A stretch of DNA of 35,124 bases from a candidate division Zixibacteria bacterium HGW-Zixibacteria-1 (GTDB lineage Bacteria > Zixibacteria > MSB-5A5 > GN15 > PGXB01): positions 1 to 35,124 of the forward strand of contig PGXB01000039.1 of the NCBI GenBank assembly GCA_002838945.1. The letters run 5' to 3'. The position numbers and the translations under genes were made by a program. Below the pieces are notes generated by a model, which was not told the DNA's origin, made no database searches, and saw nothing but the letters and a program-made list of their open reading frames with translations. Of the stretch, positions 1 to 35,124 are shown in pieces. Position 1 is the stretch's first letter; every line of letters starts with the position of its first letter.

Positions 1-63
1 CGTCATTCGAGCCTGGGTTTTAAAAATCCAGTTGACTTCGAACGGGCGGCTACCCTATCTTAA
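1..63 (+). pseudogene. IS3-family transposase OrfB, C-terminal fragment
   Basis: The reading frame is open from the first base to a TAA at 61-63 and gives RHSSLGFKNPVDFERAATLS. This is the typical end of the rve integrase domain of IS3-family OrfB (an RHS.LG..sPv.FE motif). The 5' part lies outside the window, so this is partial rather than demonstrably broken. The identical sequence occurs in inverted orientation at the other end of the window. Confidence 0.85.
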
Positions 64-93
64 CTATGTGTCCATTTTTTTAGGGGAAGACCA
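1..93 (+). mobile_element. IS3-family insertion sequence, right (3') end
   Basis: This stretch holds the transposase C-terminus followed by the terminal repeat, which reads inward to end in ...GAAGACCA at 93. The terminal CA fits the TG...CA ends of IS3-family elements. The inverted copy at 35028-35124 is identical over these 93 bases, and similarity stops exactly at this CA, which fixes the element boundary. The left part of the element is outside the window. Confidence 0.85.
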
Positions 94-331
94 ATTTATT
101 TATATTTGCAATAATATTTACGGAATATGCTGACAATTGAAAACAATTTCCGTTCATAATTGGTTTAACACGGGGCTTTCAGCAGCCTCTTGGAATATAA
201 AGCCTATTTCATTATTGTCATACTTCAACTTTGGCCACCGCCATTTGTGAAAAATACAAAATTAATTTCATTATTGCAATTTAAAGTTTTGTCGTTCAGA
301 CAAATGATTTTCATAATCTTGTTTAAACACA

Positions 332-375
332 TCTTCTTTAGCGCTCCGCCCCAAATAAATTTGCTGCGGCCGCCC
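332..375 (-). repeat. Dispersed intergenic repeat, family 1, copy 1
   Basis: Read on the minus strand this is roughly 80% identical (by eye, about 43 bases) to plus-strand 5145-5186. The shared core is GCAAATTTATTTGGGGCGGA, preceded by GG(C/T)GGCCGC and followed by an A-rich AAAGA stretch. Both copies lie outside genes. Confidence 0.6.
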
Positions 376-432
376 GGACGGAACACCGACCTGCTTTTTA
401 ATCGGTGAACTGTGCTCGAAAAAACTATCAAT

Positions 433-462
433 TTGATTTTCCTGATACGTTTAATATATTAT
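433..462 (+). promoter_or_regulatory. Possible sigma-70 promoter for the PepSY-like gene
   Basis: A TTGATT -35-like hexamer (433-438) is followed after 18 bases by TATTAT (457-462). It sits about 80 bases before the start at 544 in AT-rich DNA. Hexamer match only; the start site is not demonstrated. Confidence 0.4.
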
Positions 463-543
463 ACAATCGAAAGCAAATTGTCAGCCTTTTCATGGGAAGG
501 GCAGATATATTTATCTTATGATTAATAAGATCAAGGAGCGGTC

Positions 544-1077
544 ATGAAAAAGATTTTTGCACTGCTGGCGCTGTTGCCGGCCGTATTGCTGATGTTCGGA
601 ATCGGCAATCTTTTGGCGGCGGAAAAGGATGATGTTCCTCAAAAGGTTACCGCGCCCAAGGCGGTCATGGAGGCTTTTCAGAAAGCATATCCGAAGGGTG
701 AAGTAAAGAGTGTAGGCATGGAAACCAAGGACGGCAAAGATTACTATGAAATAGAGAGCATTGACGGCAAAACAGAGCGCGATATTCTTTATAATGCCGA
801 CGGCGCCGTTTTTGAAATCGAAGAGTCCATTCTGCCGGAAACACTCCCGGATGTAATCAAGATGTCCCTGAAAAAAGAGTATCCGAAGGGAGAAATCAGG
901 GAAGCCGAGAAAATTAGCCGCGGGAAAGTCGTCGAATATGAAACTTTGCTTGAAAATGGAGAAGAAAATATCGAAGTGGTTCTGGATGATTCAGGCAAAA
1001 TTCTGACCCGGCAGGTTGTTTCGGATGACGACCAGGTGGACGACGAGGATGCGGGCTCTGAAGTAGAAGATGATTGA
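544..1077 (+). CDS. Secreted PepSY-like protein with two repeats
   Basis: A 177-residue exported protein. Residues 1-26 form a signal peptide (Lys-Lys, a Leu-rich core, cleavage likely after LLAA). Two homologous units follow, about 38-94 and 103-160. Each starts with a helix ending in YPKGE(V/I) and continues as beta strands (YYEIES, DILYNADG; VEYETLL, EVVLDDSGK), as in the PepSY-like/DUF2874 fold of periplasmic proteins. The last 18 residues are almost all Asp, Glu and Ser, which suggests cation binding or solubility. The start has a strong AAGGAG site. It stands alone upstream of the iron-uptake operon, from which it is separated by a hairpin region. Family members are thought to be inhibitors or binders; the partner here is unknown. 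Confidence 0.75.
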   Translation: MKKIFALLALLPAVLLMFGIGNLLAAEKDDVPQKVTAPKAVMEAFQKAYPKGEVKSVGMETKDGKDYYEIESIDGKTERDILYNADGAVFEIEESILPETLPDVIKMSLKKEYPKGEIREAEKISRGKVVEYETLLENGEENIEVVLDDSGKILTRQVVSDDDQVDDEDAGSEVEDD

Positions 1078-1118
1078 TGGATAATTGGAGATTCAGCCCA
1101 ATTTATTCCGCAAACGAC

Positions 1119-1161
1119 GGCAGGATCGCTCTCCCGTCTATGACGGGCTTCGGATCCTGCC
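1119..1161. repeat. Nested inverted repeat downstream of the PepSY-like gene
   Basis: An outer arm GGCAGGATC (1119-1127) pairs with GATCCTGCC (1153-1161). Inside it CCCGTC (1133-1138) pairs with GACGGG (1142-1147) around a TAT loop. No T-run follows, so it is not a classical intrinsic terminator. It may act as an RNA 3'-end hairpin or be a REP-like element. Confidence 0.6.
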
Positions 1162-1292
1162 CTACCCCGACGATATGTCCCACATGGATGTCCCGTATGT
1201 CATTGCAATGTAATGACATAAACTAAAGCTTAAAATCGTCCGTTTTCCTTCATAAATTTTCATCAAATTGGTCCGCTTTTGCGTTTTACCTG

Positions 1293-1325
1293 TTGACAAT
1301 GTTAGAGTATTCTAATATTATTAGA
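1293..1325 (+). promoter_or_regulatory. Promoter with overlapping DtxR-type operators, feo operon
   Basis: Perfect TTGACA (1293-1298), a 17-base spacer and TATTAT (1316-1321). The spacer and -10 are covered by two overlapping dyads: TTAGA-N4-TCTAA (1302-1315) and TCTAAT-N3-ATTAGA (1311-1325). TTAG/CTAA-type half-sites are characteristic of DtxR/IdeR/MntR operators, and the first gene downstream encodes a DtxR-family protein, so metal-dependent autorepression is inferred. Transcription would begin about base 1328, at or next to the ATG at 1329. Confidence 0.75.
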
Positions 1326-1328
1326 GCT

Positions 1329-1769
1329 ATGAAACTAACGACGCGGGAAGAAGATTATCTTGAGACCATTTTCCGGCTGACCGAGGAAACCGGGGAAGTC
1401 GGCGTCTCCGATGTGGCCAGGGAGCGGGGCGTGACCTTGCCGACCGTCATTTCGGCCGTGACCCGGCTCAAACGGAGCGGGATGATCAGCAAGCAGCATT
1501 ACGGCAAGATTCATCTCAACCCGGCCGGCAAAAAGAAGGCCTCGGAGATATACAAGAGGCATCGGGCCATCAAGACCTTTTTGATCGATATCCTCGAGGT
1601 TCCGCAAAAGCTGGCCGAGCAGGAAGCCTGCCGCATGGAACATGCCATGCAGTCCGACACGATTATGAGGCTGGTGGATTTTATGGAAGTGATTCAGAGC
1701 TGCCCGATGCGGAACAAGACTCTTCAGGAAAAATGTCTGGCGATAATAGACAGCGAACGCAGGAAATGA
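1329..1769 (+). CDS. DtxR-family iron-dependent transcriptional repressor
   Basis: A 146-residue, two-domain regulator. The N-terminal winged helix (about 1-65, starting MKLTTREEDYLETIFRL, with recognition helix near TLPTVISAVTRL) is followed by the metal-binding dimerisation domain. Candidate ligands are H78 (in YKRHRAI) and E99, C101, E104, H105 in the motif EACRMEHAM. The Cys in this motif is the iron-type DtxR/IdeR arrangement; MntR has Glu there. There is no C-terminal SH3 domain. A TTG at 1293 lies in the same frame, but that triplet is the -35 box, so ATG 1329 is chosen. The mRNA then has almost no leader. It overlaps or abuts feoA and probably controls the whole feo operon. Confidence 0.9.
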   Translation: MKLTTREEDYLETIFRLTEETGEVGVSDVARERGVTLPTVISAVTRLKRSGMISKQHYGKIHLNPAGKKKASEIYKRHRAIKTFLIDILEVPQKLAEQEACRMEHAMQSDTIMRLVDFMEVIQSCPMRNKTLQEKCLAIIDSERRK

Positions 1770-1792
1770 CACAGGCGCGGAGTGAACGATTA

Positions 1793-2020
1793 ATGAGTCT
1801 GAATGATTTGAAACCGGGACAGAGCGGCGAAGTGGTCCGCATTACAGGCGGCGGCGCTATCAGAAGACGGTTGCTTGATCTGGGCATCCGCGCCGGGGAA
1901 ACGATAAAAATGGTCAAGGCGGCGCCGCTCAGGGATCCCCTCGAAATCTCGCTGGGCAACGGGCATATCAGTATCCGCCGGGCGGAAGCCGCCCTGATCG
2001 AAATAAAGGTAATGTCATAG
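1793..2020 (+). CDS. feoA: Ferrous iron transport protein A
   Basis: A 75-residue SH3-like protein (MSLNDLKPGQSGEVVRI..., then RRRLLDLGIRAGE and the end of the beta barrel). FeoA is a small cytosolic partner of the FeoB ferrous iron permease. ATG 1793 was chosen because it gives the family's usual N-terminus and has GGAG ten bases upstream. An in-frame ATG at 1766 overlaps the repressor's stop codon and would add nine residues. Located between the DtxR-type regulator and feoB in one operon. Confidence 0.9.
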   Translation: MSLNDLKPGQSGEVVRITGGGAIRRRLLDLGIRAGETIKMVKAAPLRDPLEISLGNGHISIRRAEAALIEIKVMS

Positions 2021-2026
2021 GTCACT

Positions 2027-4264
2027 GTGGATGAGCGTCGCCAGATAAAGATCGCCCTTGTCGGAAATCCCAATTCCGGGAAAACCTCCATTTTCAACTG
2101 TCTCACCGGAGCGCGGCAAAAAGTTGCCAATTTCCCCGGTGTTACGGTCGAGAAGAGAGTCGGGCACCGCCGGTATCTCGACTATGATATCATGTTTGTC
2201 GATCTGCCCGGAACGTACAGCCTGACAGCCTACTCGCTGGATGAAAAAGTCGCCCGCGATTACATCATCAACGAAAATCCCGATCTTATCATTAATGTTA
2301 TCGACAGCGGCAACCTTAAGCGTTCGCTTTACCTGACCATGCAGCTTATCGAGATGGGTGTCGATATCATTCTCGATATGAACATGTGGGATGAAGTGCT
2401 CGAGGGCGGCATCGAAATCGATATCGAAAAACTTTCCAAACTTCTGGGTGCACCGGTGGTCAAGACCATCGGCAGCCGGGCCCAGGGAATCGACAATCTC
2501 CTCGAGACCGCCGTCGCCATGGTCGAGAACGGTCATGATAATCACGATAAGCATGATGAAAAGCATCACAAGAAACACCGTAACGATAATCATAAATCAC
2601 ACCGTAAGCAGCATCGGCGGCGCATGCATCATCGCCACCCGCCGGTTTCCTATGGGCCCAGGCTCGATGATGTAGTCACGACCCTTTCCAATGAGGTGGA
2701 ACACTGCTGCCACGGCTGCCGCGGGTGCGGCAACCCGCGCTGGCTGGCCATCAAATTGCTCGAAGGTGACCCGGAAATAAGGGAACGATGTATCCCGTCC
2801 GATAAAGAGCGCCCGACTCTGGTCACACAGCTTCAGCATTCGGTCGATCATATCAAGGCGACCACTAACGAGGATCCGGAGATCATTATCACGGAAGGGC
2901 GTTACGGTTATGTGGCGGGGATTGTCCGTGAAGTGATGAAACAGCCGCTGAAGGACCGGATGCTTCTTTCGGAGCATATCGACAATCTCCTGACCCATCG
3001 GTATTTAGGCTACCCGATTTTTCTGGTTATCATGTGGCTGATTTTCCAGGCGACATTCAAGATCGGGCAATATCCGATGGAATGGATCGACCGCGGCGTC
3101 GTCATGCTTCAAGGGCTGATGGCCGGCATCATCCCGGCGGGGGCCTTTTCGAATCTCGTCATCGAAGGAATAATCGGCGGCGTCGGGTCGGTTATGGTCT
3201 TTCTGCCGAATATCGTTATTCTGTTTCTCGGCATATCGGTCCTCGAGGATTCCGGCTACATGGCGCGCGCCGCATTCCTGATGGATCGGCTGATGCATTT
3301 CCTGGGTCTGCACGGCAAATCATTTATCCCGATGCTGATGGGTTTCGGCTGCGGAGTGCCGGCGATCATGTCTACGAGGACGCTCGAATCACCGCGCGAC
3401 CGGATTCTGACCATATTGATTATACCGCTGATGTCATGCAGCGCCCGCCTTCCGGTTTACGTCCTCTTCACCGGCGCCTTTTTCGGGGCGGCGGCCGGGA
3501 ATGTCATCTTCTCGATTTACCTGGTCGGTATCCTGATTGCGGTGCTGGCCGCGCGCCTGATGCGCAAGACTATCCTCAAGGGCGACAGTATCCCGTTCGT
3601 CATGGAACTGCCGCCGTATCGCTACCCTACCGTCAAATCGGTCGGGATACATATGTGGGAGCGAACCAAGGTTTATCTCAGGAAAATGGGCGGTGTCATC
3701 CTGATCGCTTCGATTATTCTCTGGACATTGGGGAATTTTCCGCGCAAGAGCGAATATGCCACCGATTATGATTCTCAGATCGAGCGGTATTCGTTTATCG
3801 AATCCGATTATTCCACTCAAAAAATATCCGAACTGGAAGCGGCCCGGGCCACCGAGGATCTTCAGTATTCATTTATAGGGCGGATCGGCGGGATTGTCGA
3901 ACCGCTCGTGACGCCGCTCGGTTTCAACTGGCAGATGGGTGTTTCCCTTATCACCGGTTTTGTCGCCAAGGAAGTGGTCGTGTCATCGCTGGGCGTGCTA
4001 TATCATATCGGTGATGAACCCGGTGATGAATCCGAAAGCCTGATCTCGGTTCTGCGCAATCCTGACAACGGCATCACCAAACTGGCGGCGTACGCCTTCA
4101 TGATTTTCGTCTTGCTGTACACCCCATGTGTGGCGACGATTGCCGCTATCCGGCGCGAGACCGGGTGGAAGTGGATGTGGTTTTCAATCGTCTTTCAGTC
4201 AGCGCTTGCCTGGATCACCGCCTTTATGATTTATCAGGGCGGCCGGTTGCTCGGGTTTTTATGA
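2027..4264 (+). CDS. feoB: Ferrous iron transport protein B with His/Cys-rich insert
   Basis: The 745-residue Fe(II) permease of the inner membrane. The N-terminal G domain shows G1 GNPNSGKT (12-19), G3 DLPG, G4 NMWD and G5 GSRAQG. The membrane part has both gate motifs: GFGCGVPAIMSTRT and, near the C-terminus, YTPCVATIAAI. Between the G domain and the membrane is an unusual segment. Residues about 170-204 contain 12 His among Lys, Arg and Asp, followed by H226, C227, C228, H229, C231 and C234 in HCCHGCRGCG. Both look suited to binding transition metals on the cytosolic side. The start is GTG, six bases after the feoA stop. It follows the DtxR-type gene, so iron control is likely. Confidence 0.96.
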   Translation: MDERRQIKIALVGNPNSGKTSIFNCLTGARQKVANFPGVTVEKRVGHRRYLDYDIMFVDLPGTYSLTAYSLDEKVARDYIINENPDLIINVIDSGNLKRSLYLTMQLIEMGVDIILDMNMWDEVLEGGIEIDIEKLSKLLGAPVVKTIGSRAQGIDNLLETAVAMVENGHDNHDKHDEKHHKKHRNDNHKSHRKQHRRRMHHRHPPVSYGPRLDDVVTTLSNEVEHCCHGCRGCGNPRWLAIKLLEGDPEIRERCIPSDKERPTLVTQLQHSVDHIKATTNEDPEIIITEGRYGYVAGIVREVMKQPLKDRMLLSEHIDNLLTHRYLGYPIFLVIMWLIFQATFKIGQYPMEWIDRGVVMLQGLMAGIIPAGAFSNLVIEGIIGGVGSVMVFLPNIVILFLGISVLEDSGYMARAAFLMDRLMHFLGLHGKSFIPMLMGFGCGVPAIMSTRTLESPRDRILTILIIPLMSCSARLPVYVLFTGAFFGAAAGNVIFSIYLVGILIAVLAARLMRKTILKGDSIPFVMELPPYRYPTVKSVGIHMWERTKVYLRKMGGVILIASIILWTLGNFPRKSEYATDYDSQIERYSFIESDYSTQKISELEAARATEDLQYSFIGRIGGIVEPLVTPLGFNWQMGVSLITGFVAKEVVVSSLGVLYHIGDEPGDESESLISVLRNPDNGITKLAAYAFMIFVLLYTPCVATIAAIRRETGWKWMWFSIVFQSALAWITAFMIYQGGRLLGFL

Positions 4265-4716
4265 TAGATGCCGTGAATTGCTCGGGCAATTATCAAGAAG
4301 CAAACTATTTCATCAGTGACACCATGCCATATCCGAAACTATATGCCATTCTGATTGCGGCCATTATTATCATGCACCGTCTTCCCGGTGTTATATCCCC
4401 GGCATTTTTCAAGAGAATGGTTGCATGGTACACGAGCAAGAGGCTGATTTGTGTTGCCGGCGGCGCGGTGTTGTGTATTATGGCGCTATGGGGTGCTTAT
4501 GTGATTATAGCTGACTATCCGCCTCATGGCTGGCTTCTGCTCGGATTATCAATAGTCATTTTTCATAAGGCCGTTAGATTTGTCATTTCACCTTCAAGGG
4601 CGGCAAAACGGGAACTGGAAGCATGGTCGCAATTGCACAGAAATATCTTTTTCATCTGCCTGGCCTCGGTTCTGGCGGGAGTTGCTTTGATTATCTTTGC
4701 CATATATATCATCTAG
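4261..4716 (+). CDS. Small membrane protein at the end of the feo operon
   Basis: A 151-residue protein of unknown function with about four hydrophobic segments: LYAILIAAIIIMH, an ICVAGGAVLCIMALWGAYVII segment, a WLLLGLSIVIF stretch, and a C-terminal segment ending in IIFAIYII. Basic loops (FFKRMVAWYTSKR, SPSRAAKRELEAW) separate them. The chosen ATG at 4261 overlaps the feoB stop (ATGA), implying translational coupling. ATG 4324 is the alternative start; it puts the first membrane segment at the N-terminus, and neither has a good ribosome-binding site. Position suggests a link with iron uptake, but no family was recognised. Confidence 0.6.
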   Translation: MIDAVNCSGNYQEANYFISDTMPYPKLYAILIAAIIIMHRLPGVISPAFFKRMVAWYTSKRLICVAGGAVLCIMALWGAYVIIADYPPHGWLLLGLSIVIFHKAVRFVISPSRAAKRELEAWSQLHRNIFFICLASVLAGVALIIFAIYII

Positions 4717-4896
4717 CGGGTAGGTCGAAATCCCCGCCATCATAGCATGTCTTTTCTGGCAAAAACCACATCATTTTGATGGTAATTCCATCCGGGGGGT
4801 ATTATAGAGGGAACTTTCTATGATTACACCTGATTTTGCGCCTTATATCATTCGCTGGGGCGTTAGCCCTGGCGAATGCGCCCGGCCTGAAAAAAT

Positions 4897-4995
4897 CGGG
4901 CCGACACGCGGGTCGGCCTCTACGATTAAAATTTCGCTGCCCCAATGTAGTCGAAACTTTAAAAATGGGAAAACGAACCCAATTCCGTGTAATCG
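4897..4995 (+). repeat. Dispersed intergenic repeat, family 2, copy 1
   Basis: Starts with the hairpin GGCCGAC-N6-GTCGGCC (4899-4918), then an AT-rich tail containing TCGAAACTTTAAAAATGGG and CCCAATTCCGTG. The same order of hairpin, spacer, TCGAAA(C/T)TTTAAAAA and (C)CCAATT is found in direct orientation about 418 bases downstream, at 5314-5397. Confidence 0.6.
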
Positions 4996-5144
4996 TATGA
5001 AAGCAAATATCGTACAAGGAAATTTTTGCAAAAATCACTGCAAAAACGATAGTAATTTGATGGTGATTTGTTACGCAATGACATGCGTAATTCTTTTAAT
5101 CGTCGGTGTAAATGTTATTTTATGGAAAATCACGACCGGCAAAG

Positions 5145-5186
5145 GGTGGCCGCGCCAAATTTATTTGGGGCGGAATGTTTGAAAAG
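5145..5186 (+). repeat. Dispersed intergenic repeat, family 1, copy 2
   Basis: Contains GGTGGCCGCGCC, AAATTTATTTGGGGCGGA and AAAAGA. It matches the minus strand of 332-375 at about 80% by eye. The match is to DNA rather than to a conserved protein frame with a start and stop. Confidence 0.6.
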
Positions 5187-5273
5187 ACATCCCCAAACAA
5201 GTTTGGGAATGCCACCCGGTTACCCAGGGAAATGGGACTGTCAGGTCACATTCCCCCGATTTGCATCGGAGGA

Positions 5274-5300
5274 ACAGGACCTGACAGGACCTGACAGGAC
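5274..5300 (+). repeat. Short tandem repeat, 10-base unit
   Basis: Two and a half copies of CTGACAGGAC in a row. A reverse-complement relative (CTGTCAGGTC, about 5238-5247) lies 30 bases upstream, so the region could fold into a hairpin (GACCTGAC with GTCAGGTC). Confidence 0.7.
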
Positions 5301-5313
5301 ATGAATTGAATGT

Positions 5314-5397
5314 AGCGGCCGACCATGTGTCGGCCCGTCGCCTGGAGAATGGGAATATCGAAATTTTAAAAACGCAAAAACAAAGCCAATTTTTGTG
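5314..5397 (+). repeat. Dispersed intergenic repeat, family 2, copy 2
   Basis: Hairpin GGCCGAC-N5-GTCGGCC (5317-5335) followed by TCGAAATTTTAAAAACGC and GCCAATTTTTGTG. The stem is conserved with the copy at 4897 while the loop and spacer differ, as expected of a structured repeat or degraded small mobile element. Confidence 0.6.
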
Positions 5398-5576
5398 CGC
5401 GGCCCGCCATGGCGGGTCCACAGGCCTCCTGAGTTTCGAAGGATCTGCCCGTTCTTATATTCTACAGTCAAAGTAGGGAAGGGGGGCTCCGGACTCCTGC
5501 CTCTTGCCCTCCCACTCCTGAAAATATTAGCAAGATTCGGGTGGCGGGGAAAAGGGCGATATATTATTCTTGAATT

Positions 5577-6446
5577 ATGAAAAAGCAAAATTATTCACAG
5601 CAGGCCGAAGATTACCGGCGGATCGAGAACGCGATCAAATATATCGAGGTCAATTTCAAGTCGCAACCGACCCTCGATGAAATCGCCGCCGCTGTCTGTC
5701 TGAGCAAATATCATTTCGAGCGGTTGTTCAAGCGCTGGGCCGGTATCAGCCCGATGCAGTTCATGCAGTTCCTGACGCTCGATTATGCCAAGCAGAAACT
5801 GGCCGAGGCCGGTAATCTGCTGGATACTTCATTTGATGCCGGACTGTCCGGGCCGGGGCGGCTGCATGATTTGTTTGTCACTTTCGAGGCCATGACGCCG
5901 GGCGAATTCAAGAAACTGGGGGCGGGCATTGAGATCGAATACGGGTTTCATCCGACGCCATTCGGCGAATGTCTCCTGGCGGCCACCGACCGGGGTATCT
6001 GTTTTCTTGGGTTTGTCGATAGCGGCGGTCAATCGAAAGCGATGCGGCTATTTAAGAAAAAATGGCCTAATGCGGAGCTGATCGAAAACAGAAAGCAGAC
6101 AGAGTCATACATAACCCGCATATTCGCACCGGAGCATGCCTCAAAACCAGAACCGTTTCATGTTCTGATCAAAGGGACCAATTTCCAGGTGAATGTCTGG
6201 CGGGCCCTGCTGACTATCCCGCGCGGGAATGTCGTCAGTTATCAGGATGTCGCCGCCTATTTGGGCCGACCAAGCGCTTATCGGGCGGTGGCCAATGCCG
6301 TCGCCGGCAATCCGGTGGCCTATTTGATTCCGTGCCATCGGGTCATTGCCAAATCCGGGAAGATTCATCATTACCTCTGGGGCACGGCGCGGAAAAAGGC
6401 GTTATTCGTGCATGAAGCAGCCATGACCGCTTCAGACAGTTTGTAA
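5577..6446 (+). CDS. AraC-type HTH fused to O6-alkylguanine-DNA alkyltransferase
   Basis: A 289-residue two-domain protein. Residues about 17-110 are an AraC-family double helix-turn-helix (TLDEIAAAVCLSKYHFERLF..., ending with MTPGEFKKLG). Residues about 120-282 are a methylated-DNA-protein cysteine methyltransferase with FQVNVWRALLTIPRGNVVSY and the active-site motif PCHRVI (acceptor C253). It lacks the N-terminal zinc/Cys domain of E. coli Ada that senses methylphosphotriesters, so it resembles the shorter HTH-MGMT fusions of many bacteria. Expected role: direct repair of O6-methylguanine and possibly control of its own gene. ATG 5577 gives a natural N-terminus; the upstream region is repeat-rich. 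Confidence 0.9.
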   Translation: MKKQNYSQQAEDYRRIENAIKYIEVNFKSQPTLDEIAAAVCLSKYHFERLFKRWAGISPMQFMQFLTLDYAKQKLAEAGNLLDTSFDAGLSGPGRLHDLFVTFEAMTPGEFKKLGAGIEIEYGFHPTPFGECLLAATDRGICFLGFVDSGGQSKAMRLFKKKWPNAELIENRKQTESYITRIFAPEHASKPEPFHVLIKGTNFQVNVWRALLTIPRGNVVSYQDVAAYLGRPSAYRAVANAVAGNPVAYLIPCHRVIAKSGKIHHYLWGTARKKALFVHEAAMTASDSL

Positions 6447-6463
6447 ATGTCATCCGACTTTGC

Positions 6464-7735
6464 TCAACTTTTTCGGCGGATAATCTTATTCCAGATTCGT
6501 CTCCATGAAAAGCGCGAATGGCTGTCGCGCAACATGCACCTTATCTGAACATAGTCCATCCATTCAGGATGAGGGACATCCAAAGCCGGGGCCGGGTCGG
6601 GATAAAACTGCGGGAGATATTTTCTGATAATTCGGTTGGCCAGCAGGTAGCCGTGATTTTCAAGCACCGCGATTTCACCTTTGGTGAATCCGTCGAGATC
6701 GGTTCTTATTTGCGAAATAATATCCTCGGCCAGGCTTTCATCATAGCCGGGCAGGGCTGAATCATCATGATCGGTGGAGGCATTCAGGACCCCCCAATAC
6801 CCTCCCTGCTTGAGCGGCCCGACACCATCATCGGTGACGACTTTGGTATTGAAATCGGCGAACAGCCACCTCTTGCGCAAGGCCCCGACCTGATTGGAAG
6901 CGATCCCGAAATAACGCATCCAGAGACGGAAAGCAGTGCCTTCCTCGAAGATCTTGAATGGTGCGCCGCCATCCGAGACAAAAATGACATTGTGCTTTTT
7001 GGTCGGCTCCAACCCAAGATTGTCATAGACACCGCCGTCGGAAAGACGGATTTTCGGCAATAATCCCTCTTTTTTACCGATATCCAATTTTTGGCGTTTT
7101 GATTCTTTGACAAAATGTTTGCCGATCGGCATCGGGTCGAAGATCGGCGGGAAACATGATGAGGCCGCGACCGCCCGCGCCACCGTCCAGTCGGCCGGGG
7201 TTTTGATGTGGCGGATACCGTAATCGCCGACCCGGGTGCGCTCGAATACCCAATTGATGCCGAAGACGATGTCGGTGGCGCAAAAGACGAAATTGGGATG
7301 TTCCGGCAGATCGACCAGTTTCATGTCGGTCAGGTAGCGCCGGTAGCGGGACATCAGGGCGTTGACCTGGGTGCTTCGATTGGGCCAGTTCCATGGAAGC
7401 AGGAACCGCTTGAAGATCGGGATGGTGCGAATGTCACGGCTGCAAAATTTCCGAAACGGGACCGCGACCAGGTTTTCCCAGTCTGGAATCTTACCACCCT
7501 GGAATGGTTGTTTCTTGAGGCATGCGGCCAGATGCGCCGACAGGATGCTTCCGCCGGAGACCGAGCTCAGCGTATCGACCCGGCCGAGGATGCCGAGTTC
7601 GTTCATCCGCCGCAGGGCGCCGAGATGAAACAGCGCGGCGCGGTAGCCGCCACCCGAAAGACAGAGCGCGATTTTCAGCTTGTCTTCCGCAGTATCGACA
7701 GTTTCCCCGGCTTCAGGATGTTCTTGATGGTTCAT
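6464..7735 (-). CDS. Patatin-like phospholipase
   Basis: A 423-residue predicted acyl hydrolase with the Ser-Asp dyad of patatins. The oxyanion-hole motif SGGGYRAALFHLGAL lies at about 27-41, the nucleophile S60 lies in SSVSGGS, and the catalytic D233 lies in LSDGGVYDNLG. There is no signal peptide or membrane segment, so it is cytosolic or exported by another route. The protein ends with a basic FSWRRIWNKIIRRKS tail that could touch membranes. It is convergent with the alkyltransferase gene, with a 17-base gap. The start has AGGA four bases upstream and GGGAG further upstream. Substrate unknown; phospholipid or lysophospholipid is inferred from the family. Confidence 0.9.
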   Translation of the reverse strand: MNHQEHPEAGETVDTAEDKLKIALCLSGGGYRAALFHLGALRRMNELGILGRVDTLSSVSGGSILSAHLAACLKKQPFQGGKIPDWENLVAVPFRKFCSRDIRTIPIFKRFLLPWNWPNRSTQVNALMSRYRRYLTDMKLVDLPEHPNFVFCATDIVFGINWVFERTRVGDYGIRHIKTPADWTVARAVAASSCFPPIFDPMPIGKHFVKESKRQKLDIGKKEGLLPKIRLSDGGVYDNLGLEPTKKHNVIFVSDGGAPFKIFEEGTAFRLWMRYFGIASNQVGALRKRWLFADFNTKVVTDDGVGPLKQGGYWGVLNASTDHDDSALPGYDESLAEDIISQIRTDLDGFTKGEIAVLENHGYLLANRIIRKYLPQFYPDPAPALDVPHPEWMDYVQIRCMLRDSHSRFSWRRIWNKIIRRKS

Positions 7736-7908
7736 TTTCCTGATAACTCCCTATAAATGGATCAGAATTGATAGGGCAGGCGCCGAGCTATTTACTCCAG
7801 ACCCACCAGTTAACTCGAAATTATGGAATAATAGACAGATAAAGTTAATAAATCTTTAATAGGTGGACAAGATAAAAAGTGACATGGAGAATTAAAAGGT
7901 CTTTGATC

Positions 7909-9183
7909 CTACGTCTTCCGTTCTTTTTTCTTGGCGGCGGGGAAGAGGACATTGTTCAGAATCAGGCGGTAGCCGGGGGAATTCTTGTGAAGCGATAAAT
8001 CGGTCGGCGGGTCGTTGACCATGTGCTGGTAGTCCTCCGGGTCATGGCCGGATAAAAAGGTGAAAGTCCCGCGGCCATAGTTACCGTGAATATAGCGGAC
8101 CTCATCGTAGCCCTCGGGCATCCCCAGAATGGTCACATATTTCTTCAACAATGATTTTCTGAAACCGGTGTTCTGGCCCATAAAGCCGTTGACCATCCCG
8201 ACATGATCCTGCACCAGCATGGTCGGGACCGGGTCGAGTTTGGCCGAGAATTCGAACAAGTAAAAGAAATCGGCCTCCTGGCCGGGGAACCGCACCAGGC
8301 GGTCAGGATAGGTATCGATATCGCTGTGCCGATACAGCAGCGGGTCATAACTGGGGGTGAAATTTTCGAAGGCGAGGCATTTCGAATAATCCAGCCTCTC
8401 GGTTGCGCCCGGATCGACCGGATCACCATCGAATTGCGGCGGGCAGATATCGACCCCTTCGGCCGCCAAAGCGATATCGATGGTTTCACAGGCGGAACAC
8501 ATGGCAAACAGGAACCCGCCCCGCCGGACGTAGTCCTTTATCGTCTTGGAAACTTCTTCTTTCATATCCGAGACTTTATGAAAGCCCATGCGGCGCGCCA
8601 GGGTTTCGTTGGCTTCGACTTCCTGACGGTACCACAGCTCATTATGAAACGAGGCATAGAATTTGCCATACTGCCCGGTAAAATCTTCATGATGCAGGTG
8701 AATCCAGTCGTAATCATCAAGAGCGCCGGTCAGAACCTCCTCATCCCAGATCATGTCATATTTAATTTCGGCATAGGTCAGAGCGAGAGTGACGGCATCA
8801 TCCCAGGGTTCGAGATTTTTTGGAGAATAGACCGCGATGGACGGAACCTTTTCCAAAATCACGCGCTCCATATTTTCGACATCGATGGTGCGGTAGATAT
8901 CGGCCAGTTGCGACGAGTTGATTTCTTTGGTGGTGACGCCGCGGATCAGGCAAAGTGAACTGAGTTCGTCATCGGAATCAAAAACAAAAGATCCCGCCCG
9001 GTAGTTAAGCAGCCATTCGACCGATTTACCCATTTCAAGAGCCTTGAAGGCAATGCCATAGGCCTTCAGATGGTCGGCCTGGGTTTCATCCATCGGAATC
9101 AGAGTCACCTGGGCGGAAATGTTTCCTGCAAAGGCAGACAGCACGATGATAAATATCGAAAGTCTGAAAAATGTTTTCATCAT
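7909..9183 (-). CDS. Secreted amidotransferase-like protein ('asparagine synthetase B' family)
   Basis: A 424-residue exported protein: signal peptide 1-25 (ending AGNISAQ), then LIPMDETQADHLKAYGIAF and WLLNYRAGSFVFD. Proteins with this opening in Bacteroidetes, Gemmatimonadetes and related phyla are often labelled asparagine synthetase B, from memory of annotations. I see neither an N-terminal catalytic Cys nor an ATP-pyrophosphatase motif, so that name is probably wrong. The stretch YDWIHLHHEDFTGQYGKF and the later GGFLFAMCSACETID resemble a class I glutamine amidotransferase-like or ThuA-like fold, with a possible nucleophile Cys in AMCSAC. The C-terminus is basic (KKKERKT). Lies downstream of rarA on the same strand. 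Function not known. Confidence 0.7.
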   Translation of the reverse strand: MMKTFFRLSIFIIVLSAFAGNISAQVTLIPMDETQADHLKAYGIAFKALEMGKSVEWLLNYRAGSFVFDSDDELSSLCLIRGVTTKEINSSQLADIYRTIDVENMERVILEKVPSIAVYSPKNLEPWDDAVTLALTYAEIKYDMIWDEEVLTGALDDYDWIHLHHEDFTGQYGKFYASFHNELWYRQEVEANETLARRMGFHKVSDMKEEVSKTIKDYVRRGGFLFAMCSACETIDIALAAEGVDICPPQFDGDPVDPGATERLDYSKCLAFENFTPSYDPLLYRHSDIDTYPDRLVRFPGQEADFFYLFEFSAKLDPVPTMLVQDHVGMVNGFMGQNTGFRKSLLKKYVTILGMPEGYDEVRYIHGNYGRGTFTFLSGHDPEDYQHMVNDPPTDLSLHKNSPGYRLILNNVLFPAAKKKERKT

Positions 9184-9284
9184 ATCCTAAATCGGCAAAG
9201 TCTAATTTATATAAACGCAATCAATTTGCGATATATTTACTTTTACATAGAAATTAATCGAAAGTTGACGGCCATCGGCGGAAA

Positions 9285-10637
9285 TCACTTCTTTTCCCGG
9301 TTTTTCATTCGCTGCCGGTATTCGCGGTATTTTTCGAGGTATTCGGCTATTTTACTTTCCCGACCCCGCTGCTGAGGCTCGTAATAAACGGTTCCGGCCA
9401 ATTCCTCGGGGAAACATTCCAAGTCGGTCAGGGCGTCTTCGTAGTCATGGGCATATTTGTAATCCTTGCCATAACCGAGGCTTTTCATCAATGAAGTGGG
9501 GGCGTTTCGGATATGGTGCGGCACCGGAAGCGAACCCTTTTCCTCGACATCTTTCATCGCTTTCCCATAAGCCATATAGGCGGAGTTGGATTTGGGGGCG
9601 CAGGCCAGGTAAATTACAGTCTGGGCCAGGGCCAGTTCACCTTCCGGCGTCCCAAGGAAATGATAAGTATCCCGCGCCGCCAAAGCGACATTGAGGGCGG
9701 CGGGATCGGCCAGCCCGATATCTTCGATAGCCATCCGGATCAGCCTTCGGGCGATAAACAGGCGGTCCTCGCCCGACTGAAGCATCCGCGCCAGCCAGTA
9801 GAGCGAAGCATCAGGGTCGCCGTTACGGACCGATTTGTGAAGCGCGGAAATCAGGTTGTAATGTTCTTCGCCGGCCCGGTCATATATGAACGTTCCTTTC
9901 TGGTGTATCTCGACTATTTTTTCAAGGGTGATCTGGCCGTCCTGACCGGCATCGGAAGCGGCGGCCTCGAGAAGATTCAGCGCCCGGCGGGCGTCGCCGT
10001 CGGCTGCCGAGACCATAAATTGCAGCGCTTTATCCTCGACCGTGAGATTCATCTCGGCCACACCGCGCTCGCTCTCATTCAGGGCGCGAATTACTATTTT
10101 TTCCAGGTCGGAATCGGTGAGGCGTTCCAGAACATAGACTTTGACCCGCGACAACAGCGCCGAGATAACTTCAAATGACGGGTTCTCGGTGGTGGCGCCG
10201 ATCAGGATAATGTCCCCTTTTTCGACATAAGGCAAAAAGGCATCCTGCTGGGCCTTGTTGAAACGATGGATTTCATCGATGAAAACATAAGTCTTGCGGC
10301 CGGTTAATTTCTTGAAATTACCCGCTTTCGAAATGACCGCCTTTATTTCCTTGATGCTGGACGTGACCGCTGAGAAAGGAATAAATTGTCCGCTGGTGGC
10401 GATGGCAATCAATTGCGCCAGCGTGGTTTTGCCGGTTCCGGGCGGGCCCCAGAAAATGACCGATCCCAGCCGGTCCTGTTCGATGGCGCGCCGGAAGGGG
10501 CTGTTTTTGCGGACCAGCTTCTCCTGTCCGAAAAACTCATCAAAGCTCCGCGAACGCATCCGGTCGGCCAGCGGTTTGGTGCGGTCGAATTCTTTCTGGC
10601 TCAGGCCCTTATTTTCATTGTCTTCGAATAATTCCAT
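9285..10637 (-). CDS. rarA: Replication-associated recombination protein A (AAA+ ATPase)
   Basis: A 450-residue clamp-loader-like ATPase that acts at stalled replication forks. The N-terminal part has PLADRMRSRSFDEFFGQEK, Walker A GPPGTGKT (64-71), Walker B VFIDEIHRF (about 118-126) and sensor 1 GATTENPSFE. The C-terminal part has the tetramerisation region typical of MgsA/RarA (IRMAIEDIGLADPAAL, LACAPKSNSAYMAYGKA, VPHHIRNAPTSLMKSLGYGKDY). Length matches the family. Downstream on the same strand is the secreted amidotransferase-like gene, after a 101-base gap. Confidence 0.96.
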   Translation of the reverse strand: MELFEDNENKGLSQKEFDRTKPLADRMRSRSFDEFFGQEKLVRKNSPFRRAIEQDRLGSVIFWGPPGTGKTTLAQLIAIATSGQFIPFSAVTSSIKEIKAVISKAGNFKKLTGRKTYVFIDEIHRFNKAQQDAFLPYVEKGDIILIGATTENPSFEVISALLSRVKVYVLERLTDSDLEKIVIRALNESERGVAEMNLTVEDKALQFMVSAADGDARRALNLLEAAASDAGQDGQITLEKIVEIHQKGTFIYDRAGEEHYNLISALHKSVRNGDPDASLYWLARMLQSGEDRLFIARRLIRMAIEDIGLADPAALNVALAARDTYHFLGTPEGELALAQTVIYLACAPKSNSAYMAYGKAMKDVEEKGSLPVPHHIRNAPTSLMKSLGYGKDYKYAHDYEDALTDLECFPEELAGTVYYEPQQRGRESKIAEYLEKYREYRQRMKNREKK

Positions 10638-10694
10638 GGCTGTTATTAATATAAGAAAAACAGGGGAGAATGTCGGAAAATAATTAAAAATGTG

Positions 10695-10722
10695 AAAAAG
10701 GGAATGGTGGCGCCATTCCCTT
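10695..10722 (-). terminator. Intrinsic terminator after the first FG-GAP/dockerin gene
   Basis: On the minus strand an 8-base perfect stem GGGAATGG/CCATTCCC around a 5-base loop is followed directly by TTTTT. It lies 24 bases past the stop codon at 10746. Confidence 0.85.
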
Positions 10723-10745
10723 CTATTAAGTATGTCAATCTTGTA

Positions 10746-12677
10746 TTAAGGGCAAACCGGTTCCGGGCCGCCGCGATATAGATATGCAATCAAATAGGAA
10801 ACATCGAGGATATTGAGGTTGCCGGAACTGTTCGCGTCAACCGCATATTCATCGATTGGTCCCGGGCCGCCTTTGTACAGGTAATTTATGAAAGCAGTTA
10901 TATCGAGAATATTGAGAGCGCCATTCATGTTGTAGTCGCCACAAGTATAACAGGGGTTATCTCCCATGACGGCATAGATCGACCCGTCGACCGCTTTGTA
11001 AGGATAATATGTATTACCTATAACAATCCAGTTATCCGAAGGCTGAGGGGTCGTCTGGATATCAAGCAAATTTACGCTTAAATCACGCTGACATTTCGCC
11101 TTAAAAGATAAATTGAAGAATGTCTTAAACTGACTGCCAACAGGCATGCTCCCGCTGGCAAGATTTACCGCGACAATATCATATAACCCCCCCGGGATAA
11201 GCTCATATTCAAGGGTGCCGTTCCATATTTCGGGAAGAGTATAGGCGGAATCAAAAGTCAGCCTTTCCGGATCAAACCTGGCATAAACCTGAAGTGCGGT
11301 AACGGTATCGGTGGGATAACAATTTTCCAGGAAGCTGGTGATTTTAACCTGAAACGGCACATTGGCCGTTTCGGATGTGCCGTCCGGTGAGGTGCCTTCG
11401 ATAAAAATAACGGCGGCGTCGAGTTTGAATTCGACTTCATCGCAGGTATCGCAGGAATCACCGATGCCGTCCTGGTCGTGATCTTCCTGGGCCGGATTAT
11501 ATATGTGCGGGCATATGTCAAAAGCATCGGCATAGCCGTCACAATCCATATCACCGTACTTGTAAATCGCGACCTGAGCCAGGGTATCTTCCGCCGCGAC
11601 AGGTTTTCTTAATAATATTTCCGGGTAACCGTCATGGTCGAGATCACCCCCGGCGGCGTTGGTGCCGTATGCCTGAAATAATTTTGCAAGATTCGACCCG
11701 GAATAAATATAAGTGTATTTGGCACTTCCACCATCAATGTCGATTCCCAGGTCAGGCACGCCATCCTGATTGGCATCACCGGCTTGAAAAAAGTGGACCG
11801 CCCTGAACGGGAAAGCATGGATTATGTTGCCGGTCGCACCGGAAAACAAGAAGGTGGTATCCATGGAGGAAGCCAGTATATCATCATAACCGTCACCGTC
11901 AATATCGCCCGGCCCGAAAGCCCTCCAGCCCAAAACGTCGTCACTTTCGGCGCCGACGAGAGTATACAACGTGTCGCCGTCTTTTCCGGAAAAAACATAC
12001 AGCCAGCCGTACATCTGATTTATAAATGAACCGGCATCTGAAATAAAGAAATCATCGTAGCCATCGTTATTTACATCGCCCAGGCCGCCGGCCAGAATTC
12101 CCCATAAATCATGTCCGGCAGTATTAGAATAAGTGTACAATTTATTGCCGTACTTTCCCGAAAAAACGATAACTTTTGAGATGTCGTCCAGCGCGATTAT
12201 GTCATCATAGCCGTCATTATTGACATCCCCGGCGTAGTCCACGCAATTGCCGAGATCATCGGCGCCCGGGCCGCCTTCCAGGGTATAAATCAGGCTGCCG
12301 GTGCGGCCGGAATAGACATTGACGCCGCCATTGGGGGTATATGGTGTGCCGACAATAAGATCATCATAGCCGTCATTGTTGACATCACCGCCGATATTAA
12401 TGACAGGGACATTATTGTTATAATTCATTTCCGTAGCAATTGTATACATCAGATCCAGCGTTTTTCCGGAATAGACATATACCTTATCGATATCGTTGGC
12501 GGTAATGGCTATGTCGTCGTAACCATCATTGTTCAGATCACCATTTGCCGAAATCCAACCGCCAAATTCAAGGCCGGCCTGGGCATTTGTAATGGTGTTG
12601 GTCAGGCACTGGGCATTCAGCCCGATGGAAAGGATCGAAAGCAGCAATATGATCAAAGCCGGGACCAGTAATCTCAT
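10746..12677 (-). CDS. Secreted FG-GAP repeat protein with C-terminal dockerin
   Basis: A 643-residue exported protein. A signal peptide (1-22, ending GLNAQ) leads into six or seven FG-GAP/integrin-like blades. Each carries a calcium loop of the form GD(V/I)N(N/G)DGYDD and a VYSGK/FSG strand, a likely beta-propeller. Then come thrombospondin type 3-like Asp/Cys repeats (DMDCDGYADAFDICP, DHDQDGIGDSCDTC). A beta-rich domain of about 130 residues follows that resembles cohesin-like modules (LQVYARFDPERLTFDSAY). The last 60 residues are a type I dockerin-like pair of EF loops (DYNMNGALNILD, DANSSGNLNILD). A GGAGGA site precedes the ATG. It is a tandem paralogue of the next gene upstream. Probably surface or matrix associated and calcium dependent; ligand unknown. 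Confidence 0.85.
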   Translation of the reverse strand: MRLLVPALIILLLSILSIGLNAQCLTNTITNAQAGLEFGGWISANGDLNNDGYDDIAITANDIDKVYVYSGKTLDLMYTIATEMNYNNNVPVINIGGDVNNDGYDDLIVGTPYTPNGGVNVYSGRTGSLIYTLEGGPGADDLGNCVDYAGDVNNDGYDDIIALDDISKVIVFSGKYGNKLYTYSNTAGHDLWGILAGGLGDVNNDGYDDFFISDAGSFINQMYGWLYVFSGKDGDTLYTLVGAESDDVLGWRAFGPGDIDGDGYDDILASSMDTTFLFSGATGNIIHAFPFRAVHFFQAGDANQDGVPDLGIDIDGGSAKYTYIYSGSNLAKLFQAYGTNAAGGDLDHDGYPEILLRKPVAAEDTLAQVAIYKYGDMDCDGYADAFDICPHIYNPAQEDHDQDGIGDSCDTCDEVEFKLDAAVIFIEGTSPDGTSETANVPFQVKITSFLENCYPTDTVTALQVYARFDPERLTFDSAYTLPEIWNGTLEYELIPGGLYDIVAVNLASGSMPVGSQFKTFFNLSFKAKCQRDLSVNLLDIQTTPQPSDNWIVIGNTYYPYKAVDGSIYAVMGDNPCYTCGDYNMNGALNILDITAFINYLYKGGPGPIDEYAVDANSSGNLNILDVSYLIAYLYRGGPEPVCP

Positions 12678-12795
12678 TTGTTCCTCCCTTATTAATGGCG
12701 CCTTAATATATCCGAAATTTCCAAATATTGCGAATATATTTTTCCACGCACCATGAAGGCAAACTTATTTTATATACAATATCCGGTACTCCCTG

Positions 12796-14829
12796 CTATG
12801 GGCAAACCGGATCCGGGCCGGATTTGTATAAATAGTTGAGCAAATCGACAACATCGAGAATATCGACATTCCCCGAGTTGTTGACATCGATCGCTTCCGG
12901 CACGAAGGGTGTCGGTCCGGCCTTATACAGATAATTAATAATAGAAACGATGTCGAGAATATTAAGGCTCTGATTAAGATTGAAATCGCCGCACACATAG
13001 CAGGGATTTTCGCTCCAGACGGCAATTACGGAACCGTCGATAATTTCGTTCGACCTGATCATACGGCCGCCCATGAAAATCGAGTTATTAAATGGAACGC
13101 TGCTCATATTGAGGGTCGTTTCATTTAAATTCGGCTGGCACCGGGCATGGAATACAAGATAGAAATAGGTCGTGAATTCCGAAGGAAGCGGCATGCTCCC
13201 CTGATATAATTGAACAATAATTCTTCCTATTCCCGGTTTATATGAGGGATCGAAATCAAAATCCTGTCCGCCATTCCAATTCACCGGATCGGCATAGACA
13301 CTGTCGAAAATAAGTAGAGTTGTATCAAATAAGAAATCGACGGCGAGTATATAAAAAGTGTCGCTGGGGAGACAGCCGTCGGACCACTCGGTGAGTTTCA
13401 TCTTAAAAGGCACGACTGCCGTTTCGCCGGTTCCATCGGGCGAGGTGCCCTCAATAAAAACCGGTACTGTTTCCAGTTTGAATACCAGATCATAGCAATT
13501 GTCGCATTTATCACCGATGCCGTCACCGTCAATATCGGCCTGGTCGGGGTTGTATGTACTCGGGCAATTATCGATCGGGCAGGTACTGGCCGGAAAACCG
13601 GGGTCAGCATAGCCATCGTTGTCGGTATCGGTGCACTCATCGACATCATCATACACGGCATCGCAATCGGCATCGAACAGGCGGTAAATCATGACCGTGT
13701 CGGTAACGGTGCTGTCGCCCTGGCTGCCCGCACAATAGTCGGATACCAATTCCAAATAGCCGTCGTTATTGATATCGCCGATATCGGCGCCGAGAAAATA
13801 GCTGGTGCTGCCGGCGTCATAGATCAGGTTTCCGGATTGCCCGGAATAGATTTTATCAAGGGTTCTGATATCGGCAAAGCCGTCCCGGTCAATATCGCCG
13901 GCTCCGCCAATGGAGCCGTTTTCATTAGAAAGCTGGTATATCGATTCGCCGGTTGCCCCGGAGTATACGTAGGTTTTTGGGGAATTACTTATTTGTCCGA
14001 TTGCCGCGGCGTCGTCAAAACCATCGCCATCGACATCTCCGACAATCGCGGCATTGAAGCCGAAAGTATCAAATTTATCCTCACCCTCGGCAATAGAATA
14101 GATTATCTCGCCGGTTTGTCCCGAATAAAAATAAAGATGGCCGACATTCTCCTCAACCATGACATTCCCGGGATCGCCGATTATGAAGTCGGGGTATTCA
14201 TCATCATTGAAGTGACCGTTTCCATCAATGAAGAGCGGGTAAAGGGAGCCGGCGCCGGGCACGGTAACGGTCATAATCAATGCCCCGGTTTGTCCGGAGA
14301 AAATGTATGCGCTGCGGCCAAAGGATCCGGCGATAATGTCAATATATCCATCCCGGTCGATATCTCCCGCCGGGGCCAAGCCGATCCCCAGACTTTGCGT
14401 TAACCCTTCTCCGGTAATGGTCCGTATTAGGGAACCATCAGCGCCGGAATAGAAGCATATTCGACCGATCTTATTGAGCCCGATACCATACTGGTGATCG
14501 GATATAATGATATCATCAAAGTTATCATTGTTGATATCGCAGGAAATTAGAAGATTATAGCCGAAATGCTTGACACCGGGTTCACCGTAGAACTCGTAAA
14601 GTAATTGCTTTGTCTGACCCGAAAAGACATATACTCTGGAAGAATCGATTTCGGCCGCGGCGATATCATTATAGCCGTCATTGTTGACATCACCGGATGC
14701 CGCGACAGTATAGCCGAATGATACGCCGGTGCCGGGATAAACAATTTGATCAGCAGGGCACTGCGCGATCGATGCGGCCGATAAAAATGAAATTGTCAGG
14801 GCTGCGAAAATGGCGGTATAGACTTTCAT
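12796..14829 (-). CDS. Secreted FG-GAP repeat protein with C-terminal dockerin, paralogue
   Basis: A 677-residue homologue of the adjacent gene with the same order of parts: signal peptide (1-22, ending ASIAQ), FG-GAP blades with GD(V/I)(N/D)(N/R)DGY(N/I)D loops and FSGQT strands, a thrombospondin type 3-like stretch (DIDGDGIGDKCDNC), a beta-rich cohesin-like domain, and a dockerin (DFNLNQSLNILD, DVNNSGNVDILD) ending GPDPVCP. The frame is open 26 codons further upstream, but ATG 14829 has GGAGGG just before it and starts the signal peptide, so it is chosen. The pair likely arose by tandem duplication and then diverged strongly. No cellulosome-type enzymes are nearby. Confidence 0.85.
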   Translation of the reverse strand: MKVYTAIFAALTISFLSAASIAQCPADQIVYPGTGVSFGYTVAASGDVNNDGYNDIAAAEIDSSRVYVFSGQTKQLLYEFYGEPGVKHFGYNLLISCDINNDNFDDIIISDHQYGIGLNKIGRICFYSGADGSLIRTITGEGLTQSLGIGLAPAGDIDRDGYIDIIAGSFGRSAYIFSGQTGALIMTVTVPGAGSLYPLFIDGNGHFNDDEYPDFIIGDPGNVMVEENVGHLYFYSGQTGEIIYSIAEGEDKFDTFGFNAAIVGDVDGDGFDDAAAIGQISNSPKTYVYSGATGESIYQLSNENGSIGGAGDIDRDGFADIRTLDKIYSGQSGNLIYDAGSTSYFLGADIGDINNDGYLELVSDYCAGSQGDSTVTDTVMIYRLFDADCDAVYDDVDECTDTDNDGYADPGFPASTCPIDNCPSTYNPDQADIDGDGIGDKCDNCYDLVFKLETVPVFIEGTSPDGTGETAVVPFKMKLTEWSDGCLPSDTFYILAVDFLFDTTLLIFDSVYADPVNWNGGQDFDFDPSYKPGIGRIIVQLYQGSMPLPSEFTTYFYLVFHARCQPNLNETTLNMSSVPFNNSIFMGGRMIRSNEIIDGSVIAVWSENPCYVCGDFNLNQSLNILDIVSIINYLYKAGPTPFVPEAIDVNNSGNVDILDVVDLLNYLYKSGPDPVCP

Positions 14830-15006
14830 TGTCCCTCCGGGACTTGAGAGTTGAATGTAAAAAGTCGTTCCCGTCAAATTGGGAAAATCAAGGAAGCATG
14901 GGAACAATTATCTACGATGTATATATCCAATATAATACTCTAACTCCATGACTGTCAAGATATTTTTGCGAAATAGCCGGGGCGGCCGGTATATGCCGGA
15001 ATGTAC

Positions 15007-15046
15007 AAAAAAAGGGTGCGCGGGGCGATAATTAGCTCCGCACACC
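15007..15046 (-). terminator. Intrinsic terminator after the helical lipoprotein gene
   Basis: On the minus strand GGTGTGCGGAGC pairs (10 of 12) with GCCCCGCGCACC around an 8-base AT-rich loop and is followed by TTTTTTT. It lies 23 bases beyond the stop at 15070. Confidence 0.8.
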
Positions 15047-15069
15047 TTATATTTTGGAAAATCAGAAGT

Positions 15070-15816
15070 TTATTCAAGGCATTCGGTCAGACTGTGATAA
15101 GCATCATGCATATCGGTCATCCTGGCCTCGATCAGTTCGGCGCTGTCGGTCTCGCAGGCGGTGCCGAGGCTGTCGACCGCTGTCTTGAGGGCGTTTCGAT
15201 TGGCATTGAAACTTTCGGCAAGAAAGCTGTATTTCTCCGGAAGTTGCGCGTCTACAACAGCCTGGGCCCGTTCTTTCAGGTCGGGGATGGCGGCTTTGAT
15301 GGCGGCATAATCTTTATTGGGCAGCGCCTCATGCCAGATGGGCTGCAGAATTTCATGGAAATGCTCGAGTTCCGGGAGGCGGATGGATACCGCTGTCATA
15401 ATATCGATAAAGGCCAGGCGGACCTCATCGAGCGCCGCCGTCAGCGTGGAATCATCAGCGGTTTGGGCGGCGGCTTTGAACTTGACGACGGCATTAGAAA
15501 AGGGCTGGAGTTTCACATCGAAATCGGCTTTGACATCGTTATAGAAAGCCGGAAGTTCGGCTTTGGCCAGGCTGCCGGCGGCATTCACCAGGACCTGGAG
15601 AGAATCGCGAAGCATTTTCATATCGCCATCCATATTGGCCTGCCAGAACATTTTGAAAACTTCGAGGAACTGATCCACCTGGACGATTTCGCGTTCGGGG
15701 GCAGCCTCAATGGTGGTTTTGTCACTTTTGGCCTTGTCGCCCTGACAGCCGGGCAGTAATGCTATGCCGAACAGGATCATCAGAGTGATGATTCTTACGA
15801 CCGGTCTCTTACTCAT
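15070..15816 (-). CDS. Predicted lipoprotein, helical, function unknown
   Basis: A 248-residue protein with a lipoprotein signal peptide whose lipobox is LLPGC (lipidated Cys about 24). The rest is almost all helical and seems to contain two related four-helix-like units. The second has FHEILQPIWHEALPNKDYAAIK, in which His and Trp stand in a pattern I associate with uncharacterised secreted proteins of Zixibacteria and Bacteroidetes. There is no CXXCH, so it is not a c-type cytochrome. AAGGAGG lies well placed before ATG 15816. It has its own terminator. It could be a periplasmic metal or small-ligand binding bundle; this is a guess. Confidence 0.7.
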   Translation of the reverse strand: MSKRPVVRIITLMILFGIALLPGCQGDKAKSDKTTIEAAPEREIVQVDQFLEVFKMFWQANMDGDMKMLRDSLQVLVNAAGSLAKAELPAFYNDVKADFDVKLQPFSNAVVKFKAAAQTADDSTLTAALDEVRLAFIDIMTAVSIRLPELEHFHEILQPIWHEALPNKDYAAIKAAIPDLKERAQAVVDAQLPEKYSFLAESFNANRNALKTAVDSLGTACETDSAELIEARMTDMHDAYHSLTECLE

Positions 15817-15951
15817 ACATCCTCCTTATTATTGCAGTCAGCTGCTTTTTGATATTTCGATATTGTTTAAAAATCTAATCCTGGACCAAACCGGGATTAT
15901 TTATTTGTCGCTCAGGCTGACAAGAATATAAAAAAGTGTGGACACAAGCAA

Positions 15952-15978
15952 GGGTTTTGTTATCGACAAACAAAACCC
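15952..15978 (-). terminator. Hairpin after the outer-membrane barrel gene, possible terminator
   Basis: A perfect 10-base stem GGGTTTTGTT/AACAAAACCC with a 7-base loop, 15 bases past the stop at 15994. No T-run follows on the minus strand, so intrinsic termination is uncertain. Confidence 0.45.
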
Positions 15979-15993
15979 CCGCCATGCACTTGA

Positions 15994-17631
15994 CTAAAAT
16001 ATATAATGTTCAATGCTGGCGTTGAAGGCGTAATTATAGTTGTCGTCGTCCTCAATAAATATCCCTTGCGGCAGTTCTCCAGATGAGAAAAAGTAGCCTA
16101 CACTTAAAGTGAGCGTTGTTGGAATCGCCAAACGATATTCCAAATTACCACTGAGGTCTAAATCCCACATTGTCTGTGATAAATCAATGAAGGTATTACT
16201 AAGGGCATCGAATACAGTAGTTGTGACCTTTCGGTGATGCTGAATATGGTAATCGCCAGCGAATGAAATTGATGTCCTTGAATTGATGATATTTGTGATG
16301 ACGGCCGTCAAGTCTCCTGTGTACATGTCCTTATATTTATAGATCCTTTCAAAATGTCGATTTGAATAATTAGGCAAATAACTTATCAGATCATCTTCGT
16401 ATTTTATTTCATGTTTAAAGTACGTGGCAATTGATATTGTACCATCAAGCTGCCAGTGATGGCCAAAAGGTTCATGGTATTCGCCTTCTATATTTAGTCC
16501 ACCCGACTTAATGATGTCTTTGCTATGTACATAAGAATGTGTGATTGTTTCAGAAATTAAATTTGTGTCCACAGTTGCAGGGAAATTCAGATCAGTTTCA
16601 GTGGATAGCTCATATATAGTTCCTTTGGTTGTCGTTTGGCTGCTCAAATAATAATATGACAGGACCGGGCCGACGCGCAAACGATAGCCGAATTTTCTTG
16701 ATACTCGAGGAAAATAATCCCACACATCCTGCAAAATGACCAGACCTGACGGATCGAGTTCAGTAGCTATATTCTCGCTCTTGAGATAGTCACAAATAGC
16801 TGTCAAAGCCTCGATCCTGCGTATTCGACTATCAATAATGTGTTTCATATTATATTGATAAATTATCTCAGTCAGCCGCATCATCTGGTCATAATCGGGC
16901 ATTTTTATCAGGTAGCTGTTCTTCTGCAACTCATCAATCATGTATAATGCGGTCGATGCATAAACGCCCTCATAAAGCCTTCCCCATCCCGGGCCAAGTT
17001 TTACATCGATAGTATAGCGTTTTGAATCCCGATTTATATCTTCATTTTGGCTTTGATAATTCTCAGATAGAGTATTGGCGACAATAGCTCTGGAATAAGA
17101 ATCCTCATCATTACTGGGCCAGGCAGTATTAACGTAATCAATGCTAAATTCTTCTTCACTTGAAAGGAAAAGATCGTCCAAAATGTATATCCCTGCGTCG
17201 ATAAAGTATGAATTGAAAATATGATATTCATAACTGGTAATTTCACTTTCCAATTTACGTAAATTGGTGATGGCATATTTAAAGTCGTCTACATCTTCAA
17301 AATGCTCACGACCGAAATCGGCTAATAAATCCGAGCGAAATAAATAAAATCGGGGAATTACCTCATATCTTTTTTCGATTTCCCCGCCAAGTTCGAGATT
17401 TTGCTCGTTGCGTCTGTTTTCGTAGCGCCTGTATGCGGATACAAACGGTTGATTCTCACTTAACCGTGATCCTGAACTATTCATTCCACCGTTTACTTTC
17501 AGTTCGAGGTCGGTGAACCTTTGCGGGATAAAACTATCCACCCTGAATTGCGGTTGATCGGCAAAAACAGCAGTGGTCATCGATATAAAAATAAAAAGTG
17601 AAAAATAAAATGAGATCCGATAGCGGTACAT
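15994..17631 (-). CDS. Predicted outer-membrane beta-barrel protein
   Basis: A 545-residue exported protein with signal peptide 1-24 (FISMTTAVFA). The N-terminal half is mixed with helical parts (IRRIEALTAICDYLKSENIA). The C-terminal half has alternating aromatic/polar strands (YRLRVGPVLSYYYLSS, HWQLDGTISIATYFKHEI, LTLSVGYFFSSG), and the last strand ends in IEHYIF, with a terminal Phe as in BamA-recognised barrels. No family recognised. The gene is visibly richer in A+T than its neighbours, which could mean recent acquisition or relaxed codon use. It is transcribed alone. Confidence 0.65.
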   Translation of the reverse strand: MYRYRISFYFSLFIFISMTTAVFADQPQFRVDSFIPQRFTDLELKVNGGMNSSGSRLSENQPFVSAYRRYENRRNEQNLELGGEIEKRYEVIPRFYLFRSDLLADFGREHFEDVDDFKYAITNLRKLESEITSYEYHIFNSYFIDAGIYILDDLFLSSEEEFSIDYVNTAWPSNDEDSYSRAIVANTLSENYQSQNEDINRDSKRYTIDVKLGPGWGRLYEGVYASTALYMIDELQKNSYLIKMPDYDQMMRLTEIIYQYNMKHIIDSRIRRIEALTAICDYLKSENIATELDPSGLVILQDVWDYFPRVSRKFGYRLRVGPVLSYYYLSSQTTTKGTIYELSTETDLNFPATVDTNLISETITHSYVHSKDIIKSGGLNIEGEYHEPFGHHWQLDGTISIATYFKHEIKYEDDLISYLPNYSNRHFERIYKYKDMYTGDLTAVITNIINSRTSISFAGDYHIQHHRKVTTTVFDALSNTFIDLSQTMWDLDLSGNLEYRLAIPTTLTLSVGYFFSSGELPQGIFIEDDDNYNYAFNASIEHYIF

Positions 17632-17751
17632 AACGCCCTCCCATGATTATATTCTATTTTAATTATGCCGCACCTTATTATAATAATAAATGTAGCGTCG
17701 GTTCCACAATTATTTCGATTATGGCGAAAAAAAAATTGAGGGAATGTCGAC

Positions 17752-18891
17752 TTATTTTATCAGCTTTTGGATTATTTCATCGGCGAGCGGAAAGCCGGAT
17801 TCGGTCAGCCGCATATATTTTTTACCGGCTTCGATCAGTCCGGCATGCAGGCAAATACTGAGATTTTGGGTGTCGATGGCATTCTTCAGCGGCATCTTAA
17901 AACGCCGCCGGAAATCCTGACGGTTAATTCCTCGGGTGGTGCGCAAACCGAGCATGATAGCTTCAGCCATCCGTGATTCAATGCTCTCGGTATCGAAAAT
18001 GAGGGGGCGGATGCCGCGCGAGATCTGGTCGATATATGTTTTTAGATCCGGCTTGTTGGCAAAGCGGCGGTTGTCGATAAAACTGTGGGCCGAAGGTCCG
18101 AGGCCGAGATATTCGCCGCCCTCCCAGTAGCGCATGTTGTGCCGGCATTCGAAACCGGGTTTTGCGAATGAAGAGATTTCATATCGGTGCAGATTATACT
18201 GCCCCAGTTCCATATTAATAGCCAGGTACATGGCTGCCATCAGGTCGTTGGCCGGGAGGCGCAGCCGGCCGTCGACGATTTTCTTTTCCAGAATTGTGTC
18301 ATGCTCGACAGTCAATTGATAATATGAGACATGCGGCGGGGCCAGGTCGATCAATTGATTCAGATCATCCGAAAGAAGTTTTCCGGTCTGACGCGGCAGG
18401 CCGAAAATCATGTCGATGCCGAAATTTTCGAAGCCCAGCGCCCGGGTCAGATATATCGCCCGGAAAGAATCATCGAGAACATGTTTTCGTCCGAGCAGTT
18501 TAAGCAGGCGGGTATTGAAACTCTGAATGCCGAATACGGGCCGGGTAACACGCAGTTCCTTGAAAGCATTCAGGCGGTCGGCATCGACCGATTCCGGGTT
18601 GACCTCAAGCGTAAATTCGACGCCGGGTTTAATCGTAAAATGAGAGCGAATACTGGTCAGGAAATTTTCGAACAGAGGGAGGTTGATTAACGATGGTGTT
18701 CCGCCTCCGAAATAGATGGTCTCGATAACTCTGTTATCGGGATCGATAGTATCGGCGGCCAGCGCCAGTTCGGTTGTCAGCGCCTTGAAGTAGGCGGTTT
18801 CCATGGTTTCATTGCATCGGATTTTATAGAAGTCGCAATATGAGCAGAGATTGGTGCAAAAGGGATAATGGATATAAAGAGAAAGAGTCAT
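17752..18891 (-). CDS. hemW: HemW-type radical SAM heme chaperone
   Basis: A 379-residue radical SAM protein (MTLSLYIHYPFCTNLCSYCD) with C12, C16 and C19 binding the [4Fe-4S] cluster. YFGGGTPSLI, a GIQSFNTRLLKLLGRKH segment and a conserved YEISSFAKPG follow, and the C-terminus is the HemN-type winged helix. Length and N-terminus fit HemW (formerly 'HemN-like coproporphyrinogen oxidase'), which inserts heme rather than oxidising coproporphyrinogen. The frame is open ten codons upstream, but ATG 18891 lies two bases after the lepB stop and starts the family domain, so it is preferred. Translationally coupled to lepB. Confidence 0.9.
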   Translation of the reverse strand: MTLSLYIHYPFCTNLCSYCDFYKIRCNETMETAYFKALTTELALAADTIDPDNRVIETIYFGGGTPSLINLPLFENFLTSIRSHFTIKPGVEFTLEVNPESVDADRLNAFKELRVTRPVFGIQSFNTRLLKLLGRKHVLDDSFRAIYLTRALGFENFGIDMIFGLPRQTGKLLSDDLNQLIDLAPPHVSYYQLTVEHDTILEKKIVDGRLRLPANDLMAAMYLAINMELGQYNLHRYEISSFAKPGFECRHNMRYWEGGEYLGLGPSAHSFIDNRRFANKPDLKTYIDQISRGIRPLIFDTESIESRMAEAIMLGLRTTRGINRQDFRRRFKMPLKNAIDTQNLSICLHAGLIEAGKKYMRLTESGFPLADEIIQKLIK

Positions 18892-18893
18892 TT

Positions 18894-19628
18894 TTAAAGC
18901 GCGGTAAACAAACGGTCCCACCGCGTATGGGACGGAAAACCGGTCAGGAAGTAGAAAGTATTACCGAAGACGGAGGTAATATAAGGAAACTCCCACTTGG
19001 GGGAATCCGGATCGGGTTCCCATGACCAGTATATGAACAACGCCTTGCCCTTGAGAAATTCAGCCGGCACAAAACCCCAGAACCGGCTGTCCTGGCTCTC
19101 ATCACGGTTGTCTCCAAGCACGAAATATTGCCCGATCGGAACCTGAACAGGGCCGAAATTGTCGCGGGCCGAAAGCTGAGCCGCCATGATTTTGGGATCG
19201 CTGTTTTTGGCATTGGGGAGAATTTCCGCCAGTTGATTATCGACATAAACGACCTTGTCGATTATTTCGACGGTCTGACCCGGCAGGGCAACTATCCGTT
19301 TGATATAATCCTTGGTCGGATTAAGCGGATATTTGAAGACGACGACATCATTTGTCTGTGGTTCGCCGAAATTGTAGGCCAGTTTGTTGACGAAAATGTA
19401 ATCTCCCTCGAACAGCGAATCCTCCATCGAGGCGGAATCGACCCGATAAGCCGACACGACAAACAGCCTTAAAAGAACGGCTGCCGCCAGCGAAATAAAG
19501 AGAACTTCGACATATTCCCGCCAGAGCGGTTTGGTCTTTTGGGGCCGGCGGGGTGGTCGCGGGGGACGAACCGTCGGCTTATCCGTTTCGACCTGTTGAA
19601 ATTCTTCAAGGAGAAAATCGTTATTCAT
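18894..19628 (-). CDS. lepB: Signal peptidase I
   Basis: A 244-residue inner-membrane protease that removes signal peptides of Sec-exported proteins. An N-terminal Pro/Arg-rich cytosolic tail (RPPRPPRRPQ) is followed by one membrane segment (about 41-58). The catalytic Ser S67 lies in SASMEDSL, the Lys K110 in YIKRIVALPGQ, and box E is GDNRDESQDSRFWG. Only one clear N-terminal membrane span, as in many non-enterobacterial enzymes. A weak C-terminal hydrophobic stretch (SVFGNTFYFLTGF) may touch the membrane. In an operon with hemW, and divergent from ridA. Confidence 0.95.
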   Translation of the reverse strand: MNNDFLLEEFQQVETDKPTVRPPRPPRRPQKTKPLWREYVEVLFISLAAAVLLRLFVVSAYRVDSASMEDSLFEGDYIFVNKLAYNFGEPQTNDVVVFKYPLNPTKDYIKRIVALPGQTVEIIDKVVYVDNQLAEILPNAKNSDPKIMAAQLSARDNFGPVQVPIGQYFVLGDNRDESQDSRFWGFVPAEFLKGKALFIYWSWEPDPDSPKWEFPYITSVFGNTFYFLTGFPSHTRWDRLFTAL

Positions 19629-19692
19629 ACTTGTTAATTTATCGGTGTCTTGTTACTTTTTCTTTAACTGTCCAAAAGACAATAAATAAGGA

Positions 19693-19722
19693 TTGATTTT
19701 CAATGCGCAAGTCATTTATAGA
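19693..19722 (+). promoter_or_regulatory. Possible promoter for ridA and the MFS gene
   Basis: TTGATT (19693-19698), an 18-base spacer and TATAGA (19717-19722), about 48 bases before the GTG start in the divergent lepB-ridA spacer. A weak hexamer match only. Confidence 0.35.
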
Positions 19723-19770
19723 ATATTACGTTTCAGCAAAAACAATCAATAATTATAGAAAGGAGATATT

Positions 19771-20154
19771 GTGAAGGAAATTATTAAGACCGATAAGGCG
19801 CCGGCTGCGGTCGGGCCGTATTCGCAAGCCATCAAGGTGAAATGCGCCACCATGATTTTCTGCTCGGGGCAGATTCCGCTCGATCCCAAAACCGGAAATA
19901 TTGTCGGTGAGACCGCTTCGGAGCAGGCCGAGCAAGTGATTACCAATCTCAAGGCGGTTTTGAAGGCGGCCGGAGCCGATTTGACCAATGTTGTCAAGAC
20001 CAATGTATATCTAACCAGTATGGATGATTTCGTCCCGGTCAATGAGGTCTATGCCCGCCATTTTACGACCCAGCTTCCGGCGCGCGCCGCGGTTGAGGTC
20101 AGCCGCCTGCCCAGAGGTGTCAAAGTCGAAATCGAGGCTGTTGCGGTTATCTGA
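19771..20154 (+). CDS. ridA: Reactive intermediate/imine deaminase
   Basis: A 127-residue RidA/YjgF/UK114 family protein that hydrolyses reactive enamine/imine intermediates made by PLP enzymes, forming ammonia and the keto acid. Family landmarks: KAPAAVGPYSQAI, FCSGQIPLDPKTG, ADLTNVVKTNVYLTSMDDF, and PARAAVEVSRLPRGVKVEIEAVAV, which holds the substrate-carboxylate Arg and the C-terminal Glu. The start is GTG with AGGAG six bases upstream. Two bases separate it from the MFS transporter gene. Confidence 0.96.
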   Translation: MKEIIKTDKAPAAVGPYSQAIKVKCATMIFCSGQIPLDPKTGNIVGETASEQAEQVITNLKAVLKAAGADLTNVVKTNVYLTSMDDFVPVNEVYARHFTTQLPARAAVEVSRLPRGVKVEIEAVAVI

Positions 20155-20156
20155 AA

Positions 20157-21326
20157 TTGAGCGAGCGAAATATAAGACTGTTTTACTGGCTTGAGGCAGG
20201 ATTATCCCTCATGGGCGGGATTATCCTGCCGGTTTATGTCCTTTATTTCAGGCATTACGAAATCACGCTTTTTCAGGTGGCTTTACTGGCGGCGGTCTTT
20301 GAAGCCACCATTATAATATTTGAAATACCGACCGGCCGTCTGGCCGATCGCTACGGGCGTAAGTTATCGACTTTCATAGGCTTCGCTCTTTACGCCATGT
20401 CTGCCCTGGTTTTCCTGCTCTTTCGTGATTTTACCGGTTTCTTGGTCGCGGAAGTGATTTTCGGTATTGCCGAGACTTTTATTTCGGGCGCTCTTGAGGC
20501 GCTGGCTGTTGACAGCCTCCCCGAATCGAACCGGGATGAACGGCTGGCCGAAATATTTGCCAATCGGACCGTTTATAAGTCGGCATCTTTATTATGCGGT
20601 ATGATTCTGGGCGGGTTTCTGGCCGGGGCGGCCCTTTCGGCTCTTTTTATTCCAGTTTTGATTGTGGCCCTGTTATGCCTTTTGCCGGCTTTGTTGCTTC
20701 AGGAAACGAGGGCCTCGGAAACGGATGATAAGCCATTGCCACTGTCATCTTCCTCAATACTAAAAACAGTTCTTTCAAGCGGGACAGTTGCGGCGCTTTT
20801 TGCGGTCGGGCTGGCGGCAAATTTTGTCTTCGAACCGGTCGATCAATTCTGGCAGGTTTTATTCTCGGAAGTCAGGAATTTGGGTGGGTCATATTTTGGT
20901 ATGTTAACAGCGGCCGGGATGATAATGGCTATTGTCTCGGCAAAGATTACAAAGAAGTTATATGGCTATCTCAAGCTGTATTTGACCGGGGCCTTTATTC
21001 TTGTCACGCTCTCTTTGATGGCGGCGGTACGGCTGCCGATGGCTCCGGCCCTGGCTGGAATAATAGTCTATTTTGCCATGAAGGAACTGATTCGGCCGAT
21101 AATCTCGACGCACCTTAACCGCCGCTTCAAATCGGAAAACCGGGCGACCATGCTCTCGGCCTATAATCTGGTCTGCTCGATCGGTGAAGTTGCAGCCGGA
21201 GTCCTGGCCGGTCTGATGGCGCAACAATGGGGTGTTAAATTCCTGTTTTATGTCTCGTCTGTCGGCGCCGTGATTATTCCAATAATTTATATTGCCGTTT
21301 CCGGCGCCAGAAGGCCAAAGCCTTGA
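20157..21326 (+). CDS. Major facilitator superfamily transporter
   Basis: A 389-residue integral membrane protein with about 12 hydrophobic segments. The loop after segment 2 holds motif A (GRLADRYGRKLS). A PTGRLAD run and the mid-protein polar loop (TRASETDDKPLPLSSSS) split it into two six-helix halves. Substrate not predictable; the sequence style resembles drug/metabolite exporters. Start is TTG at 20157, two bases after ridA, giving the N-terminus MSERNIRLFYWLEAGLSL; no better ATG lies before the first membrane segment. Confidence 0.85.
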   Translation: MSERNIRLFYWLEAGLSLMGGIILPVYVLYFRHYEITLFQVALLAAVFEATIIIFEIPTGRLADRYGRKLSTFIGFALYAMSALVFLLFRDFTGFLVAEVIFGIAETFISGALEALAVDSLPESNRDERLAEIFANRTVYKSASLLCGMILGGFLAGAALSALFIPVLIVALLCLLPALLLQETRASETDDKPLPLSSSSILKTVLSSGTVAALFAVGLAANFVFEPVDQFWQVLFSEVRNLGGSYFGMLTAAGMIMAIVSAKITKKLYGYLKLYLTGAFILVTLSLMAAVRLPMAPALAGIIVYFAMKELIRPIISTHLNRRFKSENRATMLSAYNLVCSIGEVAAGVLAGLMAQQWGVKFLFYVSSVGAVIIPIIYIAVSGARRPKP

Positions 21327-21341
21327 AATTAGTTAATTGTC

Positions 21342-22406
21342 CTATGCTCTAAAATCGACTTTTGCCGCGTTCCGGCGCCAATAATAAATTGAGGTTGCCG
21401 CTATTAATATTAGAAGAATCATCAGGATCAGTCCACCGGTACGTGACAGGAAAGGAACTCTTTCCCTTATTGGTATAAATTCGACATAGTTTGGCGACTG
21501 CCCCACATAAGAGCAGCCGTATTCAATCCGCATGTAGCCGTCCTCGCCCCATCCGGTTCCCCAGGAATTACGAATTATCCATATCCCATTTGTCCCCTGC
21601 CTGTCATCCCAGCCGACAATGTTGACGGTATGGTTGACCATCGAATCATTACAGGCATTGAAAACTCCGCCGGTATAGGCCCGGAACGGATCATTTACGA
21701 AAATCGAGACGCATATCGGGCCATAATCCAGAATGGCCTGCTTCATGGCCTCGATCGACGGATTGAATAAGTCATCGCCGATATAACTCCAGCGATGGAT
21801 GGTATAGGGGTGAGTATGTTCTCCATTGCAGTAACCTTCTTCCTCCAGGTAGGGGAAATCTTCCTCCGGGACGGCACCGTAATGCCCGCATTTGCCGACC
21901 TTCCATTGATGGTAGTCATGAGCGTAATAACCGCCGTAACAGCCCCACATATGAGTGTTGCAGTCGATCAGCCATTGTTCGGATAAATCAACCGACAGGC
22001 CGAATCGACGCTTGATGGCCGATTCGAGAGGTGCGATAGTGGCGAAGGCCCAGCAACTGCCGCATCCACCCTGATCCCTTATGGGCGTCAGGGCATCGCT
22101 TGACCGCCAGTCGAAACTGACGGGCAGACTTCGTGTCGGTGTGCAGGAATCAAACGGAGCCATATCCATCCAGTCGGGCGGCGTTACCAGACCGCACAGT
22201 TGTTCCATCGATAACTGCGTGGCCGGGTTCAGCCCGACACTGAATGTCCAGCCTTCCTGCAATCCCTGCTTATGCAATTCCTCGATATCCGAAGCGCTTA
22301 TCTGTGCCATCGGGGAGGCGGCCGAGGCGGCAATATATATTAAGAAGGAAATGGTAATAATGGCAAGATTCTTTTTGGTTCCTGAAAGTCCCGCAATGCA
22401 AGGCAT
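21342..22406 (-). CDS. Papain-family (C1A) protease with C-terminal sorting/anchor segment
   Basis: A 354-residue exported cysteine protease. Signal peptide to about residue 34 (ending SPMAQ), a short propeptide, then the mature domain. Q112 and C118 lie in RDQGGCGSCWAF, H259 in NHTVNIVGWDD and N280 in IRNSWGTGWGEDGY, so the catalytic set is complete. Residues about 317-346 are VPFLSRTGG, a 20-residue hydrophobic run and YYWRRN. This resembles the IPTL-CTERM/PEP-CTERM class of C-terminal sorting signals: a Pro-containing motif, a membrane span and a basic tail. The mature protease may thus be anchored and then processed at the envelope. ATG 22406 has GGAGGGAG upstream. Convergent with the MFS gene. 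Confidence 0.9.
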   Translation of the reverse strand: MPCIAGLSGTKKNLAIITISFLIYIAASAASPMAQISASDIEELHKQGLQEGWTFSVGLNPATQLSMEQLCGLVTPPDWMDMAPFDSCTPTRSLPVSFDWRSSDALTPIRDQGGCGSCWAFATIAPLESAIKRRFGLSVDLSEQWLIDCNTHMWGCYGGYYAHDYHQWKVGKCGHYGAVPEEDFPYLEEEGYCNGEHTHPYTIHRWSYIGDDLFNPSIEAMKQAILDYGPICVSIFVNDPFRAYTGGVFNACNDSMVNHTVNIVGWDDRQGTNGIWIIRNSWGTGWGEDGYMRIEYGCSYVGQSPNYVEFIPIRERVPFLSRTGGLILMILLILIAATSIYYWRRNAAKVDFRA

Positions 22407-22780
22407 AAGTCTCCCTCCGTTTGAATTTGGCGATGGTCGCCAATACTTTTTTGAAGTCAGCGGGGCAGGGATAATTTAATGCAAAAAATAATAATTAATG
22501 AGAGCCATCTATTTGCAACAGCTTCCCGATAACAGATGGCCTGATTTATTTAAAACTATCCTTACTGTAAAGATATCTCTTGACGTCTATTTTGTCAAGA
22601 AATAGTATTGATTTGACAATGCCTGTACCGTTATGTCCTGCCTAAATAAGAAAGCAATATTAGTATAGTATACTGTTTAGTATATAATTTTCGATTTTAT
22701 CACCGGGGGTGAATTGCCCCATGATTTTGTATAATCCCGCTTCTTTTAAAAAGAAATACTGTTTTCTTTCGACAAAACTC

Positions 22781-22808
22781 TTGACAAATTTGAAAAAAGG
22801 TATTTTAT
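22781..22808 (+). promoter_or_regulatory. Probable promoter of the nuo operon
   Basis: TTGACA (22781-22786), a 16-base spacer and TTTTAT (22803-22808). The predicted start of transcription, about 22815, lies some 65 bases before nuoA. Confidence 0.5.
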
Positions 22809-22820
22809 AGGTTCTTTGAT

Positions 22821-22838
22821 TTGTGATTATTATCACAA
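22821..22838 (+). promoter_or_regulatory. Crp/Fnr-type operator upstream of nuoA
   Basis: A perfect dyad TTGTGAT-N4-ATCACAA. It satisfies the Crp consensus TGTGA-N6-TCACA and is close to the Fnr pattern TTGAT-N4-ATCAA. It lies just downstream of the predicted -10, where binding would repress that promoter; it would instead activate any promoter located further downstream. Confidence 0.65.
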
Positions 22839-22880
22839 TCTTGTTTAGGCCGGGAAAATCGGTAGGAGTTGACAAAGGAT

Positions 22881-23234
22881 ATGAGCGAGTACTTATCGGT
22901 TTTGATCTTTCTGATGGTTGGGATAGGAATAGTCCTCTTTACCTTTTTCTTTGCCCGGCTGATTCGGCCCCATAATCCTTATAAAGCCAAAAATCAAACT
23001 TATGAATGTGCCGAGACCCCGATCGGGAATTCGTGGGTTAAGTTCAACAACCGCTTCTACATATTTGCGCTGATTTTTGTCGTTTTCGATGTTGAAGCGA
23101 TCTTTCTCTTCCCGTGGGCGGTGGCTTTCGGTCAATTGGGGCTGTTTGCCCTGATAGAAATGATAATCTTTATTGCTATTTTGATTTTCGGGCTTTACTA
23201 TGCGTGGAGGAAGGGGGCGCTTAAATGGGTATAA
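22881..23234 (+). CDS. nuoA: NADH-quinone oxidoreductase subunit A
   Basis: The 117-residue membrane subunit of complex I next to the quinone site. It has three hydrophobic segments and the conserved [10 protein letters not shown] and [18 protein letters not shown] stretches with the buried acidic residues. A TTG in the same frame at 22869 abuts the GGAG site, so ATG 22881, with AGGAG twelve bases upstream, is preferred. First gene of an 11-gene operon; overlaps nuoB by ten bases. Confidence 0.96.
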
Positions 23235-23731
23235 TAAAGAAAGTTCCGGTATATTTGGAAAAAATCCCGGGTGGAGGTCTGATAACCACCAGCCTGGATT
23301 CCATTTTCAGTTACTCGCAGGCCAGTTCACTCTGGTATTTGCTATTCGGAACCGCCTGTTGCGCCATTGAGTTGATGGCCACCGGCGCATCCCGTTATGA
23401 TTTTGACCGGTTGGGCATGATTTTCCGCGCCTCGCCGCGCCAGTCCGACCTGATAATCGCGGCCGGGACCATTACCAAGAAAATGGGCCCAAGATTACGG
23501 CTGCTTTATGATCAGATGGCCGAGCCGAAGTATGTCATCGCCATGGGGGGATGCACGATCGGCGGCGGCCCGTTTTATTATGACAGCTATGCGGTTGAGA
23601 AGGGAATCGATCATATTGTGCCGGTTGATGTTTATATCCCCGGCTGCCCGCCGCGGCCGGAATCGCTTCTGGAAGGCTGTTTGACCCTGCAGAAGAAGGT
23701 CAAGAAACTGAAAATCCAGGATTGGAGTTAA
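23225..23731 (+). CDS. nuoB: NADH-quinone oxidoreductase subunit B
   Basis: The 168-residue Q-module subunit that binds terminal cluster N2. Its four ligands are visible: C45 and C46 ([10 protein letters not shown]), C110 (MGGCTIGGG) and C141 (IPGCPPRPE). Peripheral, on the cytosolic side. Coupled to nuoA by a ten-base overlap. Confidence 0.97.
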
Positions 23732-23742
23732 AGTTTTTTGTT

Positions 23743-24216
23743 ATGAACCGTGACGAACTTGCCAAATATCTCCTCGAAAAATTTCAGGATAAAATAGAGC
23801 CTCTCCAAACCGGCAAAGCCGAACCGTTTTTCCTGCTGAAAAAACCGGAAGATCTGGTCGATTTCTGCCGGGCCGTCAGGGATGACACTACCCTGCGGAT
23901 GGATTATCTGTGCATGATGTGCGGTGTCGATACCGGTGAGCATTTTGAAGTCGTGTATTCGCTGGCCTCGATCAAAAATCGTCTCAGATTCGATTTCAAA
24001 TTCCCGCTTCCTTTTGAAAACGCCGAGATCGATTCGGTGCAGGAAGTCTGGGCCGGGGCCAACTGGTTTGAGAGGGAAGTCTGGGAGCTTTACGGAATAA
24101 ATGTCAGGAATCATGGCAACCTGACGCGGTTTCTGCTTCCCGATGACTGGAATCAGGGACATCCGATGCGCAAGAATTGGGACGCGCCCGATTTCAAACG
24201 GATGCCCGAGGTGTAA
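23743..24216 (+). CDS. nuoC: NADH-quinone oxidoreductase subunit C
   Basis: The 157-residue (30 kDa-type) Q-module subunit, separate from NuoD rather than fused. The signature is VWAGANWFEREVWELYGI near residue 108, followed by RFLLPDDWNQGHPMRKNW. A TTG at 23722 in the same frame would overlap nuoB and add seven residues; ATG 23743 is chosen as the family-like start, with GGAG 15 bases away. The start is therefore uncertain. Confidence 0.93.
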   Translation: MNRDELAKYLLEKFQDKIEPLQTGKAEPFFLLKKPEDLVDFCRAVRDDTTLRMDYLCMMCGVDTGEHFEVVYSLASIKNRLRFDFKFPLPFENAEIDSVQEVWAGANWFEREVWELYGINVRNHGNLTRFLLPDDWNQGHPMRKNWDAPDFKRMPEV

Positions 24217-24219
24217 GAT

Positions 24220-25329
24220 ATGGCGGATTTGCGGACAGAAGAATTTATAGTCAACATGGGGCCGCATCACCCCTCGACACATGGTGTCTGCCGCTTTATG
24301 CTCACCATGGATGGTGAGAAAATTGTCAAAGCGGAACCGGTCATAGGCTATCTGCATCGTGCCCTTGAGAAAATTTGCGAAAACCGCACCTATGCCCAGT
24401 GTATCCCGGTTCTGGATCGGTTCGAGTATTGCACGGCGATGTCCTGTAATCAGGTCTTTTCACTGGCGGTGGAAAAACTGGCCGGTATTCAGGTTCCCGA
24501 GCGCGCCGAGCATCTGCGCGTAATCATGCTGGAACTCAACCGAATTGCCAGCCACCTGATCTGGCTGGGGACAACCTCACTTGATCTGGGCGCCCTGACG
24601 CCGTTTTTGTATGCCTTCCGTGAGCGGGAAAGTATTCTTGACCTGTTTGAAATGACCTGCGGGCAGAGGTTGACATTCAATTATATAAGAATCGGTGGTG
24701 TTTCCAAAGATATCCCGCCGCAGTTTATTCCGGGAGCCAGGCAATTTCTATCAACCTTCGATCATAAAGTTGATGACTACGAAAGAGTTCTGACCGAGAA
24801 CCCGATCTTTATGGCCCGCAACCAGAATGTCGGCGTGATGTCGTCCGAACTGGCCCTGGCCTATGGTGTCTCCGGCCCCAATCTGCGCGCTTCGGGCATT
24901 AAGTTCGATCTTCGCAAAGATGATACCTATTCGATATATAATCGTTTCAAATTCGATATTCCCACCGGACAAAATGGTGATTGTTATGATCGATACATGG
25001 TCCGGATCAGGGAAATGCGTGAATCGGCCAAAATAGTCAGGCAGGCACTCGATGCGCTTCCCGAGGGTGACATCTCCGCCAAGTTCAGTCCGATTACATT
25101 CAAGGCCCCGGCCGGCGAATTGTACAGCCGGATCGAAAATTCCCGCGGAGAAATGGGCGTTTATCTGCAGTCTCAGGATAAAGAGAAAAAGCCGCTTCGG
25201 GTCAAGCTTCGCGGGAGTTCCTTCAATCATCTCCAGGTTATGCCGGAGCTGGTACGAGGACACCTGATTGCCGATGTGGTGGCGGTCATGGCTTCGATGG
25301 ATATAATTTTGCCGGATGTGGATAGATAA
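24220..25329 (+). CDS. nuoD: NADH-quinone oxidoreductase subunit D
   Basis: The 369-residue (49 kDa-type) subunit that lines the quinone pocket with NuoB. It opens with the conserved NMGPHHPSTHGV, which holds the quinone-site His, then GYLHRALEKICENRTYAQ and the C-terminal DVVAVMASMDIILPDVDR. Three bases after nuoC; its TAA shares one base with the nuoH ATG. Confidence 0.97.
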   Translation: MADLRTEEFIVNMGPHHPSTHGVCRFMLTMDGEKIVKAEPVIGYLHRALEKICENRTYAQCIPVLDRFEYCTAMSCNQVFSLAVEKLAGIQVPERAEHLRVIMLELNRIASHLIWLGTTSLDLGALTPFLYAFRERESILDLFEMTCGQRLTFNYIRIGGVSKDIPPQFIPGARQFLSTFDHKVDDYERVLTENPIFMARNQNVGVMSSELALAYGVSGPNLRASGIKFDLRKDDTYSIYNRFKFDIPTGQNGDCYDRYMVRIREMRESAKIVRQALDALPEGDISAKFSPITFKAPAGELYSRIENSRGEMGVYLQSQDKEKKPLRVKLRGSSFNHLQVMPELVRGHLIADVVAVMASMDIILPDVDR

Positions 25330-26372
25330 TGGAAATTACTGGAATATTTAAGTATCTGTATGAATTGCTGGCCGGAACCGGCCTGCCTCAGGTTCTGGTC
25401 GATATAATCGCGCTGATCTTTGCCGCGGTGGTCGTTTTTGGTTTTCTCTGCGTGGTGGCTCTTTTCCTGGTCTGGTGGGAGAGAAAAGTTTCGGCGCATT
25501 TCCAGCAGCGGCTGGGTCCGATGCGGACCGGCTGGCATGGCTGGAGACAGACGGTGCATGACGCCGTCAAATTATTGCAGAAAGAGGATATTACCCCGAC
25601 GGCGGTTGATCGGTATGTCTTTTATTGGGCGCCGATTATGTGTTTTGTGGCCGCTTTCATGGCCTATATTGTCATCCCGTTCGGCGATGGCCTGATAGTT
25701 GCCGACCTCAACATCGGGATTTTATTTGTCCTGGCCATCACCACTTTCACCATTATATCGCTTCTGATGGCCGGATGGGGCTCCAACAACAAATATGCTT
25801 TATTGGGCGGGATGCGGTCGGCGGCGCAGGTGGTCAGTTATGAGGTACCGATGGTGGTTTCGGTCCTGGCCGTGATTGTTTTTGTCGGGTCGCTGTCGAT
25901 GGTCGATATCGTCCAGTCGCAGGCCCAGATATATCAATGGTACATTTTCCGCCTGCCGTTCGGCCCGATTGCCTTCATTACCTATATTATCGCCGCCACG
26001 GCCGAAACCAACCGGACACCTTTTGATATTCCCGAGGCCGAGCAGGAGCTGGTGGCCGGATTCAACATCGAGTATTCCGGCATGAAGTTCGCCATGTTTT
26101 TCCTGGCGGAGTTCGTCAATATGTTTACCGTTTCGGCCATCGGTGCGACGCTCTTTTTCGGCGGCTGGCAGGGCCCGCTGCTTCCGTCATGGATGTGGTT
26201 CATGATTAAAACCCTGGCGCTCGTGTTTGTCCTGATGTGGTTCCGCTGGACATTCCCGCGGCTTCGGGTGGATCAATTGATGGAGTTTTCATGGAAGTTC
26301 CTTCTTCCGGTTTCATTTATAAATCTCATTCTGGCCGGGTTTATGAAATACTCGGGGTGGTTCAGCTGGTGA
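25329..26372 (+). CDS. nuoH: NADH-quinone oxidoreductase subunit H
   Basis: The 347-residue membrane subunit that joins the Q-module to the proton-pumping arm. Conserved landmarks are WWERKVSAHFQQRLGPMRTG, AETNRTPFDIPEAEQELVAG with its quinone-channel acidic residues, and FVLMWFRWTFPRLRVDQLM. About eight membrane helices. Its TGA overlaps the GTG of nuoI. Confidence 0.97.
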   Translation: MEITGIFKYLYELLAGTGLPQVLVDIIALIFAAVVVFGFLCVVALFLVWWERKVSAHFQQRLGPMRTGWHGWRQTVHDAVKLLQKEDITPTAVDRYVFYWAPIMCFVAAFMAYIVIPFGDGLIVADLNIGILFVLAITTFTIISLLMAGWGSNNKYALLGGMRSAAQVVSYEVPMVVSVLAVIVFVGSLSMVDIVQSQAQIYQWYIFRLPFGPIAFITYIIAATAETNRTPFDIPEAEQELVAGFNIEYSGMKFAMFFLAEFVNMFTVSAIGATLFFGGWQGPLLPSWMWFMIKTLALVFVLMWFRWTFPRLRVDQLMEFSWKFLLPVSFINLILAGFMKYSGWFSW

Positions 26373-26992
26373 GAAAAGTATTCAACGGCATAAAGAACCT
26401 GCTGATCGGCATGGCGACGACTGCCAAACATCTTGGCCGGCATAATGTATGCGTCCAGTATCCGACCGAGAAATGGACCATGCCCGAAAGATCGCGCGGG
26501 GTAGTGGTGCTGCTTTCCGACCAGGAAACCGGCGAACTGAATTGTACTGTCTGCATGCTGTGCGCCCGGTCCTGCCCGACAGCGGCCATTAATATTGTTA
26601 ATCACAAGGATGAGGCCACCAAAAAGCGGGTGCTTGATGATTTTATCGTCGATTATAATCTCTGCTGTTTCTGCGGCTTGTGCGAAGAGGCCTGCAACTT
26701 TGCGGCCATTAAAATGGCGCCGAAGTATGAATTCTCGTCATGGAACAAGGAAGATATGACCTGGCACAAGGATAAGCTTCAGGAAATCGGCCGTGATGTG
26801 CCGTATGAAAAGCCGGAGCGCAAGAAGCCGGCTCCCAAACCGGCGGCGCCGAAGCCCGCCGATACGACATCCGAAAAATCGCAGGCGACTGCGGCCAACC
26901 CGAACTCGACCGAGCCAAAGACTGAACCGGATGCAAATGATGAGAAAAAACCGGAAAGCACTGACAAGGAAGGCGGGGAGGAGCAGAAGTAA
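26369..26992 (+). CDS. nuoI: NADH-quinone oxidoreductase subunit I with long charged C-terminal tail
   Basis: A 207-residue Q-module ferredoxin-like subunit carrying clusters N6a and N6b. One set is C59, C62, C65, C69 (CTVCMLCARSCP). The second is C99, C102, C105, C109 (CCFCGLCEEACN). After residue about 148 comes a low-complexity tail of some 60 residues, rich in Pro, Lys, Ala then Glu and Asp, that ordinary NuoI lacks. Frame-compatible codons exist upstream inside nuoH, but GTG 26369, overlapping the nuoH stop (GTGA), gives the normal N-terminus. The tail might dock a partner; that is inference. Confidence 0.94.
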   Translation: MRKVFNGIKNLLIGMATTAKHLGRHNVCVQYPTEKWTMPERSRGVVVLLSDQETGELNCTVCMLCARSCPTAAINIVNHKDEATKKRVLDDFIVDYNLCCFCGLCEEACNFAAIKMAPKYEFSSWNKEDMTWHKDKLQEIGRDVPYEKPERKKPAPKPAAPKPADTTSEKSQATAANPNSTEPKTEPDANDEKKPESTDKEGGEEQK

Positions 26993-27516
26993 TGGACTTT
27001 CTTACGAACTTCATTGATGCTGTCGCTTCTCAACCGGTGTTTTACCTGCTGTCACTGGCGATGATAATATCGGCGCTGATGGTGGTGACGCTGAGAAATA
27101 TCTTTCACTGTGCCATATTTTTGATAATGACGCTGTTTTGCGTGGCCGGTATATACATCTTATTAAATGCGGAATTTCTGGCCGCCGTACAGGTGCTTAT
27201 TTATGTCGGGGCGGTGTCGGTTCTGATGATCTTTGCCATCATGTTAACATCGCAGCTGACTTCGGTAAAAATCCAGCAAACCAATGAACAGGTGACGGCG
27301 GCGGGCCTGATAGCGATTGCATTTCTGGGCGCTTCTATGTATGCCATGCTCCGGACCAAATGGAATCTTGGTGAAGTGACACTGCCGGAAAATAATATTA
27401 TGTCGCTCGGCAAGCTCCTGATGACCGATTTCGTGCTGCCGTTCGAAGTCGTTTCGGTGCTTCTGCTGGCCGCGCTTATCGGAGCGGTGGTTCTGGCAAG
27501 AAGGGAGAGTTCCTGA
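26992..27516 (+). CDS. nuoJ: NADH-quinone oxidoreductase subunit J
   Basis: The 174-residue membrane subunit with five hydrophobic segments and the family core IFHCAIFLIMTLFCVAGIY and VQVLIYVGAVSVLMIFAIML, the pi-bulge helix region. ATG overlaps the nuoI TAA by one base. Confidence 0.95.
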   Translation: MDFLTNFIDAVASQPVFYLLSLAMIISALMVVTLRNIFHCAIFLIMTLFCVAGIYILLNAEFLAAVQVLIYVGAVSVLMIFAIMLTSQLTSVKIQQTNEQVTAAGLIAIAFLGASMYAMLRTKWNLGEVTLPENNIMSLGKLLMTDFVLPFEVVSVLLLAALIGAVVLARRESS

Positions 27517-27517
27517 T

Positions 27518-27823
27518 ATGGGCAGCTATATAGCACTTGCCGGGGTCCTGTTCGCCATCGGCATTTTCGGCGTCCTGACGCGCCGCAATGCCATCGGGAT
27601 CCTGATGTCGCTTGAATTGATGTTCAACGCCGTGAATATAAATTTTGTCGCGTTCAATAAATACATTGCTACCTGCAATGGAACCCTGACCGGTCAGATA
27701 TTTGCCATTTTCGTGGTTGTGGTGGCCGCCGCGGAAGCCGTAGTGGGACTGGCCATAGTGCTACTGATTTACCGCAACTGGAAGGGTATCGAAGTCGACC
27801 GGATTAATGTCATGAAGTGGTAA
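27518..27823 (+). CDS. nuoK: NADH-quinone oxidoreductase subunit K
   Basis: A 101-residue, three-helix membrane subunit. It shows LTRRNAIGILMSLELMFNAV, with its conserved membrane Glu, and VAAAEAVVGLAIVLLIYRN with the second Glu of the proton path. One base after nuoJ. Confidence 0.96.
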   Translation: MGSYIALAGVLFAIGIFGVLTRRNAIGILMSLELMFNAVNINFVAFNKYIATCNGTLTGQIFAIFVVVVAAAEAVVGLAIVLLIYRNWKGIEVDRINVMKW

Positions 27824-27824
27824 T

Positions 27825-29891
27825 ATGCTGGAAAATGCTTTTATAATACCGTTCTATCCGCTCTTTGCGTTCGTGATGATTATCTTCGTCACGCGCTGGA
27901 AGGAAAAGTTGTCGTCGTATCTCTCGATCGGCATGATCCTGATTGCGCTGGCTCATTCGATCGGTGTCCTGATTCAGATGATCGGCCGTCACGGCGAACC
28001 ACTGGAAATGTCCATCCCGTTCATCACTCTGCCGTCGCTTCATCTTGAGCTGGGCGCCTGGTTCGATCCGCTCACGGCGGTGATGCTGGTGGTGGTGACG
28101 ACGGTTTCGAGCTGCGTGCAGATTTATTCGCTCGGGTATATGCACGGTGACCCGCGCTGGAGCCGGTATTTTTCGTATCTGTCGCTGTTTACGTTTTCCA
28201 TGCTCGGCCTGGTGATTGCCAATAACTTTTTCATGATATTCATCTTCTGGGAACTGGTCGGACTTACCAGCTATCTGTTGATCGGTTTCTGGTTCGAGAA
28301 GAAGTCGGCTTCCGATGCCGGCAAAAAAGCATTTATCACGACTCGCATCGGCGATCTTGGTTTTATCGTCGGCCTGCTAATGTTGGGCCTGTATGCCGGA
28401 ACTTTCAATTACCAGGAAGTCTTCAGCATCGTCAAGTCCGGGACACTATCGCCCGCGATTCTGGGCGCGGCCGGTGTCTTAATCTTCTGCGGCGCGGTCG
28501 GCAAGTCGGCCCAGTTTCCGCTGCATGTGTGGCTGCCTGATGCTATGGAGGGCCCGACCCCGGTTTCGGCTTTGATCCATGCCGCCACCATGGTTGCGGC
28601 CGGTGTTTATCTGGTCGCCCGGGCAATGACATTATTTGCGGCTTCGGGAACCGCCTCGATGGTGGTGGCCGTAATCGGCCTGATCACCTCCTTTATGGCG
28701 GCGACCATTGCCCTGACACAATTCGATATTAAACGGGTGCTGGCTTATTCGACGGTCAGCCAGCTGGGATATATGATTATGGCGCTGGGGCTGTATGGTT
28801 ATGATACATATAATCACCATCACACCCCCGGGTTCTATGCCGGGACATTTCATTTGATGACCCACGCTTTCTTCAAGGCGCTGCTGTTCCTCGGAGCCGG
28901 ATCGGTGATACATGCCGTGCACACCAATGACATCCGCGAAATGGGCGGATTATTCGGCAAAATGAAAATCACCGCGATTACGTTTATTGTGGCCTCGCTG
29001 TCGATTGCCGGGATATTCCCGTTGTCGGGATTCTGGTCCAAGGATGAAATCGTGGCGGCCACAAGCGCGCACCCGGTCTTTATGGTGTTTACACTGGCGA
29101 TTGCCTTCATGACTGCTTTCTATATGTTCCGCCTCTGCTTCATGACCTTCACCGGCAAACCCCGCGACCAGCATCGTTACGATCATGCTCATGAGTCGCC
29201 GAAGTCGATGACGGTGCCGTTGATGTTTCTCGGATTTCTTTCGGTTTTCGCCGGCTGGGTCGGACTTCCCTGGCTGGGTCATGGTTTCGCATCTTTCGTT
29301 TTTCACGGCGAAGCTTATCATCCGCACGCCAACTACCCGTTGATGCTGATATCGACAGTTGTGGCCGTTTCCGGAATCGGTCTGGCTTATGCCATGTATT
29401 ATAAGAAAGCTATTTCGCCGGATGCCATCGTCGAAAAATTCAAACCGCTGTACACTCTGCTTTACAATAAATATTACTTTGATGAGCTTTATGATATAAT
29501 CCTTATCAGGCCGATTCTCGGTCTGACCAATGTACTGTGGTGGTTCGATGCCAATGTCATCGACGGACTCGTGAACTTCGCCGGATGGATAACGATCAAG
29601 TGGGCCGATGTCAAGATGTGGTTCGACAAATGGATTATCGATGGTGCCGTCAACGGCACCGGGCACGTCTGCATGTTTTTCTCATGGTTGTTCCGTTACA
29701 TACAAAGCGGTTCCTTCCAATTCTACACATTGGTGATAATAGGGGCCGCCCTTGAAATAATGCTGTTCAGAGTTTCGTTATGGGCTTTTTATATACTGCT
29801 GGCGGCCGTCATCCTACTGGCGCTGCTCCGTCTGGCAATTAAGACAAACCGTTCCGGCAGGGTTAAGGCGGAACCGAATATAGAAGCTTAG
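27825..29891 (+). CDS. nuoL: NADH-quinone oxidoreductase subunit L
   Basis: The 688-residue antiporter-like subunit at the tip of the membrane arm. It has FWELVGLTSYLLIGFWF, the proton-channel segment VGKSAQFPLHVWLPDAMEGP, VLAYSTVSQLGYM, and a long C-terminal amphipathic region ending in a last membrane helix, as for the lateral helix. Full length. A His-rich loop (YNHHHTPGFY) lies before the conserved HLMTHAFFKALLFL helix. One base after nuoK. Confidence 0.97.
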   Translation: MLENAFIIPFYPLFAFVMIIFVTRWKEKLSSYLSIGMILIALAHSIGVLIQMIGRHGEPLEMSIPFITLPSLHLELGAWFDPLTAVMLVVVTTVSSCVQIYSLGYMHGDPRWSRYFSYLSLFTFSMLGLVIANNFFMIFIFWELVGLTSYLLIGFWFEKKSASDAGKKAFITTRIGDLGFIVGLLMLGLYAGTFNYQEVFSIVKSGTLSPAILGAAGVLIFCGAVGKSAQFPLHVWLPDAMEGPTPVSALIHAATMVAAGVYLVARAMTLFAASGTASMVVAVIGLITSFMAATIALTQFDIKRVLAYSTVSQLGYMIMALGLYGYDTYNHHHTPGFYAGTFHLMTHAFFKALLFLGAGSVIHAVHTNDIREMGGLFGKMKITAITFIVASLSIAGIFPLSGFWSKDEIVAATSAHPVFMVFTLAIAFMTAFYMFRLCFMTFTGKPRDQHRYDHAHESPKSMTVPLMFLGFLSVFAGWVGLPWLGHGFASFVFHGEAYHPHANYPLMLISTVVAVSGIGLAYAMYYKKAISPDAIVEKFKPLYTLLYNKYYFDELYDIILIRPILGLTNVLWWFDANVIDGLVNFAGWITIKWADVKMWFDKWIIDGAVNGTGHVCMFFSWLFRYIQSGSFQFYTLVIIGAALEIMLFRVSLWAFYILLAAVILLALLRLAIKTNRSGRVKAEPNIEA

Positions 29892-29907
29892 GAGGAAAGA
29901 GAAAGTC

Positions 29908-31410
29908 ATGAATTTCCCGATATTAACTTACATGATATTCATCCCGCTGTTCGGCTTTATAGCGGTGATGTTTCTGCCCAAGGAAAAGCACTGGTTGATC
30001 AGATGGACCTCGGCGGCTTTCTCATTCATTCCCATGCTCCTGTCTTTTTACCTGACCTATCTTTACTATTTCAACTTTTCCAGTTCGGCCGACATGGTTT
30101 TTGCCGAGGGACCGTTCGACTGGATCGCGCCGATTAACGCGCAGTACTATCTGGGTGTCGATGGAATCTCGGTACCGATGTTGTTCCTGACCGGGTTATT
30201 ATCGTTTATTTCGATTCTGGCCTCATTTAACATTGCCAAACGGGTCAAGGAATATTTTTCGTTTTTCCTCCTGCTCGAGGCGGGCATGATGGGCGTCTTT
30301 TGCGCCCTTGATTTCTTCCTCTTTTATGTTTTCTGGGAAGTCATGCTGGTGCCGATGTACTTCCTGATCGGTGTCTGGGGCGGGCCCAGAAAAGAATATG
30401 CGGCGATCAAGTTCTTCTTATATACATTGTTCGGGTCGATATTCATGCTGGTGGCGATTCTGGTGCTGTATTTCACCAGCGATCCGCACACCCTGAACAT
30501 GATGGAACTGATACAGCAGGTGCCGGGAGGCATGGGGCACTCGCTGCAGTTGATGTGTTTCGTCTTCCTGTTTGTGGCCTTCGCCATCAAGGTTCCGGTC
30601 TGGCCGTTCCATACATGGTTGCCCGATGCTCATGTCGAGGCGCCGACCGCCGTTTCGGTCATCCTTGCCGGTGTCCTGCTTAAGATGGGGACGTATGGTA
30701 TGCTGAGAGTTTCCTGGCCGATGTTCCCGGAAGCTACCCGGTATTTTGCCATCCCGATTGCCATCCTCGGTTTGATAGCCATTATCTATGGCGCGCTGGT
30801 ATCGATGGCGCAGAAAGATCTCAAGAAGCTGGTCGCCTATTCGTCGGTTTCGCATATGGGTTACTGCATGCTGGCTCTGGGCGCATATTCCTCGGTAACC
30901 GCGATTTCAGGCTGTATGTTTCAGATGTTCAGCCACGGTTTGATCACCGGGGCGCTGTTCCTTTTGGTCGGCGTTCTTTATGATAGAGCGCATACCCGCG
31001 AAATTGCCGCTTTCGGAGGACTCGGTTCCAAGCTGCCGGTATATACCGGTTTGATGGTGCTGTTCTCGATGGCCTCACTCGGCTTGCCGGGAATGTCCGG
31101 TTTTGTTTCCGAGTTCATGGTTTTTATCGGTGCTTTCACCGCTCCGGCGCCCGATCTGACCATCTACACCGCCCTCGCGGTTCTGGGTGTGGTACTGACC
31201 GCAGGCTACATGCTGCGAATGGTGCAGAAAGTTTTTCTGGGTGAGTTTAACTCCGAGAAATGGGCCGGCTTGACCGATATCAATGTTCGGGAAGTTATCA
31301 CGGTGGCGCCGCTTGCATTTCTGACGATTCTGATCGGGGTTTATCCTTCACCCCTTACCAATATTATGAAAGCAACCCTGGAGAACCTGGTTAACCTGAT
31401 GGCTCGATAG
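29908..31410 (+). CDS. nuoM: NADH-quinone oxidoreductase subunit M
   Basis: A 500-residue antiporter-like proton-pumping subunit with FWEVMLVPMYFLIGVWGG, AIKVPVWPFHTWLPDAHVEA, KKLVAYSSVSHMGYCML and MFSHGLITGALFLLVG. Some 14 membrane helices expected. AGGAGG lies before the ATG, unlike the coupled genes upstream. Confidence 0.97.
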   Translation: MNFPILTYMIFIPLFGFIAVMFLPKEKHWLIRWTSAAFSFIPMLLSFYLTYLYYFNFSSSADMVFAEGPFDWIAPINAQYYLGVDGISVPMLFLTGLLSFISILASFNIAKRVKEYFSFFLLLEAGMMGVFCALDFFLFYVFWEVMLVPMYFLIGVWGGPRKEYAAIKFFLYTLFGSIFMLVAILVLYFTSDPHTLNMMELIQQVPGGMGHSLQLMCFVFLFVAFAIKVPVWPFHTWLPDAHVEAPTAVSVILAGVLLKMGTYGMLRVSWPMFPEATRYFAIPIAILGLIAIIYGALVSMAQKDLKKLVAYSSVSHMGYCMLALGAYSSVTAISGCMFQMFSHGLITGALFLLVGVLYDRAHTREIAAFGGLGSKLPVYTGLMVLFSMASLGLPGMSGFVSEFMVFIGAFTAPAPDLTIYTALAVLGVVLTAGYMLRMVQKVFLGEFNSEKWAGLTDINVREVITVAPLAFLTILIGVYPSPLTNIMKATLENLVNLMAR

Positions 31411-31421
31411 GAATTGAGATT

Positions 31422-32885
31422 ATGCCAGATTACAATTTGAAATTGATTATTCCGGAAGTATTCCTCTTTCTCTGGGCGCTTTTTATTATTGCCTTTGACC
31501 TCGGGACCAAACGCAAGAATACCAAACTGATCGGATACCTCGCCATGGGCGGCTTGGCTATCACCGGGATCCTGCTTTACCTGTATCAGGGCGGTATTAC
31601 CTTCAACAATATGTTTAAGTCTGATTCGGTGGCGACATTTTTCAAAATTATCTTTCTCGGTTCCTCATTTATGGCCATCGGCTCCTCGTTTGATATCGCT
31701 TCCACCAAAATCCGCAATCATCGGGGCGAATTTTTCGGCCTGATTCTTTTTTCCACGGTGGGGATGATGTTCCTGGCTTCGGCCGGAGAACTTATTTCGC
31801 TTTATATCGGACTGGAATTGACGACCATCCCGCTTTATGTCCTGACGGCGTTTTATAAAGATGACCGGATTTCGGTTGAAGCCGGACTGAAGTATTTGAT
31901 TGTCGGCGCGTTTTCATCGGCCATCCTGCTCTATGGCCTGTCATTGCTTTACGGCCTGTCCGGAACCACCGATATCCTGATGATGAAAATCAATCTTTCG
32001 TTGCTTTTTTTGAATACAAATGGAATCGGCTGGGCGCCGCTGATGGCGATGATTATGGTTCTGGCCGGGATCGGCTTCAAACTGGCGCTGGTGCCGTTTC
32101 ACATGTGGGCGCCCGATGTCTACCAGGGAGCTCCGACTCCCATTACCGCCATGCTTTCGGTCGGTTCCAAGGCGGCCGGGGTGGTGGCTTTTTTGAGAAT
32201 TTTTGTCGATGGTCTTTATGGTTTTTCGGATGCCGTCATGGAGCCGCTTGACTGGGGCATTATTGTCGCTATCCTGGCTTCGGCGGGTATGATACTCGGC
32301 AATATTACCGCTTTGCGGCAGAAAAATATCAAGCGGATGCTGGCCTATTCGTCAATCGCCCAGATCGGCTATGTGATGGTCGGTATGGTGGCGGTCTCGA
32401 AACTCGGTGTCGGCGCGGTCGGTTATTACATGTTTGTTTATCTTTTCGCCAATATGGGCGCCTTTGCCGTGGCGACGGTTTTCAATGACAAAACCGGCTC
32501 CGACAGTATCGCCAGTTATGCCGGCCTGTCGAAAACGTCCCCGATGATTTCCGCCTTTATGGCCATTTTCCTTTTGTCTCTTGCCGGTATTCCCCCGTTG
32601 GCCGGATTTGCCGCCAAATATTTTGTTTTTGCCGCCGGTATTCAGGCCGGATATACCTGGCTGGTGATTCTGGCGCTTCTGACCGCAGTCGTTTCACTTT
32701 ACTATTATGCCAATGTCATAAAAATGATGTATTTCGCTCCGGAAAACCCGGCCATTAAAGTTAATCCGCCTCTTTCCGCCAATATCGTTCTAATTCTCGG
32801 CGTCGCCGGTCTTATAATATTCGGCGTGTTTCCCGGACCAATTTTGAAATTTGCCCTTGACATGGCCCGAGTCTTTGGCTTTTAA
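31422..32885 (+). CDS. nuoN: NADH-quinone oxidoreductase subunit N
   Basis: A 487-residue antiporter-like subunit, last gene of the operon. Motifs: YIGLELTTIPLYVLTAF, LALVPFHMWAPDVYQGAPTP, IKRMLAYSSIAQIGYVMVG and SLAGIPPLAGFAAKYFVF. No nuoE, nuoF or nuoG follows, and no obvious terminator is visible in the 116 bases before the next gene. Confidence 0.97.
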   Translation: MPDYNLKLIIPEVFLFLWALFIIAFDLGTKRKNTKLIGYLAMGGLAITGILLYLYQGGITFNNMFKSDSVATFFKIIFLGSSFMAIGSSFDIASTKIRNHRGEFFGLILFSTVGMMFLASAGELISLYIGLELTTIPLYVLTAFYKDDRISVEAGLKYLIVGAFSSAILLYGLSLLYGLSGTTDILMMKINLSLLFLNTNGIGWAPLMAMIMVLAGIGFKLALVPFHMWAPDVYQGAPTPITAMLSVGSKAAGVVAFLRIFVDGLYGFSDAVMEPLDWGIIVAILASAGMILGNITALRQKNIKRMLAYSSIAQIGYVMVGMVAVSKLGVGAVGYYMFVYLFANMGAFAVATVFNDKTGSDSIASYAGLSKTSPMISAFMAIFLLSLAGIPPLAGFAAKYFVFAAGIQAGYTWLVILALLTAVVSLYYYANVIKMMYFAPENPAIKVNPPLSANIVLILGVAGLIIFGVFPGPILKFALDMARVFGF

Positions 32886-33001
32886 TAATTTTGCGGATAT
32901 ACCAGATCCCGGTTACATATTTTTTGCTGGCAGATTTTACCTGTCTTGCTATATATTACCGGGCAGCGCGAACCGATAGATTATAGTAGGTTGGCGGAGG
33001 C

Positions 33002-33649
33002 ATGTCTCTGTTTAGAATAGTAAAAGATATTATCAAGCGACAATTTCTTTCCGGCGTCCTCGTGATTGTACCGCTTATACTGACCTATGTCGTATTGCGG
33101 TTTCTTTTTGAGGCAATTGACGGCATTCTGTCTCCCGTGATTTTTCGCGTTTTTGGCTATCATGTGCCCGGTCTGGGTATTGTTGTCACCCTTCTTATTA
33201 TCTTGCTGGCCGGGTTCTTGACCCGCAATTTTCTCGGTGACAGGCTGTACAAGGTATGGGAACGAATTCTTGGCAAAATACCCATAATCAGGGTCGTTTA
33301 TAATGCCACCAAACAACTGGTTGAAGCGGTCACCCTGCCGAATGTCAAGACTTTCAAGGAAGTGATCCTGTTCGAATATCCGAGGAAAGGCCTTTACACG
33401 ATTGGGTTTGCGACCAGCCGGTTTCGGCTGGAAAGCACCGCCTCCGGATCACGTAAAATGGTCGGGATTTTTGTGCCCTCGACCCCGACGCCGGTGACCG
33501 GATTCGTTATTTTTGCTCCCGAAGATGAAATTATTACGTTAAATATAACGATAGAAGAAGCAGTCAAGCTTATTGTCTCCGGCGGAATCGTGTCGCCGCC
33601 GACTTTGACCGATATCAGGCCGGATGACATAGCGGAGGTAAAGGAATAA
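33002..33649 (+). CDS. DUF502 family membrane protein
   Basis: A 215-residue protein with two N-terminal membrane segments (about 17-37 and 54-75) and a soluble beta-rich part. The DUF502 pattern is clear: LSGVLVIVPLILTYVVLRF, IPIIRVVYNATKQLVEA, a central FKEVILFEYPRKGLYTIGF run, and GIFVPSTPTPVTGFVIF. Function unknown. GGAGG precedes ATG 33002. Two bases separate it from the EIIA-CBS gene, so the two are probably an operon. Confidence 0.88.
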   Translation: MSLFRIVKDIIKRQFLSGVLVIVPLILTYVVLRFLFEAIDGILSPVIFRVFGYHVPGLGIVVTLLIILLAGFLTRNFLGDRLYKVWERILGKIPIIRVVYNATKQLVEAVTLPNVKTFKEVILFEYPRKGLYTIGFATSRFRLESTASGSRKMVGIFVPSTPTPVTGFVIFAPEDEIITLNITIEEAVKLIVSGGIVSPPTLTDIRPDDIAEVKE

Positions 33650-33651
33650 AG

Positions 33652-34557
33652 ATGCGACTCGCCAGTATGCTAAGTGAGAAATATATTATCGAAGATCTCA
33701 AATCGACCAGCAAGGAAGAGGCAATCGAAGAGTTGCTGGGGCTTCTCAGAAGCGAAAAGCCGGATATCAATACCGAAGGCATTAAAAAGCTTATTCTGGA
33801 GCGGGAAGAGATCGAAAACACTTCCTATGGCCGGGGCTTTTCATTTCCCCATGCCCGGACCGACGAAGTGGATGATATGCATATCCTGATGGGTATTTCC
33901 AGAAGGGGATTAAGCGATGCCACTCCCGACAGTGTCCCGGTTTCGGTTGTAATTCTGCTTCTGACACCCTCACATATCTCGAATCTTTATTTGCAGACCC
34001 TCTCTGCTTTTGCCAATTTCGCCCGAATTGAAGGGAATCTCCAGAGAGTCACTTCCGCCCGACATCCCTCCGATGTTGTCGAGGTTATCTACAACAGCGG
34101 GGTCGGTGTAGAGAAGGAACTGCGCGTCAAGGATATCATGACCCGCGATGTCGCCACGGTCAAGCCGGATGACAGCCTCAAACATGTCGCCAATATGATG
34201 TTCAAAAACCGATTGTCGGCGATGGCGGTCATTGATGACGACGGAAACCTTCTGGGCCAGATAACCGACAAGGATTTAATCCAGGCGGCGCTTCCCGATT
34301 ACAAAACGCTGATCTCGAATCTCAACTATTCGATGGATATCGAACCGTTTGAAGAACTGCTCAAGCATGAAGACAAGATCAAAGTCGCGCAATTGTATGC
34401 CACCGACCATGAGGTGACCGGGATGGATACGCGGATTGTCGAAGTGGCGGCGATGATGATATTCAAGAATCTTCGGCGGGTTTATGTGGTTCAGGGAACC
34501 AAGTTGGTGGGTATTCTGCTGCGCAAGAACATCGTGAGCATGATAATTCGGGGTTAA
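33652..34557 (+). CDS. PTS EIIA-like domain fused to a CBS pair
   Basis: A 301-residue soluble protein. Residues about 1-150 are a mannitol/fructose/nitrogen-type EIIA domain (SKEEAIEELLGLL, EREEIENTSYGRGFSFPHAR) with the phosphorylatable H67 in place. Residues about 158-301 are two CBS motifs (VKDIMTRDVATVKPDDSL, AVIDDDGNLLGQITDKDL, and the second ending VYVVQGTKLVGILLRKNI), which usually bind adenine nucleotides. No EIIB, EIIC, HPr or EI gene is in the window. It looks like a regulator that joins a phosphorylation state to energy charge rather than a sugar importer. Last gene of a pair with DUF502. Confidence 0.85.
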   Translation: MRLASMLSEKYIIEDLKSTSKEEAIEELLGLLRSEKPDINTEGIKKLILEREEIENTSYGRGFSFPHARTDEVDDMHILMGISRRGLSDATPDSVPVSVVILLLTPSHISNLYLQTLSAFANFARIEGNLQRVTSARHPSDVVEVIYNSGVGVEKELRVKDIMTRDVATVKPDDSLKHVANMMFKNRLSAMAVIDDDGNLLGQITDKDLIQAALPDYKTLISNLNYSMDIEPFEELLKHEDKIKVAQLYATDHEVTGMDTRIVEVAAMMIFKNLRRVYVVQGTKLVGILLRKNIVSMIIRG

Positions 34558-34584
34558 ACATCTACGCCACAACATTTTCACAAG

Positions 34585-34593
34585 TTATCCACA
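34585..34593 (+). promoter_or_regulatory. Single DnaA-box-like 9-mer
   Basis: TTATCCACA is an exact match to the DnaA consensus TTATNCACA, in noncoding DNA preceded by a weaker TTTTCACA. No cluster of boxes, dnaA or dnaN is seen, so an origin is not claimed. Confidence 0.25.
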
Positions 34594-34679
34594 GGTTGTA
34601 GACAGGGGTCGCCGGGTGACTGATTCTAATATTCCACACTTAGTAGTTATTTTGGCTGACTGAGTTACGACAATTCTTA

Positions 34680-34707
34680 TTGACAACAATTTGTAGAATA
34701 GCATAAT
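34680..34707 (+). promoter_or_regulatory. Probable promoter of the IS-interrupted gene
   Basis: TTGACA (34680-34685), a 16-base spacer and CATAAT (34702-34707) in AT-rich DNA about 140 bases upstream of the ATG at 34848. Confidence 0.45.
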
Positions 34708-34847
34708 ATCTTATAAGTCGGCAATTATCTTATTTAAAAATGTCGGCAGATTTATAGAGCGCGTTGTCAAATGAAGGCCTAAAGAGAGGGCAGTTCCATT
34801 AATAGAATATGGAATAATCAAATATCAAAAGTGTATGAGTGTATTTT

Positions 34848-35057
34848 ATGGATAGAAATGATGTAAATGCCAAAGCGAAGGATAATGGCAAGATAGACCT
34901 TGAATCAAGCAAGAATGCACAAATGCCAGATTATGATTCAATGATGGATCATATCAAATTATTACTGGGCAGAGAGCAGGCGCTGGGGACCGAATATACC
35001 AAATCACTATTGACCTTTTCAACAGGGTGGTCTTCCCCTAAAAAAATGGACACATAG
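34848..35057 (+). pseudogene. Hypothetical gene, 3' end replaced by an IS3 insertion
   Basis: From ATG 34848 the frame encodes 60 residues of native sequence, a polar, acidic and basic N-terminus followed by MMDHIKLLLGREQALGTEYT, which looks helical. It then runs into the IS terminal repeat at 35028, adding WSSPKKMDT before a TAG. The last part is IS sequence, so the gene is truncated; its remainder should lie beyond the other end of the IS. A GTG at 34839 is a possible earlier start. Base composition is AT-richer than the core genes. No family recognised. Confidence 0.5.
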
Positions 35058-35124
35058 TTAAGATAGGGTAGCCGCCCGTTCGAAGTCAACTGGATTTTTA
35101 AAACCCAGGCTCGAATGACGGCGT
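35028..35124 (-). mobile_element. IS3-family insertion sequence, right (3') end, inverted copy
   Basis: The reverse complement is identical to window bases 1-93 and extends four bases further into the element. The terminal repeat begins TGGTCTTCCCC at 35028, and flanking DNA differs beyond that point. Only the 3' end is within the window, so the target duplication cannot be checked. Confidence 0.85.
35058..35123 (-). pseudogene. IS3-family transposase OrfB, C-terminal fragment (inverted copy)
   Basis: Reads RRHSSLGFKNPVDFERAAT then LS and a stop (35058-35060 is TAA on the minus strand). Same rve-domain end as at window start; the 5' part runs off the window. Confidence 0.85.

Follow-up and report, generated by a model that had tools for sequence, protein, structure and literature searches.

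In the phylum Zixibacteria, the NuoI subunit of an 11-subunit complex I carries, in most lineages, a C-terminal tail. On the trees made, the tail has a single origin, which it shares with a change in the second cluster motif. The tail, the altered motif and a conserved tail root are one package at the electron-entry subunit, and this is the stronger result of the analysis. Our best, still tentative, reading of this package is a complex I that is fed by ferredoxin and whose electron-entry face was remodelled, with the tail recruiting the donor there. All claims on the tail and the motif are confined to the Zixibacteria phylum.

The operon under study lies in a 35,124-nt stretch of DNA (the window), where nuoABCDHIJKLMN occupies positions 22869-32885 of the forward strand (the nuoA start is approximate). 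Subunits A, B, C, D, H, I, J, K, L and M match NCBIfam models, nuoN matches the Pfam model Proton_antipo_M, and the operon order was confirmed by gene order, which places all genes of an 11-subunit complex I within one operon. No match to nuoE, nuoF or nuoG was found inside the window, and the best NuoF and NuoG of the genome both sit on contig C53. This contig carries a complete 14-subunit nuoA-N operon, whose NuoI is 159 aa long, lacks a tail and is 36% identical to the NuoI of the window over the aligned part. Therefore, the NADH module is missing from the 11-subunit complex, not from the cell, and its predicted absence holds for the operon but not for the genome. Upstream of the nuo operon, on the opposite strand, lies a gene for a papain-family cysteine protease (21342-22406). 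A search with NuoI returned three named relatives, two labelled Zixibacteria and one Ignavibacterium. A scan of viral contigs found no relative, and the plasmid matches (149 records, the genera listed being Proteobacteria, with 20 further genera beyond the list) were all below 60% identity.

The NuoI ORF (26369-26989, forward strand as are all NuoI features below) encodes 207 aa, and its C-terminal end is well fixed because the TAA stop codon overlaps the ATG of nuoJ. The core with its two 4Fe-4S motifs, C59-P70 and C99-N110, spans 26369-26800; it was recognized by TIGR01971 (E 1.4e-30, 105.3 bits, a score below the cut-off of 113.05), by AlphaFold2 (pLDDT 91-98 at residues 51-120) and by structure superposition on NuoI chains of complex I such as that of E. 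coli (7awt_I; Z 14.5, rmsd 2.8, 106 residues aligned), in which model residues 40-149 match residues 39-148 of the E. coli chain. The tail follows residue 144 and comprises the last 63 residues (26801-26989), with 11 Pro, 11 Lys, 10 Glu and 8 Ala, and a net charge of +3 over the first 31 residues and -5 over the last 32. The translated ORF thus bears out the original prediction of a Lys/Pro/Ala-rich and then Glu/Asp-rich end, for which the range 26810-26989 had been given, exactly the last 60 codons. By alignment, the tail has a conserved root (26795-26827), D143 V144 x Y146 followed by a Lys/Arg cluster; D143, V144 and Y146 are kept in at least 90% of a 55-sequence alignment, and at least two Lys or Arg occur among the first 10 tail residues in all 86 tails that could be read in the phylum. 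The distal part (26828-26989) is of low complexity, acidic toward its end and, from pLDDT and composition, predicted to be disordered: the pLDDT is 83-89 at residues 141-160, 66 at 161-170 and 50-57 beyond, and the tail is modelled with no secondary structure.

Such an end is rare among neighbouring ORFs. A low-complexity last 40-mer rich in Lys, Pro, Ala and Glu was found in 62 of 72 NuoI ORFs of the lineage, versus 2 of 699 other ORFs of at least 150 aa from the same DNA stretches; one of these two is a run of N, as are the two matches among other Nuo ORFs. The idea that the tail is a house style of these genomes was therefore rejected. A frame artefact was likewise rejected, since the same kind of tail is carried by 86 of the 95 readable copies of the lineage.

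The NuoI lineage of the window was detected in 97 of 132 genomes sampled from the phylum (E<=1e-30), many of them fragmented MAGs. The set studied comprised 97 copies from 96 genomes, the copy of genome G054, cut by a contig end, having been left out, and 95 copies from 94 genomes had a readable end. Tail length in the 86 tailed copies ranges from 25 to 126 aa with a median of 62 (one tail, in G123, includes 21 unknown bases). The nine tail-less copies all belong to families f11, f16 and f17 and end 2-8 residues past the aligned core. Two tailed NuoI copies occur in one genome (G055:C1, L060 and L061), and in one of the two operons only D-H-I-J-K-L were recognized.

The original prediction also proposed a check, whether presence of the tail tracks absence of nuoEFG. 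Where 9 or more of the 11 core genes could be seen, NuoI is tailed in 49 of 56 operons without nuoEFG, versus 1 of 23 with E, F or G genes nearby. The single tailed operon of the second group (G036) has bifurcating-type EFG-like genes nearby, not a canonical NADH module; the other 22 are complete 14-subunit operons, none of which has the tail. The counts leave aside the cut copy of G002 and 47 copies for which fewer of the core genes were in view (of the lineage of the window, 37 with a tail and 3 without; of the other lineage, 7). The seven tail-less operons without nuoEFG are six of the lineage of the window and that of G094, an unrelated 11-subunit operon whose NuoI groups with the other lineage. 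This other lineage is represented by 30 copies, 22 from the complete 14-subunit operons and eight odd or incomplete (two each from G094 and G089, one each from G080, G063, G007 and G005). A further complex I-like locus, in G063 (C77, L116), has E, F and G with a divergent NuoI of a different kind. The expected association is thus real as a correlation; however, it rests on one event and has exceptions. Close relatives that lack nuoEFG and yet have no tail, which the original prediction had named as evidence against itself, do exist in the nine copies of f11, f16 and f17. The tail as a direct result of the absence of the N-module was accordingly rejected, since tail-less 11-subunit operons exist. 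Because both these relatives and G094 lack nuoEFG and the tail alike, the tail follows one later event rather than the absence of the N-module. A gene-by-gene inspection of one tail-less operon, that of G086, revealed no obvious small separate gene standing in for the tail.

The single origin is seen in a tree of NuoH and NuoD from 119 operons, rooted at the midpoint with no outside phylum. One clade, with a support of 1.0, holds 84 copies, namely 83 tailed ones and that of G002, in which a contig end interrupts NuoI. Its sister is a tail-less clade containing eight of the nine such copies (support 0.993; 0.942 for the joint node). Most simply, the 11-subunit form is older than the tail; one loss of the tail in the tail-less clade is a less simple alternative.

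The sequence of the tail varies from copy to copy, but its charge order, a basic root and a more acidic end, is conserved. In all 86 tails, charge is more positive in the first half than in the second; first halves are net positive in 81 of 86 and second halves net negative in 84 of 86. Mean tail polarity is 0.216, compared with a mean of 0.000 (sd 0.014) in shuffles. With the first 12 residues removed, 78 of 86 tails keep a positive polarity; with the first 20 removed, 58 of 83 do, and the mean of 0.035 lies less than 2 sd from the shuffles. The tails are not basic as a whole, their mean net charge being -0.7 (86 tails). Since the order is nearly lost past residue 20, what the tails keep is a basic root that leads into an arm of mixed and slightly acidic character. 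These results bear on the view that the tail is a lineage-specific disordered extension with no specific role beyond, for example, solubility or crowding, under a mild constraint on composition. Little sequence conservation beyond the root, a five-fold variation in length and the fading of the charge order would fit such an extension; however, the tail is found in all 83 clade members on the tree with a readable or partly readable end, no tail departs from the charge order, and hardly any other ORF of these DNA stretches has such an end. We consider this explanation improbable.

The second cluster motif of the window NuoI, CCFCGLCEEACN (residues 99-110, 26663-26698), has an extra cysteine, Cys100, and Asn110 in place of proline, and the motif of the tailed copies is CCxCxxCxxxCN, changed from CIxCxxCxxxCP. 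Among the 86 tailed copies with a scorable motif, C100 is found in 83 (Ala in the other three) and N110 in all, whereas the nine tail-less copies of the lineage all have Ile and Pro at the two places; as this split was defined by tail length, the pairing of tail and motif speaks for one shared origin and says nothing of function. Pro stands at the second place in all 30 copies of the other lineage, one of which (G089) has Cys at the first. The tailed NuoI of G005 (L045:9825-10490) was left out of the motif scoring because its fourth cysteine reads Phe (CQESFNF); this genome is a single contig of 83% completeness, so that a base error is possible. In the usual 2[4Fe-4S] pattern, the fourth cysteine of a motif ligates the other cluster; the surroundings of both clusters may therefore have changed in the tailed NuoI.

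All 11 subunits were scanned for residues shared by 93% or more of the tailed copies, missing from the tail-less ones and found in no more than 10% of copies of the other lineage. The scan gave nine such clade-specific fixed positions: C100, N110, D143 and V144 of NuoI, 112 of NuoA, 100 and 162 of NuoH, and 288 and 473 of NuoM. NuoI is the richest of the 11 subunits with four of the nine, a count limited by the fact that D143 and V144 belong to the tail root, a part in which the tail-less copies are largely gapped. In addition, the loop that links the two cluster motifs (26579-26662, residues 71-98) has a mean net charge of +0.49 in the 86 tailed copies, -0.44 in the nine tail-less 11-subunit copies and -2.67 in the 30 of the other lineage. 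This is the region where cyanobacterial NdhI contacts ferredoxin. According to the available parts of the reports on photosynthetic NDH-1, ferredoxin sits on a basic patch formed by the NdhI loop and NdhH (PMC6992706, PMC7021789), and Lys86, Lys89 and Lys91 of NdhI lie in the contact region (PMC7021789); the NuoI loop is likened to it by region and net charge, not residue by residue.

The position of the root raises the main rival to donor recruitment, a structural cap. Here the root would pack over the face that the missing NADH module leaves uncovered and stabilize or shield the clusters, the rest of the tail being filler, by analogy with the ordered NuoI extension of E. coli and with accessory subunits elsewhere. 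In the part of PMC8357420 available, E. coli NuoI residues 139-180 contact NuoG, NuoE, NuoB, NuoF and NuoD, and the extension overlaps the places of Nqo15 and NDUFS6. Together with the superposition described above, these contacts make it probable that the root begins at this uncovered face. The cap is also favoured by the conservation of the root and by its pLDDT, which stays at 83-89 up to residue 160. However, most of the tail is of low complexity, predicted to be disordered and 25-126 aa in length, which is unlike an ordered capping segment, and the tail-less sister clade manages without it. A cap appears somewhat unlikely to us, and the most likely role of the tail is donor recruitment at the entry face.

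For the 11-subunit enzyme the donor has been called an open question, with ferredoxin proposed (PMC11238625), and complexes I without an N-module and with ferredoxin as the likely donor have been published (PMC11238625, PMC3534657, PMC6349859; available parts of each). In another family of the same class, the tail-less G094 has porCDAB-like genes (L109:2713-5980, G094:C1) that overlap each other and end 1 base before the ATG of nuoA, which opens an 11-subunit operon (L109:5982-15541) whose NuoI has no such tail. The four genes encode a 2-oxoacid:ferredoxin oxidoreductase in the order gamma, delta ferredoxin, alpha and beta, the gamma subunit carrying a fused receiver-like domain whose score is slightly below the Pfam cut-off. 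By its gene content the locus looks like one 2-oxoacid:ferredoxin:quinone operon, and its lack of a tail suggests that a ferredoxin-fed complex needs none. A second arrangement is found directly upstream of the tailed nuoA of G036 (C53, L077:13610-19859), where genes for a ferredoxin, Kor/Por A, B and C, E', F', G' and a HycB-like protein lie on the same strand as nuoA with a gap of about 270 bases. The genome of the window has the same eight genes in the same order at G000:C2 (L173:2941-9135), 58-75% identical to those of G036. An acidic ferredoxin (65-aa frame) is encoded at G000:C2:165187-165318. Kor is used here as a label only, since Pfam assigns the POR family. F' (617 aa) has the Cys motifs and Pfam domains of BfuB, with an N-terminal 2Fe-2S and a C-terminal 2x4Fe-4S, and is encoded beside POR genes. 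The Bfu family comprises Por-Bfu and Nuo-Bfu, of which Nuo-Bfu couples its module to complex I (PMC9304861, available part). The Kor-E'F'G' cluster has the characters by which Por-Bfu is recognized, bifurcation itself being predicted.

Matches to POR gamma at E<=1e-35 in genomes of at least 90% completeness from families f1-f4 were found in 39 of 39 with the tailed complex and in 0 of 8 without; at 85% completeness or more the figures are 45 of 45 and 2 of 11, and with no completeness limit 64 of 64 and 5 of 16, all being hand tallies that depend on a cut set after the data had been seen. At E 1e-15, the threshold of the search itself, weaker matches (5e-32 to 8e-33) appear in G016, G019, G026 and G056, half of the eight that lack the complex, and the other four (G023, G028, G032 and G073) have none. 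On a 44-taxon tree of the 14-subunit operon, rooted at G086 with no outside phylum, the eight fall into four groups: G016 with G019; G023 with G032 and G073 (and G066); G026 with G028; and G056. All eight keep a NuoF above the curated cut-off. Within the order of f1-f4, loss of the complex accompanies loss of strong POR matches; in families f5 and f19, POR genes are present and the 11-subunit complex is absent. The gene neighbourhoods suggest that the 11-subunit form is fed by ferredoxin-making enzymes. Gene context thus independently strengthens the case for ferredoxin as the putative donor, evidence which concerns the complex as a whole and not the NuoI tail. No input gene was found beside the tailed operon in all genomes, the largest neighbour groups reaching 40 of 96 genomes. 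These are DUF502-like and CBS/PTS-EIIA-like proteins, so assigned by Pfam for the window's own members; further large groups, named by eye, are an exchanger-like protein and cytochrome b, Rieske and cytochrome c genes.

The G036 arrangement could mean that the tail is a docking arm for a particular partner, such as the HycB-like protein or the G' subunit of the Kor-bifurcating cluster. In formate hydrogenlyase, HycB joins formate dehydrogenase to the NuoI homologue, and the HycB-like protein matches HycB of that enzyme (7z0s_B, E 2.7e-20). Among the matches listed, which reach to about E 1e-29, G' at 50% identity or more (a cut set after the list had been seen) occurs in 66 of the 88 genomes that have the tailed complex and in none of the 9 that have the tail-less one. 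Of the genomes with neither, 7 of 32 have it, in a hand tally of 32 of the 35 such genomes that left out G127, G128 and G131. The seven are MAGs of 350-720 contigs, so that a complex may have been missed in them; taken as they stand, they speak against such an arm. So does the absence of the cluster from 22 of the 88 tailed-complex genomes, including all 14 of f6, f7, f13 and f18, and for this reason a general tie between the tail and the Kor-E'F'G' cluster was rejected. Moreover, the cluster adjoins the tailed operon in one genome only, whereas G' and the NuoF of the 14-subunit operon share a contig, about 17-38 kb apart, in at least 12 f4 genomes; the cluster may therefore serve the 14-subunit complex instead. 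A dedicated partner of this kind seems quite improbable, the least probable of the explanations considered here.

Under the preferred reading, donor recruitment at a remodelled entry face, the 11-subunit complex I would be supplied with electrons by ferredoxin, or by a 2-oxoacid oxidoreductase through its ferredoxin-type subunit, and would pass them through the two NuoI clusters to NuoB and quinone, with proton pumping. NuoI would have been remodelled once, after the NADH module was already absent from the complex, by an extra cysteine and a Pro-to-Asn change next to the cluster ligands and by a C-terminal tail starting where the E. coli extension toward the NADH module begins. The conserved basic root, beside the exposed entry cluster, would attract an acidic donor, and the disordered, partly acidic remainder may act as a tether and a weak electrostatic competitor, so that the donor comes and goes. 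We infer that ferredoxin or an input protein would be bound by the tail itself, as the original prediction had suggested, and likewise we infer the identity of the donor, the quinone, the position of the root and the cluster potentials. A fuller version, in which the Zixibacteria enzyme is a ferredoxin- or OFOR-docking complex I with retuned clusters (CC..CN) and a charge-ordered disordered arm that catches an OFOR or its ferredoxin, would be rather unlikely to hold as a whole.

If the docking reading is true, the complex would be a 2-oxoacid-to-quinone proton pump without NADH. The phylum offers a natural series, with 14-subunit, tail-less 11-subunit, and tailed 11-subunit forms with the altered motif, which includes loci that place a 2-oxoacid:ferredoxin oxidoreductase before nuoA and thereby names candidate donors. 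It also holds two small sequence changes whose effect could be measured, in an enzyme type, the complex I without an N-module, for which the available part of PMC11238625 treats the donor as an open question. In the literature searched, which was covered in part, neither the NuoI tail nor the CC/CN motif was found, and either may be in print.

The Zixibacteria form shares nuoABCDHIJKLMN without nuoEFG, and ferredoxin as the proposed donor, with the 11-subunit complex I described earlier (PMC11238625, PMC3534657); the available parts of those reports do not describe the tail or the CC/CN motif, and in Zixibacteria a 14-subunit paralogue coexists. The C-terminal extension of E. coli NuoI has the same starting point in the NuoI fold as the tail; however, it is ordered and touches the NADH module (PMC8357420, available part), whereas the distal tail has a low pLDDT. 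The Kor/Por and E'F'G' cluster shares extra Fe-S motifs of the BfuB type with the Bfu family, but, in contrast to Nuo-Bfu as presented in the available part of PMC9304861, the Bfu-like module of Zixibacteria lies apart from the 11-subunit nuo operon and adjoins it only in G036. In photosynthetic NDH-1, docking involves the basic NdhI loop, NdhH and extra small subunits, with no charged NuoI tail named in the parts of PMC6992706 and PMC7021789 available. Like the Zixibacteria form, this complex has no NADH module, and there ferredoxin delivers electrons to the NuoI homologue (PMC6992706, PMC7021789).
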